From: a virus
Strand: one strand, 5' to 3'
Virus record (IMG/VR): IMGVR_UViG_3300047319_000394
Span: 1 to 45,751 of that record
Length of the DNA stretch: 45,751 nt
Below the pieces are notes generated by a model. The model was not told where the DNA came from. It saw nothing but the letters and a program-made list of their open reading frames with translations, and searched no databases. Position numbers and translations under genes: made by a program. Numbering within the stretch: position 1 is the first letter of the stretch; each line of letters begins with the position of its first letter. This document shows, piece by piece, positions 1 to 45,751 of this stretch.

Positions 1-273
1 ATGATCTCTAAAAAGACCGACCATAGTCAGACTATAGACGGTCCTAAGTCAGACTATAGTCAGACTGTAGTCGGTAGAAGTGAAGTGAAGAGAAGTGATA
101 TGAAGAGAAGTGAAGCGGCTTCGGATACATCGAGTAGCGACGCGCAAACGTCAAAACCGGTTGATAAAAATACAAGTCAAGATCAAGGGCCAAGGCCAAA
201 CGAAACCGCGACCGAGTACGCCATGCGGCTAGAAGGTCTGGCCCGCGGCATCGTCAAGCCCATCCCCAAATAA
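1..273 (+). CDS. C-terminal part of replication-region protein (5'-truncated by window edge)
   Basis: The frame is open from base 1 and ends at a TAA at 271-273. The product is rich in Ser, Lys, Arg, Glu and Thr, with repeated SQT and SEVKRSE-like units and no hydrophobic core, so it looks like a disordered tail and not a whole protein. The ORF at the right edge of the window (45396-45751) ends with residues NEIKDM. I know that N-terminal domain as one usually followed by a tail of this kind. With a 2- or 5-base overlap of the ends the two ORFs run in one frame, giving a protein of roughly 205 residues. The ATG at base 1 is then an internal Met, not a start. Function: probably replication initiation or helicase loading; inferred from family memory only. 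Confidence 0.7.
   Translation: MISKKTDHSQTIDGPKSDYSQTVVGRSEVKRSDMKRSEAASDTSSSDAQTSKPVDKNTSQDQGPRPNETATEYAMRLEGLARGIVKPIPK
25..70 (+). repeat. short tandem repeat in tail-coding DNA
   Basis: AGTCAGACTATAG occurs at 25-37 and 47-59, and again with one mismatch at 58-70. Each unit contains the palindromic core CTATAG. It is followed at about 76-115 by GAAGTGAA-type units. The repeats encode the SQT and SEVKRSE-like units of the disordered tail and look like slippage-driven expansion. Confidence 0.7.
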
Positions 274-358
274 ATCAATTTGTAAAATTTGCTTGCGATA
301 TGACGCGGGAATAGCGCACAGTCCGACCCAGACGGAGGGCAAACCGTCAGGCGAGGCT

Positions 359-823
359 ATGCAGGATGTCGGCAGTACGCGCGCGAGATCGGACGTGCTG
401 GCGGAAATTTTCGCCCGTATCGCCGCCGGTGAAAGCGTTACGGCGATCTGCAAATCCGGTGGGAAGTTTCCTACCGATCGCACTTTCTGGCGCTGGCTGC
501 AGGACGATCCGACTGCGCTTGAGTGCTACGAAAAAGCGACCACGGCTCGAGCTCATGTCTACGCCGAGCGCATCCAGGACGTTACGGCCGAGCTCAAGCG
601 CGACGACGATCTTACTTCGGAAAAGGTCCAGCTCGCCAAACTCGAGAGCGACAACCTCAAGTGGAACGCATCGCGAATGCTGCCGCGCAAGTACGGCGAT
701 CGAACGGTAATCGCTGGCGATGCGGACAATCCTCTCTCCGTCGAACTCAGCGACGCCAAAGCATCCTTGCTTCGCGGAATTACTCCGAAGCCTGACGACG
801 GCGGAACGCCAGGCGAGGGTTGA
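359..823 (+). CDS. terS: terminase small subunit
   Basis: This 154-aa protein recognises packaging-initiation DNA and hands it to the large subunit. The N-terminal half (residues about 10-60) is a predicted helix-turn-helix of the terminase small subunit-like family, with the pattern IAAGESVTAIC followed by TFWRWLQDDP. A charged helical stretch follows, ending in MLPRKYGDR, which is typical of this family just before the C-terminus. I chose ATG 359 because an AGGCGAGG ribosome-binding site lies just upstream; a TTG at 293 would add 22 unconvincing residues. The end overlaps terL by 104 nt. Position directly before terL supports the call. Confidence 0.85.
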   Translation: MQDVGSTRARSDVLAEIFARIAAGESVTAICKSGGKFPTDRTFWRWLQDDPTALECYEKATTARAHVYAERIQDVTAELKRDDDLTSEKVQLAKLESDNLKWNASRMLPRKYGDRTVIAGDADNPLSVELSDAKASLLRGITPKPDDGGTPGEG

Positions 824-2204
824 CGCGCTATCCGACGAGGGCGCGCTTGCGCTTCTGTCGGATTGGGACTTCTGGTCGCGTCCTGAGCAACGTCTCCCCG
901 ATGGAGATTGGCAGACCTGGCTGATTCTCGCCGGCCGCGGCTTCGGCAAGACTAGAACCGGCGGCGAAGTTGTGCGCGAATGGATCAAGCGTTTTCGGTT
1001 TGTCAACCTTATCGCCGCAACCGCGGATGATGCGCGCGATATTTTGATCGAGGGCGAGTCAGGACTACTGGCTATCTGCCCGCGTTCGGAGCGTCCTTTC
1101 TATCGCGTATCGAAGTCGCGCCTTGAATGGCCGAACGGCGCGCGCTCGCTGATCTTCACCGCAGACGAGCCGGAGCGCTTGCGCGGCAAGCAGCACGAAA
1201 AACTCTGGGCCGACGAACTCTGCGCTTGGCGCTATCCCGAAGCGTGGGACCAGGCCATGCTCGGATTGCGGCTCGGGTCGCAGCCGCAGGCGGTCGTCAC
1301 AACGACGCCGAAGCCGACTGCGCTCATCAAGGAATTAATCGCGGACAAGTCGACCATCGTCACGCGCGGCAGCACTTACGACAATCGATCAAACCTTGCG
1401 CCGGCGTTTTTCTCGAAGGTCATCCGAAAGTACGAAGGCACGCGCCTAGGCCGGCAAGAACTCAACGCCGAAATACTCGACGACAATCCGCGCGCGCTAT
1501 GGCAGCGCGCCAATATCGACGCCTATCGCGTTACCGCTGCTGCAACAATGCAGCGCGTCGTCGTTGGCCTCGACCCGAACGTCAAGAATCGCGACCGCGC
1601 CGAACTTGCAAAGGCATCGTCCGACACGCTCGACGAAGCTGGAATCGTGGTCGCTGGCGTCGGTCCGAAGCCCGCCGGCTGGGTGCCGCCGCCTGGCGTG
1701 ACGGATACTGGCGCGCAGCACTTCTACGTCATCGGCGATCGCAGCCTCGATGCTGGTCCAAACGAATGGGGCAAAGCAGCGGTCAAGGCATACCGCGACC
1801 TAAGCGCCGATCGCATCATCGGCGAGGTCAACAACGGCGGCGATATGGTCGAGATGACTATCCGCAATGTTGACACGAACGTATCGTATAAATCGGTTAC
1901 TGCATCGCGCGGTAAAGCGATCCGCGCCGAGCCGATCAGCGCGCTTTACGAGCAGGGCCGTGTTCATCACGTCGGTTTTTTCCCGCAGCTTGAGGACGAG
2001 ATGTGCGACTTCGATCCGATCACGACGACCAAGTCTCCCAATCGCATGGACGCGCTCGTCTGGGCGCTGACCGAACTGTCCGACGAATCGGATATGGGCG
2101 TCTTCCGGTATTACCAGCAGTTAGCGAACAAACAAGCCGCGCAGACCACCGTCGCGCCGCTGCCTTCGTCAACGACTCGAACCGCGGCCGGTTGGCCGGC
2201 ATGA
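720..2204 (+). CDS. terL: terminase large subunit (ATPase/nuclease)
   Basis: This 494-aa packaging motor shows the full two-domain plan. The ATPase domain has Walker A AGRGFGKT at residues 71-78, Walker B LWADE at 162-166 and a coupling motif TTTPKP near 194. The RNase H-like nuclease domain opens with VVGLDP (catalytic Asp at 285), continues with the IIGEVNNGGDM segment and ends with SPNRMDALVWAL. This is the Terminase_6/HK97-GTA type. The only ATG that keeps the conserved N-terminal LLRSLTTAERQA segment is at 720, inside terS, so the two genes overlap by 104 nt with no clear Shine-Dalgarno site. The end is set by TGA 2202-2204. Confidence 0.97.
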   Translation: MRTILSPSNSATPKHPCFAELLRSLTTAERQARVDALSDEGALALLSDWDFWSRPEQRLPDGDWQTWLILAGRGFGKTRTGGEVVREWIKRFRFVNLIAATADDARDILIEGESGLLAICPRSERPFYRVSKSRLEWPNGARSLIFTADEPERLRGKQHEKLWADELCAWRYPEAWDQAMLGLRLGSQPQAVVTTTPKPTALIKELIADKSTIVTRGSTYDNRSNLAPAFFSKVIRKYEGTRLGRQELNAEILDDNPRALWQRANIDAYRVTAAATMQRVVVGLDPNVKNRDRAELAKASSDTLDEAGIVVAGVGPKPAGWVPPPGVTDTGAQHFYVIGDRSLDAGPNEWGKAAVKAYRDLSADRIIGEVNNGGDMVEMTIRNVDTNVSYKSVTASRGKAIRAEPISALYEQGRVHHVGFFPQLEDEMCDFDPITTTKSPNRMDALVWALTELSDESDMGVFRYYQQLANKQAAQTTVAPLPSSTTRTAAGWPA

Positions 2205-2215
2205 AAGGGTAAGCA

Positions 2216-3015
<800 letters not shown>

Positions 3016-3016
<1 letters not shown>

Positions 3017-3177
3017 TGCCTACTCCCTACGAGCGGATCGATACGCTGGAGAGCGTTGTGCGCGAGCTCGTCGCGCGGCTCGAGCGTGTCGAGCAGCATC
3101 CAGCGCTGTCTGTGCCGCCGATCGACAAGACCGTCCCTGGCTCGACGCTGCACCTTCCGTCGAAAGGAAAGCATTGA
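3016..3177 (+). CDS. small coiled-coil protein
   Basis: A 53-aa ORF beginning MPTPYERIDTLESVV. The ATG at 3016 shares its A with the TGA of the previous gene. Residues 5-28 have heptad-like spacing of hydrophobic residues (coiled coil), then a Pro-rich tail ending PSKGKH. No family recognised. The tight coupling on both sides and an AAAGGA site near its end that serves the next gene argue that it is real. Confidence 0.6.
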
Positions 3178-3365
3178 TCCCTGCCGTCTACCGCAACGGG
3201 CGCTACGAGCACCGGCTCGAGGTCGCGGAAGCGCGCATCCTGCAACTAGCGTTCGAACTGCAGCGAGCGCTCGGGATGATCGAACACATGGCGAATGCCA
3301 TGAATCCCGACAAGCAGATGCCATCGCTGCCGGAAACGCCACGCGCGTTCGGGCGGGGGCACTGA
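3174..3365 (+). CDS. small helical protein
   Basis: 63 aa starting with TTG at 3174, which overlaps the preceding TGA. The strong AAAGGAAA site eight bases upstream decides this start. Mostly helical: residues 12-45 carry a regular hydrophobic pattern (LEVAEARILQLAFELQ). It ends on a TGA that overlaps the next ATG. No known family recognised. Confidence 0.6.
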   Translation: MIPAVYRNGRYEHRLEVAEARILQLAFELQRALGMIEHMANAMNPDKQMPSLPETPRAFGRGH

Positions 3366-3577
3366 TGGAGCCGCGGATGCACGTCTGCGGCGGCTGCCGG
3401 CGTTCGCTGCCGCGCACGGACGAGCATTTTCATAACGCCTACGGGCGCAAGGACGGCCTTGCGACTTGGTGCAAGGCGTGCATGTGCAAGTCGTCGAAGG
3501 AATACGAAGCCGAGAAGCGCCGGAGACTGCGCGCCCAGCGCGCGATTGGCGCGACGCTCGATAAGGTGCTGGCCTGA
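3365..3577 (+). CDS. small zinc-ribbon protein
   Basis: 70 aa. It has CGGC at residues 8-11 and CKAC at about 36-39 with an F-H-x-A-Y-G-x-K-D-G-L spacer. This is the zinc-ribbon signature that precedes the HNH core in many phage endonucleases, but here the HNH part is missing and a basic helix (residues 45-60) follows. It may be a DNA-binding remnant or a packaging accessory protein, as HNH proteins often sit near terminases. ATGA overlaps on both sides place it in the head operon. Confidence 0.7.
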   Translation: MEPRMHVCGGCRRSLPRTDEHFHNAYGRKDGLATWCKACMCKSSKEYEAEKRRRLRAQRAIGATLDKVLA

Positions 3578-5283
3578 TGGCGCGCCCGAATCCCAAGCCT
3601 AAGCCGGCGTCCGACTCGCCGCCGTTCGAGTATCCGACGCCGACGCTGATCGACGCCTATCGCAACGGCACCGCATCGCTGGCCGGCGGAACACAGACGC
3701 CGCTCTACGCGCCGCAGATGCCGCCGACATCCAATCTGGGCGCTCCGTCGGCTGCAGCGCCATTCGGTCGTCGGCTCATGCAGGCGGTCGCGATTCGCAT
3801 CCTGGGCGCTGATGCTGGCTCCGTTCTATTCCCTCCGCAGCAGCCGCTACAACCGGTCGCGCAAGCGCCAGCGTTCGGCGCGGTCGGCCGGCCGTGGGAT
3901 TACCCGGTCGGCTATAACACGCGCGTTACGCCGCGCACCGGCCTGCGGATCGGCTTCCCGTTCCTGAAAGCGATGGCCGAGTTCGATCTGGTCCGCATCA
4001 TGATCGAGCGCGTCAAGGAAGAACTCGGGACGATGGCGTGGACGATAGGGCCGCGCGACAAGAAACAAGCGCGCGATAGCGACATGGATGCGATCGAGGA
4101 CATGCTCGCGTATCCGGACAAGGTGCATACCTGGCGCGACTGGACGTTTCAGCTGATGGAGCAGGTGCTGGTGTACGACGCGCCTGCGCTCTGGCTCCGG
4201 CCGACGCGCGGCGGCGATCTGTTCTCGCTCGAAATCATGGACGGGTCGATGTTCACGCCGAAGATCATGGCCGACGGTCGCCTGCCGCCGCCAGAGTTCG
4301 GGCCGGCGTATCAGCAGGTGCTCAAAGGCCTGCCGGCGATCGACTATATCCAGCCGGTGCCGAAAGGCCAGCCGGTGCCGGTCGACGGCTTCGGCGAGCC
4401 GTTCCCCGAACTGCTCTATAAGCCGCGCAACCCGCGCATCGATCTGCCGTACGGCTTCGGGCCGATCGAGCAGATCATCCGGACGCTCGAGATCGGAATT
4501 CTGCGCGAAGACTTCCTGAAGGATTACTACACGGCCGGCAGCATCCCCGACATGTTCGCGTTCGCGCCGGATACGTGGAATCCGGACCAGATCGCGCAGA
4601 TGCAACTGCTGTTCGATTCGGTCAATCTCGGCAACCTCGCCAATCGCCGCGGCGTGCGCTGGCTCCCGGGCGGCGGCAAACCGCCGTACGAGCCGCGCAA
4701 GGATGCGCTTACCGACGCGACCGACGAATGGCTGATCCGCGTCATGTGCTTTGCGTTCGGTTTGTCCCCGATGCCGTTCGTCAAGATGATGAACCGCGCG
4801 AGCGGACAGACGCACGCCGAGCAGCAGAAGGAAGAAGGCACGCTGCCGTATGCGTCGTACCTCGCCGACTTGATGAATCACGTCATCATGCTGAAGTTCG
4901 GCCGGCGCGACATCGTGTTTCGCTGGGAAGAGGAAGTCGCGACCGATCCGCTCGAAGAGGCGCAGCGGTTCGCGCTCTATCTCACGAACAAGGTCTATCA
5001 CCCGGACGAGGTCAGGCAGAAGCTCGGCGACGACGCGATGACGCCGGAACTACGCGCGCAGATGGATCAGCCGACGGTATCGAACGGCGTCAATGCGACC
5101 GTTCTGCCGCCTGACCAGCAGGCCGAAGCGGACCAGCGCAACGAAGACAAAATGAAGGCGCAAGCGGCGATGGCGCCTAAGCCCGGAGCTCCAGGCGCAC
5201 CGGCGCCGGGGGTCGCCGGCAAGATGGGAAAAGGCGTTCGCAAATATGGGCGCAACTCGACCCTGAGCGGGCTTCGCTACTGA
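3577..5283 (+). CDS. portal protein
   Basis: 568 aa. It forms the dodecameric ring at the capsid vertex through which DNA enters and leaves. After a Pro-rich 110-residue leader comes the conserved portal core: an EEL..MAWTI segment, the VLVYDAPALWL strand, ILREDFLKDYY, then FGLSPMPFVKMMNRASGQTHAEQQ, typical of phage portals, and finally WEEEVATDP. The start overlaps the TGA of the zinc-ribbon gene. The last residues in this frame (from about 552) look degenerate, while the -1 frame over the same DNA reads a sensible LDPERASLLRKR sequence that runs into the next gene. See the slippery-site entry. Confidence 0.93.
   Translation: MARPNPKPKPASDSPPFEYPTPTLIDAYRNGTASLAGGTQTPLYAPQMPPTSNLGAPSAAAPFGRRLMQAVAIRILGADAGSVLFPPQQPLQPVAQAPAFGAVGRPWDYPVGYNTRVTPRTGLRIGFPFLKAMAEFDLVRIMIERVKEELGTMAWTIGPRDKKQARDSDMDAIEDMLAYPDKVHTWRDWTFQLMEQVLVYDAPALWLRPTRGGDLFSLEIMDGSMFTPKIMADGRLPPPEFGPAYQQVLKGLPAIDYIQPVPKGQPVPVDGFGEPFPELLYKPRNPRIDLPYGFGPIEQIIRTLEIGILREDFLKDYYTAGSIPDMFAFAPDTWNPDQIAQMQLLFDSVNLGNLANRRGVRWLPGGGKPPYEPRKDALTDATDEWLIRVMCFAFGLSPMPFVKMMNRASGQTHAEQQKEEGTLPYASYLADLMNHVIMLKFGRRDIVFRWEEEVATDPLEEAQRFALYLTNKVYHPDEVRQKLGDDAMTPELRAQMDQPTVSNGVNATVLPPDQQAEADQRNEDKMKAQAAMAPKPGAPGAPAPGVAGKMGKGVRKYGRNSTLSGLRY
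5226..5232 (+). promoter_or_regulatory. candidate -1 ribosomal frameshift site (GGGAAAA)
   Basis: In the portal frame the codons read ATG GGA AAA GGC, giving the heptamer G GGA AAA, a classic X XXY YYZ slippery site. A -1 slip here enters the frame of the head morphogenesis ORF, which is open from 5181, has no ATG/GTG/TTG before 5391, and encodes conserved-looking sequence well upstream of 5391. The predicted fusion is 835 aa. The only downstream hairpin I see is weak (5266-5278, four pairs). Confidence 0.55.
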
Positions 5284-6083
5284 GAAAACGCGATGCTCTC
5301 GCCAAGACAATTCACGCATTCTTCCGGCACGCTGCACCGCGCTTCGCGGCCGACGTCGCACGCATCCGCGCCAGGCTCGGCAAGGCGGACTTGTCGCAAG
5401 ACGAGCAGGACGCCCTCGAGCAGATCATTGCCGGAGTCGATTTTACGGGCTGGTCGATCCTCGTCGGCGAAGTGGACGCCATTCTGGCCGCTATCGTCGA
5501 GGACGGGAGTTACGCCGCTCTCGCCGCGGTTGGAATTGAAACGCGAGCCGCCGAAGGCGCGGCCGGCGTCGTCAACGATTACGCCCGCGCATATGCTCGC
5601 GATCGTGCGGCTGAACTCGTCGGAATGCGGTATGACGAGCTCGGACGACTGGTCGAAAACCCCAACGCAGAATGGGCGATCGACCAGACCACTCGGGACT
5701 TCCTACGCAGCGCCGTGGGCGACGCTATTGCCGGCGGCTGGAGCAACGACAAGCTCGCCAGCGCAATCGCGGACTCGTACGGCTTCAGCGAGGATCGCGC
5801 CATGACGATCGCGCGCACCGAAACGCAGATGGCTGCGAACGCTGGCGCGCTCAACGGCTACAAGGCGAGCGGCGTCGTCGAGCGAAAGCAATGGGTAACT
5901 GCCGAGGACGATCTGGTCGAGGAAGATTGCCTGGCGAACTCCGAAGCTGGACCGCAAGGCGACGGCGTACTCGCATTAGATGACGAATACCCGAGCGGCG
6001 ATGATGCGCCGCCAGCGCACCCGAATTGCCGCTGCGTAATCGTGCCCGTCGTCGACTTCGGCGACACCGCAGAGGGGGCTTGA
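5232..6083 (+). CDS. head morphogenesis protein (SPP1 gp7/MuF-like), probably a frameshift extension of the portal
   Basis: In this frame the ORF yields LDPERASLLRKR, a helical region, then a C-terminal domain with the MuF/SPP1 gp7 signature. That signature includes RAMTIARTETQMAANAG, QWVTAEDD, a D-C pair and AHPNCRCVIVPV. These minor head proteins sit at the portal and act in capsid assembly or DNA ejection. The conserved region begins before the first usable start (TTG 5391, preceded by AAGGCGG), and CTG 5280 is the only other near-cognate codon of note. Expression is therefore either by -1 frameshifting at 5226-5232 or from a truncated TTG start. A sequencing error is the alternative. Confidence 0.75.
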   Translation, partial: RRSQIWAQLDPERASLLRKRDALAKTIHAFFRHAAPRFAADVARIRARLGKADLSQDEQDALEQIIAGVDFTGWSILVGEVDAILAAIVEDGSYAALAAVGIETRAAEGAAGVVNDYARAYARDRAAELVGMRYDELGRLVENPNAEWAIDQTTRDFLRSAVGDAIAGGWSNDKLASAIADSYGFSEDRAMTIARTETQMAANAGALNGYKASGVVERKQWVTAEDDLVEEDCLANSEAGPQGDGVLALDDEYPSGDDAPPAHPNCRCVIVPVVDFGDTAEGA

Positions 6084-7610
6084 GTGAAAGACATTGATCT
6101 TTTCCTCGCCAAATATAGCGACGACCAGCCGCGCGCTGAGAATGGCGAATGGGAAGGTGGCGGCGGCGGTCGCCAATCCGCCCAGTCTTCGCTCGATCGT
6201 TGGAATAACGGCGGCCGTCGCAATGCGGAAATCATGTACGGGAAGGATCACCCGAAGATAGCCGCGCACGAACGGAAATTGAAGGATGCCGCAGCGAAGG
6301 AAAAAGCGCGGTCATCCAAATCTTATGACAACCGGAGTAACGCGATGGGACTAAACCTCTTCGTACCAATCACGAAAATCGACGTCGCTCGTCGCGAAGT
6401 CTGGGGCCGGCTGGCGCATGAAGTCCCCGACCGCTCCGGCGAAATATTCGACTATGCCGGCAGCAAGCCGTACTTCAAAGCGTGGAGCGAAGGATTCGCC
6501 AAAGCGACAGACGGCAAGTCGCTCGGGAATATGCGCGCTATGCACGGCAAGACGGCCGCGGGCAAGTTCATTGCCGTCAACTTTAACGATGCCGAAAAGG
6601 CGATCGACGTCGGCGGCAAAGTCGTCGACGACGCCGAATGGGCGAAGGTCGAGGAAGGAGTCTACACCGGCTTCTCGATCGGCGGCTCGTACGTCGGCGA
6701 AAAGATCGCCGAGAAGATCGACGGCAAGGATTACAAGCGGTACATCGCGGACCCGGCGGAAGGCTCGCTGGTCGATTCGCCCTGTATCCCGACGGCAAAG
6801 TTTTTCGATGTCGTCAAGGCCGACGGCGTCGTCGAAAAAAAGGCATTCAAGGTCGCCGACACCGAATACAAGATCGAAGGCACCGAGGAGCAGATCGAGC
6901 AGTTCGCGAAGGACATGGCGACGAACGGCCTCACGATGGCCGACGTGCTCGACATGATCGCCAAAGCGGCCGACGCCAAAAAGAAGAAGGGCGAGAAGCC
7001 AGGCGACAAGGCCGACGACAAGGAACCGGACGACGATGCCGACGATACGGCTAAGGTCATGGTCGCTTTCGCGCGCGCCGGCACGCTGGCGAAAACGCTC
7101 GCCGACCCGGAACTGCTGCTGGTCGATCTGATGAAGCTCGCCGACGCCGAACTGAGCGACGACGAGCGCAAAGGATTGAAAACTCCGGAAGCCGTCAAGT
7201 CCGCGATCATCGCCAAGGCCGGACGGTTCACCGCGGCGCACGCCGACAAGATGCAGGCGATTCACGATCATTCGGCATCGATGGGCGCGACGTGCGGGGC
7301 CGACAAGGCGGCGAAGCCGGACGACCTCGCGAAATCAGCCGACGTCGCGGCGCTGCAGAAGTCGGTCGACGAACTGAAGGAAAAGGTCAAAAAGTACGAA
7401 TCGCAGCCGGTCCCTCACGTCATGCTTCGCGCCGTCACGAAGCAAGTCGCTGGCGATCCGGCAACGACTACGGCGACGAAACTCGCCGACATACCGCTCT
7501 ATCCTGAACTCACCAAAGCGGATCACGTTTACAACGGCGACGGAAGCGTCGATTACGTTACGTCGTATGCACAGAAACGCTACAAACTGGCGGCCGCTGC
7601 TGCTGCATAG
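6084..7610 (+). CDS. XkdF-like prohead protease with scaffold domain
   Basis: 508 aa from GTG 6084, with GAGGGGG upstream. Residues 15-30 carry a DQPRAENGEWEGGGG linker. Residues 92-240 match the Peptidase_S78_2/XkdF fold: VPITKIDVARREVWG, then His154 in MRAMHGK and the nucleophile candidate Ser198 in YTGFSIGGS. The rest (about 260-470) is acidic, Lys/Asp-rich and coiled coil, as expected for a fused scaffold. It would cleave the scaffold and capsid during maturation. An in-frame ATG at 6345 (Met88) has an excellent CCGGAG site eight bases upstream, so a shorter protease-scaffold form starting MGLNLFVP may also be made. Confidence 0.85.
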   Translation: MKDIDLFLAKYSDDQPRAENGEWEGGGGGRQSAQSSLDRWNNGGRRNAEIMYGKDHPKIAAHERKLKDAAAKEKARSSKSYDNRSNAMGLNLFVPITKIDVARREVWGRLAHEVPDRSGEIFDYAGSKPYFKAWSEGFAKATDGKSLGNMRAMHGKTAAGKFIAVNFNDAEKAIDVGGKVVDDAEWAKVEEGVYTGFSIGGSYVGEKIAEKIDGKDYKRYIADPAEGSLVDSPCIPTAKFFDVVKADGVVEKKAFKVADTEYKIEGTEEQIEQFAKDMATNGLTMADVLDMIAKAADAKKKKGEKPGDKADDKEPDDDADDTAKVMVAFARAGTLAKTLADPELLLVDLMKLADAELSDDERKGLKTPEAVKSAIIAKAGRFTAAHADKMQAIHDHSASMGATCGADKAAKPDDLAKSADVAALQKSVDELKEKVKKYESQPVPHVMLRAVTKQVAGDPATTTATKLADIPLYPELTKADHVYNGDGSVDYVTSYAQKRYKLAAAAAA

Positions 7611-7664
7611 CCGGGCCTTCGACAACCTCTAACCTAACCGCAAGCGCAGCAGGAGCAGACCATC

Positions 7665-9287
7665 ATGGAATCAGTAAGCCCGAACGTTCTGGAACTGTTC
7701 AAAGAGACGCCCTGGAAAAAGGGCGTCGACCCCGCCGTCGCCATTCGGATTATGAAGTCGTGCCTGTTCAAGGATGACGGCTCGCCGAACGCGATCCCGC
7801 CAGAGGAACTGCAAAAGCGATTCGGCCAGTCGATGCAAAAGGCGTTCACGCAGCCATCGAGCGCGACGTCCGGCCTCGCGCAGTACGATCTCGAACAAGG
7901 CGCGCGGCTGCTCTACCCGGTCACGACCGAGTTCCGCAACATGATTCCGCGCGTCACCGGCGGAACGGGCATTCAATCTAACTGGCGCGCGCTGACCGCG
8001 ATCAACCCGACGAACATCAATATCGGCTTGTCGGAAGGGCACCGCGGCCCCGCGATGGCGCAGACCGTCGTCGACAAGACCGCGCCGTTCCGCACGTCCG
8101 GCCTCGATAACTTCGTGACCGAACAGGCGTATCTAGCCGCGGTCACGTTCGAAGACCTGATGGCGCTGGCCGCGACCACGACGCTGCAAGGCGTGATGGA
8201 GGGCGAGGAGCGCATGGACATCGGCGCAAACTCGTCCCTGCTGCTCGGCACGGCGGCAACGCCGGCAGGAACGCCAGTTACTACGGGCGGAACATTGGCC
8301 GACGGCTCGACCTATTCGGTCATCGTCGTCGCGTTGACGTACATGGGGATGCAGACCTCGACGTTCCCGACCGTTACCGGTTCCGGCGCTGCTGCCGTAC
8401 CGGCTGGCGGCGCTGTTCAGCTGCCGTACACACGCTCGAATCTGGACGGCTCGACCGATCTGATCCAGGGATTCTCGGGCATCCAGTCGGCCGCGAGCGC
8501 CGCGATCAACGTCTCCGGCGGCACCAATCACGGCTCGATCACCGCAACCGTCACCGCCGTCCGCGGCGCAATCGGCTACGCGTGGTATGCGGGTCTGACG
8601 CCTGGCAGCGAGAAGCTCGTTGCGATCACCGGGTATCCGTCGGTCACGATCACGTCGCTGAACTCGACCGGCCAGGTCGCAACGGCGCTGCCGGCGACCG
8701 ATACGTCGACGAACTCGCTGAACTACGACGGCATCCTGACGCAGATTCTCGCGCCCGGTTCCGGTGCATATTACGTCGATCTCGGCGGGAATCCGCTGAC
8801 GACCGCGGGTTCCGGCTCCGGTGGTATCACGGAGTTCAATAACCTCATCGCCGACCGGATCGCGACTAACCGGCTCGTGCCGACGGACATCTTCATGGCG
8901 CCCGCAGATCAGCAAGCGCTGTCGAAACTGATCCTCACCGGCAACACGAACCTCGCGCCGTTCTTCATGGGCGATGCGAGCTCGGGCGGCATGGCGGCGG
9001 CGGTCCAAGCCAAGGTCTACAACAACCCCGTCGGCTTCTCGACGGCGCAGTTGCAGATCCACGCGCACCCGTTCATCCCGGCCGGCACGATCATCTTCTA
9101 TTCGCGCAGCAATCCGTATCCGCTGTCGAACGTGCCGAACATCATCCGGAAGCTCTGCCGTCGCGATTACTGGCAAGTCGATTGGCCGGTCGTCACGTTG
9201 CAGCGCACGCTCGGCGTGTACTTCGATGCCGTGCTGCAGATGTACTTCCCGCCCGCGTTCGGCGTGATCACGGGGGTGAAGAGCTAA
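7665..9287 (+). CDS. major capsid protein with inserted Ig/FN3-like domain
   Basis: 540 aa, the most likely capsid subunit given its place after protease/scaffold and before connectors. The N-terminal 190 residues and the C-terminal segment (about 355-540, including VPTDIFMAPADQQALS and a final YFPPAFGVITGVKS) look like the shell fold. Between them, residues about 200-350 form a Gly/Ser/Thr/Val-rich beta region with GTLADGSTYSVIVVALT and WYAG.TPGSEKLVAI segments, typical of fibronectin III/Ig-like inserts. These would display on the capsid surface. ATG 7665 follows AGGAG. A strong terminator follows the gene, consistent with high expression. Confidence 0.88.
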   Translation: MESVSPNVLELFKETPWKKGVDPAVAIRIMKSCLFKDDGSPNAIPPEELQKRFGQSMQKAFTQPSSATSGLAQYDLEQGARLLYPVTTEFRNMIPRVTGGTGIQSNWRALTAINPTNINIGLSEGHRGPAMAQTVVDKTAPFRTSGLDNFVTEQAYLAAVTFEDLMALAATTTLQGVMEGEERMDIGANSSLLLGTAATPAGTPVTTGGTLADGSTYSVIVVALTYMGMQTSTFPTVTGSGAAAVPAGGAVQLPYTRSNLDGSTDLIQGFSGIQSAASAAINVSGGTNHGSITATVTAVRGAIGYAWYAGLTPGSEKLVAITGYPSVTITSLNSTGQVATALPATDTSTNSLNYDGILTQILAPGSGAYYVDLGGNPLTTAGSGSGGITEFNNLIADRIATNRLVPTDIFMAPADQQALSKLILTGNTNLAPFFMGDASSGGMAAAVQAKVYNNPVGFSTAQLQIHAHPFIPAGTIIFYSRSNPYPLSNVPNIIRKLCRRDYWQVDWPVVTLQRTLGVYFDAVLQMYFPPAFGVITGVKS

Positions 9288-9299
9288 CTGTCTGAGCGA

Positions 9300-9375
9300 A
9301 CCGCGGCGGTGGCGATGGGTCGGGTTTCTCCTCCCTGACCGACCGATCATCCCCTGTCGCCGCTGCGGTCTTTTT
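9300..9375 (+). terminator. strong intrinsic terminator after capsid gene
   Basis: An imperfect long hairpin. Outer arms ACCGC/GCGGT and GCGG/CCGC, with a small bulge, lie at 9300-9315 and 9357-9369. An inner arm GGTCGG (about 9318-9323) pairs with CCGACC (about 9339-9346). The stem is followed at once by C and five Ts (9371-9375). It separates the capsid gene from the connector genes and would lower downstream transcription. Confidence 0.8.
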
Positions 9376-9386
9376 CGCAAACGACC

Positions 9387-10442
9387 ATGAATCCAGGCGA
9401 CCTTACGACTCTCGCTAACGCGAAGGAATGGCTCGGCTTATCCGGCGTCGCAATCGCCGGTATAAGCAATGCCAATCCTGCGGTAGTGACGCTCGCGTTC
9501 GCGCCAGCGACGCCGCTGTCGACGGGCCTTACGGTCGGTCTGTCTGCGGTCAACGGCACGACGGAAGTCAACGGCAACGAGTATGTGATCACGATGATCG
9601 ATACCAAGACGTTTTCGATCCCGGTCGATTCGACGGCGTTCGGCGTCTACGTCGACGGCGGGCTGGCAAGCCTGTCCGATACGCTGATGCAGCGCTTGAT
9701 CTCGTCGGTATCGACGTTCATTCAATCGGCGCTCAATCGCACGATTCGCAATCTGCCCTACGTCGAGTTTCGCAGCGGCCTCGGCGGCCCGACCATGATG
9801 CTGCTCAATTTCCCGGTGACGAGCGTGGCGAACGTTACCGTCGACGGCATCCCTGTACCATCGCGCCCGCCGCTCGGCGTCGCGGTCGCGCAGAACTTCA
9901 TCGGCTTCGGCGGCTACGCTAGCCGCGGGCCGTCCGGTTTCACCTTCGATCAGTATCGCGTCATGCTGAACGGCTACGAGTTCCGGCGCGGCTTCGCGAA
10001 CATCCAAGTCGATTACGCGGGCGGCTATCTGGTCCCGAGCGAAGTGCAGAAAGTCCCGTCGAGCGCGCCGTATACGCTCGTGACGCAGGCGCACTGGAAC
10101 GCGGGCGACCGCGGCGTTACCTACGCCGACGGCACGCCTTTGACGTCGGTTTCGTTCGGCTCCGCGCTGACGCAAGGACTGTACAGCGTCGATCCGAACG
10201 GGACTTACTACTTCTCGTCGAGCGATGGAGGGACAACCGTGCTGCTTTCCTACGGTTATGTTCCGTTCGACGTCGAGCAGGCGGCGGTAGACATGATCGG
10301 CGACTGGTTCAAGTATCGCGATCGCATCGGACAGACCTCGATGGGCATCGAGTCGCAGACCATAGCCTTCACGAATACCGCTATCACGGCGCGAGCGCAG
10401 GGCGTGCTCAATCAGTACAAGCGCGTAACGCCGATCTACTAG
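9387..10442 (+). CDS. head-tail connector (gp6-like) with FCCH-like insert
   Basis: 351 aa. The N-terminus LTTLANAKEWLGL and residues from about 95 (DTLMQRLISSVSTFIQSAL, YVEFRSGLGG, LLNFPVTSVANVTVDG) match the HK97 gp6-like adaptor family that docks under the portal. The end (VEQAAVDMIGDWFKYRDR) is typical too. Residues about 24-92 are an extra beta module ending TFSIPVDSTAFGVYVDGG, like the E1 FCCH-type domain. A related module lies in the tail gene at 16863. ATG 9387 begins just after the terminator T-run and lacks a good Shine-Dalgarno site. Confidence 0.85.
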   Translation: MNPGDLTTLANAKEWLGLSGVAIAGISNANPAVVTLAFAPATPLSTGLTVGLSAVNGTTEVNGNEYVITMIDTKTFSIPVDSTAFGVYVDGGLASLSDTLMQRLISSVSTFIQSALNRTIRNLPYVEFRSGLGGPTMMLLNFPVTSVANVTVDGIPVPSRPPLGVAVAQNFIGFGGYASRGPSGFTFDQYRVMLNGYEFRRGFANIQVDYAGGYLVPSEVQKVPSSAPYTLVTQAHWNAGDRGVTYADGTPLTSVSFGSALTQGLYSVDPNGTYYFSSSDGGTTVLLSYGYVPFDVEQAAVDMIGDWFKYRDRIGQTSMGIESQTIAFTNTAITARAQGVLNQYKRVTPIY

Positions 10443-10451
10443 GAGAATAAG

Positions 10452-10628
10452 ATGCTATTCGAGTTCATTCTGTTCGCTATTCTCGGCTGGGCCGTGTTTA
10501 CGACGTGGCCACAGCCGATTCCGTCTAGCCGTTGGCTGCTGGCGGTTATCTTCGTCGTACTGATGATCCTCTGGTTGGTCGTTGGCGTGACCGGATTCAG
10601 CCTCGGGAATCTACACGTCCCGCGATGA
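10452..10628 (+). CDS. small two-helix membrane protein
   Basis: 58 aa starting MLFEFILFAILGWAVF, with AGGAGAATAAG directly upstream of ATG 10452. Two hydrophobic helices (about residues 4-18 and 28-47) are joined by a short Pro-rich turn. The TGA overlaps the next ATG. No family recognised. Membrane proteins are unexpected between connector genes; superinfection exclusion is possible but unsupported. Confidence 0.65.
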   Translation: MLFEFILFAILGWAVFTTWPQPIPSSRWLLAVIFVVLMILWLVVGVTGFSLGNLHVPR

Positions 10629-10837
10629 AAATCAACCGACCGAATAACTGGGAGCACCATCAGCGGTTCGCTGGCAAGGTGCCGCACCCAGGCGAGTGCG
10701 GAACGGCGTACGTCATCACGCCGCAGGATGATCCTGCCGAAGCCGCTGATCGCGTTCGCAAGTTGCGCGAAGCGGTTATGGAAGTTACCGGGATGCCTAC
10801 CGCGCCGATTCGGCCGCCGATGGGATTCGTTCGATGA
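10625..10837 (+). CDS. small hypothetical protein
   Basis: 70 aa beginning MKINRPNNWEHHQRF. The start codon overlaps the previous TGA and the stop overlaps the next ATG. Residues 35-58 form an acidic/basic helix (EAADRVRKLREAVMEV). No family recognised. Both overlaps and conserved operon spacing support a real gene. Confidence 0.6.
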   Translation: MKINRPNNWEHHQRFAGKVPHPGECGTAYVITPQDDPAEAADRVRKLREAVMEVTGMPTAPIRPPMGFVR

Positions 10838-11349
10838 TCTCCGGCTACATCATCGGCGATAAGGCGCTGGTCGCGCGAATCCGCGGCGCGGGTATGGTCG
10901 TGAAGGCTGAGATCGACGATACGGTGCGTAAACTCGGCTACGCGCTCGAGCGAAAGGTCGTCAATGATTACCTGCATGGCCCCCGGCCGCAAAGGCTGGG
11001 GTTTCGGCATGGCAAGCTGGCCGCGTCGATCACGCAGGGCAATGCAGATAGCCGCTCGCGCTTTGAATCGACAGAGACGACCGCGATCGCCTATGTCGGA
11101 ACGAACGTATCGTATGGCGCGATGTGGGAACACGGTTTTAGCCGCAAAGTCGGCGCGGGGGCGCGCGGCGGCCCTCGGACTGTGTCCGGCAAGGCGCTCG
11201 ACTCCTACATCCGCCGGCACCCGCCTGGTGTCCGGCAAGTGGCGGCGCGTCCGTTCCTGGCCCCGGCCCTGTTCGAGATGCGGGCGCAGATCCAGACCGA
11301 GCTCGGCGCGGCGCTCAAGCGCGGTATGGAAAAGGCGCTGCGCGCATGA
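10834..11349 (+). CDS. head-tail joining protein, HK97 gp10-like
   Basis: 171 aa. It has the pattern of the gp10/virion morphogenesis family. An N-terminal helix carries LVARIRGAG and KLGYALERKVVND, then a basic loop. A central IAYVGTNVSYGAMWEHGFSR follows, with the family hallmark Y-A-x-x-x-E-x-G. A C-terminal VAARPFLAPALFEMRAQI block is the usual ARPFLRPA motif. These proteins act at the neck, near the tail completion proteins. ATGA overlaps on both sides. Confidence 0.85.
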   Translation: MISGYIIGDKALVARIRGAGMVVKAEIDDTVRKLGYALERKVVNDYLHGPRPQRLGFRHGKLAASITQGNADSRSRFESTETTAIAYVGTNVSYGAMWEHGFSRKVGAGARGGPRTVSGKALDSYIRRHPPGVRQVAARPFLAPALFEMRAQIQTELGAALKRGMEKALRA

Positions 11350-11507
11350 ATCCGAATCTCTATCGGAAATTGGTCAGGCGCGGATTCGTGCCATACGTCG
11401 TGCGACCGCGCATTTTGGTCAATTCGCTCCGCCGGATATTTGGCTCGCCTGAATATCGCGCGCTGGGCGGATGGCTGCCGCCAAAGGCTCAACGTGGCAA
11501 CGCGTGA
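11346..11507 (+). CDS. small basic protein
   Basis: 53 aa, MNPNLYRKLVRRG at the start, rich in Arg, with a FVPYVVRPRILV strand. It starts on an ATGA overlap and ends 14 nt inside the next gene. No family recognised. The AAAGG site for the following GTG lies inside it, so it may serve partly for translational coupling. Confidence 0.5.
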   Translation: MNPNLYRKLVRRGFVPYVVRPRILVNSLRRIFGSPEYRALGGWLPPKAQRGNA

Positions 11508-11940
11508 GCCAATCTATCAAGCGCTGTTCGATCTCGTGACGAACGCTCCAGCCGTGAAGGCTCAATTCGTCACCTTCGGCCGGCTGCTGCCGCACGTCGA
11601 GAACGTTGCTGGCGTCCAGTGCCCGGCGCTTTTTACGTTCCAGCTGCCCGAGCGGCGCGTTTACAAGGGCAAGGGCATCCCGGCGATTCGGACGCTGTTT
11701 GTCGCGTTCGTCGCGTACTTTTCCAGCGACAACTCCGGCGGGCGACTCCCGGCGACGGCGATCAACGCGGCCGCGGACGCGATCGACGACGCGATCTCGA
11801 ATCCTGGCAACCCGCAAAACACGCAGACGCTCGGCGGCTTGGTCGAGCACGTCTATATCGAGCCGGACATCCGGCCGTACGAGGGCTTGCTTCAGGAAAA
11901 GTCCGTCCTCGTCTCGGTTATCTCGATGCTGATCCCATGA
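11494..11940 (+). CDS. tail terminator / tail completion protein
   Basis: 148 aa from GTG 11494, chosen because AAAGG lies seven bases upstream and the sequence TREPIYQALFDLV is the usual start of this family. Other family marks are a PALF strand, RTLFVAFVAYF, and the C-terminal TLGGLVEHVYIEPDI with a final VSVISMLIP. These proteins cap the growing tail tube and join it to the head. A longer frame upstream to 11440 would overlap the small gene before it and adds no conserved sequence. It sits just before the tail tube gene as expected. Confidence 0.78.
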   Translation: MATREPIYQALFDLVTNAPAVKAQFVTFGRLLPHVENVAGVQCPALFTFQLPERRVYKGKGIPAIRTLFVAFVAYFSSDNSGGRLPATAINAAADAIDDAISNPGNPQNTQTLGGLVEHVYIEPDIRPYEGLLQEKSVLVSVISMLIP

Positions 11941-12149
11941 GAGGCGACGGCGAAAATCATGGGCCGAAAATACCGATCCCCGGCGCGGCAGGCGCGACCA
12001 TCTACGAGGCGCTGCGGCGCATGGCGATGCGGCCGGAAGAATGCGGAATCACGATCAACAAAGAGCGCGTGGCCGGCGGCGGCTACGTTTACGTCATCGG
12101 AACTAACGAACCGCCGGCCAAGCCGGTAAGGAGCATCAATCATGGCTGA
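11937..12149 (+). CDS. small hypothetical protein before tail tube gene
   Basis: 70 aa, MRGDGENHGPKIPIPG at the start, with an ATGA overlap to the previous gene. It contains TIYEALRRMAMRPEEC and a beta segment GGGYVYVIG. The 3' end holds the AAGGAG site of the tail tube gene, which it overlaps by eight bases. No family recognised. Confidence 0.6.
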   Translation: MRGDGENHGPKIPIPGAAGATIYEALRRMAMRPEECGITINKERVAGGGYVYVIGTNEPPAKPVRSINHG

Positions 12150-12942
12150 CTTCTTTGGCACCGGCTCGCTGATCGCAACGCCGCTATTTGACGCAAGCGG
12201 CGCAGCAATCGCGATACCGTCGCCCGTTGTGATCGGCATCCTGCAAGATGTAACCGTCGACGATTCTGCCGACATGAAGGAACTGTACGGAGATAAGGGC
12301 TATCCGGTCGACATCGGCCGCGGCAAGCAGAAGCTGACGCTTAAGGCGAAGGCCGCGATGATCAACGCCGAATTGTTCAATTCGGTCTATTACGGCCAGG
12401 GGCTTGTCGCCGGCTCGGCGAACGCGATCATCGATACGGTCGGCTCGACGATTCCTACCGGCGCAGGCTCAACGGCGGTCAACGTCAATGCGGTTGCGAC
12501 GGGCGGCGCGAGCGCGATATTCGCGGCGGACTTAGGCGTCCAGTTTCCGGACGGCACGCCGTACACGCGCGTCGCGAGCTCGCCGACCGGCGGGCAGTAC
12601 GCACTCGTTACTGGCGTGAACAGTTCGGGCGCGACGTATCAGTTCTCGAACCTCGACGTTGGCAAGACGGTATTCATCAACTACCAGTACACGAACGCGG
12701 CGGGGACTGGATCGATCATGACCATCAAGAATATCCCGATGGGTCAGGTGCCGGTGTTCTCCGCGCAGTTGATGACACCGAAGCGCAACAATCAAACGAT
12801 GTGGCGTTACTTCTACGCCTGCACCGCCACGAAGCTGACGATGGACTTCAAAAACGACGACTTCGTCATTCCCGACCTTGAGATCGGCTGCTTCGCCGAT
12901 CCGACGACAGGGAATGTGCAGAAGTTCGCGTTCTCCGAATAG
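12142..12942 (+). CDS. major tail tube protein
   Basis: 266 aa. Starts MADFFGTGSLIATPLFD and has a two-part beta design. The first part carries VTVDDSADMKELYGD and GKQKLTLKAKAAMIN. The second has a D-x-G-V strand, SSPTGGQYALV and YQFSNLDVGKTVFINYQY, which I know from siphovirus tail tube proteins. The end is FVIPDLEIGCFADP. It polymerises around the tape measure. A good AAGGAG site sits eight bases upstream. Position just before the chaperone pair fits. Confidence 0.85.
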   Translation: MADFFGTGSLIATPLFDASGAAIAIPSPVVIGILQDVTVDDSADMKELYGDKGYPVDIGRGKQKLTLKAKAAMINAELFNSVYYGQGLVAGSANAIIDTVGSTIPTGAGSTAVNVNAVATGGASAIFAADLGVQFPDGTPYTRVASSPTGGQYALVTGVNSSGATYQFSNLDVGKTVFINYQYTNAAGTGSIMTIKNIPMGQVPVFSAQLMTPKRNNQTMWRYFYACTATKLTMDFKNDDFVIPDLEIGCFADPTTGNVQKFAFSE

Positions 12943-12947
12943 CCGCC

Positions 12948-13298
12948 GTGGACTCGGCCAACGGAGCGGTAAAATATGCGCCGATCCCGGGGAAGATTCC
13001 CGGGACGGCGGTCAATCTCGGCGGGCATGACTTCATCGTCGCGCCGCTGAATCTCGATCTGTTCGTCCAGCACGAAAAGGAAATAACCGAGTTCGGCGCG
13101 ATCAAGGACCGCGGCGGCCTCGAAGCGGCGCTGCCGATCTTCCTAGTCTGCATCCAGCGCAATTATCCGGACATGACGCTCGAAGCGTTGCGCCAGATAA
13201 TAGACTTCGCCAATGCCGGCGCGCTGATGCAGGCGATCATCGAAACGAACGCGCTGAAACTCAAGGCACCGGGGGAGTCGGTGCCGGCGGCCCCGTAG
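12948..13298 (+). CDS. tail assembly chaperone (G-like)
   Basis: 116 aa from GTG 12948. Helical: LNLDLFVQHEKEITEFGAI, then ALPIFLVCIQRNYPDMTLEALRQIIDF, similar to gpG-type tail chaperones that bind the tape measure. It ends LKAPGESVPAAP at a TAG (13296-13298) that lies in the loop of a strong hairpin. The weak ribosome-binding site suggests coupling to the tail tube gene six bases upstream. Confidence 0.8.
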   Translation: MDSANGAVKYAPIPGKIPGTAVNLGGHDFIVAPLNLDLFVQHEKEITEFGAIKDRGGLEAALPIFLVCIQRNYPDMTLEALRQIIDFANAGALMQAIIETNALKLKAPGESVPAAP

Positions 13299-13597
13299 AC
13301 TGGGCCGCGGTGTACGCCTTCGTCGCGGCGGCTACAGGTTGGACGTGGGAGTACATCGGGCAATGCCTGACGCTGCCCCGGCTGTTCGCGATGTATTCCG
13401 TCTGGAACAAATATCCGCCGCTGATCGTAGCCGGCGCGGCGCTGCTCGGCATCAAGGCCGACGATACGCCAGCCATTCCTCAAACGCGCGACGGCATCGC
13501 CAAGGCTATGGCCGACGCCGCTATCCGCCTGGCGCAAGCGACGACGACTGATCCGGCGAAACTTCGCTGGGTCACGGTGCCGCAAGAGCGACCCTAA
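12948..13597 (+). CDS. tail assembly chaperone frameshift product (GT-like)
   Basis: The -1 frame is open through the 3' end of the G-like gene and continues without a break (PVDWAAVYAFVAAATGWTW, then TLPRLFAMYSVWN) to a TAA at 13595-13597. DW-x-x-Y..A..TGW..E is the usual T-part of GT proteins. A slip near the five-G run at 13271-13275 gives a 216-aa fusion. A GTG at 13310 could start the T part alone, but it has no Shine-Dalgarno site and cuts the conserved DWAAVY segment. Ends directly at the tape measure ATG (TAAATG). Confidence 0.75.
13271..13308 (+). promoter_or_regulatory. -1 frameshift signal: G-run plus GC hairpin
   Basis: Five Gs at 13271-13275 (frame CCG GGG GAG) let a Gly tRNA re-pair one base back. 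Eleven bases on, GCGGCCC (13287-13293) pairs perfectly with GGGCCGC (13302-13308). The zero-frame TAG sits in the 8-base loop. This is the arrangement of a stimulated -1 frameshift, although the G-run is not the lambda-type GGGAAAG. Confidence 0.7.
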
Positions 13598-16258
13598 ATG
13601 GCCGACGACGCAGAAGTAAAACTAGGCGCAGATGTAGGCGACCTAAAGAGTCAGACCGCGGACGGCGCGTCGTCTGTCGAGGCGTCGCTGGCGAAGATTG
13701 CGGACGCGCTCGCTGGCCTCAGCGCCAAGTCGAAAAAGACCAGCGACGATATAAAGCAGCACACGAACTTGATGCAGCAGGCGTTCGACGGCCTGCATGA
13801 GAACGTCCGGCTGCGCTTCGGCTCGATCAACAGCCTCGTCGAGCAATTCTCGACCAAGCTGGCGGCTGTCGGCGCGGCGCTGGCCGGCGGCGCGCTATTC
13901 GGCGCGATGGTATCGCACCTGCAATCGTTCAACAGCGAAGTGACGACGCTGGAAAACGTCATGGGGATGGCAAGCGATAAGGCGACGCAGTTCGCCATTG
14001 CGCTCAAGATCGCCGGCTCGAGCGCGGAAGCCTATACCGGCCTGGCGCTGAAGATGGCGCGGCAGCTGAAAGCGAACGAGGAGGAGTTCACGCGCAACGC
14101 CGTGACGACGCGCGACGCGACTGGTGCCCTGCTCCCGCTCAATACGATCATGCAGAACGCGTTTGATCGTATGCAGCAGTTGAAGTCCGGCACCGACCAG
14201 GCCGAGTTCGCGCTGCAATTCTTCGGGCGCAGCGTGCAGGAAGTCTACAAGATGATCGTCATATTGCCCGCGGCGCAGGAGCGCGCGCGGCAATTGATGG
14301 CGGACATGAACGTCGAGATGGGACCGGACAAACAGGCGCAGATTCGCCGCTACCAGATCGAGGTCGGCGCGTTCAAGGAGATGCTCGGCCTCGTCGGCGA
14401 CAACATCGCCGAGCGCGTGCTGCCGCAGTTGGAAAACATGGCGAAGTACTTTAACGAGACTGGGCCGGCTGCCGCTAACGTGTTCATCAAGTCGATGACC
14501 GGACTGCTGATAACGACGGATTACCTGGCTTCCAGTTGGTCGCTATGGGTCGAAAAATTCAAGATAGGCAACGAAGCCAGCCTGGTATCCGAGCAGACGT
14601 ACTGGGCCGCGGCAAAGGCGCTCGTCACCGAAGGCTGGGACGCATCCGTTGCGATCTGGGATGCGGGGATGAAAAAGCGCGAGCGGATCATGATGGAGGG
14701 CAACGCTCGCCTGCTCGGCATGAACGTCGATTTCCAGAAGCGGCTCGCGCTGATTGCCGGCGACGGCAGCAAACCGCCGCCTGGCCCCGGCCCGCTCAAG
14801 TCCGGCAGCGGTTCATTCGTTCCCGTTCCGAAGCCGGAAGGCGACAAGATGGCCGGCTGGGAGAATGTGCTCAAGGCGTCCGAGAACGCGTACAACCATA
14901 TGAAACTCGACCAGGGCAGCTTCGAGGTCTGGTCGGTCGAGATGACGCGCGATTATTGGGCTCAAGTCGTCGCGATGACGGCGGCCGGAACGAAGGAACA
15001 TCTCGAAGCGCAGAACAAGTTTTACGACGCGGAGCGACAGGTTCAGCAGCGCGCGTTCGCCGGATACATCGGCAGCCTAGAAGTCCAGAAGGCGGCACTC
15101 GGGCACAACATCGAGGCGAAGATCGCCATCGAGCAGCAGGAATATGACGCCATCGCGCAGAAGAATGGCGCGCTCGCGCCGGAAACACAGGCGGCATATA
15201 AGCGCCTTGTCGATCTGCGCCAGCAGTTAGCCGACCAGCGCCAGAAGATCGCGGACATCGAGGCGAAGGCCGAGGAAGCGGCGACAAAGCACGAGTTCGA
15301 CATGGCTAAGTTGGCTGCCGATCAGCAACTGGCCCTCCGCGAGATCAGCACGCAGCAACGGTTCGCCATAGAGCAATCATTCCTTGACAAGGAACACGCT
15401 GCGTTAGTCGCGAAGATCAACGCCGATATTGCGGCGATGGCAGCGGACCCGACGTCGGACCCGACCAAGCTAGCCGCGCTCAAGGCGCAACTGCTCAAGG
15501 TCGAACAGGACTACCAGACGAAGGCGACGACGCTGGCGAATCAAGCGGAACTCGATCGCAAGGCCGTAGCGATCCAGGCGGCGCAGGACGTCGAGAACGC
15601 CTTCGGAACGTTCATCGATGATCTGATCTCGCGCAACAAGACGCTCAAGCAATCGTTTCAGGACTTGGTCAAGTCGATCACGTCGGACCTGAATAAATTG
15701 GCGTCGCAGGAGATCGCGAAGTCGCTGTTCGGGCCGGGAACCGGCGGCAACAATCTCCTTAGCGGACTATTCGGTAAGATTTTCGGCGGCGGCGCGGGCG
15801 CAGGCGGCGACGCCTCGCAAGCAGCACATACTGCGGCAGTCGAAGCCGATACGCTCGCGACGACAGAGCAGTCGACGCTGCTGACAACGGCCTTTACGGC
15901 GCTGACTACCGCAGCTGGAACCGCGTCTGCCGCACTAGCTACCGTTGGCGGCGGTAGCGCACTCGGGAGCGCCTTCGGTAGCTTCGGCGGCGGCGATCTA
16001 TTCGGCGGCGCTGGCGTCGGCTTCGGCAATCTCGCGTCGTTTGACGTAGGCACGCCGTATGTCCCGCAGGACACGCTCGCGATGGTGCACAAGGGCGAGG
16101 CGATCATTCCGGCAGCAATGAACAAAGGCGGCGCGGTTGCGACCGGGCCGATGCACATGCACTTCTATATCAGCGGCAATCCAGATAGCCGCACGCTCGA
16201 TCAGATTCAGGCCGCGGCGGCGCGCGGCGCGAGCAAGTCGACGCGGAGCGTCATGTGA
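13598..16258 (+). CDS. tape measure protein
   Basis: 886 aa, the largest protein of the tail-tube region and placed directly after the chaperones. A coiled-coil N-terminus leads to a hydrophobic segment at about residues 86-106 (LAAVGAALAGGALFGAMV). Long helical and Gln/Ala-rich regions follow (about 470-700). The C-terminus has a Gly-rich stretch ending in GTPYVPQDTLAMVHKGEAIIP, a hallmark of this family. At about 0.15 nm per residue it would set a tail near 130 nm. No peptidase motif was seen inside it. Confidence 0.93.
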   Translation: MADDAEVKLGADVGDLKSQTADGASSVEASLAKIADALAGLSAKSKKTSDDIKQHTNLMQQAFDGLHENVRLRFGSINSLVEQFSTKLAAVGAALAGGALFGAMVSHLQSFNSEVTTLENVMGMASDKATQFAIALKIAGSSAEAYTGLALKMARQLKANEEEFTRNAVTTRDATGALLPLNTIMQNAFDRMQQLKSGTDQAEFALQFFGRSVQEVYKMIVILPAAQERARQLMADMNVEMGPDKQAQIRRYQIEVGAFKEMLGLVGDNIAERVLPQLENMAKYFNETGPAAANVFIKSMTGLLITTDYLASSWSLWVEKFKIGNEASLVSEQTYWAAAKALVTEGWDASVAIWDAGMKKRERIMMEGNARLLGMNVDFQKRLALIAGDGSKPPPGPGPLKSGSGSFVPVPKPEGDKMAGWENVLKASENAYNHMKLDQGSFEVWSVEMTRDYWAQVVAMTAAGTKEHLEAQNKFYDAERQVQQRAFAGYIGSLEVQKAALGHNIEAKIAIEQQEYDAIAQKNGALAPETQAAYKRLVDLRQQLADQRQKIADIEAKAEEAATKHEFDMAKLAADQQLALREISTQQRFAIEQSFLDKEHAALVAKINADIAAMAADPTSDPTKLAALKAQLLKVEQDYQTKATTLANQAELDRKAVAIQAAQDVENAFGTFIDDLISRNKTLKQSFQDLVKSITSDLNKLASQEIAKSLFGPGTGGNNLLSGLFGKIFGGGAGAGGDASQAAHTAAVEADTLATTEQSTLLTTAFTALTTAAGTASAALATVGGGSALGSAFGSFGGGDLFGGAGVGFGNLASFDVGTPYVPQDTLAMVHKGEAIIPAAMNKGGAVATGPMHMHFYISGNPDSRTLDQIQAAAARGASKSTRSVM

Positions 16259-16863
16259 CTACCTTTATCGAATCGCCGCGGTTCCCCGACTGGGCGGCAT
16301 TCTGGGCGCGCGGCGGTCGCACGTTCAATACGACGGTCACGCGGACGTACGGCGGGAACGAGTACCGGAACGCGGCGTGGGCGATCGGCCTCGGCGAGTA
16401 CGTCTGGGATAACGCCGACGCTGCTGCGTTCTCGCAGAATCCAGCGCTGACAGCCTACGCGTACACGCAGGTCCGCAATCTGTTCTCCGTAGCGCTCGGG
16501 CAGGTCTACCCGTTCCGGTTCAAGGATTTCCGCGATTACAAGGATGATGGCGCTGGCATCTTTACGATGATCGATGCGACGCATTTTCAGATGTACAAGC
16601 ACTACGCCGTCTCGCCGCTTTCGTACAATCAGATCATCCAGAAGCCGGTCAGCGCGACCGTCATCGTTACCGGCGGCGCGTCGCCCGTCGTCGACTATGC
16701 GACCGGAATCGTGACCGTCGCCAGCGGAACGCCAACGGCATGGACCGGCGAGTTCGATATTCCGGTCCGCTTCGCCAGCGACGTTCCGCAGGTCGGGCCG
16801 GATACCAGCGGCGCGCAGATCAATTGGGAATCGCTGAAGCTCGTCGAGGTGAGGAACTTCTGA
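16255..16863 (+). CDS. distal tail protein, DUF2460 (GTA gp12-like)
   Basis: 202 aa from GTG 16255, whose GTGA overlaps the tape measure stop. Family marks are the early FPDWAAFWARGGRTFNT, a central VYPFRFKDFRDYKDD, and the C-terminal GEFDIPVRFASD with LKLVEVRNF at the end. It forms the hexameric ring at the tail tip on which the hub is built. Start of the GTA-like tail-tip module. Confidence 0.92.
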   Translation: MTTFIESPRFPDWAAFWARGGRTFNTTVTRTYGGNEYRNAAWAIGLGEYVWDNADAAAFSQNPALTAYAYTQVRNLFSVALGQVYPFRFKDFRDYKDDGAGIFTMIDATHFQMYKHYAVSPLSYNQIIQKPVSATVIVTGGASPVVDYATGIVTVASGTPTAWTGEFDIPVRFASDVPQVGPDTSGAQINWESLKLVEVRNF

Positions 16864-18028
16864 TGATCCCCATTTCGGCCGCGCTCAAGGCGCACTTTCA
16901 GCAGCCGTACCAGACGACGTCGACGTGTTGGCTCGTCCAGCTTGTCAGCGGCACTGTCCTCGGCTTCACCGACCACGATCAGATCATTACCTTCGACCTC
17001 GAATCGTGGATGTCTGGCTTCGGGATTCCATCGAATCTGCCGGGAATCCAAGGAACGGGCAGCGTCGCCTACAGCGCCGTCGCAGGCTACACCAAGACCG
17101 ACATCGCGAGTTCGGGCGCGCTCAACGTCGATAACCTCGAAGTCGACGGGATTCTCGTCTCTCCGTCGATCAGCGAAGCCGATCTGCGCGCGGGCCTATG
17201 GGACTTCGCGCACATCTCTATTTTCACCGTCAACTGGGCCGACCTGACGCAGGGCGCGCTCGTCCAGCGCTGCGGCACGCTCGGCGAAGTCACCATCGAG
17301 CGCGGCGCGTTCAAGGCGAAACTGCGCGGCGTAACGCAGGCGTACTCGCGCGTCATCATCGAACTGACCACGCCCAGCTGCCGCGCCAAACTCGGCGATT
17401 CGCGCTGCACCGTCGACCTGACGCCGTTCACCGTCACCGGCACGCTGACCGGCGTCGAGGCTGGCGCGTATCCGCGCACGCTCTACGATACGAGCCGGAC
17501 GGAGCCGGGGCCGAGCGCGGGTGTCTCGATCACCGGCATCACGACGGCGAATCCTGGGCATGTCACGCTGGCCGCACCGCTCGGGCTGCCGTCCGGTTCG
17601 CCGATCACGATCGCGGGCGTCGTCGGCATGGTCGAGGTCAATACTGTCACCGTCGCGGAAAACGTCGCCTCGGACGGCCTGAGTTTCGACCTGCCTGTCG
17701 ATACGAGCACGTTCCCGTCATGGGTCAGCGGCGGGACCGTCATCGGCCTCGGCAGCGGCTCCGGCTATTTCGACAACGGCGTCATCACTTTTACCAGCGG
17801 CCTGAATACCGGCCTATCGATGGAGGTCCAGAGCTACGTTCCCGGCCAGTGGACACTTGAACTGCCGATGCCATATCTGCCGGCGATCGGCGATACCTAC
17901 TCGATGCACGCCGGCTGCGACTACTCGCTCGAAACCTGCCGCGACCGGTTCTCGAACCTCGTCAACATGCGCGCGGAGCCTTACGTTCCAGGCGTCGACA
18001 AGCTCGTTCAGATCGGGAAGCAGGGCGG

Positions 18029-18032
<4 letters not shown>
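16863..18032 (+). CDS. tail tip protein, DUF2163/BR0599 (GTA gp13-like), with FCCH-like insert
   Basis: 389 aa. ATG 16863 overlaps the previous TGA. The N-terminal half has GTVLGFTDHDQIITF and the C-terminal part (about residues 330-389) has the Cys-rich HAGCDYSLETCRDRF and EPYVPGVD, the BR0599 signature. Between them (about 220-300) lies a beta module with ITTANPGHVTLAAPLGL and LSFDLPVDTSTF, similar in pattern to residues 24-92 of the connector at 9387. It links the distal ring to the hub in GTA-type tails. Confidence 0.9.
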
Positions 18033-19757
<1,725 letters not shown>

Positions 19758-19766
19758 GAGAGCATC

Positions 19767-20012
19767 ATGGCAGACGTAACAATTTTCCGCGATCCGACCG
19801 CCGTCAATGTCGTCGTCATCGATGGCGTTCCGCCGGTCGATCAGACGGCTACGGTCCAAGCGCTGACGACGCAACTCGCGACGGCGAACTCGACCATCAC
19901 GCAACTGAACGCCGCCATCGCCGCTGCGCGCACCGCGGCTCAGGCGATCGTCGCGCGCGACGCCGCAATCGTCGAAGGGCAAGCCGTATTGGACGCCCTG
20001 CCGCCGGCATGA
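19767..20012 (+). CDS. small virion-associated protein with adaptor-like N-terminus
   Basis: 81 aa. Residues 1-20 (VTIFRDPTAVNVVVIDG) resemble the starts of the next two genes. Residues 27-75 are an Ala/Thr/Gln-rich coiled coil. ATG follows a GGAGAG site; the stop overlaps the next ATG. It may be a trimerising peg for the fibre complex, by inference from context. Confidence 0.65.
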   Translation: MADVTIFRDPTAVNVVVIDGVPPVDQTATVQALTTQLATANSTITQLNAAIAAARTAAQAIVARDAAIVEGQAVLDALPPA

Positions 20013-21499
20013 AAACGCTTACCGTCTACGCGCCGGGCGCGACGGTCAATGTGATCGATGCCGGGCCGCCGCCGTCCGGCTTAACTGACCCGGCGATTAC
20101 CGACGCGGCCGGCGGAATGACATCCGGCTTCGTCTACGGCGGCGACGTGAGCGGCGCTGCGGTATCGGTCGCGCCGCTGCTGCCGTGGCAGGGGCAAGAC
20201 AATACCGTCGTCGCGTCCGTAAAGGTCGGTACCGGCTACGTCGGGAAAGTTACGATCGATCTGGCAGCGATCTGCAAAAAGGGCGTGCCCGTCCAGATCG
20301 GACTCAAGGGCGCGGGCGCGACGTCGCTTATCGTCGGCGGCATCGCGTCGGCGACTCCGGCGACACTTGCGGTCGTCTATGACGACGGCAGCACCGACAC
20401 GCTATCGCTCGACGCCGAAGTCGAAGTCAACCCGACGACGGCGTACCTGCTCAACAAGCAGGCGACGCTGCCGATCACGAGCTCGGCCGGCCCGTGGTAT
20501 CGCTTCGCCGCGCCGAAGCGCGACGTCCAATCCGCGCCGCTGACGTTGACCACGACGCCTAAGGTCTATACCGGCGGCACGATCAACGTCGTGCGCTTCA
20601 CTGCTGGCTATCTGCCGCAGCCCGCGACGCTCGCGCCGTGGGGCGGAACGCTGCTGATGCAGACGCAATGCTGGGAGGACGGACCGGCATACATAACGGA
20701 CCGGATCATTCAGCCGGCGTACGACCTGTACGGCCAGCGGAAATTCGTCACCGATGACGCCGGAGATCGCGCGCTCGAACTGTGGACAGACCCGCGGCAA
20801 TCGAATCTGCTCGACCTGAAAGTCGGAATCTATCCGGAAGTTAACGAGGCCTGGTACTCGTACGACCTCATGATCATGCCGGGCGCGAACAAGGCCGTCA
20901 TCGAGAACGGCAAGCTGCCCGGCTTCGCGACGGTAACGCGTCCGGACGACGATTACGTCGTATCGCATTATCAACTGCCGTTCCCGCACGGCACGATCGG
21001 AACGCTGATCGCGGGCAACGGCGGCGGCATGGTTCACGGGAACGACGGCTGGAGCGACCGCGGCGACTGGCTCTGTCCGCGTTACCCGCCGCACCCGCTC
21101 GCCGGCAAATGGCCGCTGTCGACCTATTGCTATAACCCTGACTTTGTCGACTTCAACGGCCAGCAGCTGCCGTGGGATAACTATGGGACCGGCGTGCTCG
21201 ACGAGGGACGCTATTACCACATCGAGCACCGGCTGCGCGTCAATAGCGTGCCGGCTACGGGCAAAGGCAACAACGACGGCGAGCTCGAAGCGCGCGTCGA
21301 CGGCAAACTCGCGCTGTTCTATCCGAATCTGCGGCTGCGCGATGCCGGCCCGTACGCGGCGACGACGCAGTACGGCATAGCGACGGCGATGGGAATCCGC
21401 AATTTCTGGCTCTGCGCTTATCACGGCGGCCATAATTTCCCGACGCTCCGGCTTGCTGCATTCAGGATGAAAAACTTCAAGATTTACAGGATCAACTGA
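20009..21499 (+). CDS. receptor-binding / polysaccharide lyase-like protein
   Basis: 496 aa from ATG 20009. Residues 1-19 (MKTLTVYAPGATVNVIDAG) form a short adaptor. The C-terminal 270 residues look like the jelly-roll of polysaccharide lyase family 14. I base this on WYSYDLMIMPG, a KLPGF segment, HIEHRLRVNS, DGELEARVDGKLALF, LRLRD and finally NFWLCAYHGG. It could cleave alginate-like or capsular polysaccharide during adsorption. The frame is open far upstream through the collagen gene, but only from composition. Catalytic residues were not assigned, so a non-enzymatic lectin role remains possible. Confidence 0.65.
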   Translation: MKTLTVYAPGATVNVIDAGPPPSGLTDPAITDAAGGMTSGFVYGGDVSGAAVSVAPLLPWQGQDNTVVASVKVGTGYVGKVTIDLAAICKKGVPVQIGLKGAGATSLIVGGIASATPATLAVVYDDGSTDTLSLDAEVEVNPTTAYLLNKQATLPITSSAGPWYRFAAPKRDVQSAPLTLTTTPKVYTGGTINVVRFTAGYLPQPATLAPWGGTLLMQTQCWEDGPAYITDRIIQPAYDLYGQRKFVTDDAGDRALELWTDPRQSNLLDLKVGIYPEVNEAWYSYDLMIMPGANKAVIENGKLPGFATVTRPDDDYVVSHYQLPFPHGTIGTLIAGNGGGMVHGNDGWSDRGDWLCPRYPPHPLAGKWPLSTYCYNPDFVDFNGQQLPWDNYGTGVLDEGRYYHIEHRLRVNSVPATGKGNNDGELEARVDGKLALFYPNLRLRDAGPYAATTQYGIATAMGIRNFWLCAYHGGHNFPTLRLAAFRMKNFKIYRIN

Positions 21500-21500
21500 C

Positions 21501-22835
21501 ATGAAAACGGCGACATTCTACGCGCCAGGTCTTACCGTCGAGGTGCTCGATACCGGCGCGACGGGGCCGACCGGCAGTACCGGATCGACTGCGCCAACGG
21601 GGCCGACCGGATCAACCGCGCCCACTGGCGCGACAGCGCCGCCGCCAAGCGGCCCGGCGTGGCTCGCCGGCAAGCCGCTGAACGCATGGATTCCCGTAGG
21701 CGCGCAGTCGGCCATGAATCAGATGGACTTCGCGCCGCTGGTCGCTGCTGGACTGACGACGAACGCGGGCGGCGACCTCGGCTTCGGCTCGCCCGCGTCG
21801 AAGACGGCGCTGCTCTACATGGGCGGCGCGCTGCGGAAAGCAGACAGCGACCTCCTGCTGTTCGGCGGCGGCGGCGCGCGCGCTTGGGCCGGGAATGAGG
21901 TCCGCGGCCTGCGCTTGTCCGACGACGCGCCGCGCTGGGGCGTTCGCCGCAATCCGTCGCCGGCCGCGCAGGTCTGGTTCAATCAATACGGGAACCAGGT
22001 CTCAGGCACGCACGCGGCAGATCCGTCCAACTCCTACATGCGCGATGGCGTCACGCCGAATGCGCGGCACGCCTATTGGGTGACGCAGTTCGTCGATGCG
22101 CTCGACTCGTTCTTTACCGTCGGCGTGACGAACACCTGGGAACGCGACTCCTCGCCGGACGGCGGCAAGACCGTTGACCGGCTCGACTGGCCGACGAAGC
22201 TATGGGACGCGCCGGGAACGTTCCCTCCGTATCCAGTGCAGATCAGCGGCGACTCGCACTTCATCGTCAAACTGCCGAATGAGCATATCGGCGTCGCGAT
22301 CAACGGGAGTAGGTTCTACGAGTTCGATCCGTTTGCGAAGACGTGGACGTTGCGCTATACCGACACGTTTACCGACTATGAGCGGCGCGGCGCGGTCGTC
22401 GATCCGACGCGAAATATCCTGCTCATGATCGGGCAGAAGAACGCGGTCCAGAACGTGCCTCTGACGCAAAGTCTTGCGCTCGACTCAACCGGCAAGATGG
22501 CCGCTCCGGTGCAGGCGATGTTCAGCGGACCCTTCGCCGGAAGCATCAATCAGACGAATCTCTACTGGGCGGCTGGCATGGTCTACGATCCGGCGCTCGA
22601 TCTGTTCCTCTACTATCAAGACGACGGTTTCCTGTACTCGATCAAGTGGCTGTCGAATACTAGCTACTTCGTCGATCGCGTCGTTCTGACCGGCATCGCG
22701 CCGACGCCAGCCTCGATGTCGTATTCCGGCAATCCCGGCATCTGGAACAAGATGCAGTACGTGCCGAACCTTAAAGGCGTGGTCCTCGTTGCTGGCGGCG
22801 ATTCGACGCCGACTTACTTCGTGAAAACGTCATGA
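21501..22835 (+). CDS. receptor-binding protein, short collagen stalk plus predicted beta-propeller
   Basis: 444 aa. The N-terminus MKTATFYAPGLTVEVLDTG repeats the adaptor of the preceding gene. A stalk of about ten Gly-X-Y triplets follows (residues 19-46). The remaining 390 residues have recurrent beta strands with Tyr/Trp-Asp patterns: FYEFDPFAKTWTLRY, GAVVDPTRNILLMIG, GMVYDPALDLFLYYQD. These look like blades of a kelch or galactose-oxidase type propeller. Probably a sugar-binding tip protein. One base separates it from the previous stop. Fold assignment is by eye. Confidence 0.65.
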   Translation: MKTATFYAPGLTVEVLDTGATGPTGSTGSTAPTGPTGSTAPTGATAPPPSGPAWLAGKPLNAWIPVGAQSAMNQMDFAPLVAAGLTTNAGGDLGFGSPASKTALLYMGGALRKADSDLLLFGGGGARAWAGNEVRGLRLSDDAPRWGVRRNPSPAAQVWFNQYGNQVSGTHAADPSNSYMRDGVTPNARHAYWVTQFVDALDSFFTVGVTNTWERDSSPDGGKTVDRLDWPTKLWDAPGTFPPYPVQISGDSHFIVKLPNEHIGVAINGSRFYEFDPFAKTWTLRYTDTFTDYERRGAVVDPTRNILLMIGQKNAVQNVPLTQSLALDSTGKMAAPVQAMFSGPFAGSINQTNLYWAAGMVYDPALDLFLYYQDDGFLYSIKWLSNTSYFVDRVVLTGIAPTPASMSYSGNPGIWNKMQYVPNLKGVVLVAGGDSTPTYFVKTS

Positions 22836-23968
22836 CCGCATTCGTCATCAGCAATGCCGGCGGCAACTTCAACGTTGCTTCGTCCTATGTCGCGAACAGC
22901 GGCACGCCGATAGCTGGCGATACGATCACGGCGACCGCCACGTCGGGGAATCTGACCGTCACGGCGACTGCGGCGTGCGCGTCGATCGACTTCACGAACT
23001 ACGTCGGCACGTTCACCATCAATTCGAGCCAGGTGCTGACGGTCACGGGCACATTCAAACTGGTCGCCGGAATGAGCGTTGGCGGCACTGGTACGCTTAC
23101 GCATAGCAGCACCGGAACGCTAACGAGTGCCGGAAAAACAGTCGGATGGATTTTGGTTTTCAGCGGAGCTGTGACGCACACGCTGGCCGACAGTTGGACC
23201 ACTACCGGCAATGTCCAGAACGGCGGCACGACAATCAGCGGCAATACGCTTCATTGCCAAGGCGGCTTCAACGTCACCGCTGGCACGGCAGCGGGCACGA
23301 CAGTGATCAGCATTGAAGGCGGAACGTGGGCCGGCGCGGGCGTCTGCAATATGAACGTATCCCTCGCCGGGACCGTTACCGCGTCCGGGACGATCCTATG
23401 GGGAACCGGGACGCTTACTTACGTCTCGGGAACGTTCTCCGCGGGCTCGTCGACTCTAAGTATGAATGGCAGTTGCACGCTAACGCTAGGGGCAAGTGCT
23501 CACCTGAATAATATGTCGATTGCGTCTGCGATCACTATAACGCTAGGCGCGAACTTGTTTGTAGACGGAACGTTCACCTTCCCGAACACTGCACTGACCA
23601 TCACCGGCGCGTTTACGCTGACGATGAAAACCGTCGTCACCACGACTATCACCGCGACGCGTCTGTGGACGATCAACATAGCGACGACCATCGTAATAAC
23701 GGGCTCGGTAACTCTAGCCGGTATCGTCGGCGGCAAGCCTAAATTCCAATCGTCGTCGGGCGGAACAAAAGCGGTTATCACGTTCAATAACGTCGGGTTC
23801 GGTCAGTCTATCTACCTAGTGGACGCTACGGACATCGATTCGTCCCAAGGCCAGCCGGTTTACTCGTTAGCGGCTTCTTTGTCCAATACTACGAACTGGT
23901 CGACGACGCTCGTGCTGCCGACCGCTTATCCACGGCCGCGCGCCGTTAACGTTGGCGGGAGCATCTGA
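22832..23968 (+). CDS. predicted beta-solenoid tail protein
   Basis: 378 aa, Thr/Ser/Gly/Val-rich with short repeated strands (TVTASGTILWGTGTLTYVSG, LTITGAFTLTM), suggesting a right-handed beta-helix or similar stacked fold. There are almost no charged residues in the middle 250. The C-terminus is IYLVDATDID..YSLAASLSNTTNW. ATGA overlap with the previous gene. Its third-position GC drops locally compared with neighbours. Likely a fibre shaft or tip; no enzymatic motif seen. Confidence 0.6.
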   Translation: MTAFVISNAGGNFNVASSYVANSGTPIAGDTITATATSGNLTVTATAACASIDFTNYVGTFTINSSQVLTVTGTFKLVAGMSVGGTGTLTHSSTGTLTSAGKTVGWILVFSGAVTHTLADSWTTTGNVQNGGTTISGNTLHCQGGFNVTAGTAAGTTVISIEGGTWAGAGVCNMNVSLAGTVTASGTILWGTGTLTYVSGTFSAGSSTLSMNGSCTLTLGASAHLNNMSIASAITITLGANLFVDGTFTFPNTALTITGAFTLTMKTVVTTTITATRLWTINIATTIVITGSVTLAGIVGGKPKFQSSSGGTKAVITFNNVGFGQSIYLVDATDIDSSQGQPVYSLAASLSNTTNWSTTLVLPTAYPRPRAVNVGGSI

Positions 23969-24552
23969 TGTTTCTTAAACAATCGACCGCCCGCAACCTC
24001 GCCGTTTTCATAACGGATTTAGCTTACGTTAACGGTAAGACCGGACTGAGCGCGGGGCTGACGATCTACCTATCGAAAGACGGTGCGGCTGCCGCTTCGA
24101 TAAGCCCTTCGGCTACGGAGATTGACTCGGTCAATATGCCGGGCTGGTACTCGCTCGCGCTAACGACGGGGCATACCGACACCCTCGGTGACTTCGCGCT
24201 GCATATCACGGCCGCGGCGGCCGGCCCAACTGATCTGGTGCGTCAAGTCGTGCTCGATCTTCCCGGCATCGCGCAGACCGGCGACTGCTACGCGCGCCTT
24301 GGCGCGCCAGTAGGAGCATCGATCAGTGCCGATATAGCGGGCGTTGCGGCCGGCGTCATGGCGTCGGTTATCGAGGGCACCATGACTCTCCTCCAGGCGA
24401 CGCGCGGCTTTGCATCCGCACTGTTAAGCAAGGCGTCCGGATTGGCTACGACGACGGCGGTCTATCGCAATACGACCGATACGAAGGATCGCATCACCGC
24501 GACGGTCGATTCCAGCGGAAACCGCAGCGCCGTCACCCTGGACCTTAGCTAA
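23968..24552 (+). CDS. tail/baseplate structural protein
   Basis: 194 aa. Starts MFLKQSTARNLAVFITD, a pattern found in phage tail proteins along with GKTGLSAGLTIYLSKDG. It continues with SVNMPGWYSLALT and ends in NTTDTKDRITATVDSSGNR, a C-terminal block common in upper-baseplate or fibre-connector proteins. It probably attaches fibres to the tail tip. Overlaps neighbours by one base on each side. Confidence 0.7.
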   Translation: MFLKQSTARNLAVFITDLAYVNGKTGLSAGLTIYLSKDGAAAASISPSATEIDSVNMPGWYSLALTTGHTDTLGDFALHITAAAAGPTDLVRQVVLDLPGIAQTGDCYARLGAPVGASISADIAGVAAGVMASVIEGTMTLLQATRGFASALLSKASGLATTTAVYRNTTDTKDRITATVDSSGNRSAVTLDLS

Positions 24553-24728
24553 TGTTCGGGCATCGCTTTTTCGGCGCTCGATATTTCGGCAGCCACTACT
24601 GGGGACCGTCTGCCGGCGTTGCTGCGACTCTGAAAGCGGTTAACGGCCTCCTAGCGACAGCGATTAAAACGATTCAGGGGCTCGCGCGCGCCAGCGTCAA
24701 AACGTACGACGGGCTGACCCCGCCGTAG
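24552..24728 (+). CDS. small aromatic-rich tail-module protein
   Basis: 58 aa. The first 18 residues (MFGHRFFGARYFGSHYWG) repeat the F-G-x-R-Y/F-F pattern known from short phage proteins beside baseplate genes. The rest is an amphipathic helix. The A of TAA is shared with its ATG, and the hub gene starts one base after its TAG. Function unknown. Confidence 0.65.
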   Translation: MFGHRFFGARYFGSHYWGPSAGVAATLKAVNGLLATAIKTIQGLARASVKTYDGLTPP

Positions 24729-24729
24729 C

Positions 24730-27700
24730 ATGGCATCTCTAGTCCTCGGCGCGGTCGGCGGATTCTTTTTCGGGCCGATCGGTTTCGCCATCGGATCGAT
24801 GGTCGGCAGCCTGCTGTTCCCGCCGCAGACGCAAGGGCCTCGCCTTACCGACCTCAAGCTGACGAACTCGTCGTACGGCGTCCCGATTCCGCTGATCTAC
24901 GGCGCGATGCGGGTCACGCCGAATATCATCTGGCAGACCGACCTGCACGAGCACGAGCACGGCGGCAAGGGCGGCCCGAGCGTTACGACGTTTTCCTATA
25001 CCGCCTCGTTTGCGATGCAGTTATGCGCGAATGAGATACAGGCGATCAATCGCATCTGGTGGAATGGAACGCTGATCTGGAACGCGGACGGCAGCGTCGG
25101 CGATGCGATCCCGTGCACGGTCTATCTCGGAACCGAGACGCAAATAGCCGATCCGACGATGGAGTCGTTCTTAGGCGTCGGCAACGTGCCCGGCTATCGC
25201 GGCACGGCTTACGTCGTCTTCAACGAATACGATCTGACCAGCGGCGGGAACACGATCGGCAACTGGTCGTTTGAGGTCGTGCAGAATGCGCCGCCCGGCG
25301 ATCTCCATATCGTCCAACGGAACGACGCTATCGGGTACACGCTGGGCAATTTCCCGACAATCGCCGAGTGGCCGACCAACGGTACGGACCCGATCAAAAT
25401 TTCCGCAGTATCGGTCCAGTCTAGCGGACCTCCAGTCGTTCCGAATATATCGGAGGACTTCGACCCTGCAACGTTTGCCGACATCGCTCCGAGCGCCATA
25501 AAAGATAAGTTCCCGCAATGGTGGGACGGACCATCGCCGCACTACGGCCCGGTCGGCGTTTATGTCTATGCGGATATGTCGACTACGTGTCTCTGGCATC
25601 CAGACGCAGCGACGCAGATAACCGCGAGCGACGCGGTGCCGTCTATTGCCACGGAGGCGTGCTTTACGATCTTCACCGGCGGGATATTCGTCGTCCACGA
25701 CTTAGCTAAGTTTCTCTACGCCGCCGGAATTCCGATCAATCTGTATCTCCGCAGCACGTCAATGTCGGAGGACGGAACTAAACTGTGGGCGTTCACGTCC
25801 GCATCAAGCGGGGGGACGACCACGGATCATTGGTATCGGATAGAGGATGGTCTGGTCGTCGCCGACGGTACAGTATCGCCGCCGATAGATACCATCGGCT
25901 GGGGGCAGAGCGCGAAGCCTGGAAGCGTTGACATCGTCACGCATTTTGAAAACAACGGGCAGTTCTGCTGGGCCTACAATTCGGCGAGTTCTACGGTCAA
26001 TATCTATACTATCGACGGGGCAGGTAATTTCGCTGACTGGGGATTCGGGAGTCTATCGGTGCCGATGGCGACGGGCGGCAGTACGGCCGGCATCAAGGTT
26101 ATTACAACCGGGCGCTGCGGACTGGCAAGAGGTACGTCAATCGTCGAACTGTCGAGGTTCTCTCCAGACCTCGGCGGCATCCCTCTATCCGAAATCGTCT
26201 CCGACCTGTCACTACGCGCCGGCTTGGTCTCCGCGCAGATCGGCGTGACCGCCCTGACCGATATTGTTCACGGCTATCTGATCGCGCAGCAGATGTCATC
26301 GCGCGATGCGATCACGCCGCTACAGAGCGCGTACTACTTCGACGGCGTCGAGCGGGCCGGCGTCGAAACCTTCGTCAAGCGCGGCGGTACGCCGGTCCTG
26401 ACGATTCCAGACAACGACCTCGCCGCGCAAGCTCCGGGATCGCAGCCGCCGCCGCTGCTGACCGAAGTGCGGGCGCAGGAGGTTGATCTTCCGGCCGTCA
26501 TGAGCGTGAAGTACGTCAACGAGGCGAACGATTACCAGACCGGAACGCAGTTATCACAGAGACAGGTCACGCAGAGTCAACTGCAATCGACCATCGAACT
26601 CGCCATCAATATGCCGGACGCGAAGGCGAAGCAAGTGGCGAATACGCTGCTGTTCATGGCATGGTGGGAACGGACCTCGGCGACGGCTCTTACCTCGCGC
26701 CAGTACTGCTATCTCGAGCCGACGGACGTAGTAACGATTCGCGGCGTCGATTGGCGGATCGCCAACAAGAACGATGTCGCGGCGAACATCGAGCAATTCG
26801 ATTGCGTCGCCGCGCTATCTGGCATCTGGACGCAAGGGCCGACCGCCGTCGGAACCAGCGGCTTCACGCCTTCGTCACCGAATCCGAAGCAGCCGTCGCA
26901 GCTGGTCCTGCTCGACATCCCGCTCGTCATCGATACGGATCACCCGAATGGACTCTATGCCGCGATGGCCGGCGCGTCGACCGCGCTATGGAGCGGCGCT
27001 AGCCTTTACAAGTCCGTTGACGGCGGCGCGTCGTACAGCGCCATCGCCAGCACCGGCACGGCGGCAATTATCGGCACGGTATCGGACGCGCTCGGCGACT
27101 TCGGCGGCGGTAACGTGTTTGACGAGATCAATTCCGCGACAGTCGTCGTTGGCCTTGGCGGCGGCGAGCTTGCCAGTGCCACGGAGCTCGCCGTCCTGAA
27201 TGGCTCGAATGTCGCCATGATCGGCAGCGAGATGATCCAGTATAAGAACGCGGTCCTGACCGCGCCGTCTACTTACGTCTTGACCGGATTTCTGCGCGGC
27301 CGGCGCGGCACGGAGTTCAATATCGCCGGTCACGTTCTCGGCGAGCAGTTCGTAAGCTTGCCGGAACTCGATGTCGACGCGCCGTTCAACGAACTGGCAC
27401 AGATCCGCGAATACAAGGCGGTCACGTTCGGGACTTCTCTCGATTCTGCTGCGCCGGTTTCCTTCATCAACTACGGCGCGAAGCTGCGCCCGTATTCGCC
27501 GGCCGACCTCGGCGGCGGCGTAGATAGCGCTGGCAACATGACGATCAACTGGGCGCGGCGGACGCGCGTCGGCGGCGCGTGGGCGGACTTTACCGACGTC
27601 ACACTGAGCGAACCGTCCGAGGCATATGTCCTGCAGATATGGGACGCGCATTTTCAGAATGTCGCGCGCATCGTCAATCTGATCGCGCCGACCTTCGTCT

Positions 27701-28275
27701 ATACCGCAGCGATGCAGGTAACGGACTTCGGCGCGACGCAGCAGACGGTTTCCGTCAGCGTCGGGCAAGTCGGGACGTATAACCTCGGCGCGCAAGCGAC
27801 GGCCGTGATTCCCGGCAGCGGCGGGTCGAATACCTCGCCTCTCGCGCCCGTACCGCCGTACAACAATCCGCCGCCACAGACTGGCACCGGATGCAGCGGC
27901 ACGGTCGTCAATACGACGATGGTCGACGGCGTCTATTGCTTCTCCGGCGACAACGCGGGCGGTCCTAACTGGACGTGGGTGCTGAAGTTCACGACGGGCA
28001 GCGTGACGGCCGGCGCGGGGAAGATTCAAGCATTCGCCGGGTCCGGCGATCAACTGCCGATGGGCGGAACGCTTACGAACGAGCCGTGCGGCTTTCCGCT
28101 GCCGCCGACGGTTACGCGATTGCCGTTATCGAGTCTCGTCTCGTTCACTTTCTACATGACCGGAAATCCGAATCCCGGCAAGCTGCCGACGCTGTTGCCG
28201 AGCACTGATTATTATTTGTGCGTCACTCGTCCCGCCGTTGGCGTGGCAATGAGCGCGCTGCTGCAATTACCGTGA
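24730..28275 (+). CDS. central tail hub protein (GTA gp15/Phage-tail_3-like)
   Basis: 1181 aa, the largest gene. A hydrophobic Gly-rich segment (residues 5-30, [16 protein letters not shown]) is followed by [24 protein letters not shown], the opening of GTA-type hub proteins. Residues about 560-760 match the Phage-tail_3 region ([10 protein letters not shown]-like segment, [23 protein letters not shown]). A later [14 protein letters not shown] region resembles the Rcc01698-like C-terminal domain. The last about 130 residues hold a Pro-rich linker and a C-terminal beta domain. It forms the central hub that other tip proteins and fibres bind. A TIM-barrel hydrolase domain was not clearly seen. 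Confidence 0.85.
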
Positions 28276-28282
28276 GATAAAA

Positions 28283-29674
28283 ATGGCCGACTCTACGACA
28301 AATCTACCGCTGATCCTTACATCGCAGGCGCAGAAGGAAGTCAGCGCGAACGGATTGTTCGACGCCGAATCCCCGGCCGGCGTGTTCGGTCGGAATTTTC
28401 AGACATGCGCCGGTCTGACGTGGGGATACCTCGGCGGCAAGTGGAGCATCGGAGGCACCCCGACGTCGATCGCTAACGGAACGCTCTCGCTGACGGCCAG
28501 CGTCACCTGTTACATTCGCCTGAACAATACGACCGGCGTCGTCGATTTCGTTACGAGCGCGCCGAGCGGCTGGCCTGGTCCAGTAACAGGCTACACGGCG
28601 CTGTACGAAGTCATCACCGGAACCGCTACCGTTACCAGTTGGATCGACTGGCGGCTCGGCGCTGGGTCCAGCGGGGCCGGCACCGCTGGCGCTACGGGAG
28701 GAACTGGCGCAACCGGGCACACGGGGAATACGGGGAATACGGGCGGCACAGGGAACACGGGCGCCGGCAATACCGGAGGCACAGGGGGGACTGGCGCGAC
28801 CGGTAGCACCGGAGGGACGGGAGCAACCGGCCCGGGCGGATCAGGAAGTGTCGGGCCGACCGGAAATACCGGGGCGACAGGAAATACCGGAAACACGGGA
28901 AATACTGGCGCTACCGGTTCCGGCGCTGGAAATTCTACTTTGCAGGGCGTCGCGTATACGAGCAGCGGAGTCTTTACCGGACCGACCGGCGTCTCTAGCG
29001 TGTGGATCGCGGAGATGGTCGGAGGCGGCGGTGCTGGTGGTGGCTCGACCGGCGTCGCAACGCGCGGCGGTGGCGGCGGTGGCGCTGGTGAGTTACTGCA
29101 GAATCTTGCGATCGCCGTCGTTGATGGCACTGGCTATACAATCACGATCGGCCAAGGCGGCGCGGGGTCGACCGGCGTCGCGGGCGGCAACGGCGGGACT
29201 TCGTCGTTCACTGGGGCCGCATTCTCCATCAATGCGCTCGGCGGTTTTGGCGGCGGCACTGGCGGTGTCGGAGCTACCGGCGGCGGCCCGAAGGGCGGCG
29301 CTGGGGGCGGCATCGGCGCGCCTGGGGTCGCCGGTTCTGTCGGCCTAGCCGAAGCGCCGACCTATTTCGGCGGCGGCGGTGCTGGCGGTGCAGGCAACGC
29401 TACCGGTGCAAATGGCGGCGCTGGCGCTGGCGCTGGCGGCTTCGTTGGCGGCACTGGCGGCACGAACAGCACGAGCCAAGCCGGCGGTGGCGGCGGCGCG
29501 TCCACGATTCACGGAATCGGTGGCAGCGGCGGAACCGGCGGCGCGACCGGCTTCGCGGCAGGGTCTTCCGTCTATGGGGCAGCGGGCGGCGGCGGGGGCG
29601 GCGCAACGGCAGGCACGCAGACCTGCGGCGGCAGCGGCGCGCCAGGCTACATATTGATCCAGTGGATCGCCTAG
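28283..29674 (+). CDS. tail fibre: DUF2793-like head, collagen shaft, glycine-rich adhesin tip
   Basis: 463 aa in three parts. Residues 1-130 start [20 protein letters not shown], a phrase shared with many phage tail proteins (DUF2793-like). Residues 135-212 are Gly-X-Y triplets. Residues 215-463 are extremely Gly-rich (GGGGAGGG blocks separated by short variable loops, ending [13 protein letters not shown]). The tip resembles glycine-rich phage adhesins whose polyglycine-II helices present variable loops to the receptor. It follows the hub, so it is probably the distal receptor-binding fibre. Weak Shine-Dalgarno (GAGATAA). Confidence 0.78.
28762..28803 (+). repeat. 42-bp exact direct repeat, copy 2
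   Basis: Identical to 19208-19249 in the first collagen fibre gene. It lies in the Gly-X-Y shaft of this fibre. Flanking bases differ at both ends. Confidence 0.85.
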
Positions 29675-29675
29675 C

Positions 29676-30419
29676 ATGAGCACCGGAGTAACAAAGTCGC
29701 AGGCGTTCACGACAGCAGGCGCGGATACGTTCACCCCGACGACAACATCGATCGATCTTTTCATGATCGGCGGCGGCGGCGGTGGTGGCGGGGGCATAGC
29801 TTCGATAACGCCTGGCGCGGGCGGCGGCGGCAGCGGTGAGCTCATGCAATTATTTGGAGTCGCCGTAACCGTTGGATCGCCGATTTCGCTCGTCGTCGGT
29901 GCGAAGGGAACCGGCGGCGCTGGCGTCGGAACCGCCCCGGCGAATCCCGGTACGAATGGCGGGGCATCAACATTCGGCGCGCTATCCGTCGCCGGAGGTC
30001 TTGGCGGTGGCGGTGCCGGGTCGGTGTCGGGCGGAACAGGCGGAAAGGGCGGCGGTATAGGCGGCGGTGCTGGCGGTACAGGTGGCACGCTTAATCCAGG
30101 GGCCTCCGGTAATTTAATTGATCCGAGCGTTTGCGGCGGCGCGGGCGGCGGCGCGTCGACGAATGGCGGGGGCGGCGGGGCGGCAGGTGGCGGCGCGGCC
30201 GGCCATAATGGCGGCGCGGCAGGCGGAGCTAATACATTCGCGGGCGGCGGCGGGGGCGGTTCTTCGCCGATGGGAACCGGTGGCGCTGGCGGAACGGCTG
30301 CGGGCGGAACGTCGGCGACGTCGACCGATTACGGCTGCGGCGGCGGCGGGTCGTCTGGCGGAAATCACGCTGGCGGCGATGGCTGCGCCGGCTATATTTT
30401 GGTTACATGGGTTGCTTAA
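29676..30419 (+). CDS. glycine-rich adhesin, paralogue of the preceding fibre tip
   Basis: 247 aa, about half glycine. A short N-terminus (GVTKSQAFTTAGADTFTPTTTSIDLFMIG) leads into GGGG blocks with loops, ending DGCAGYILVTWVA, parallel to the end of the previous protein ([12 protein letters not shown]). It lacks the DUF2793-like head and the collagen shaft, so it may bind the other fibre as a separate tip or act as an alternative receptor binder. ATG lies one base after the previous TAG. Confidence 0.72.
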   Translation: MSTGVTKSQAFTTAGADTFTPTTTSIDLFMIGGGGGGGGGIASITPGAGGGGSGELMQLFGVAVTVGSPISLVVGAKGTGGAGVGTAPANPGTNGGASTFGALSVAGGLGGGGAGSVSGGTGGKGGGIGGGAGGTGGTLNPGASGNLIDPSVCGGAGGGASTNGGGGGAAGGGAAGHNGGAAGGANTFAGGGGGGSSPMGTGGAGGTAAGGTSATSTDYGCGGGGSSGGNHAGGDGCAGYILVTWVA

Positions 30420-30422
30420 TTT

Positions 30423-30451
30423 TTTTCACTATTGCACGGCACAGCTATAAC
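30423..30451 (+). promoter_or_regulatory. candidate promoter for lysis genes
   Basis: TTTTCA (30423-30428), 17 bases, then TATAAC (30446-30451), in an AT-rich 75-base gap between the last adhesin and the lysis genes. A T-run lies just upstream at 30420-30426 but no convincing hairpin precedes it. Matches to the consensus are four and five of six. Confidence 0.35.
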
Positions 30452-30494
30452 AATACCCCGGCGATCACAGCACGCTAACCTACTGAGGTCGACG

Positions 30495-30812
30495 ATGACA
30501 GAGCACGATACGGAGTCGGAGGACGATATGCGTGATCGACGTGGCTGGCATTTTGAACGCCGAGTCACGATCGGCGAGGTCATTACATTCGTCAGTTTGG
30601 TCGCTATGCTCTACTTCAAAGGCAACGCGATCATCGAGGAATTTCGAGCCGCCTATACGCAGATCGACAAGCGCGTATCAATCCTCGAAGTCCAAGGAGC
30701 TATGCAGAAGGATAAGGACGCGCAACAGGATAGGGTCACTCAGGAAGGGCAACAGCGAATCGAGTTACAGTTGACCGAGATACAACGCTATTTGCGGCAG
30801 GGGAAGCCATGA
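30495..30812 (+). CDS. membrane-anchored coiled-coil protein, holin-like candidate
   Basis: 105 aa from ATG 30495, chosen for the GAGG site upstream (the frame opens further back at TTG 30432). An acidic N-terminus (about 1-25) precedes one transmembrane helix, IGEVITFVSLVAMLYFKG, and a long coiled coil to the end. Position at the head of the lysis cassette suggests a holin or holin regulator; topology alone cannot decide. ATGA overlap with the endolysin. Confidence 0.6.
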   Translation: MTEHDTESEDDMRDRRGWHFERRVTIGEVITFVSLVAMLYFKGNAIIEEFRAAYTQIDKRVSILEVQGAMQKDKDAQQDRVTQEGQQRIELQLTEIQRYLRQGKP

Positions 30813-31216
30813 TCACCCTAGCCGACTTCTACATGGGCCGCGACGTGACCTATGCGAGCGAACTGACCGACGCCATACGCGTAAATGCCGCCGTTACAGT
30901 CGACAAGGTGAATCAACTGTTAGCCGACTTCTACGCGTCGCAACCGCAAGGGTCATACCGGACGGTCAACAGCGGCTGGCGTCCGCCGGAGGTCAACGCC
31001 AGTACGAGCGGCGCGGCGCGGAACTCGAAGCACATGACTGGCGAGGCGTGCGACCTTTCGGATGATGACGAGATGCTCGATTCCTGGCTCCTCGGCGCGG
31101 GCCGCCCGTCGCTCGTCCGCATCGGGCTATGGCAGGAGTCGCCGCAGTCGACGCCGCGCTGGGCGCACGTCCAATGTGTTCCGCCGCCATCTGGTAACAG
31201 AGTGTTCATACCATGA
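30809..31216 (+). CDS. endolysin, M15 family D,D/L,D-peptidase
   Basis: 135 aa. The zinc-site pattern is complete: SKH75MTGEACD82 and WAH120VQ, with a preceding SGWRPPEVNAS segment (VanY/Peptidase_M15_3 type). It cuts peptide cross-links in peptidoglycan at the end of infection. No signal peptide, so it needs the holin. Downstream of a coiled-coil membrane protein and upstream of a three-helix membrane protein with ATGA overlaps. Confidence 0.9.
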   Translation: MITLADFYMGRDVTYASELTDAIRVNAAVTVDKVNQLLADFYASQPQGSYRTVNSGWRPPEVNASTSGAARNSKHMTGEACDLSDDDEMLDSWLLGAGRPSLVRIGLWQESPQSTPRWAHVQCVPPPSGNRVFIP

Positions 31217-31752
31217 TCGAATTCACGCTCTGGGGCGTTCTGGTCAAGATATGGCCGGGCGAGATTCTCGGGATCGCAATGATCGCTGGCGGCGTCTGGC
31301 TCTTTACGCGGGCGCAACTCGACAAGCGGAACCCGATCGACCTCTCCGAGATGTTCGTCTGGCCCGGCACGCGGCATACCTCGATGGCGATGTTCCTCGC
31401 CTTCGTCGCTGGCTTCAGCGCGACGTGGGTCGTCATTGATCAGGAGTTCCGCAAGACACTATCGACCGAACTATTCCTCGGCTATCTGGCCGTCATGATC
31501 GGCGGCAAGGGATTGACGGAGGGGATTAACGCTTGGCGCAACAAGCCGCCCGGGCCGCCGCCGCCCGCGATCCCGCCAGCGCAGCAGCAGTTCGTCGGCA
31601 CGGCCGGCGCGGTCAATGCGCTGCCGCCTACGCCGCCAGATGCGCCGCCGCCTGCGCCGGTAGCCGCCGTCGTCGAGACTGCGCCGGATAGGCCGCCGGC
31701 CGCCGTCAAGCCGCGCAAACGGGCCAAGGCGAAGCGCAGGGTCAAGCGGTGA
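31213..31752 (+). CDS. holin candidate, three membrane helices with Pro-rich basic tail
   Basis: 179 aa. Hydrophobic helices at about residues 13-32 (GEILGIAMIAGGVWLF), 56-76 (MAMFLAFVAGFSATWVVI) and 84-103. Residues 112-165 are Pro/Ala-rich and the last 14 are almost all Lys/Arg. A three-helix membrane protein adjoining the endolysin is a typical class I holin setting. The long Pro-rich cytoplasmic tail is unusual. Confidence 0.65.
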   Translation: MIEFTLWGVLVKIWPGEILGIAMIAGGVWLFTRAQLDKRNPIDLSEMFVWPGTRHTSMAMFLAFVAGFSATWVVIDQEFRKTLSTELFLGYLAVMIGGKGLTEGINAWRNKPPGPPPPAIPPAQQQFVGTAGAVNALPPTPPDAPPPAPVAAVVETAPDRPPAAVKPRKRAKAKRRVKR

Positions 31753-32048
31753 GCGCCTATCTGCTGCGGCTGGCCATCGGGCTGGACGCCTTCGTGCAGG
31801 CGTTTTTCCACTTCGGCGTTCTGGGAGTGACCATCTCCTCGCGCTGCGGGACGGCAGCGGCTCACGGTCATCGCTGGGGCTTGGTCGGCTGGTGGCTGCT
31901 CGACCATACCTGGCCATTCGGCAAAGACCCGGTGACTGGCGAATCGCACTGTGCCGGGGCCATCCGCAACGACATCCTGCGGGCCAAGGCGGCAATTGCC
32001 GAACTGGAGGACGATCCGGTCGTGCAAGCCTATTTGGCAGGCAAATGA
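31749..32048 (+). CDS. conserved lysis-region protein
   Basis: 99 aa from GTG 31749 (GTGA overlap). Has a hydrophobic N-terminus, then VTISSRCGTAAAHG.RWG, WWLLDHTWPF, and SHCAGAIRNDILRAKAAI. I recognise this pattern from proteobacterial phage lysis regions, where its role is unknown. Its Cys and His spacing (C..H..H..C) could bind a metal. Confidence 0.7.
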   Translation: MSAYLLRLAIGLDAFVQAFFHFGVLGVTISSRCGTAAAHGHRWGLVGWWLLDHTWPFGKDPVTGESHCAGAIRNDILRAKAAIAELEDDPVVQAYLAGK

Positions 32049-32509
32049 GCCTGCTCATTCAACTGGCGATCTACGCGGCCCTAGCGGCCGGCGCGGCGCT
32101 CGCTTTCCACGAGTTCGAGCAGGTTCACTACGTCAAGCCGGCGATGGAATCGCAGCGGGCGAAGGACGAGGTAGCCTACGAGGCGCAGGGCGAGCAGCTA
32201 ACGGCAGCGCGGAAGCAATCGACGGACGCGCTGGCTGACGTTGCCTCGTGCACGGCTGCCAGCAAAAAGCAGTCGGATCTGGTCGACCTATGGCAATTGC
32301 GCGCCAAGCAGAATTTCGACGCGGCGCAGAAAGCCAGGGCCGAGGGGCAGGCCGCGCACGCCGTTGCCCAGACCGCAGTCCAGCGTTACCAGCAGATAGC
32401 CGCTGCTCCTCCGGTCAAGGATCAGACCTGCCAGCAGAAGCTCGACGCGACAGATAAACTGCTGCGCGATGCGGCGCGGTTGCGGGCTGCTGCTAAGGCG
32501 GCGAAGTGA
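32045..32509 (+). CDS. i-spanin (Rz-like)
   Basis: 154 aa from ATG 32045. A single N-terminal membrane helix (LLIQLAIYAALAAGAALAF) is followed by a long periplasmic coiled coil rich in Ala, Gln and Lys. This is the inner-membrane spanin plan. It pairs with the lipoprotein encoded next and fuses inner and outer membranes after peptidoglycan is cut. ATGA overlap upstream, GTGA downstream. Confidence 0.8.
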   Translation: MSLLIQLAIYAALAAGAALAFHEFEQVHYVKPAMESQRAKDEVAYEAQGEQLTAARKQSTDALADVASCTAASKKQSDLVDLWQLRAKQNFDAAQKARAEGQAAHAVAQTAVQRYQQIAAAPPVKDQTCQQKLDATDKLLRDAARLRAAAKAAK

Positions 32510-32805
32510 GGAGCGTCAGCTACGTCGGCCTTTCGCTGGCACTCACTATAGGCGGCTGCGCGACCGATGGCGTTATCCCGCCCGAGGTCCGCACAACAAC
32601 GGTACAGGTCCAGGTGCCGGTCGCGGTCCCGTGTTTCACCGAGGACCAGCGCCCTGTCCTGCCGCCGCCGACACCTATCGATCCTGAAACCGCGACGACG
32701 GAGCAGCTGGCCGCCGCCGAGTTAGCCGATGCGACCGCGATGGCGGACTACGCCGCGCAGGTCGATCGCCTTTTCCTGCAATGCTCGTCGAAAGGAACGC
32801 CATGA
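32506..32805 (+). CDS. o-spanin lipoprotein (Rz1-like)
   Basis: 99 aa from GTG 32506. The N-terminus has a lipoprotein signal with lipobox TIGGC (Cys18), then Pro-rich stretches (VLPPPTPIDP), as in outer-membrane spanins. Unlike lambda Rz1 it is not nested in the i-spanin gene; it follows with a 4-base overlap. An internal Cys (about residue 43) and Cys92 are extra. Ends with the AAAGGA site of the next gene. Confidence 0.82.
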   Translation: MRSVSYVGLSLALTIGGCATDGVIPPEVRTTTVQVQVPVAVPCFTEDQRPVLPPPTPIDPETATTEQLAAAELADATAMADYAAQVDRLFLQCSSKGTP

Positions 32806-33200
32806 ACGCCTATGCACAAGCCGCCGCTACACTTCCGCCAGTATCGCAGACCTCCGGCATCGACTGGCCGCTATTGCTCGGCATCCTAGCCGTAGTTGGC
32901 GTCGTCGCTCTGATCATCTGGGTGAAGCATCGCAATCCGGCTGCAACCGCCGCGGCCGCAACCGTCGTCAGCGCGGACGCCAGCCATCTCGGGACCGTAA
33001 TCGTGGACGAGTTCGCGAAGCTGCGGGCGGCGTTCGAATCGAAGTTTGCGCCCGCGGCGGTTACGATTACTGGGGTCGTCGGCGAACCTACGCCGCCCGC
33101 GCCTGCCGGAAAGTCCGGTCAGGCCGGCGTGTTTACGGCGACGGTGACGGGCGATCCGAAGGTCGATCTTCCGGCGCTAACGGCGGCCTATCTCGGCTGA
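32802..33200 (+). CDS. single-pass membrane protein, end of lysis operon
   Basis: 132 aa from ATG 32802, with AAAGGAACGCC upstream. One strong membrane helix (residues 23-42, LLLGILAVVGVVALIIWV). Then a region with FAKLRAAFESKF and a Pro/Gly-rich tail. Possibly a second holin or antiholin. The last 68 bases overlap the 3' end of the opposite-strand glycosyltransferase gene. Confidence 0.65.
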   Translation: MNAYAQAAATLPPVSQTSGIDWPLLLGILAVVGVVALIIWVKHRNPAATAAAATVVSADASHLGTVIVDEFAKLRAAFESKFAPAAVTITGVVGEPTPPAPAGKSGQAGVFTATVTGDPKVDLPALTAAYLG

Positions 33201-35262
33201 CGCTCGCCCACATCGTCCGCACGGCCTCGACGACTTCGTCGACGGTGATGTCTTGCATACATTTGTGCGGCGTGTCGTCGTCATAGTTTGGCCGTGGCGG
33301 ATTGATGCATGGTCCTCTTGGCATTCTACTTATTTGTGGCGATTCTCGAAAGCACGGCTGGCACGGCAGCCCCTTGCTGATGTTCGTATTACCCGGATAG
33401 CCCGCCGCGCTCGCCTGCGTCGACCCCCATAGGATGACGCCGGGCACGCGCCGACCTCCGTTCTCGTCGGTCCAGTAATAATTCGTCAGATGATTACAGA
33501 ACGAGTCGATTCCCATGTGCATCGTTGCGTTGGCGAACATGGCGATCGATTGCGCGAGCGGCCAGCCTTGCCCCGCGTCGATCTGGATCATTTGTATCTG
33601 CGGCTCAAGAGCTTGCCTAACTTCTAGCCATCTGCTATCCGGCCACTGCTTGTACCGGCTCCAGCCGGCGTGACTTTGCCAGGTTGCGTAATGCTTCGGC
33701 ATCGTCGGAACGTCCGTCCGCTTCGGCCGCCGCAGCGTCAGCGATGGCAGACCGTATTTAAACGGGTCGAGCGGCGGCGCTGGCATACAAGGGAATAATC
33801 CCATTTCCTGAGCAAAATACATAAGCAGGTGCCACCGCATCGGCTTCTCGGGATACCCTTCGGCCAGCGGATACCCGACGAGGTCGATCACGCGATCGTA
33901 ATTCTTCCGCCATTGCGGCAGGCCGGCGCAGTCCATGACGGCGTTCGCCCCGGCCGCCAAGATGATCCCGCCGAGCGCGTCCATCGACGCAAGCCCGGCG
34001 CTGCAAAAGTAGTGTACGTCGGTATCGGGATTCGCTTCCTTGAACGCCGGCAGGAGATTGAGCGTCATCAGAATGTCGCCGATCGCGCCTGGCCGGTGCA
34101 GCGCGACCATACGGCGCAGACCTTTGACGATGGCCGGCGCTTCCGGCGCTTCGAGCATCGCCGACAACCGCGCCTCGCGTCTTGCCCAATCCTCGTCATG
34201 CTGGCCGATCAGTCTTGTTGCCAGTTGCGACCATACGAGCGCCTGCGCCTTGTTGCCCAGATGCTCATGGCACCAGGAAATCAGTCGGGCAGGCTGATCG
34301 CGGTACATCTGCGGCTCGCGCCATAGGACGGTCTGCGGGATCGGTTTGTCGAGCGCTTGGCTGGCCTGAGCGATGCACGTCGCCCATTCTTTATGGTCGT
34401 ACGCGATGAACGCGAGTTCCATGCGGAACTCCTGCCAGTCGGTCGCGGTGGACATCGTTTCTGCGGACTGCGCTGCTAGGTCAACGTCGCCCTGCCTGCC
34501 GGTGCGGCGCAGCGATCTAATGCGATAGAGATATGCGAATAGCTGCTCGTCGCGGAAAGCGTCCCCGTAGTCGATTCGCTTGTCGTACCATTTGATCGCT
34601 TCATCAAACCGCCCGCCGTCCTTGTGCGTATTCGCAATGTAGAACGCCGTCCTCGCGTCCGGCTCGGCTGCATACTGCGCGGTCAGGATGCGCAGATTCC
34701 GCTCGTTCGACGTTTCGCCGCTCGACTCGTGCGCTGTGCCATCGTGAACGATGCAAAGGTCATTCATGACAGCTTGCGGTCTGCCGGAAATATCGGGCCA
34801 CTCGTGGACGTAGCCGTGAAATCGTATCTTCTGGCTGGCGTCCCATGCGCGATAGTGGACTTGACGAACACCGCCGCCGAGTTCTATCCAGCATCCCCAG
34901 ACTCCGTTCGGCATATATGCAATGCGGCGCGCGGCAAGCGGCGTCGTCACTTCGTCGTCGCTGTCTATCCAGAAAAGGTGACTGCATCCGGTCGCTTCGG
35001 CAAGTTCTATTGCGTGATTCCTGGCCTTGGAAAAATTAGCGATTCGCCAGTTGCCATCAGGTCCGAGCTCGCTCGCATCCGTATAGACCTCGTACGTCAT
35101 CGGCGTTTTAATCGACGCTTTTGCGATGGCTTGCGTATTGTCGGATGATCCGGTGTCGACGATGACGACATGATCGGCGAACGATTCGACGGAGCGCAGC
35201 GCGCGCGGAATATCACGCTCCTCATTCCTCGTAATTAACCAGACGCAGATTGACGGTTTCAT
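33133..35262 (-). CDS. bimodular glycosyltransferase GT2-TPR-GT9
   Basis: 709 aa. Residues 1-175 are a family 2 glycosyltransferase: [29 protein letters not shown], and a D-S-D metal site at 100-102. Residues 185-370 look like TPR helices, as in SunS-type enzymes where TPRs follow GT2. Residues 383-690 match GT9 heptosyltransferases: [17 protein letters not shown] with Asp396, a central [20 protein letters not shown] and a Cys-rich end (PCQPCFRE). It could move two sugars onto a protein, lipopolysaccharide or DNA base. Its partner is a methyltransferase three genes upstream. Start ATG at 35262 overlaps the HNH stop. Confidence 0.85.
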
Positions 35263-35702
35263 GTTACCGGCAATCCGGCGGCGCGCAGACGTGATCGGCG
35301 AAGTTCTTTAACTAGACGCTTGCACGTCCTGCATCCTCGCGCCCCGCCGGTCGTACCTCGCGGCACGAAAGTATTGTCCGGCGTGAACTCGTGACCGCGT
35401 CGGCAGTGCGTTAACTGCTGACCGTTCATTCGACGTTTTGCAGAAGCATCGCGAGAATTATCTTTTGGCGTTCCAAGGAACAAATGATCCGGATTAACGC
35501 AGCCTGGATTGTCGCAATGATGACAAACGAACAGGCCGGCAGGAATGGGGCCGCGCATGAACATATAGGAGACGCGGGGCGCTGTCTGTTTGCGTCCATC
35601 AAAAAAGAATCCGCCGTATCCCTTGCGATCGGTTGACGCCAGCCAGAACCAGCACTTCGGACCGATTAGAACGTGACTCATAAATCGGCGGTAGACGTTC
35701 AT
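35259..35702 (-). CDS. HNH endonuclease
   Basis: 147 aa. The core has [19 protein letters not shown] with His61/His62, Asn70 and His73, then TPKDNSRDA, the standard phage/homing HNH pattern. A second zinc site follows (HCRRGHEF, then CRTC near residue 130). It sits between the glycosyltransferase and methyltransferase genes with 4-base overlaps on both sides, so it is fully part of this operon. Homing or DNA-processing role cannot be told apart. Confidence 0.9.
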
Positions 35703-36391
35703 TGGATTGGCTTCAAAACAGAATCCCTCTGGCCCGGTTCAAGGGCATAAGTAAACTCGATGGTAAACGCATTGGTCCGCGCGCAGCATTCAGCCAGCGC
35801 GCTCAGGCTCCAGACGAAGGGATGAATCGCGTACCGCTCCGGCAGGAAGTCGCGCTCAATCCCCGGCACGTTGCTGTCCGGCATACGGATGAACAAGCGC
35901 GAGTTCTCGTCGCGCATCAGTCCGCGCATCTTCGTCATCGTCTTGATCGGATCATAGGCGTGCTCCCAGACATGAACAAACGTGACCAGATCGAAGGGGC
36001 CTTCGATGGGATCGCGCTCGAAGTCGCCCCGGAGCATCGATACGACATTCTGACCGCTCGTTTCCACTTCAGCATCAATGGCCCACGCCTCGCAGCCGTG
36101 ATTCGTTGCCAGGAAACCCGCGAGTACCGGATGTTTTGAGCCGACGTCGAGCGTCCGACCGGCTCTCTTTCTAAGGGGATTATCAAATGCCCACTGCGCG
36201 AGTATCCTGTTCGCATTGCGGTCCCCTTCCGGCATCTCGGCCAGGTCGTATTCGTCGGGGTGCTGGTACATTTTGTCGGGCATAGGCGATTGCCACCAGA
36301 GGCCGCATCCCGAGCAGGTGTAGTACGGCGTCGGCGCGCGCGGTACGCCAGAGCCGATCGTTTCGCACAGCGGGCAAAATGGATGGCTCAT
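35699..36391 (-). CDS. SAM-dependent methyltransferase with zinc ribbon (sugar-type)
   Basis: 230 aa. The N-terminal zinc ribbon uses CPLC (6-9) and CSGC (26-29). The Rossmann core has TLDVGS (80-85) and [15 protein letters not shown], followed by LFIRMPDSN. This zinc-ribbon plus Methyltransf_23 layout is common in O-antigen and glycan clusters, and the glycosyltransferase two genes on supports a glycan substrate. The glycine-rich motif I is weak (DVGS not DxGxG). GGGG lies just upstream of its ATG. Confidence 0.8.
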
Positions 36392-36432
36392 CAGTACCCC
36401 GTCTTAGCCGCGAGGGATTCAGCTACGCTCAT
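36391..36432 (-). CDS. 13-codon mini-ORF linking two genes
   Basis: Reads MSVAESLAAKTGY. Its ATG overlaps the stop of the upstream gene and its TGA overlaps the methyltransferase ATG, in ATGA fashion at both ends. It may be a real peptide or a device for ribosome transit that couples translation of the two genes. Confidence 0.35.
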   Translation of the reverse strand: MSVAESLAAKTGY

Positions 36433-36641
36433 GGCTCGTTGTCTGTCCTCGTCTTGAGGTAATGTTCATACGCGGCCTGCAACATTCGCCCTGACGGCTG
36501 GACGGCCAGCGGATCACCGTGCTTGTTCACCGCTGCTGGCCCCCATCGCTCGTTGACGACAAAGCGGCGACCGTTGAAGAAGAACGGCTCCGACTCATGC
36601 GCGCAGCAGATAATCGCTCCCCCGAAGTGTTTGCAGCTCAC
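36429..36641 (-). CDS. small hypothetical protein
   Basis: 70 aa from GTG 36641, whose GTGA overlaps the upstream stop. A longer frame to 36722 exists but would overlap the neighbour deeply. Contains VSCKHFGGAIICC with four cysteines near the start and FFFNGRRFVVNERWGPAAVNKHG. The end is a helix (MLQAAYEHYLKTRT). No family recognised. Confidence 0.6.
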   Translation of the reverse strand: MSCKHFGGAIICCAHESEPFFFNGRRFVVNERWGPAAVNKHGDPLAVQPSGRMLQAAYEHYLKTRTDNEP

Positions 36642-37099
36642 CCTCCCGCCCCGCTCTTTGGGGTGGCGCTCTCCCCTTCCGCTTGCGATGCGAGGGCCGC
36701 GTCCACGACGGTCCGCAGCCACGGCAGGTCACTGAGCAGGTCTGGACGCGGCGGATTCAGGCAGTCCCAATGCTGGATCGTTCGCAGGGCCGCTTGCATC
36801 TTCCCGCACCGCGCGGCCAGTGCGGCGTTCACGCCCTCCAGCGCCCGGTTACGGGCCCACAAAAGCTCGATCATGCCAGCCGCGATATGGTCGGTAGCGC
36901 CGCTAGGCGATCCCCGCAGGGCTCGGACTACCGTGTCGTAATCGTCTCGCTGCCAGCCATCCTCCGGCGCGGCAGGAGAATCGCCCATCTTGGGAGCGGC
37001 GCGGCGGTCGGCTGGTTCGCAAACGTGGAACCTCATTTCCTCTTCGCTCGCGTGATGTTTGAGGCAGTAGGCGCAGCGTGCGTTTCGCATGTCACCCAT
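36638..37099 (-). CDS. hypothetical protein with C2HC zinc-finger-like N-terminus
   Basis: 153 aa from ATG 37099, preceded by AGGGG. Residues 7-27 show C-x2-C...H-x..C (CAYCLKHH..MRFHVC), a possible zinc finger. The C-terminal half is helical (LLWARNRALEGVNAALAARC). Overlaps its neighbours by a few bases. Function unknown. Confidence 0.65.
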   Translation of the reverse strand: MGDMRNARCAYCLKHHASEEEMRFHVCEPADRRAAPKMGDSPAAPEDGWQRDDYDTVVRALRGSPSGATDHIAAGMIELLWARNRALEGVNAALAARCGKMQAALRTIQHWDCLNPPRPDLLSDLPWLRTVVDAALASQAEGESATPKSGAGG

Positions 37100-37523
37100 G
37101 GCTGTCCCCTGCGATAGCCATGTCAACCGCTTCGCGCAGCGTCAAGCCTTCGCCGATCAGCCGGCCTTTGCGGTTGAAAATAAGCACAATCGGTTTGTCC
37201 ATTCGCATGGTGAAGTGGATGTCAATGTCGTCACGGTCCAGCCAATCCAGCCGCTCCGCATCCCGCTCGCGCGGTATCCCTGGGACTGCGGCGTACAGCG
37301 GCGTCACTTCGCCAAGGGAACGCCAACTGTTTGCGACTTCCTGACTCACCGTGAAGTTCGGGCCGTTACCGATGTCCAGCGTCCAAGCGAACGGCTCGCG
37401 CGGTATCCGCTCCGCAAGGGCGGCTCGGCAGTCCGCTATCAGCCCAACGCAAATGTGACAGCCCGCAGAAGTCGGGTCATCATTCAGGTGCGCGTCGATC
37501 CTTGCCAGCAGTGCGTCACTCAC
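37092..37523 (-). CDS. small phage protein with C-terminal DAERLDWLD domain
   Basis: 143 aa from GTG 37523, with GGGGAG seven bases upstream; the frame is open to 37718 but the upstream part has no conserved look. The N-terminal segment has SAGCHICVGLIADC (Cys-rich). The C-terminal segment DAERLDWLDRDDID...LIFNRKGRLIGEG.TLREAVDMA is a pattern seen in many small phage proteins of unknown role. Confidence 0.65.
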   Translation of the reverse strand: MSDALLARIDAHLNDDPTSAGCHICVGLIADCRAALAERIPREPFAWTLDIGNGPNFTVSQEVANSWRSLGEVTPLYAAVPGIPRERDAERLDWLDRDDIDIHFTMRMDKPIVLIFNRKGRLIGEGLTLREAVDMAIAGDSHG

Positions 37524-37572
37524 GGCGTCTCCCCAATCGAATCGGCGCGGGCTACTGTTCCCGCGCCGCCTT

Positions 37573-37935
37573 TCAGGGACGCGACCGCTTGGCGACGAGC
37601 AACGAATCGTCGCTGCAAATCTTGATGCCGGACGGATCGCCGTTAGGCGACTGCCCGAAGTCGTAGTAAAAGCCGGTGTGGTAGTCGTACCGCGGCGGGC
37701 CGTTCCCGGCCATGACATGATTGAACTCTTGAAGCGTCATGGTTGCGTCAAAGTCCTGCGTCTCCAGGCCCATGTGCGTGAAGGCCGAACAGACGGCCGC
37801 TTCCTGGCGCCTGCCGCCATCGCTTGCGAGTGGCAGCGTTCCGGCCCACGCGACAACCTTTTTACCGTCTGCCGTGAGGCCGCGGACTTTCGGATGACCG
37901 ACGTACGTTGCGAGAGGATTGTTTGGATCAAGCAT
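37573..37935 (-). CDS. hypothetical protein
   Basis: 120 aa. ATG 37935 has GGAG eight bases upstream. Begins MLDPNNPLATYVGHPKV, then VVAWAGTLPLASDGG, CSAFTHMG, and a Tyr-rich RYDYHTGFYYDFG. No domain recognised. It lies directly after recT in the leftward operon, 14 bases away, and probably belongs to the recombination/early group. Confidence 0.6.
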   Translation of the reverse strand: MLDPNNPLATYVGHPKVRGLTADGKKVVAWAGTLPLASDGGRRQEAAVCSAFTHMGLETQDFDATMTLQEFNHVMAGNGPPRYDYHTGFYYDFGQSPNGDPSGIKICSDDSLLVAKRSRP

Positions 37936-37949
37936 GATTGAATCTCCGG

Positions 37950-38882
37950 TTAGTCGCCGATGGATAGCTTCTGCGCGCGGCCGAGGTCGGCAAGTTCGGC
38001 GCGTTGTTTCTCCGGCAAGCCGGAATGAATCAGCGACAGTGCGGTATCGACGGCATCCTTCGACTTCGCGGCGTTGATTCTATCCGCGATCTCGGCATAG
38101 GTTGGCCCGTCGCCTAACAAATCGGCCGCAGTAGCCAACGGCGCAGCCTTGCCGGCGTTCGGTTCCTTCGGCGCGCTATCCGGCGCGTCGGCCGGCTGCG
38201 GTTGACTGGCGACCGTATGCGCGGCTTCCTTGATGCCTTCCGGCGTTAGCGGCTCGCGCGCGGGCGTCACGTCGATATAGTCGTGCAATTCCTCGGCGGT
38301 CGGCAGGCCCATCGCTAGCTCGGGCGCGTGCGTGCGAACCATCCAGGCGGCGGCGCGATAGGTCAGCATCAATTCGGGGATCGTTTTCCATTTCGAGCCG
38401 GCGCGCCCCAGCCAGCCTTCGGCCTGCGCCGTCTGCATCGTGACAAGCGGCCCGACGATTTCCTCGCCGTTAGACAGTTCCTTTGCAAAGGCGCGGCAAC
38501 CCCAGTCATCCTTCCCGCGCTCGCTCTGCCAGCGATACCGGATCGCCGAGAATCGGCCGCACTGATTGAAGCAGGCGATCAGGAACTGCGCCGACCAAGC
38601 TGGCCGGCCGTGGACGACGTAAAGGTTCTGCATCACCATCAGCGGGTCCGCTTTCATGCGGAGCGCCATATTGAGCGCGATAACGCACGAGGCGACGCCG
38701 GCACCGTCCGCGCCGCGGTATATGTCAGGCACCAGCGGCGACGCCGCCAGCAGCCGCGCACCGCGCTGCAGCAGTTCAAACGATTGCAGGTCGCCGAAGC
38801 CTGGCTGGATCGGCGCTAGTCGCGTTTCCCGCGGCGCTGGCTGGTTTTTAAGGTCGGCGATATTCGCCGTTGCGTTCGTCAT
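37950..38882 (-). CDS. recT: RecT family single-strand annealing recombinase
   Basis: 310 aa. The core (residues 28-205) has FELLQRGARLLAASPLVPD, ASCVIALNMALRMKADPLMVMQ, GRPAWSAQFLIACFN, and KWKTIPELMLTYRAAAWMVR, all classic RecT phrases. The C-terminal third is Ala/Pro-rich and helical, perhaps for partner binding. It anneals single strands made by the exonuclease encoded upstream. GGAG precedes ATG 38882. Confidence 0.93.
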   Translation of the reverse strand: MTNATANIADLKNQPAPRETRLAPIQPGFGDLQSFELLQRGARLLAASPLVPDIYRGADGAGVASCVIALNMALRMKADPLMVMQNLYVVHGRPAWSAQFLIACFNQCGRFSAIRYRWQSERGKDDWGCRAFAKELSNGEEIVGPLVTMQTAQAEGWLGRAGSKWKTIPELMLTYRAAAWMVRTHAPELAMGLPTAEELHDYIDVTPAREPLTPEGIKEAAHTVASQPQPADAPDSAPKEPNAGKAAPLATAADLLGDGPTYAEIADRINAAKSKDAVDTALSLIHSGLPEKQRAELADLGRAQKLSIGD

Positions 38883-38892
38883 TTGGATCTCC

Positions 38893-39702
38893 CTAGTCGT
38901 GGAATTTACAGACGCCGTAGCCGCCGCAGTAGACCGGCGAACAGAGCATCGAGCGCGGATTCGGCGGGAAGATTCCGCTCTTTAGCATCCGTCCTGCCAT
39001 CTCGATCAGCCCCGGCGAATCGGCGTCGCCGACGAGCGGCGTCCGGCTGTCGCCAATTTCGCCGCAGCCGACGCGGGCGTTCGCCGCGACCTGCAGGCCG
39101 ATGATCTCGTCCGGCGCATCCAGCACTCGCTCGAGCGCGGCCTCGGCCATGATGCGATAGATGCCCGTTTGCAGATGGTGCCCCTTGGTAACGGCGCGGC
39201 CGTCTGCGCCGACTGCGCGCCCGCCGCTCTTGATGTCGCTGATACCCTCGCGGCCGTCCCCGGTGACGCGCACGCGATCGGTCGTGCCGTTGATCCGCAC
39301 GACGCCGGATTCGGTCGTAATGTCGAGCGCGTTGCATGCGATCTCGACGGCCCGGTACTGGTGCGACGGCGCGATCTGCTCGGCATAATTGCGCGTCAGC
39401 GATAGGCCTATGCTCTCGGCCTTGACCATCTTGAAGTCGTCGTCCCAGACGACCTCCTGCGCCGGCTTCTCAAGCGTTTCGACTAACGCGCCGAGCGCCT
39501 CGGACAGATTGCCGGCGTCGCCGTTGACGCGCGGCGTATCGTATACCGCGGTCGCCTTGTGCAGCGCCGTGCCCAGCTGCGACTTGCCGCGCGCTGGCGT
39601 CCGCATCCCGCGCACGTTTTGGTAGTACCAGCGCAAGCTGCAATCGAACAGCGTCGGCCAGGATGACGCGCGGATCGTTCCGAGGATTGCCGGCTCGCTC
39701 AC
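38893..39702 (-). CDS. PD-(D/E)XK exonuclease, RecB/Cas4-like, with Cys cluster
   Basis: 269 aa from GTG 39702. Nuclease residues: His48 in LGTALHKA, Asp142 in NGTTDRV, Asp156 and Lys158 in ISDIKSG, and Gln178 in HHLQTGIY. Cys21 near the start and Cys254, Cys259, Cys265 near the end resemble the one-plus-three cysteine arrangement of Fe-S RecB-family nucleases, though the first gap is four residues, not two. It probably resects DNA ends for RecT, the next gene. GTGA overlap upstream. Confidence 0.88.
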   Translation of the reverse strand: MSEPAILGTIRASSWPTLFDCSLRWYYQNVRGMRTPARGKSQLGTALHKATAVYDTPRVNGDAGNLSEALGALVETLEKPAQEVVWDDDFKMVKAESIGLSLTRNYAEQIAPSHQYRAVEIACNALDITTESGVVRINGTTDRVRVTGDGREGISDIKSGGRAVGADGRAVTKGHHLQTGIYRIMAEAALERVLDAPDEIIGLQVAANARVGCGEIGDSRTPLVGDADSPGLIEMAGRMLKSGIFPPNPRSMLCSPVYCGGYGVCKFHD

Positions 39703-39896
39703 GACTGATCGTCCTTCGCCTGCTGGACCTTGACGCCGTCCGCCATGAGTTCCGCGATTTCCTTCGGCTTGGCGACCTCGGCCGAGTAGTGCGCGGCGGC
39801 GAAGCGGACGGCGGTTGCTGCACTGGTCGCTAGGATCAGCCGGTCGTCGTCGCTGTTTTTGGTATCGCGGACGCGATAAATTCTCGTTGCGCTCAC
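39699..39896 (-). CDS. small hypothetical protein
   Basis: 65 aa from GTG 39896, with an AGGAG site six bases upstream inside the previous gene. Starts SATRIYRVRD and contains LILATSAATAVRFAA, a pattern like small phage proteins that process host signals, but unassigned. Stop overlaps the exonuclease GTG. Confidence 0.65.
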   Translation of the reverse strand: MSATRIYRVRDTKNSDDDRLILATSAATAVRFAAAHYSAEVAKPKEIAELMADGVKVQQAKDDQS

Positions 39897-40060
39897 TTAG
39901 TTCTCCTGATTGGCGCGACCTTGGTCGCTTGTTCGGCCTTCGCTTGCGCGTCGGCCTCGGCTTGCGCTTTCTGCTCGCGGCGGATGCGCTTGAAAGTCTC
40001 CGCGATATTGGTATGCGACGCCGGAACGTATTTGAACGTCGGGTCTAGGATTGACCGCAT
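39893..40060 (-). CDS. small basic coiled-coil protein
   Basis: 55 aa, MRSILDPTFKYVPASHTN at the start, then IAETFKRIRREQK and a Lys/Ala/Glu helix. Its GGGAGG site four bases upstream is one of the best in the window, and its TGA overlaps the next GTG. The Y.PA..T.I..TF.RIR pattern recurs in small phage proteins. It overlaps a longer open frame on the same strand, discussed separately. Confidence 0.7.
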   Translation of the reverse strand: MRSILDPTFKYVPASHTNIAETFKRIRREQKAQAEADAQAKAEQATKVAPIRRTK

Positions 40061-40148
40061 TATTACCTCCCGTATGGAGCCAGATTAGAATTGCTAGCGA
40101 TCCGATGAATATAACGCGATCCATCGTATTGTCGGTCGGCAGGTTCAT
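39897..40148 (-). CDS. possible overlapping membrane-protein ORF
   Basis: 83 codons from ATG 40148, which overlaps the upstream stop (ATGA). The first 30 residues (MDRVIFIGSLAILIWL) form a membrane helix. The remaining 50 overlap the 55-aa gene in another frame and look low-quality (Arg/Ser-rich). It may be a real short membrane protein with a tail read through the neighbour, or just a coupling frame covering the 87-base gap. Confidence 0.3.
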   Translation of the reverse strand: MNLPTDNTMDRVIFIGSLAILIWLHTGGNNAVNPRPDVQIRSGVAYQYRGDFQAHPPRAESASRGRRASEGRTSDQGRANQEN

Positions 40149-40315
40149 CGCCGGACGTAGAACAAGGAAACGAGGAAAATGGCGAACCATATCGCCGCGA
40201 CTCTCGGATGCTCGGCGTACCAAATCCACATCACGCCGTCCACGATCAGCAGCGGCCAGAGGATTTTCCAGATGATCGCGCCCGGGTCCGGCGTGTAGCT
40301 GCGGTGCGATTTCAT
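40145..40315 (-). CDS. small two-helix membrane protein
   Basis: 56 aa. Hydrophobic helices at residues 14-32 (IIWKILWPLLIVDGVMWIW) and 39-52 (VAAIWFAIFLVSLF). The ATG overlaps the stop of the upstream gene. No family recognised. Membrane proteins in early operons sometimes act in superinfection exclusion; not shown here. Confidence 0.6.
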   Translation of the reverse strand: MKSHRSYTPDPGAIIWKILWPLLIVDGVMWIWYAEHPRVAAIWFAIFLVSLFYVRR

Positions 40316-40578
40316 ACCGGCTTCTGACCGAACGATTCGAGCACATTCTGGCAGGCGTCCAGCGCGCCGCGAATAGCGCCGGCATCGAACGCCAACTTGA
40401 CGACGGCCAAAACCTGTTCCCGCGTGGCGATGCCGAGCGCGACATTAGTCGCCAGTTCGTCGCCTAGCGCAATGATGCCAGCGTCCGGCTCGCGCGCTGT
40501 CTGGCGCTCCGGCGCTATCTTGCACTCCGTGCCCAGAAAGTCGGGCGGGTCCATCGCCTCGTTGCGGTGCTCAATCAT
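40312..40578 (-). CDS. small hypothetical protein
   Basis: 88 aa from ATG 40578 (AAGGGG upstream; ATGA overlap). Starts MIEHRNEAMDPPDF; helical C-terminus TREQVLAVVKLAFDAGAI.GALDAC. No family recognised. Upstream open frame to 40656 overlaps the next gene and was not used. Confidence 0.55.
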   Translation of the reverse strand: MIEHRNEAMDPPDFLGTECKIAPERQTAREPDAGIIALGDELATNVALGIATREQVLAVVKLAFDAGAIRGALDACQNVLESFGQKPV

Positions 40579-40709
40579 CCCGCCGCCCCTTGAATCGCCA
40601 GCAGCGCCATGAAGCGCGCGATGGCAACGGCCAGCATCCGGCGCGTCCGCTCGCAAGCGTGGCGGGCGTGTACGACGGCAGAAAGCAGGAAAATTGCGGC
40701 CTTGCTCAT
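40575..40709 (-). CDS. 44-aa small protein
   Basis: Begins MSKAAIFLLSAVVHARH and is helical and hydrophobic at both ends with a basic middle. A G-rich GGGGGGGAG site precedes the ATG. Overlaps on both sides are ATGA. Possibly a small membrane-active peptide; no family recognised. Confidence 0.5.
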   Translation of the reverse strand: MSKAAIFLLSAVVHARHACERTRRMLAVAIARFMALLAIQGAAG

Positions 40710-41050
40710 TGCTCCCCCCCGATCAGTTTACGTTTCACTTCGTCGCGCTCCCACGTTGGCATCGAGTTGGTCCTGAACGTCACCCATCGATCAACGATGC
40801 GGCAGGCGGCGCGCAGCGCGTTCATGTAGCTATCGTCGCTCCCCTTGACCGTCTCCGCGATGACGACGGACACATCCGACATATCAATCGCCGCGCTGGC
40901 GATGAACTCGGCGAACTTCGGATCGTTCGACTCGGCCTCGTCGCGCGCCTTTTCCTCCAGCGCCTGCTGCAGCCGATTGGCGAAGTTGTACGGGAGCGTC
41001 GACCACGTTGCGACGCCAGCGCCGTAGACTGGACCGCTGCCGGCGCTCAT
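40706..41050 (-). CDS. hypothetical protein
   Basis: 114 aa from ATG 41050; the frame extends to 41236 but that part overlaps the zinc-ribbon gene in another frame. Contains YNFANRLQQALEEKARDEAE, FAEFIASAAIDMSDVSVVIAE and a basic C-terminus DEVKRKLIGGEQ. Probably all helical. Unknown function. Confidence 0.6.
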   Translation of the reverse strand: MSAGSGPVYGAGVATWSTLPYNFANRLQQALEEKARDEAESNDPKFAEFIASAAIDMSDVSVVIAETVKGSDDSYMNALRAACRIVDRWVTFRTNSMPTWERDEVKRKLIGGEQ

Positions 41051-41175
41051 GGCTTCGCCTTCGCAGCGCGGCGTTTGATGGCGCAGCCGTAGCAAGTGCG
41101 CGGCTTGCGCTTCGCCCATTTCAGCACGAACAGATCGCCAGAGCAGACGCGGCAAGTATCGCGGCGGAATTTCAT
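41047..41175 (-). CDS. 42-aa zinc-ribbon protein
   Basis: Two CxxC pairs (CRVC and CYGC) separated by a basic segment, then a Lys/Arg-rich tail. Likely a small zinc-binding, DNA-contacting protein. ATGA overlap on both sides. Confidence 0.6.
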   Translation of the reverse strand: MKFRRDTCRVCSGDLFVLKWAKRKPRTCYGCAIKRRAAKAKP

Positions 41176-41378
41176 GGCTGCGCCTTCGCAATGGCAGCGC
41201 GGATCGGCTCCAGACCGTGCGCGCAACCGTCGTCATTCTCGATAATGTCTAGCGCCAATTTCAGCACCGCGAGCAGATCGGGCGCGGCAGCGATTAGCGC
41301 GGCGTTGGCCTGCTGCTCTGTATCGGCGGCAAAGTCTTGGCCGAGACAACCAGTCTCGCGTCCCAACGGTACATCCAC
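41172..41378 (-). CDS. small phage protein of the AAPDLL type
   Basis: 68 aa from GTG 41378. The central DTEQQANAALIAAAPDLLAVL is a phrase repeated in many small phage early proteins of unknown role. The first 20 residues overlap the upstream gene by 85 bases in another frame, so the start may lie further in. C-terminal helix PIRAAIAKAQP. Confidence 0.6.
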   Translation of the reverse strand: MDVPLGRETGCLGQDFAADTEQQANAALIAAAPDLLAVLKLALDIIENDDGCAHGLEPIRAAIAKAQP

Positions 41379-41482
41379 CGGACAGCCTGCTCAGCCGCGA
41401 CCTGCGACTCCGCGATGATCTTGATCGTTGAGTCGTTCACTTTCACGCTATATGTATGCAGTCCTACCTTCGTTGCTTCCAT
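41294..41482 (-). CDS. first gene of leftward operon, small hypothetical protein
   Basis: 62 aa from ATG 41482, with GGGAG six bases upstream. Starts MEATKVGLHTYSVKVND and contains STIKIIAESQVAAEQAVRW. Lies about 40 bases downstream of the candidate leftward promoter, so it is the promoter-proximal early gene. No family recognised. Confidence 0.6.
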   Translation of the reverse strand: MEATKVGLHTYSVKVNDSTIKIIAESQVAAEQAVRWMYRWDARLVVSAKTLPPIQSSRPTPR

Positions 41483-41521
41483 CTCGTTCTCCCGTTTCGC
41501 CGCCCCATGCGGCATAGATGG

Positions 41522-41549
41522 ATAGTACGCCTTTGCGTAGCCATTGCAA
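41522..41549 (-). promoter_or_regulatory. candidate leftward promoter
   Basis: On the minus strand: TTGCAA (41549-41544), 16 bases, TACTAT (41527-41522). It would drive the operon from 41482 leftwards. The palindrome at 41526-41539 lies over its spacer and -10, so a bound regulator would block it. Confidence 0.45.
41526..41539. promoter_or_regulatory. operator candidate O1, perfect palindrome
   Basis: TACGC CTTT GCGTA, five-base arms with a four-base centre, overlapping the leftward -10. A close relative lies at 41624-41637 and a half-site relative at 41559-41572. The set is a plausible array for the Cro-like protein encoded next. Confidence 0.5.
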
Positions 41550-41558
41550 TAGCCTTGA

Positions 41559-41572
41559 TACGCTTTTCGATA
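41559..41572. promoter_or_regulatory. operator candidate O2, degenerate
   Basis: TACGC TTTT CGATA: the left arm equals O1, the right arm is altered. Listed because its spacing and length match O1. Confidence 0.25.
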
Positions 41573-41578
41573 AAATAG

Positions 41579-41595
41579 TGTGCGATTATCGCACA
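41579..41595. promoter_or_regulatory. 17-bp perfect palindrome
   Basis: TGTGCGAT T ATCGCACA, eight-base arms about one central base. It sits in the middle of the control region, upstream of the rightward -10. Its sequence differs from O1, so a second regulator (phage or host) may bind here. Confidence 0.55.
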
Positions 41596-41612
41596 ATAGC
41601 CATATACCGGCT

Positions 41613-41618
41613 TTACAA
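41613..41618 (+). promoter_or_regulatory. candidate -10 of rightward promoter
   Basis: TACAAT, five of six to consensus, 30 bases before the GTG of the Cro-like gene. No clear -35 at 16-18 bases. Transcripts would start near 41625, inside O4 (41624-41637). Confidence 0.35.
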
Positions 41619-41623
41619 TGGAT

Positions 41624-41637
41624 TGCGCTTAGGCGTA
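41624..41637. promoter_or_regulatory. operator candidate O4
   Basis: TGCGC TTAG GCGTA, one arm mismatch from O1. Just outside it, AGGCGTAC (41631-41638) is the reverse complement of GTACGCCT at 41525-41532. It lies at the expected rightward start point. Confidence 0.45.
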
Positions 41638-41647
41638 CAGTCCAACC

Positions 41648-41848
41648 GTGACCTATCAAGACATCCTAGATTATTTCGGAAACGGTTCGCTGACGCCTGC
41701 GGCTCGGGCGCTCGGCCTTCCGGTGACGACCGTCAACAAGTGGCGCGACGGCGTGCCCTACGGCCGCCAGTGCGAGATTCAGCTTCGGACGGCCGGCAAG
41801 CTCGTCGCCGATCCGCCGCAGCGTAACGGAGCCGAGCAAGGTGCCTAA
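41648..41848 (+). CDS. Cro-like HTH regulator
   Basis: 66 aa from GTG 41648. YQDILDYFGNGSLTPAARALGLPVTTVNKW is a helix-turn-helix of the Cro/YdaS type, followed by the usual VPYGRQCEIQLRTAGKL. It should bind the palindromes in the upstream divergent region and repress one or both promoters. No partner repressor was recognised on the other strand. Confidence 0.85.
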   Translation: MTYQDILDYFGNGSLTPAARALGLPVTTVNKWRDGVPYGRQCEIQLRTAGKLVADPPQRNGAEQGA

Positions 41849-42047
41849 CGCTACCCGCTTCCGCGCCGCCAACGGTCGCTACGCCAATCGCGAGCAGTTC
41901 GCTTGGGTCGAGGCCCCGACCGGCGCGTTCCGGCCTAGCCTTACCGTGGAGCCGAGCCGCCCGGATATTCCGACGTTGACCGACGCTGTAACCGAGCGGA
42001 TGCCGTTCTGGTGGCGCTGGTGGCTGTTCCTGAGCGGGCAGACGTGA
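41841..42047 (+). CDS. small hypothetical protein
   Basis: 68 aa from GTG 41841, with GGAG upstream, overlapping the cro-like gene by eight bases. Starts PNATRFRAANGRYANREQF; the C-terminus is Trp-rich (FWWRWWLFL), perhaps membrane-associated. Unknown function. Confidence 0.55.
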   Translation: MPNATRFRAANGRYANREQFAWVEAPTGAFRPSLTVEPSRPDIPTLTDAVTERMPFWWRWWLFLSGQT

Positions 42048-42854
42048 GTGGACAACAGCTTACCGTTGGCTCCCTGTTCGCCGGAATTGGCGGATTCGAC
42101 CTCGGGCTTGAGCGAGCCGGGATGCGCGTCATCTGGCAGTCCGAGATCGATCCCTACGCCTGCGCCGTCCTGCGGAAGCACTGGCCTACTGTTCCCAACC
42201 TTGGAGACATACGAGGAATCACGGCCAAGACTGTGGCAGACGCCATCGGTGGAGGATGCAGGACGGCAGGGCAGCGAGAAGGCTTGGAAGGAGTGGACGG
42301 ATGGCGGCAGGACGACGCAATGCCGACTGCGAAATCAAGTTATGTCGATGTCCTCTGTGGCGGCTTCCCCTGCCAGGACATCAGCAACGCGGGGAAACGG
42401 ACAGGGATCGACGGCGAGCGGTCAGGATTATGGAGCGAGTACGCCAGAGTTATTGGCGAGCTACGACCCCGCTACGTCATCGTGGAGAACGTCGCAGCTT
42501 TGCTTGGACGGGGAATTGAGCGAGTTCTCGGAGACCTGGCCGCGCTCGGGTTTGACGCGGAATGGCATTGCATACCGGCTTCCGCAGTTGGTGCGCCTCA
42601 CCGACGCGACCGAGTCTGGATTATTGCCTACGCCAAACGAGTCGGGACCACAAGGACGGAGAAGCTCCGCGCTATCGGGACGAGATATTGCAACAGGACA
42701 CGCTGGGCAGGGTGCTTGGTGGATCACTGAACCCAACGTGGGTCGAGTGGCTCATGGGATACCCAGCCGAGTGGACCGCCTTAGATGCCTCGGCAATGCC
42801 ATCGTCCCGCAGATCGCGGAAATCATCGGGCGGGCGATAGTGAGCGCACAGTGA
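42044..42854 (+). pseudogene. C5-cytosine DNA methyltransferase, split by one extra base
   Basis: From GTG 42044 the first frame carries motif I (TVGSLFAGIGGFDLG, 8-20), motif IV with catalytic Cys110 (GGFPCQDIS), motif VI ENV (148-150) and motif VIII (RRDRVWIIAYA), then turns to nonsense and stops at 42730. The +1 frame over 42700-42854 carries the missing end (VGRVAHGIPSRVDRLRCLGNA), including motif X-like IVPQIAEIIGRAI. Removing one A from AAA at 42635-42637 joins the two into a 269-aa enzyme. A sequencing error, a true mutation or +1 frameshifting are possible. About 40 extra residues lie between DIRG and motif IV. Likely protects phage DNA from host restriction. Confidence 0.85.
42048..42840 (+). 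CDS. overprinted ORF in methyltransferase gene (SETWPRSG/WVEWLMGYP family)
   Basis: GTG 42048, just after the preceding TGA, opens a +1 frame with LWQTPSVEDAGRQGSEKAW, SYDPATSSWRTSQL, FSETWPRSGLTRNG and LLPTPN. The sense then passes to a third frame: TSRDHKDGEAPRYRDE and SLNPTWVEWLMGYPAEWTAL, ending at 42840. I recognise these phrases from a family of phage proteins of unknown function. Removing the same A at 42635-42637 that repairs the methyltransferase also makes this a single 263-aa ORF. It may be truly dual-coding, or the family may be a frame echo of the conserved methyltransferase. Confidence 0.5.
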
Positions 42855-43279
42855 GCGTCCTCCGCCCGACCGAGGAATGGCTGCGCGCGCACCGCGCCGG
42901 CCACGTTGACACGTCCGGCGTCGCGCTGCCACAAGCCGCCGGCAAATACCCGCCAGTGGCCGAGCGTGACGTCCTAGGGGCTATTCTGGAGTGGCTCCCC
43001 TACTGCAAAGCCGTGGCATGGTTCGCCCGCATGAACTCCGGCGGCTATGAGATAAAGGGCCAGTTCGTCCGCTTCGGCTTCAAGGGCTGTCCGGACATCA
43101 TCGGCCAACTGCGCGACGGCAGGTTCCTCGGCATCGAGGTCAAGCGCCCCGGGGCCGAGCCGACCGAGGCGCAGGTCGAGTTCCTAGGCAAAGTCCAGCG
43201 TCACCGCGGCGTCGCGTTCGTGGCGCACAGTCTCGAAGACGTGCAGACCAGCTTTGCGGTCATGGCGAAAGGGAAGTGA
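42851..43279 (+). CDS. VRR-NUC domain nuclease
   Basis: 142 aa from GTG 42851 (GTGA overlap with the methyltransferase end). Core: Glu39 region ERDVLGAILEWL, then GFKGCPDIIGQL with Asp82, FLGIEVKRPG with Glu96 and Lys98, and TEAQVEFLGKVQRHRGVAFVA. This is the PD-(D/E)XK VRR-NUC family, seen as stand-alone Holliday-junction-like or branched-DNA nucleases in phages. Probably acts in replication/recombination. Confidence 0.9.
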   Translation: MSVLRPTEEWLRAHRAGHVDTSGVALPQAAGKYPPVAERDVLGAILEWLPYCKAVAWFARMNSGGYEIKGQFVRFGFKGCPDIIGQLRDGRFLGIEVKRPGAEPTEAQVEFLGKVQRHRGVAFVAHSLEDVQTSFAVMAKGK

Positions 43280-43596
43280 TGTCATTGCGAATAGACGTTC
43301 ATGTTTACAACGGCGACGTCGGGCTAGAGGGCAAGCTCGACCATGCAATCTCGCTACTTAACGCCCTGCTCACCCAAGGAAACCGAATTATGTCTACTCT
43401 CGCCGATGTACAAGCAGCCGTAACCGCCGAAGATACCGTTGTCGACTCCGCGATCGCCCTGCTGCAAGGGCTGGCCGCGCAGATCGCCGCGCTGCAGCCG
43501 AATCAGGCCGCGATCGACGCGCTCGCCGCTGACGTGACCAGCAAGACCACGGCGCTCGCCGCCGCAGTCGCAGCGAACACGCCAGCAGCGCCGTAA
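43279..43596 (+). CDS. small coiled-coil protein
   Basis: 105 aa from ATG 43279 (TGATG overlap; GTG 43276 is also possible). N-terminus SLRIDVHVYNGD..LEGKLDHAISLL, then an Ala/Val/Thr-rich coiled coil (TLADVQAAVTAEDTVVDSAI) to the end. A second ATG at 43390 begins MSTLADVQ. Similar two-part proteins occur in many phages; role unknown. Confidence 0.65.
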   Translation: MSLRIDVHVYNGDVGLEGKLDHAISLLNALLTQGNRIMSTLADVQAAVTAEDTVVDSAIALLQGLAAQIAALQPNQAAIDALAADVTSKTTALAAAVAANTPAAP

Positions 43597-43607
43597 AACC
43601 CGCACTA

Positions 43608-43646
43608 CGGCCCCGCCGCGCGCGACAGGTGCGGTAGGGCCGCTTT
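43608..43646 (+). terminator. hairpin, possible weak terminator
   Basis: CGGCCC (43608-43613) pairs with GGGCCG (43637-43642), and CCGC (43616-43619) with GCGG (43631-43634), across a two-base mismatch, followed by CTTT. The T-run is short, so it may only pause transcription or protect RNA. Confidence 0.4.
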
Positions 43647-43675
43647 CCGATTCAATCAGCCTGGGAGGGCGCGTA

Positions 43676-43969
43676 ATGGCCGCGGCAACGAATATCCGAG
43701 ATACTTCCCTCGAAGCCTACCGGCGCGCGAGCATCACGCCGCGCCAGGCCGAGATTGTCCAATTCATCCAACGCGAGCGGGCTGGTGACTTTACCCGCGG
43801 CGAGATCGCTCACTACGCCGCCATCCCGATCAACTGCGTCTGCCCGCGCGTGCTCGAGCTCATCGAGGCCGGAGTGCTCATGGAAATGCCGCGCCGGAAG
43901 TGCCGGTTCTCCGGGCGCGCGGCATATCCGGTCGCGCTCGTGCCGCGGCAATCGCCGCTGCCGCTATGA
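43676..43969 (+). CDS. winged-helix DNA-binding protein
   Basis: 97 aa. GGGAGG precedes ATG 43676. ASITPRQAEIVQFIQRERAGDFTRGEIAHYAAIP followed by VCPRVLELIEAGVL is a winged-helix pattern (helix-turn-helix plus wing). Probably a regulator of early genes or a replication accessory. ATGA overlap with the methyltransferase. Confidence 0.72.
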   Translation: MAAATNIRDTSLEAYRRASITPRQAEIVQFIQRERAGDFTRGEIAHYAAIPINCVCPRVLELIEAGVLMEMPRRKCRFSGRAAYPVALVPRQSPLPL

Positions 43970-45270
43970 TAAACGAGTGTTACGTCGGCGACGTTCGGGA
44001 CGGCCTGCGGGCGATGATCGCGGCTGGCGTTCGGGCGCAGACTTGCGTTACTTCGCCGCCGTATTGGGGGTTAAGAGATTACGGGACAGCGAAATGGGAT
44101 GGCGGGGATGGCGAATGTTCGCATCTACAACCGGCTACTGGATCGACCCAGAACAAAGGCAACAATGGACGCAATGGGACGCCGTTCGGGGAATTGTGCG
44201 GACTCTGCGGCGCGACCCGCGTCGACCGCCAGATCGGGCTCGAGTCGACAATTGGCGAGTACGTCGAAACGATGGTCGATGTGTTCCGGCTGGTCCGCGA
44301 TGTGCTGGCCGACGATGGGACGCTTTGGCTCAATCTGGGTGACTCGTACAGCGCATCACCAGCAGGAAATCGCGTCCCAAGCGGTATGTCACAGATAGGC
44401 GGCAAGCGCGGGGAAACCCCGCTATCGGCCTATAACACGCAGCCCAAAGAGTTCGGCCCGCTTAAGCCCAAAGACATCTGCGGCATCCCCTGGCGCGTCG
44501 CCTTCGCGCTACAGGCCGACGGCTGGTGGCTGCGGCAGGACATCATTTGGGCGAAGCCTAACCCGATGCCGGAGAGCGTTACCGACCGCTGCACGAAGTC
44601 GCACGAGTACCTGTTCCTGCTGGCGAAGCGGGAACGGTATTACTACGATGCGGCGGCGATTGCGGAAGAAGGAAGCGGGCGCGTACCGGGCAATGTAATA
44701 CCACAAAAGATAGACAGCTCTCGAAACGATGGCGGCATTGCCGGAATATATGCGGCGCAGCAGCGTGAGCAACTTACGCGCAATCGACGATCTGTCTGGA
44801 CGATAGCTACGGAATCCTACGCCGACGCCCACTTCGCCACGTTCCCGACAGCGCTGGTCGAGCCGTGCATCATGGCCGGAACGAGCGAGCGAGGCCACTG
44901 TCCGGCGTGCGGCAAGGGATGGGAGCGCGTTATCGAACGCGTGGGCGGCCCGCCGCGGGGAGATCATCGCGCGAATCATGACGTCGATAATTGCAAGACC
45001 GCGCACGCTACCGGAACGGTCGCGGGCAGCGCGTTGAGTTCCATTTATGCGAAGTATGGCTATGCGGAGAACAGGACTACCGGCTGGCAACCGACGTGCT
45101 CCTGCGGTCTTGATCCGGTTCCGGCCGTCGTCCTCGATCCATTCATGGGAAGCGGAACCGTCGCCCAGGTTGCTCAGTCCCTTGGGCGGCGATGGGCTGG
45201 ATGTGAACTGAATCCCGAGTATGTTGCGATGCAGCGCAAGCGGGCAGCGCAGCTAGGTCTGGCGTTCTAA
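43966..45270 (+). CDS. DNA methyltransferase (N4-cytosine/N6-adenine, beta class)
   Basis: 434 aa from ATG 43966. Motif IV TSPPYWGLRDYG is at residues 29-40 and motif I DPFMGSGTVAQVA near 391-403, followed by GCELNPEYV, so the order IV...I is the beta class. A Cys-rich insert (CGLCGATRVDRQ) and a second zinc-binding site (CPACGKGW, then CSCG) sit between, as in many phage DNA methylases. TSPPYW occurs in both N4C and N6A enzymes, so the base is not decided. Probably guards against host restriction. Confidence 0.92.
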   Translation: MINECYVGDVRDGLRAMIAAGVRAQTCVTSPPYWGLRDYGTAKWDGGDGECSHLQPATGSTQNKGNNGRNGTPFGELCGLCGATRVDRQIGLESTIGEYVETMVDVFRLVRDVLADDGTLWLNLGDSYSASPAGNRVPSGMSQIGGKRGETPLSAYNTQPKEFGPLKPKDICGIPWRVAFALQADGWWLRQDIIWAKPNPMPESVTDRCTKSHEYLFLLAKRERYYYDAAAIAEEGSGRVPGNVIPQKIDSSRNDGGIAGIYAAQQREQLTRNRRSVWTIATESYADAHFATFPTALVEPCIMAGTSERGHCPACGKGWERVIERVGGPPRGDHRANHDVDNCKTAHATGTVAGSALSSIYAKYGYAENRTTGWQPTCSCGLDPVPAVVLDPFMGSGTVAQVAQSLGRRWAGCELNPEYVAMQRKRAAQLGLAF

Positions 45271-45395
45271 GGTTTCCCGTGGAACGTTCGTGAAACATTC
45301 AACCTTTCAAGCGCTCGGCTAGGCCCCATGCCGAAACGTCCGTCGCCCTCCCACGCCGGACTGCCGGGCGCTCCCTTTTCAATATCGAGATAAAT
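45271..45395 (+). other. intergenic region before replication-region gene
   Basis: The 125 bases hold no convincing gene. A 21-codon frame (45328-45393, MPKRPSPSHAGLPG...) ends just before the next start and could couple translation, but its ribosome site is poor. No clear promoter hexamers or terminator T-run seen. Confidence 0.35.
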
Positions 45396-45751
45396 GTGCC
45401 TGATCGCATACTTCGTGACGAACTCGGAAAATCCGGCCGTTGGCTCGACTTAAAGGACAATACCGATCGTTGCGCGTTCGTCCTGTGCATCATGATCGCG
45501 GACGATTTCGGCAATTTCGAGGCTAGTCCTGGTGATCTTATCCGGCTTTGGCGCGATGTTGGCGTAAACTCGCTCGAAACAGCAGCCAAGGTTGCGCGGG
45601 AATTGGCCGATGCAGACCTCGTTCGCTTCTACGATCACGCCGGAAAGCGATACGGGCACATCCCGCGCTGGCGACAACGGCTCAGGTACTACAAACGAGC
45701 CCATCCGCGCCCTCCGCCTTCCGTAGAGTGCAACGAAATCAAAGATATGAT
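45396..45751 (+). CDS. replication-region winged-helix protein, N-terminal part (3'-truncated by window edge)
   Basis: GTG 45396 opens PDRILRDELGKSGRWLDLKDN, then ADDFGNFEASPGDLIRLW, ARELADADLVRFYDHAGKRYGHIPRWRQR and RPPPSVECNEIKDM. I know this pattern from a common phage protein of replication modules, thought to be DnaT/helicase-loader-like, whose tail is a Ser/Lys/Glu-rich repeat. The window ends inside the codon after Met118. Positions 1-273 supply just such a tail in frame if the ends overlap by two or five bases. The start is weakly supported (GAGAT upstream). Confidence 0.75.
   Translation, partial: MPDRILRDELGKSGRWLDLKDNTDRCAFVLCIMIADDFGNFEASPGDLIRLWRDVGVNSLETAAKVARELADADLVRFYDHAGKRYGHIPRWRQRLRYYKRAHPRPPPSVECNEIKDM

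Follow-up and report, generated by a model that had tools for sequence, protein, structure and literature searches.

In phage lambda, -1 slippage within a structural operon yields a short protein, gpG, and a C-terminally extended form, gpG-T. The locus described here shares this layout and the motif type GGGAAAN (GGGAAAC in phage KL1; PMC3483164), but it joins two head genes, portal and MuF, rather than the pair preceding the tape measure gene. T7/T3 gp10 and Lactobacillus phage A2 are also similar in that a fraction of a head protein is extended at its C terminus through -1 slippage (PMC5009743), although in those phages it is the major capsid protein that gains an Ig-like or other extension, whereas here portal would gain a MuF domain. 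In bacterial dnaX (tau/gamma), slippage at A_AAA_AAG, with an upstream Shine-Dalgarno (SD) element and a downstream stem-loop, gives the shorter product, and reversed arrangements are known (PMC5009743). Relatives of our locus with portal and MuF in one frame look the same as dnaX, while the gene is unrelated and our locus has the reversed arrangement.

The MuF protein of SPP1, gp7, is a portal-binding protein of which few copies reach the procapsid, and virions lacking it are infectious in only about 25% of cases (PMC6316719). The gp6/gp7 pair resembles ours in having a portal-bound MuF protein but differs in that the genes are separate, each with its own ribosome-binding site and ATG, and the association is non-covalent. 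Portal rings are taken to be uniform dodecamers, and the cases in which entry of MuF in few copies has been described, such as SPP1, are all non-covalent. Fusions belonging to PHROG 2662 (Brevundimonas phage Strzyga, Arthrobacter phage Sonali, and Microbacterium phage clusters EA and EB) contain the same parts in the same order in a single reading frame. In Strzyga and a second Brevundimonas phage, Polewnik, a single gene product of about 775 aa contains both parts, with no strong slippery heptamer at the joint in either; the Sonali gene is annotated "portal and MuF-like fusion protein," and such fusions have been described for Microbacterium phages (PMC7302621). Compared with these single-gene fusions, one base of frame splits, at our locus, parts that form one protein in relatives.

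The kind of mechanism considered here is known; the portal-MuF pair has not, as far as we found, been reported before, and its site is conserved family-wide, with the default product repeatedly reversed. We found no earlier report of a portal-MuF frameshift in the accessible literature, which did not cover most subscription papers, and the main text of three large-scale searches for programmed frameshifting (PMC3711429, PMC4066793, PMC10885494; supplementary tables not covered) does not mention portal genes. PRFect gives "MuF-like" as one of its unconfirmed predictions, in connection with VIP2 fusions.

Portal and MuF frames in the window and its close relatives

The window analyzed, 45,751 bases long, is a phage record from IMG/VR in which the portal and MuF genes lie downstream of terminase. 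The features of the joint are as follows.

3577..5283, + strand: portal protein coding sequence (568 aa), the default product; matches PF04860 and phrog_2662/phrog_12
5181..6083, + strand: MuF head-morphogenesis frame (-1), without a usable start codon; matches PF04233 and phrog_2662 positions 467-711
5208..5213, + strand: GGGGGT, SD-like stimulator upstream of the slip site, by anti-SD pairing
5226..5232, + strand: G_GGA_AAA slippery heptamer, the putative -1 frameshift site, in register and conserved in the clade
5268..5270, + strand: codon for the nearly invariant MuF Arg15, 5' of the portal stop, at least 90% conserved in 51 sequences
5281..5283, + strand: portal stop TGA, 48 nt past the heptamer, overlapping a MuF-frame CTG at 5280-5282 (rejected as a start)
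3577..6083, + strand: predicted 835-aa portal-MuF fusion via a -1 shift, with natural in-frame counterparts (L011, L019, L020, and others)

A sequence-only reading of this DNA had proposed that the two genes are joined by a -1 frameshift, an interpretation that our analysis supports. As it described, the MuF frame is open from 5181 and has no ATG, GTG, or TTG until 5391, and the conserved-looking sequence that it placed near 5256, LDPERASLLRKR, starts at 5256. The codon at 5391 is a TTG, and the frame continues to 6083 (the part in use being about 5233-6083). The portal codons at the heptamer, GGA (5227-5229) and AAA (5230-5232), put G_GGA_AAA in exactly the -1 register it had inferred, and joining the frames gives its product length of 835 aa. 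Taken alone, the heptamer is not rare, as a strong heptamer arises in 14% of synonymous recodings of the 55-nt stretch in the window. Considering the evidence below, however, we are confident, though short of certain, that programmed -1 frameshifting occurs at 5226-5232, a judgment made from sequence comparison, with neither product nor efficiency measured.

Elsewhere in the window, an open reading frame (ORF) at 18462-19757 encodes a collagen-like tail fiber (431 aa) and overlaps, in another frame, an ORF at 18548-21499 (983 aa) that has no PHROG match and is probably open just by chance, the DNA being GC-rich. An ORF at 43900-45270 encodes a 456-aa DNA methyltransferase whose two matched profile parts are spaced more widely than in the profile.

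Homology and fold identify the second frame as a MuF domain. It matches PF04233 (Phage_Mu_F) at 54.4 bits, against a gathering cutoff of 29.6, and phrog_2662, a 717-position "portal" profile, matches the window portal with positions 23-427 and the MuF frame with positions 467-711, in that order. With residues counted from the GK of the heptamer, Arg15 is at least 90% conserved across 51 MuF sequences, and the AlphaFold model built on the alignment (pLDDT, 92.4) shows residues 4-7 forming a strand and residues 16-51 forming a helix. Both the homology and the predicted fold start at the slip site. A Foldseek search with this model returned predicted viral head morphogenesis proteins (E value of about 1e-8), while neither sequence nor fold searches found a MuF relative in the PDB. 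Weak sequence matches of the portal to TAL effectors (E values of at least 0.002) look like chance.

MuF at -1, together with G_GGA_AAA in register, was found in IMG/VR contigs at 99, 87, 82, 69, and 56% portal identity, which are separate contigs from different samples or metagenomes. The distance from heptamer to portal stop in these relatives is 48 or 54 nt. Two of them, L015 and L017, carry a stop in the -1 frame three bases 5' of the heptamer, and ribosomes can therefore enter the MuF frame nowhere but at the heptamer or within the following 48 to 54 nt. In an alignment of eight clade members, no invariant block is longer than the one covering the heptamer region. The heptamer itself is present in every member but L028, which has an A9 run in the same place and is nested inside the window's GGGAAAA clade; the motif has been altered there and the site retained. 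No close relative has an ATG-started head gene at the joint, and no close-relative contig shows a missing base that would fuse the two frames, the two outcomes that the sequence-only reading had named as refuting it. The comparison of homologues that it suggested turned up both a slippery site conserved in relatives down to 56% portal identity and natural portal-MuF fusions in more distant ones (the Brevundimonas phages, PHROG 2662). No cultured phage close to the window was found, the best being the Brevundimonas phages at about 40% portal identity.

Survey of the joint across the family

We gathered relatives with portal and MuF profiles from viral contigs and bacterial species genomes. Among 135 distinct loci, MuF was in frame with portal in 82, at -1 in 40, at +1 in 5, and separate or distant in 8. 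Four loci with MuF at +1 (L168, L169, L142, and L242) have no strong -1 heptamer. Clustering at 75% portal identity gave 75 clusters, 47 in-frame and 28 "-1." Counting as strong any in-register AAAAAAN or GGGAAAN no more than about 55 nt from where MuF homology starts, we found a heptamer at the joint in 24 of the 28 "-1" clusters and 29 of the 47 in-frame clusters, compared with 0.4% and 0.9% of control stretches of equal length from the same genes. Random synonymous recoding of the same stretches, using each gene's own codon usage, gave means of 2.75 ("-1") and 5.03 (in-frame) and maxima of 9 and 11, a total of about 8 against the 53 seen. Clusters share descent, and their counts are not fully independent. 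Lys-Lys pairs were encoded as AAA-AAA in 51/84 cases at the joint versus 12/124 elsewhere (Fisher P = 3e-15). The usual Lys codon is AAG. The excess of heptamers and of AAA-AAA pairs at the joint points to selection acting on nucleotides rather than on protein.

A MuF start codon (ATG, GTG, or TTG, up to ten codons into the homology) is absent from 21 of the 24 heptamer-bearing "-1" clusters. All four "-1" clusters without a heptamer (L115, L069, L177, and L101), which are more distant from the window, have one; L101 is a single contig and may hold an indel. The in-frame form also occurs in a Herbaspirillum seropedicae element (NZ_CP034394), with AAG GAG ... GCA AAA AAA GCC; as this record is circular and described as complete, such sites are not artifacts of metagenomes. 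Cultured hosts of the in-frame group include Chromobacterium haemolyticum and Paludibacterium purpuratum. No strong site was found in 18/47 in-frame clusters, which suggests that a ring made entirely of fusions can function too. Two loci (L111, 2813-4019; L156, 2484-3735) have an open -1 frame beneath ~1.2 kb of the portal gene; this extends well past the overlap in use and is probably a chance opening in GC-rich DNA.

Stimulators, possible slippage routes, and competing explanations

Anti-SD pairing upstream of the sites peaks 18 to 22 nt 5' of the heptamer (9-mer start), and the best anti-SD energy averages -6.9 versus -3.4 in controls (P = 5e-14), reaching -9.8 in the window clade (GGAGGT in L008). 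An SD-like element precedes 25/27 short sites (GGGAAAA, A6, and A7), against 17% of controls and 24% of linker positions, and 7/26 of the A9-A10 sites. Downstream, no stable RNA structure was found in the window (z of about +0.7) or its clade or at the A9-A10 sites, while in-frame relatives with short sites have stable folds (mean z of -2.2 to -2.5); such structures commonly accompany programmed -1 frameshifting but are not required for it. A9-A10 runs without SD element or downstream structure make up 26/53 family sites; those lacking SD-like or structural stimulators include L039, L040, L059, L135, L139, L151, L170, and L235, among others. G_GGA_AAA itself fits V_VV.A_AA.R, among the most efficient frameshift motifs in E. 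coli (PMC4066793).

These patterns are compatible with two routes: the ribosome slipping at short, stimulated sites, that of the window among them, and perhaps RNA polymerase slipping at the A9-A10 runs. The latter would produce mRNAs with fused frames from the A run, as in Thermus dnaX, which uses transcriptional slippage (PMC5009743), and the many long runs without SD element or downstream structure would suit it. However, the window has only G3A4, far below the A9/T9 runs known to slip, and the short sites bear ribosomal stimulators, so for the window itself we find polymerase slippage very improbable. The existence of in-frame fusion relatives might also suggest that the two frames were separated by a mistake in sequencing or assembly, or that the locus is a broken fusion gene. 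That the frames and heptamer are common to contigs from different samples makes a sequencing slip very unlikely; moreover, the contigs sharing them at 56 to 99% identity keep both parts intact, and MuF lies at -1 in 28 clusters across the family. We give error or decay almost no credence.

A different possibility is that MuF is made as a separate protein, as it is from its own gene in SPP1 (PMC6316719), by re-initiation at CTG 5280, whose CTGA overlaps the portal stop, or from the late start TTG 5391. Codons of this kind do recur, since the portal stop in the window clade is a TGA after Tyr that creates CTGA or TTGA, the only candidate for re-initiation. However, CTG 5280 is MuF residue 19 and TTG 5391 is residue 56, and Arg15, the first strand, and the helix are encoded upstream of those starts; the loss of conserved, folded parts from either start is evidence against re-initiation. 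The portal genes of L042, L059, L135, L139, and L192 end in TAA or TAG and offer no start codon at that point, and re-initiation would leave the heptamer unexplained. A separate MuF protein thus keeps only a slim chance, if the largest among these alternatives. The SD-like element could instead act as an internal ribosome-binding site, with MuF beginning at the NTG in front of GGA AAA. An NTG does precede GGA AAA in the GGGAAAA group, and 5/32 SD sites have a MuF-frame start 4 to 14 nt downstream, but 27/32 have no such start, and the ATG at 5224 in the window is in the portal frame, where it would give only a ~19-aa peptide unless the ribosome also slipped. Internal initiation therefore seems to us barely tenable.

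Under programmed frameshifting, which we favor, ribosomes on the portal gene would slip back one base at G_GGA_AAA (5226-5232), aided by pairing of the upstream GGGGGT with the anti-SD. Those that slip would read on through the MuF frame to make the 835-aa fusion, and those that do not would terminate at 5283 and release the 568-aa portal. Both forms may then assemble in one ring, carrying a limited number of covalently attached MuF domains into the head. The slippage itself, its efficiency, and the mixed ring are inferred, as is the role of MuF, for which portal binding and entry into the head in few copies are taken from SPP1.

Two predicted arrangements of the default product

In the "-1" group, which includes the window, the predicted default product is portal alone, and the slip would make the fusion, as in lambda G/GT. 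In the in-frame group, the fusion is the predicted default, and the slip would give portal alone, the dnaX arrangement with its shorter gamma product. Slipped ribosomes there would leave the MuF frame and reach a -1 stop 4 to 55 codons later. We found no sign that a nearby -1 stop has been selected in this class, the median being 23 codons at sites and controls alike. In-frame fusions with a strong heptamer at the joint include L011, L046 (A7 with AAGGAGG), L066, L067, L119, L138, L196, and L254, among others.

The mode has changed at least 12 times on the portal tree by parsimony, with at least 6 of the changes forced by well-supported branches. L080 ("-1") and L011 (in frame) are sisters that both carry A_AAA_AAG and yet have opposite modes. 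A reversal of the dnaX type is natural if slippage is near 50%, according to one review (PMC5009743), and by that analogy, the pattern suggests, without showing, an intermediate slippage efficiency in the portal-MuF family. The sequence-only reading had expected the fusion in a minority of portals; as the default has been swapped repeatedly, the efficiency could also be intermediate, and the proportion is unmeasured. A broader proposal is that the family builds mosaic portal rings from one gene through a conserved frameshift, the default being flipped repeatedly by small indels and slippage being near a level workable either way. We regard the case for this proposal as evenly balanced.

Covalent MuF on a fraction of portal subunits would, we infer, fix both its copy number and its position. 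If this is true, ribosome slippage would set the copy number of MuF, and asymmetric portal rings are predicted. The frameshift would add a head gene pair to the known recoding genes of phages and would account for MuF genes that lack a start codon as well as for apparent fusions of the portal and MuF genes. The portal-MuF family may then represent a natural series of repeated reversals of the default frame within a single gene family.

Follow-up and report, generated by a model that had tools for sequence, protein, structure and literature searches.

A phage glycosyltransferase and methyltransferase cassette that probably O-glycosylates virion collagen fibres

In this study, which was based on a window of 45,751 nucleotides (the whole analysed stretch of DNA, IMG/VR virus record IMGVR_UViG_3300047319_000394), we propose that a cassette consisting of a GT2-TPR-GT9 protein and a zinc-ribbon methyltransferase (MT) probably O-glycosylates the collagen fibres of the virion, with the modification of LPS as the main rival. 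Judging from sequence comparisons and structural models, we favour, on balance, a multi-step protein-glycosylation enzyme that would decorate the phage's own Gly-X-Thr (GxT) collagen-like fibre proteins. Four points were computed directly: the domain identities, the fusion of the parts in relatives, the association of the cassette with Gly-X-Thr genes and the finding that unrelated phages carry it as a unit.

Both cassette genes were located exactly where the sequence-only reading had placed them, in one leftward operon: the 709-aa GT2-TPR-GT9 protein at 33133..35262 (minus strand; ORF, Pfam, NCBIfam, PHROG phrog_13126, AlphaFold2 model and folds) and the 230-aa SAM-dependent MT at 35699..36391 (minus strand; PF13489 and profile matches to sugar 3-C-methyltransferases). 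The operon also includes the genes of a RecT-like annealing protein (37950..38882, minus strand; phrog_561, E 3.1e-66) and a PD-(D/E)XK exonuclease (38893..39702, minus strand; PF12705, E 1.2e-17), which lie upstream in the same leftward run. The cassette is part of an early-type recombination operon, on the opposite strand to the collagen genes and kilobases away from them. Between the two cassette genes lies an HNH endonuclease ORF that the earlier reading had overlooked (35259..35702, minus strand; HNH_3, PF13392, E 1.2e-10; phrog_826, E 2.9e-40), which overlaps each of them by 4 bases.

The GT2 (GT-A) catalytic domain of the 709-aa protein (residues ~1-180; 34723..35262, minus strand) matched PF00535 with an E of 1.2e-9 and carries a DxDD motif, WIDSDDE, at residues 98-104. 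It is followed by a TPR solenoid (residues ~185-375; 34138..34710, minus strand), whose repeats are weak in the window protein and clearer in the profile matches of its relatives and in the fold. The AlphaFold2 model had a pLDDT of 76.5, and over both domains (residues 1-376) it matched SunS (Z 24.2) and ThuS (Z 24.0), while the TPR region also matched the TPR domain of OGT. The PDB profile matches of the GT2-TPR part were ThuS (1.3e-21), GmaR (1.3e-18) and SunS (4.7e-16). The NCBIfam SunS family, TIGR04195, matched with an E of 3.6e-13, its whole-protein score of 49.2 bits being far below the curated cut-off of 350. The resemblance to SunS that had been proposed from the domain layout was therefore upheld as homology over GT2 plus TPR by the profile, NCBIfam and fold matches. 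These domain comparisons favour a protein as the likely target of the cassette. In Vibrio sp. qd031, a GT2 relative (31%) adjoins HlyD and a C39-peptidase ABC exporter, which is a glycocin-like setting. Among the GenBank phages, the search for full-length cassette relatives returned two partial GT2 matches only and none for the MT.

The third domain of the protein is of the GT9 type (GT-B; residues ~383-690; 33193..34116, minus strand) and contains a GD(I/V)L motif, in which Asp396 is invariant. A Pfam search of the window protein itself gave no GT9 match; a relative, L017, matched PF01075 (GT9) with an E of 2.8e-4, just short of the curated cut-off, and the region in the window protein weakly matched TIGR02193. 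The assignment is further supported by the GD motif and a GT-B fold at Z 15.8-17.4, as residues 382-695 matched WaaF (1psw, Z 17.4), a Veillonella parvula GT9 (3tov, Z 17.1), TibC (4rap, Z 16.0) and WaaC (2h1h, Z 15.8). The fold fits the LPS heptosyltransferases WaaF and WaaC and the protein heptosyltransferase TibC equally well. An alignment of relatives also revealed four invariant cysteines, C634, C637, C652 and C668 (C-x2-C-x14-C-x15-C; 33259..33363, minus strand), a candidate metal finger in a region that was poorly modelled (pLDDT ~45).

The MT matched Methyltransf_23 (PF13489) with an E of 1.7e-10. Its zinc ribbon (C6, C9, C26 and C29; 36305..36376, minus strand) has a CxxC...CxxC pattern that is invariant in eight relatives and precedes a SAM-MT fold. 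As modelled on a fused relative, this fold is closest to the nucleotide-sugar C3-methyltransferases KijD1 (Z 19.2), MtmC (Z 18.1) and TcaB9 (Z 17.9). Its SAM loop is DxG[SAC][KA]xP and not the usual glycine-rich GxGxG, and its activity is therefore not assured.

In several other phage contigs (G001, G005, G006/G007/G008 and G009/G010/G011), the MT and GT2-TPR-GT9 form a single chain of 915-944 aa, and in the remaining relatives the MT gene lies just upstream of the GT gene. Because of this fusion, the cassette can be regarded as a functional unit. The HNH gene is absent at the cassette of the relatives examined, and an endonuclease between two halves of a gene that is uninterrupted in relatives is the pattern of a split by a homing endonuclease. 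A similar case is nrdA of the Aeromonas phage Aeh1, which is interrupted by mobE, the gene of an HNH homing endonuclease (PMC2988022); there too, an HNH gene stands between two parts that form one protein in relatives. Unlike in nrdA as compared here, the break in the window falls at a domain boundary, and the HNH gene is a possible cause of it. We did not take a split of a fused gene by the HNH gene as established, since in the two nearest relatives, G002 and G003, the MT and GT are already separate genes without an HNH gene, and the tree leaves the polarity open.

All five of the Gly-X-Thr proteins that had been counted in the genome were found, each of them on the plus strand. The main one (18462..19757; 431 aa, 94 Thr; PF01391, E 4.2e-21) is a candidate acceptor by its composition and matches the PHROG tail fiber and collagen-like minor tail families. 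Further candidate acceptors are a Gly-X-Thr and glycine-rich tail protein of 463 aa (28283..29674) and Gly-X-Thr proteins of 126 aa (2216..2596) and 135 aa (2609..3016); a 444-aa protein (21501..22835) is a weak candidate with a short, interrupted tract. Thr occupies most of the Y positions of the repeats, 61/72 in the largest. These repeats are far beyond chance, as the GxT DNA pattern had 63 matches in the window versus none for the pattern read backwards.

A co-occurrence of the cassette with Gly-X-Thr proteins in related phages had been proposed as a check, and it ran positive in the forward, reverse and GT-anchored directions. The GxT pattern was present in 7/10 cassette contigs but in only 1/23 random contigs (at least 20 kb). 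The cassette contigs represent three phage backgrounds that share essentially the cassette alone, each of which includes GxT contigs. In the reverse direction, the GT2-TPR profile matched 13/50 GxT contigs versus 0/50 length-matched random ones (two batches; Fisher 5e-5). A control marker, the N6/N4 DNA methylase, was not enriched in GxT contigs (3/25 versus 7/25 random). The enrichment of generic GT2 (PF00535) was not significant (7/25 versus 3/25, p 0.14), and hence the association belongs to the SunS/GmaR-type class and not to all GT2. In the GT-anchored survey of a sister GT2-TPR family, collagen repeats were found at 40/80 loci compared to 2/151 control loci, and at 35/52 compared to 2/75 when the stretches were at least 9 kb; these counts are not independent because the contigs are related to one another, and their environment and host were unmatched. 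At all 40 of the sister-family loci with collagen repeats these were on the same strand, and at 38 they were upstream. G008 and sister families, which are 22-31% identical to the GT of the window, account for most cases in which GT and collagen genes are tightly adjacent. In G048 and G109, collagen genes stand 1.5-1.9 kb away from MT-GT2-TPR fusions of a different type, and the annotation of the Actinomycetia phage DSL-LC01 places two collagen genes, a halogenase and a GT2-TPR gene in one same-strand run. Collagen repeats without an annotated GT occur in Roseobacter phage CRP-6, a terminase relative of the window, and PaBG has a GT2-TPR gene with no annotated collagen nearby. Three other terminase relatives, which are without the cassette, had no GxT repeats (one was read for 50/62 kb); together with CRP-6, these are too few to decide.

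The main rival is that GT2 and the heptosyltransferase-like GT9 lengthen or cap the LPS or some other glycan of the cell surface, which the MT methylates, so that the host envelope is modified and superinfection is blocked. A GT2 with a GT9 is a classic inner-core LPS pairing, the GT9 domain matches WaaF and WaaC in fold as well as it matches TibC, and an early-type operon would suit exclusion. Nevertheless, we consider this explanation unlikely: the GT2-TPR part is nearest in sequence and fold to peptide and flagellin GTs, not lipid-linked ones (although the matches included no LgtF/WaaE structure for comparison), the GT class is strongly linked to GxT collagen genes, and a sister enzyme is encoded by an Actinomycetia phage. 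The Actinomycetia, the host group of DSL-LC01, are without LPS. In favour of the rival, phage GTs near tail-fibre genes were previously interpreted as O-chain modifiers (PMC7029224). A decidedly improbable explanation is that another protein is glycosylated, i.e., a capsid, tail-tube or host protein, and that the co-occurrence with collagen reflects phage lifestyle only. Mycobacteriophage capsid and tail-tube subunits do bear glycans, as cited in PMC12619734, but sister families share a same-strand neighbourhood with collagen genes and the enrichment is specific to this GT class, not to generic accessory genes. The position of the cassette, which is not adjacent to the collagen genes in the window, suits this explanation and is a point that counts against the glycosylation of virion fibres as first proposed. 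The SunS-type homology and the collagen co-occurrence support the glycosylation of virion fibres. Hypermodification of DNA, in which the GTs would glycosylate a modified base, is very improbable: the cassette shares its operon with RecT and the exonuclease, and the window encodes C5- and N6/N4-type DNA methylases, but proteins or glycans are the substrates of the domain relatives, and this alternative was weakened because no thymidylate synthase/hydroxymethylase family gene (PF00303) was found in the ten cassette contigs, the control search being positive elsewhere. A search with PF12851 (TET/JBP) had no match anywhere, controls included, and was hence uninformative.

For the decoration of the phage's own collagen fibres, we infer the acceptor, linkage, sugars and order of steps as follows. 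The TPR solenoid would bind the long, repetitive acceptor, and the SunS/GmaR-type GT2 would transfer the first sugar to it, most probably through an O-linkage to the recurring Thr, because dozens of Thr but hardly any Cys are available in the repeats. The GT9-type domain may then add a second, possibly heptose-like, sugar, and the MT may methylate the donor sugar or the residue already transferred. More broadly and more tentatively, it is possible that many tailed phages use a TPR-guided SunS/GmaR-type GT (the phrog_13126 class) to attach sugars to their own fibres of Gly-X-Thr collagen. The window lineage would be an elaborated version, with an MT, a first GT, an acceptor-binding TPR and a second GT as one modular enzyme, in contrast to animals and mimivirus, which use a lysyl-hydroxylase route. 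In the literature that was searched, the glycosylation of phage collagen was not reported, which does not prove that no such report exists. If true, a common, unexplained phage GT class, so far mostly read as LPS- or DNA-acting, would gain a defined substrate, and phage collagen fibres a decoration route that might also stabilise them. As these fibres probably lie exposed and face the host, their glycosylation could have effects on adsorption, on resistance to proteases and on recognition. A further possible use of the fused enzyme is as a compact tool for making glycosylated recombinant collagen.

Among known systems, the peptide S-glycosyltransferases SunS and ThuS (GT2 plus a C-terminal helical/TPR part; TIGR04195) have a homologous GT2 and match in fold through the TPR (Z 24), but the window enzyme has additional GT9 and MT domains, its likely acceptors are almost without Cys and rich in Thr, and no glycocin gene was seen. 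GmaR, which in Listeria transfers GlcNAc to flagellin and contains a TPR domain (PMC9638930), likewise has a homologous GT2 followed by TPR and a protein acceptor (O-GlcNAc on flagellin); it differs in lacking the GT9 and MT domains, and an antirepressor function is not indicated for the window protein. TibC and the bacterial autotransporter heptosyltransferases (BAHT) have the GT-B fold in common with the GT9 domain, and the iron finger of TibC (Cys 339, 342, 358 and 370) resembles the four invariant cysteines in its spacing. However, TibC/BAHT have an N-terminal beta-barrel, a beta-hairpin thumb and a dodecamer, whereas in the window protein neither a beta-barrel domain nor a thumb was identified, TPR and not a barrel precedes GT9, and the fold alignment begins at TibC residue 96. 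KijD1, MtmC and TcaB9 share with the MT the fold (Z 17.9-19.2) and an N-terminal zinc-binding segment, but they are ~410 aa compared to ~230 aa and their SAM loop glycines are not conserved in the MT. Virion glycosylation in mycobacteriophages was reportedly described by Freeman et al. in 2023. There too, glycans are carried by phage virion proteins, although the acceptors are the capsid and tail-tube subunits (PMC12619734). The mimivirus L230 belongs, by its description, to other enzyme families, targets hydroxylysine and comes from a giant virus of amoebae, yet this collagen hydroxylase-glucosyltransferase likewise adds sugars to collagen-like proteins of the virus itself (PMC4691112).

The window, a 45.7 kb IMG/VR-type virus record, belongs to a tailed phage, as its terminase, portal and tail genes indicate. 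Both cassette ORFs were called on the minus strand, a 709-aa GT2-TPR-GT9 protein at 33133-35262 and a 230-aa zinc-ribbon methyltransferase (MT) at 35699-36391, in agreement with the positions and strand of the sequence-only reading. The leftward operon that it described stood in that both genes run leftward, but an HNH endonuclease gene that it had missed (35259-35702) lies between them; this gene meets each neighbour in a 4-base stop/start overlap and, therefore, the MT, HNH and GT genes look translationally coupled. RecT-like and PD-(D/E)XK exonuclease genes are found farther upstream in the same leftward run. Gly-X-Thr triplets occur in five ORFs, as had been claimed, and are clear in only four of them. 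The window also carries part of a C5-cytosine DNA methylase (42011-42730), apparently rather short to be an intact enzyme, and, at 43900-45270, an N6/N4 DNA methylase.

The search for close relatives yielded 11 further virus records and a single bacterial MAG contig. The two genes form one unit: in the contigs G001, G005, G006/G007/G008 and G009/G010/G011, MT and GT2-TPR-GT9 are a single polypeptide of 915-944 aa (cut by the contig end in G007). They are separate in the window, G002, G003 and G004, where the HNH gene, two small ORFs, a short overlap and a 155-aa ORF, respectively, are found between them, and this junction may be an insertion hotspot. In locus L003, two small ORFs with no assigned family (126 and 180 aa; 8588-9507) occupy the place of the HNH gene. 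In G003, an FkbM methyltransferase domain is fused ahead of the zinc-ribbon MT (L009 925-4371, IMGVR_UViG_3300043702_000020), and the GT frame is interrupted near 2755, either by an assembly error or in reality. The splitting of an enzyme gene by an HNH-type element has a precedent in nrdA of phage Aeh1 (PMC2988022); an HNH element may also have split a formerly single enzyme here, and the trees, which place the window, G002 and G003 together, fit either the fused or the separate state as the older one. A TPR-GT9 protein with about 45% identity to the phage protein is encoded at the end of a Burkholderiales MAG contig (JADLEZ010000398.1, L018 6-1643), adjoining genes of chromosomal type that by eye resemble spoT and gmk, and is a candidate bacterial or prophage copy.

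A profile built on seven relatives matched ThuS (1.3e-21), GmaR (1.3e-18) and SunS (4.7e-16) in the PDB, all of which glycosylate peptides or flagellin. The likeness to SunS-type enzymes noticed earlier was borne out by the predicted structure as well, which matched SunS and ThuS with Z 24 over GT2 and TPR (pLDDT 76.5), although its pTM of 0.50 makes the domain arrangement uncertain. The C-terminal domain is GT9-like by fold, with Z values for WaaF (17.4), a Veillonella parvula GT9 (17.1), TibC (16.0) and WaaC (15.8) so near one another that fold does not decide between LPS and a protein as acceptor. The aligned relatives share four invariant cysteines in the GT9-type region, with a spacing much like that of the four-Cys iron finger of TibC (PMC4358343). 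The best fold matches of the MT, obtained with a model of a fused relative (pLDDT 70), were the sugar C3-methyltransferases KijD1, MtmC and TcaB9 (Z 17.9-19.2), and its SAM loop is of unusual sequence in the alignment of relatives. The strongest rival explanation is that the cassette modifies LPS, since a GT2 with a heptosyltransferase is a pairing of the LPS inner core; the peptide type of the GT2-TPR part argues against it. Phage glycosyltransferases near fibre genes have likewise been read by others as LPS modifiers (PMC7029224).

The alternative that we favour is that the cassette would put sugars on the phage's own Gly-X-Thr fibres, and the collagen association speaks for it and against LPS. 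Among contigs of at least 20 kb, the DNA pattern for Gly-X-Thr triplets was present in 7/10 with the cassette and 1/23 random IMG/VR contigs, so the co-occurrence in relatives that had been suggested as a check was positive. G000, G001, G002, G003 and G005 are related phages, and the G006/G008 and G011 groups have little in common with the window except the cassette; each of these three backgrounds, albeit a small number, includes a contig with the pattern, so the co-occurrence is more than common descent. In G008, a 1450-aa protein consisting mostly of Gly-X-Thr repeats is encoded about 1.5 kb from the fused gene (L035 12419-16771). Conversely, among contigs chosen for these repeats alone, a relative of the GT profile was found in 7/25 and then 6/25, compared to 0/25 in each of two random sets of comparable length (pooled Fisher 5e-5). 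N6/N4 DNA methylase, taken as an unrelated accessory gene, was not enriched (3/25 versus 7/25 random), and generic GT2 not significantly so. The GT gene tends to sit near the collagen gene in these 13 contigs, with gaps of 13, 42, 331, 348, 585 and 735 bp in six, though many of the 13 GTs are mutually homologous and are not 13 independent events.

In a sister family of GT2-TPR proteins, scanned with a nine-sequence alignment, the best 80 loci of more than 570 relatives showed collagen repeats in 40/80 fetched stretches, compared to 2/151 random control loci; as the family was picked from contigs with the pattern and the loci are its closest relatives, these figures describe that family rather than all GT2-TPR genes. 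Collagen and GT shared a strand in 40/40, with the collagen upstream in 38/40; when only stretches of 9 kb or more are counted, the figures were 35/52 and, for controls, 2/75. Jumbo phages such as PaBG have a GT2-TPR gene without annotated collagen nearby. Two sister-type MT-GT2-TPR proteins of a different build, each with its own methyltransferase domain, of 529 aa (G048; L340 8286-9875) and 791 aa (G109; L354 12597-14972, with an additional DXD sugar-transferase domain), are encoded 1.5-1.9 kb from Gly-X-Thr collagen genes. The presence of a sister enzyme in the Actinomycetia phage DSL-LC01 also weighs against LPS; its genes run collagen, collagen, hypothetical, tryptophan halogenase, glycosyltransferase. 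The annotated halogenase follows the collagen pair and precedes the GT2-TPR gene within one same-strand run (L441, OQ999401.1, 6532-13074) and may also act on the fibre. In Vibrio sp. qd031 (L020 5861-10945), a GT2 relative adjoins a C39-peptidase ABC exporter and HlyD, possibly an unrecognised glycocin-type cluster.

Taken together, the cassette probably glycosylates a protein, and the odds lean modestly towards the Gly-X-Thr fibres as its acceptor; another virion or host protein is possible. DNA modification, which had been named beside LPS as an alternative, is weakened because the hydroxymethylation gene expected for it was looked for in ten cassette contigs and not found. The analysis shows the identity of the domains, their fusion, the recurrence of the unit in unrelated phages and its genomic association with collagen; we infer the acceptor, the linkage, the sugars, the site of methylation and the sequence of steps. 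No description of the modular MT/GT2-TPR-GT9 architecture was found in the literature searched. Virus-coded glycosylation of collagen, as proposed for the window cassette, is already known from mimivirus (PMC4691112), and glycosylated virions, as proposed for the window phage, from mycobacteriophages, according to work cited in PMC12619734.

Follow-up and report, generated by a model that had tools for sequence, protein, structure and literature searches.

In the C5 methyltransferase M.HhaI most of the conserved motifs lie in a large domain, and a small domain holds the target-recognition domain (TRD) and motif IX (see also PMC3404938). Enzymes of this type made of two polypeptides are already known, namely M.EcoHK31I and M.AquI. 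The large subunit of M.EcoHK31I (YGGCCR) carries motifs I–VIII and X and its small polypeptide only motif IX, the predicted TRD having been assigned to the large subunit (PMC3404938). The split enzyme M.AquI (CYCGRG) has motifs I–VIII in its large polypeptide and the distal TRD, IX and X in its small one (PMC3404938). C5 methyltransferases with several TRDs occur in phages, as shown by titles cited in PMC8936443 on M.SPRI and M.H2I of Bacillus phages and on M.(phi)BssHII, the TRDs of which lie at separated locations. A different kind of out-of-frame coding is the ShiLan domain (PMC11855218), an HNH endonuclease concealed in another frame of a phage methylase.

The methyltransferase locus and its frame offset

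The sequence studied, here called the window, is the whole 45,751 nt stretch at positions 1–45,751 of IMG/VR virus record IMGVR_UViG_3300047319_000394, a tailed phage that encodes a RecT-like protein and an exonuclease besides its terminase, portal and tail genes. Its DNA cytosine-C5 methyltransferase (42044–42854; Pfam PF00145, E=6e-44) is preceded by a Cro-like gene and a small ORF and followed by a VRR-NUC-like ORF and an N4/N6 methyltransferase. The last of these (PF01555, 43900–45270), just downstream, gives the phage two DNA methyltransferases of different type. The N-terminal half of a large minus-strand ORF (33136–35262) matches a family of phage beta-1,4-glycosyltransferases (PHROG 13126). 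We refer to the product of the first methyltransferase frame as alpha and to that of the +1 frame as beta; the features of the locus are as follows.

42044–42730, + strand: alpha frame, catalytic C5-methyltransferase polypeptide with motifs I–VIII, cut by the frame offset after VIII (PF00145, E=6e-44; translation)
42048–42854, + strand: ORF as it stands, 268 aa open, comprising the beta N-terminal half and, past the offset, the alpha C-terminus with motif X (PHROG 1008, E=3e-17, residues 99–208)
42044–42050, + strand: coupled starts GTGAGTG, alpha GTG at 42044 and beta GTG at 42048 (sequence; 4-nt offset in 72 relatives)
42231–42341, + strand: putative additional TRD-type module (LWQTPSVEDAGRQG...LRNQV), read in the beta frame and lying within the insert that alpha has between motifs III and IV (comparable PTP inserts in relatives)
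42342–42350, + strand: possible alternative internal beta starts, ATG 42342 and ATG 42348 (ATG comparably placed, 25 codons before SGLW, in 18/58 relatives)
42359–42376, + strand: alpha motif IV, GGFPCQ
42426–42636, + strand: constrained core of beta, DYGASTPELLASYDPATSSWRTSQL...SETWPRSGLTRNG...LLPTP, overlapping alpha motifs IV–VIII (onset of excess +1 conservation; 5 stops against 157 expected from SGLW to motif IX)
42633–42641, + strand: net one-base frame offset splitting both subunits (translations)
42640–42840, + strand: beta continued in the other frame, with TRD module (TSRDHKDG...), motif IX LNPTWVEWLMGYPAEWT (42727–42777) and C-terminus
42789–42854, + strand: alpha C-terminus with motif X, LGNAIVPQIAEIIGRAIVSAQ

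A first-pass annotation of this DNA had placed the two start codons four bases apart, both touching the preceding stop; the upstream ORF indeed ends with a TGA at 42045–42047 that overlaps the alpha GTG and abuts the beta GTG. The family-like phrases it quoted are likewise present: the 42048 frame contains LWQTPSVEDAGRQG, SSWRTSQL and SETWPRSGLTRNG, and the 42049 frame contains LNPTWVEWLMGYPAEWT.

Motifs I–VIII are read in the frame of 42044/42050 by translation, and past motif VIII both proteins switch frame, motif X (LGNAIVPQ, 42789) to that of 42048 and motif IX (42727) to that of 42049. The same annotation had held that a single shift affects both frames, and the net one-base offset at about 42633–42641, which adjoins an AAA at 42635, does move both proteins. 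As it splits both subunits just past motif VIII, the window copy is probably broken or mis-sequenced. We consider there to be a good chance that this copy, and this copy only, is a decaying pseudogene pair or carries a sequencing error, which is compatible with a two-subunit enzyme in the family as a whole: the offset lies beside a run of A, and the record is a single virus contig; we found no second copy of it, and scanning across the offset turned up no near-identical contig. Decay is harder to reconcile with the two frames being otherwise open and family-like on either side, and we therefore favour a recent event or an error over long decay. A window-like offset, with motif IX in the +2 frame relative to alpha, occurs in another phage contig (L029:2001–2691). 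An E. coli prophage copy annotated as a pseudogene because of an internal stop (L284:3000–3761) has stops in both frames a few bases apart.

The +1 frame is a conserved, nested gene

Relatives of both frames were gathered from viral contigs and bacterial genomes, and the amino acids of alpha were held fixed while synonymous codons were resampled and stops in the other frames counted. Selecting loci for an open +1 frame before counting their stops would make the argument circular, and loci were therefore classed by the presence of motif IX in either frame, in addition to synonymous recoding. Across 59 non-redundant relatives the +1 frame contains 13 stops compared to 186 expected, whereas the +2 frame of the same genes matches expectation (483 observed, 464 expected). 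Between SGLW and motif IX the +1 count is 5 against 157 expected (+2 frame 386 against 387), and a second, distant clade of 51 genes yields 2 against 191 (+2 frame 548 against 545). The evidence for +1 coding across relatives is thus overwhelming, compared to modest evidence in the window sequence by itself (198 codons with 1 stop where 5.0 are expected, P about 0.02). Members of the second clade (L285:42–1028 and L288–L367) encode a divergent methyltransferase of the PCQPFSAAG type, found in E. coli prophages, with the same nested +1 subunit.

Hundreds of phages and bacteria share the two-frame layout. Nearly every viral relative has a +1 frame that stays open over 200–370 codons and contains LNPTWVEWLMGFP, which as a rule lies some 62 nt upstream of alpha motif X, and 215 of the 216 loci with motif IX in +1 are free of stops in the 100 codons past SGLW. 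Excess +1 conservation has a sharp onset at alpha SGLW (beta DYG..TPELLA) and extends through motif IX. When codons are permuted within alignment columns, z is 18 for the +1 frame and 9 for the +2 frame; since the +2 excess reflects shared ancestry and constraint on beta, we place the main weight on stops and on periodicity.

Substitution rates at alpha codon positions 1/2/3, estimated from 65 independent pairs, change along the gene. Before SGLW they are 0.142/0.102/0.410, the pattern of alpha constraint only, and over motifs IV–VIII 0.155/0.082/0.269, indicating constraint in both frames. In the TRD (0.432/0.288/0.343) the most variable position is the third position of beta. In a class of 12 loci with motifs IX and X in alpha, here called the L153 class (0.239/0.066/0.088), and in the second clade in E. 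coli prophages (0.185/0.059/0.045), the TRD rates indicate beta coding with little constraint on alpha. The periodicity of substitutions shows the TRD region, which lies between motifs VIII and IX, to be coded in the +1 (beta) frame.

These results bear on the suggestion that the +1 phrases are a frame echo, kept only through the conserved methyltransferase and its codon usage. The same phrases do always lie over the same alpha motifs, and +2 also shows some excess conservation over the nulls, as shared ancestry and beta constraint would produce. Furthermore, a stand-alone beta, which the first-pass annotation had recommended looking for, was not found among 80 bacterial hits, all 80 of which lie at least partly in the +1 frame of an alpha (the scan used a motif-IX pattern that diverged copies could escape). 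However, stop avoidance is confined to +1, TRD substitutions track the codon rhythm of beta, the conservation of modules marked by a PTP motif (see below) is seen in beta but not in alpha, and the beta family also exists outside the overlap in gp70 of mycobacteriophage ShiLan and, for the most part, in Arthrobacter phage Chocolat. The recoding and periodicity tests already refute an echo, to which we give a negligible chance of being correct. The earlier proposal of a second family overprinted and under selection is borne out in that recoding, within-column codon permutation and codon-position substitution patterns agree; the same proposal would have taken a lack of +1 constraint and of stand-alone homologues as signs of an echo, and the constraint is very strong.

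Putative recognition modules, motif placement and beta starts

Beta holds one to several units of the form (W/L/F)PTPxAxD..., and where there are several PTP modules they are reused at different positions. The GNYN unit, of which we found 13 distinct copies, occurs both N-terminally and in the TRD, with a mean identity of 0.73 in the beta frame compared to 0.36 and 0.37 in the other frames. The PTP modules are putative DNA-reading units. The insert before motif IV, said in the first-pass annotation to be family-like in +1, contains a PTP module in that frame in 22/26 relatives with a long insert, and the LWQTPSVEDAGRQG unit of the window occupies the same N-terminal position.

Alpha contains motifs I, IV (PCQ), VI (ENV), VIII and X in conserved order, with X beyond the frame offset in the window. 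Beta carries a conserved motif IX, LNPTWVEWLMGYP, that is absent from the alpha frame, where motifs I–VIII and X reside. Motif IX is thus in +1, and not in the alpha polypeptide, in the window lineage and most relatives, and nearly all loci combine IX in +1 with X in alpha. Several lineages arrange the same parts differently. In ShiLan gp70 motifs I–VIII, three LPTP modules, IX and X follow one another in one frame, and the protein has a match to PHROG 363, the alpha family, as well as one to PHROG 1008, the beta family (E=2e-61, residues 196–388). In Chocolat, gp80 contains I–VIII, and gp81, lying mostly outside the overlap, contains PTP modules, IX and X. Motif X is in the small subunit, as in M.AquI, in L006 and L188 and not in most relatives. 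We considered whether the L153 class might be plain single-chain enzymes and rejected this, as its motif IX is in alpha but its TRD modules remain in +1. There the +1 frame has conserved stops within 100 codons past SGLW, and the TRD modules are read from an internal start after them, with 0 stops compared to 62 expected; 10/12 loci have an in-frame ATG with an AGG about 7 nt upstream. From these layouts it follows that the order I–VIII, TRD, IX, X is constant and that the frame holding IX or X varies.

Two further arrangements were seen. In L188:2180–4048 alpha ends after VIII, the beta modules stop, and IX and X lie together in one frame some 700 nt later. In L043, L076 and L114 the beta frame holds HNH-endonuclease-like sequence between IX and X, recalling a ShiLan-type homing insert.

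A profile of IX–X from single-frame relatives aligns to motifs IX–X of E. coli Dcm at residues 399–447 (RRLTPRECARLMGF..QFGNSVVVPV) with E=0.0016, a score from a one-sequence comparison that is weak on its own. The alignment of the L153 class to E. coli Dcm by hhalign ended at motif VIII, as did the match of ShiLan gp70 to PDB sequences.

Beta could begin within 10 nt of the alpha start, in a frame open to SGLW, at 86 loci, 72 of which have an offset of 4 (ATGANTG; GTGAGTG in the window), often behind a good ribosome-binding site. A further 120 loci have a +1 stop between the alpha start and SGLW and therefore need an internal beta start.

A predicted two-subunit enzyme and its known counterparts

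We propose with considerable confidence, on the basis of sequence comparison, that the locus belongs to a family of two-subunit C5 methyltransferases with alpha and beta encoded by one DNA segment. Alpha would be the large catalytic domain, with motifs I–VIII and X, and beta the small domain, with one or more target-recognition modules and motif IX, its N-terminal part overlapping alpha motifs IV–VIII. Beta would be translated from its own start, either 4 nt past the alpha start and sharing its ribosome-binding site, or internal, and would join alpha in a presumed heterodimer to complete the catalytic enzyme. This enzyme probably methylates the phage DNA such that host restriction enzymes do not cut it, a putative anti-restriction role. 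Given the domain layout of M.HhaI, the split would follow the domain boundary.

Modelled with AlphaFold, alpha (pLDDT 78, pTM 0.76) has M.HhaI as its best PDB match (E=2e-15). The first-pass annotation had given the second family an unknown role, which holds insofar as searches of Pfam, NCBIfam, PADLOC and PDB sequences found no match for beta (nothing credible in the PDB profile search); the role need not remain so, as position, fusion and motif IX point to a target-recognition subunit of the same methyltransferase. All 59 aligned beta members match PHROG 1008, and beta proteins also fall in PHROGs 31772, 26627, 27243 and 35493; these five families are labelled ‘DNA methyltransferase’ or unknown, and their entries do not state an overlap with another frame. 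Counting against the two-subunit reading are the low confidence of the beta model (pLDDT 61, pTM 0.22, modelled alone) and these absent matches, the prediction of the TRD in the large subunit of M.EcoHK31I compared to beta here, the alternative candidate start codons of beta, and the split in the window copy.

The poor fold model and the lack of a recognised domain would also suit a beta that is a real protein with an unrelated job, such as a regulator or an anti-restriction protein, overprinted by happenstance. This is most improbable, as beta carries a motif IX that alpha is without, is always tied to alpha in the bacterial hits (80/80), and has its modules, together with IX and X, as the C-terminal half of a single-chain methyltransferase in ShiLan. 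Slightly less improbable, although still doubtful in our judgement, is that programmed ribosomal frameshifting fuses the frames into one polypeptide, with I–VIII from alpha, TRD–IX from beta and X from alpha again. The linear order I–VIII, TRD, IX, X is kept across frames and the alpha-frame TRD stretch is barely constrained, as such fusion would predict. However, beta is constrained some 100 codons upstream of any useful shift site, the main class would need two shifts, and separate translation fits both the coupled starts, offset by 4 nt at 72 loci, and the internal starts, which have ribosome-binding-like sequences.

In the public records inspected, a single frame is annotated across the full overlap. 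This is the alpha frame in Aubs, Yong-M4-211, BU730P1, E. coli and Leptospira, whereas Vibrio phage 1.291.O and Pseudomonas phage phPA-G have beta annotated. It seems likely that a large share of phage and prophage C5 methyltransferase genes are two genes in one, the annotated frame giving the catalytic half and a mostly unannotated +1 protein with exchangeable modules the DNA-reading half, and that IX and X can change frame between lineages. One piece of DNA seems to encode two structural domains of a single enzyme in different frames, an arrangement present in two distant clades and in hosts as varied as E. coli, Leptospira, Bacteroides, mycobacteria and cyanobacteria. With one frame annotated, cloned or predicted methyltransferases of the overlapping type may look inactive or be assigned a wrong specificity, and a gene caller that prunes overlaps would lose a subunit that the enzyme needs. 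For research on overprinting the family offers a long (200–370 codons), deeply conserved overlap of partner proteins, with natural single-frame controls in ShiLan and the L153 class.

No report of the two-frame layout in phages was found in the literature searched, subscription papers lying mostly outside it, and no annotated relatives of M.EcoHK31I or M.EaeI were found in the plasmids or E. coli genomes searched. What is new is the prevalence of the arrangement, the TRD in an overprinted subunit, the reuse of (W/L)PTP modules, also in the III–IV insert, and the migration of IX and X between frames among lineages. The ShiLan domain is similar in being an out-of-frame ORF within a phage methylase gene but is a homing insertion, whereas beta would be part of the enzyme, and the passages of PMC11855218 consulted make no mention of the beta frame. 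The layout of M.AquI is matched by Chocolat gp80/gp81; unlike M.AquI, the window and most relatives have motif X in alpha and genes that overlap almost completely. The N-terminal and central modules of phage beta suggest TRDs at separated places like those of M.(phi)BssHII, which differs in being, like M.SPRI and M.H2I, a single chain. M.EcoHK31I is alike, by description, in having an alpha with I–VIII and X and motif IX in a second polypeptide, the parts of the window subunits being one base out of frame. The beta of M.EcoHK31I, like that of the phage loci, is encoded inside its alpha gene in an alternative frame. The two differ in that the predicted TRD of M.EcoHK31I has been assigned to the large subunit, whereas here the TRD substitutions follow the beta frame. 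No restriction gene was recognised beside the phage pair.
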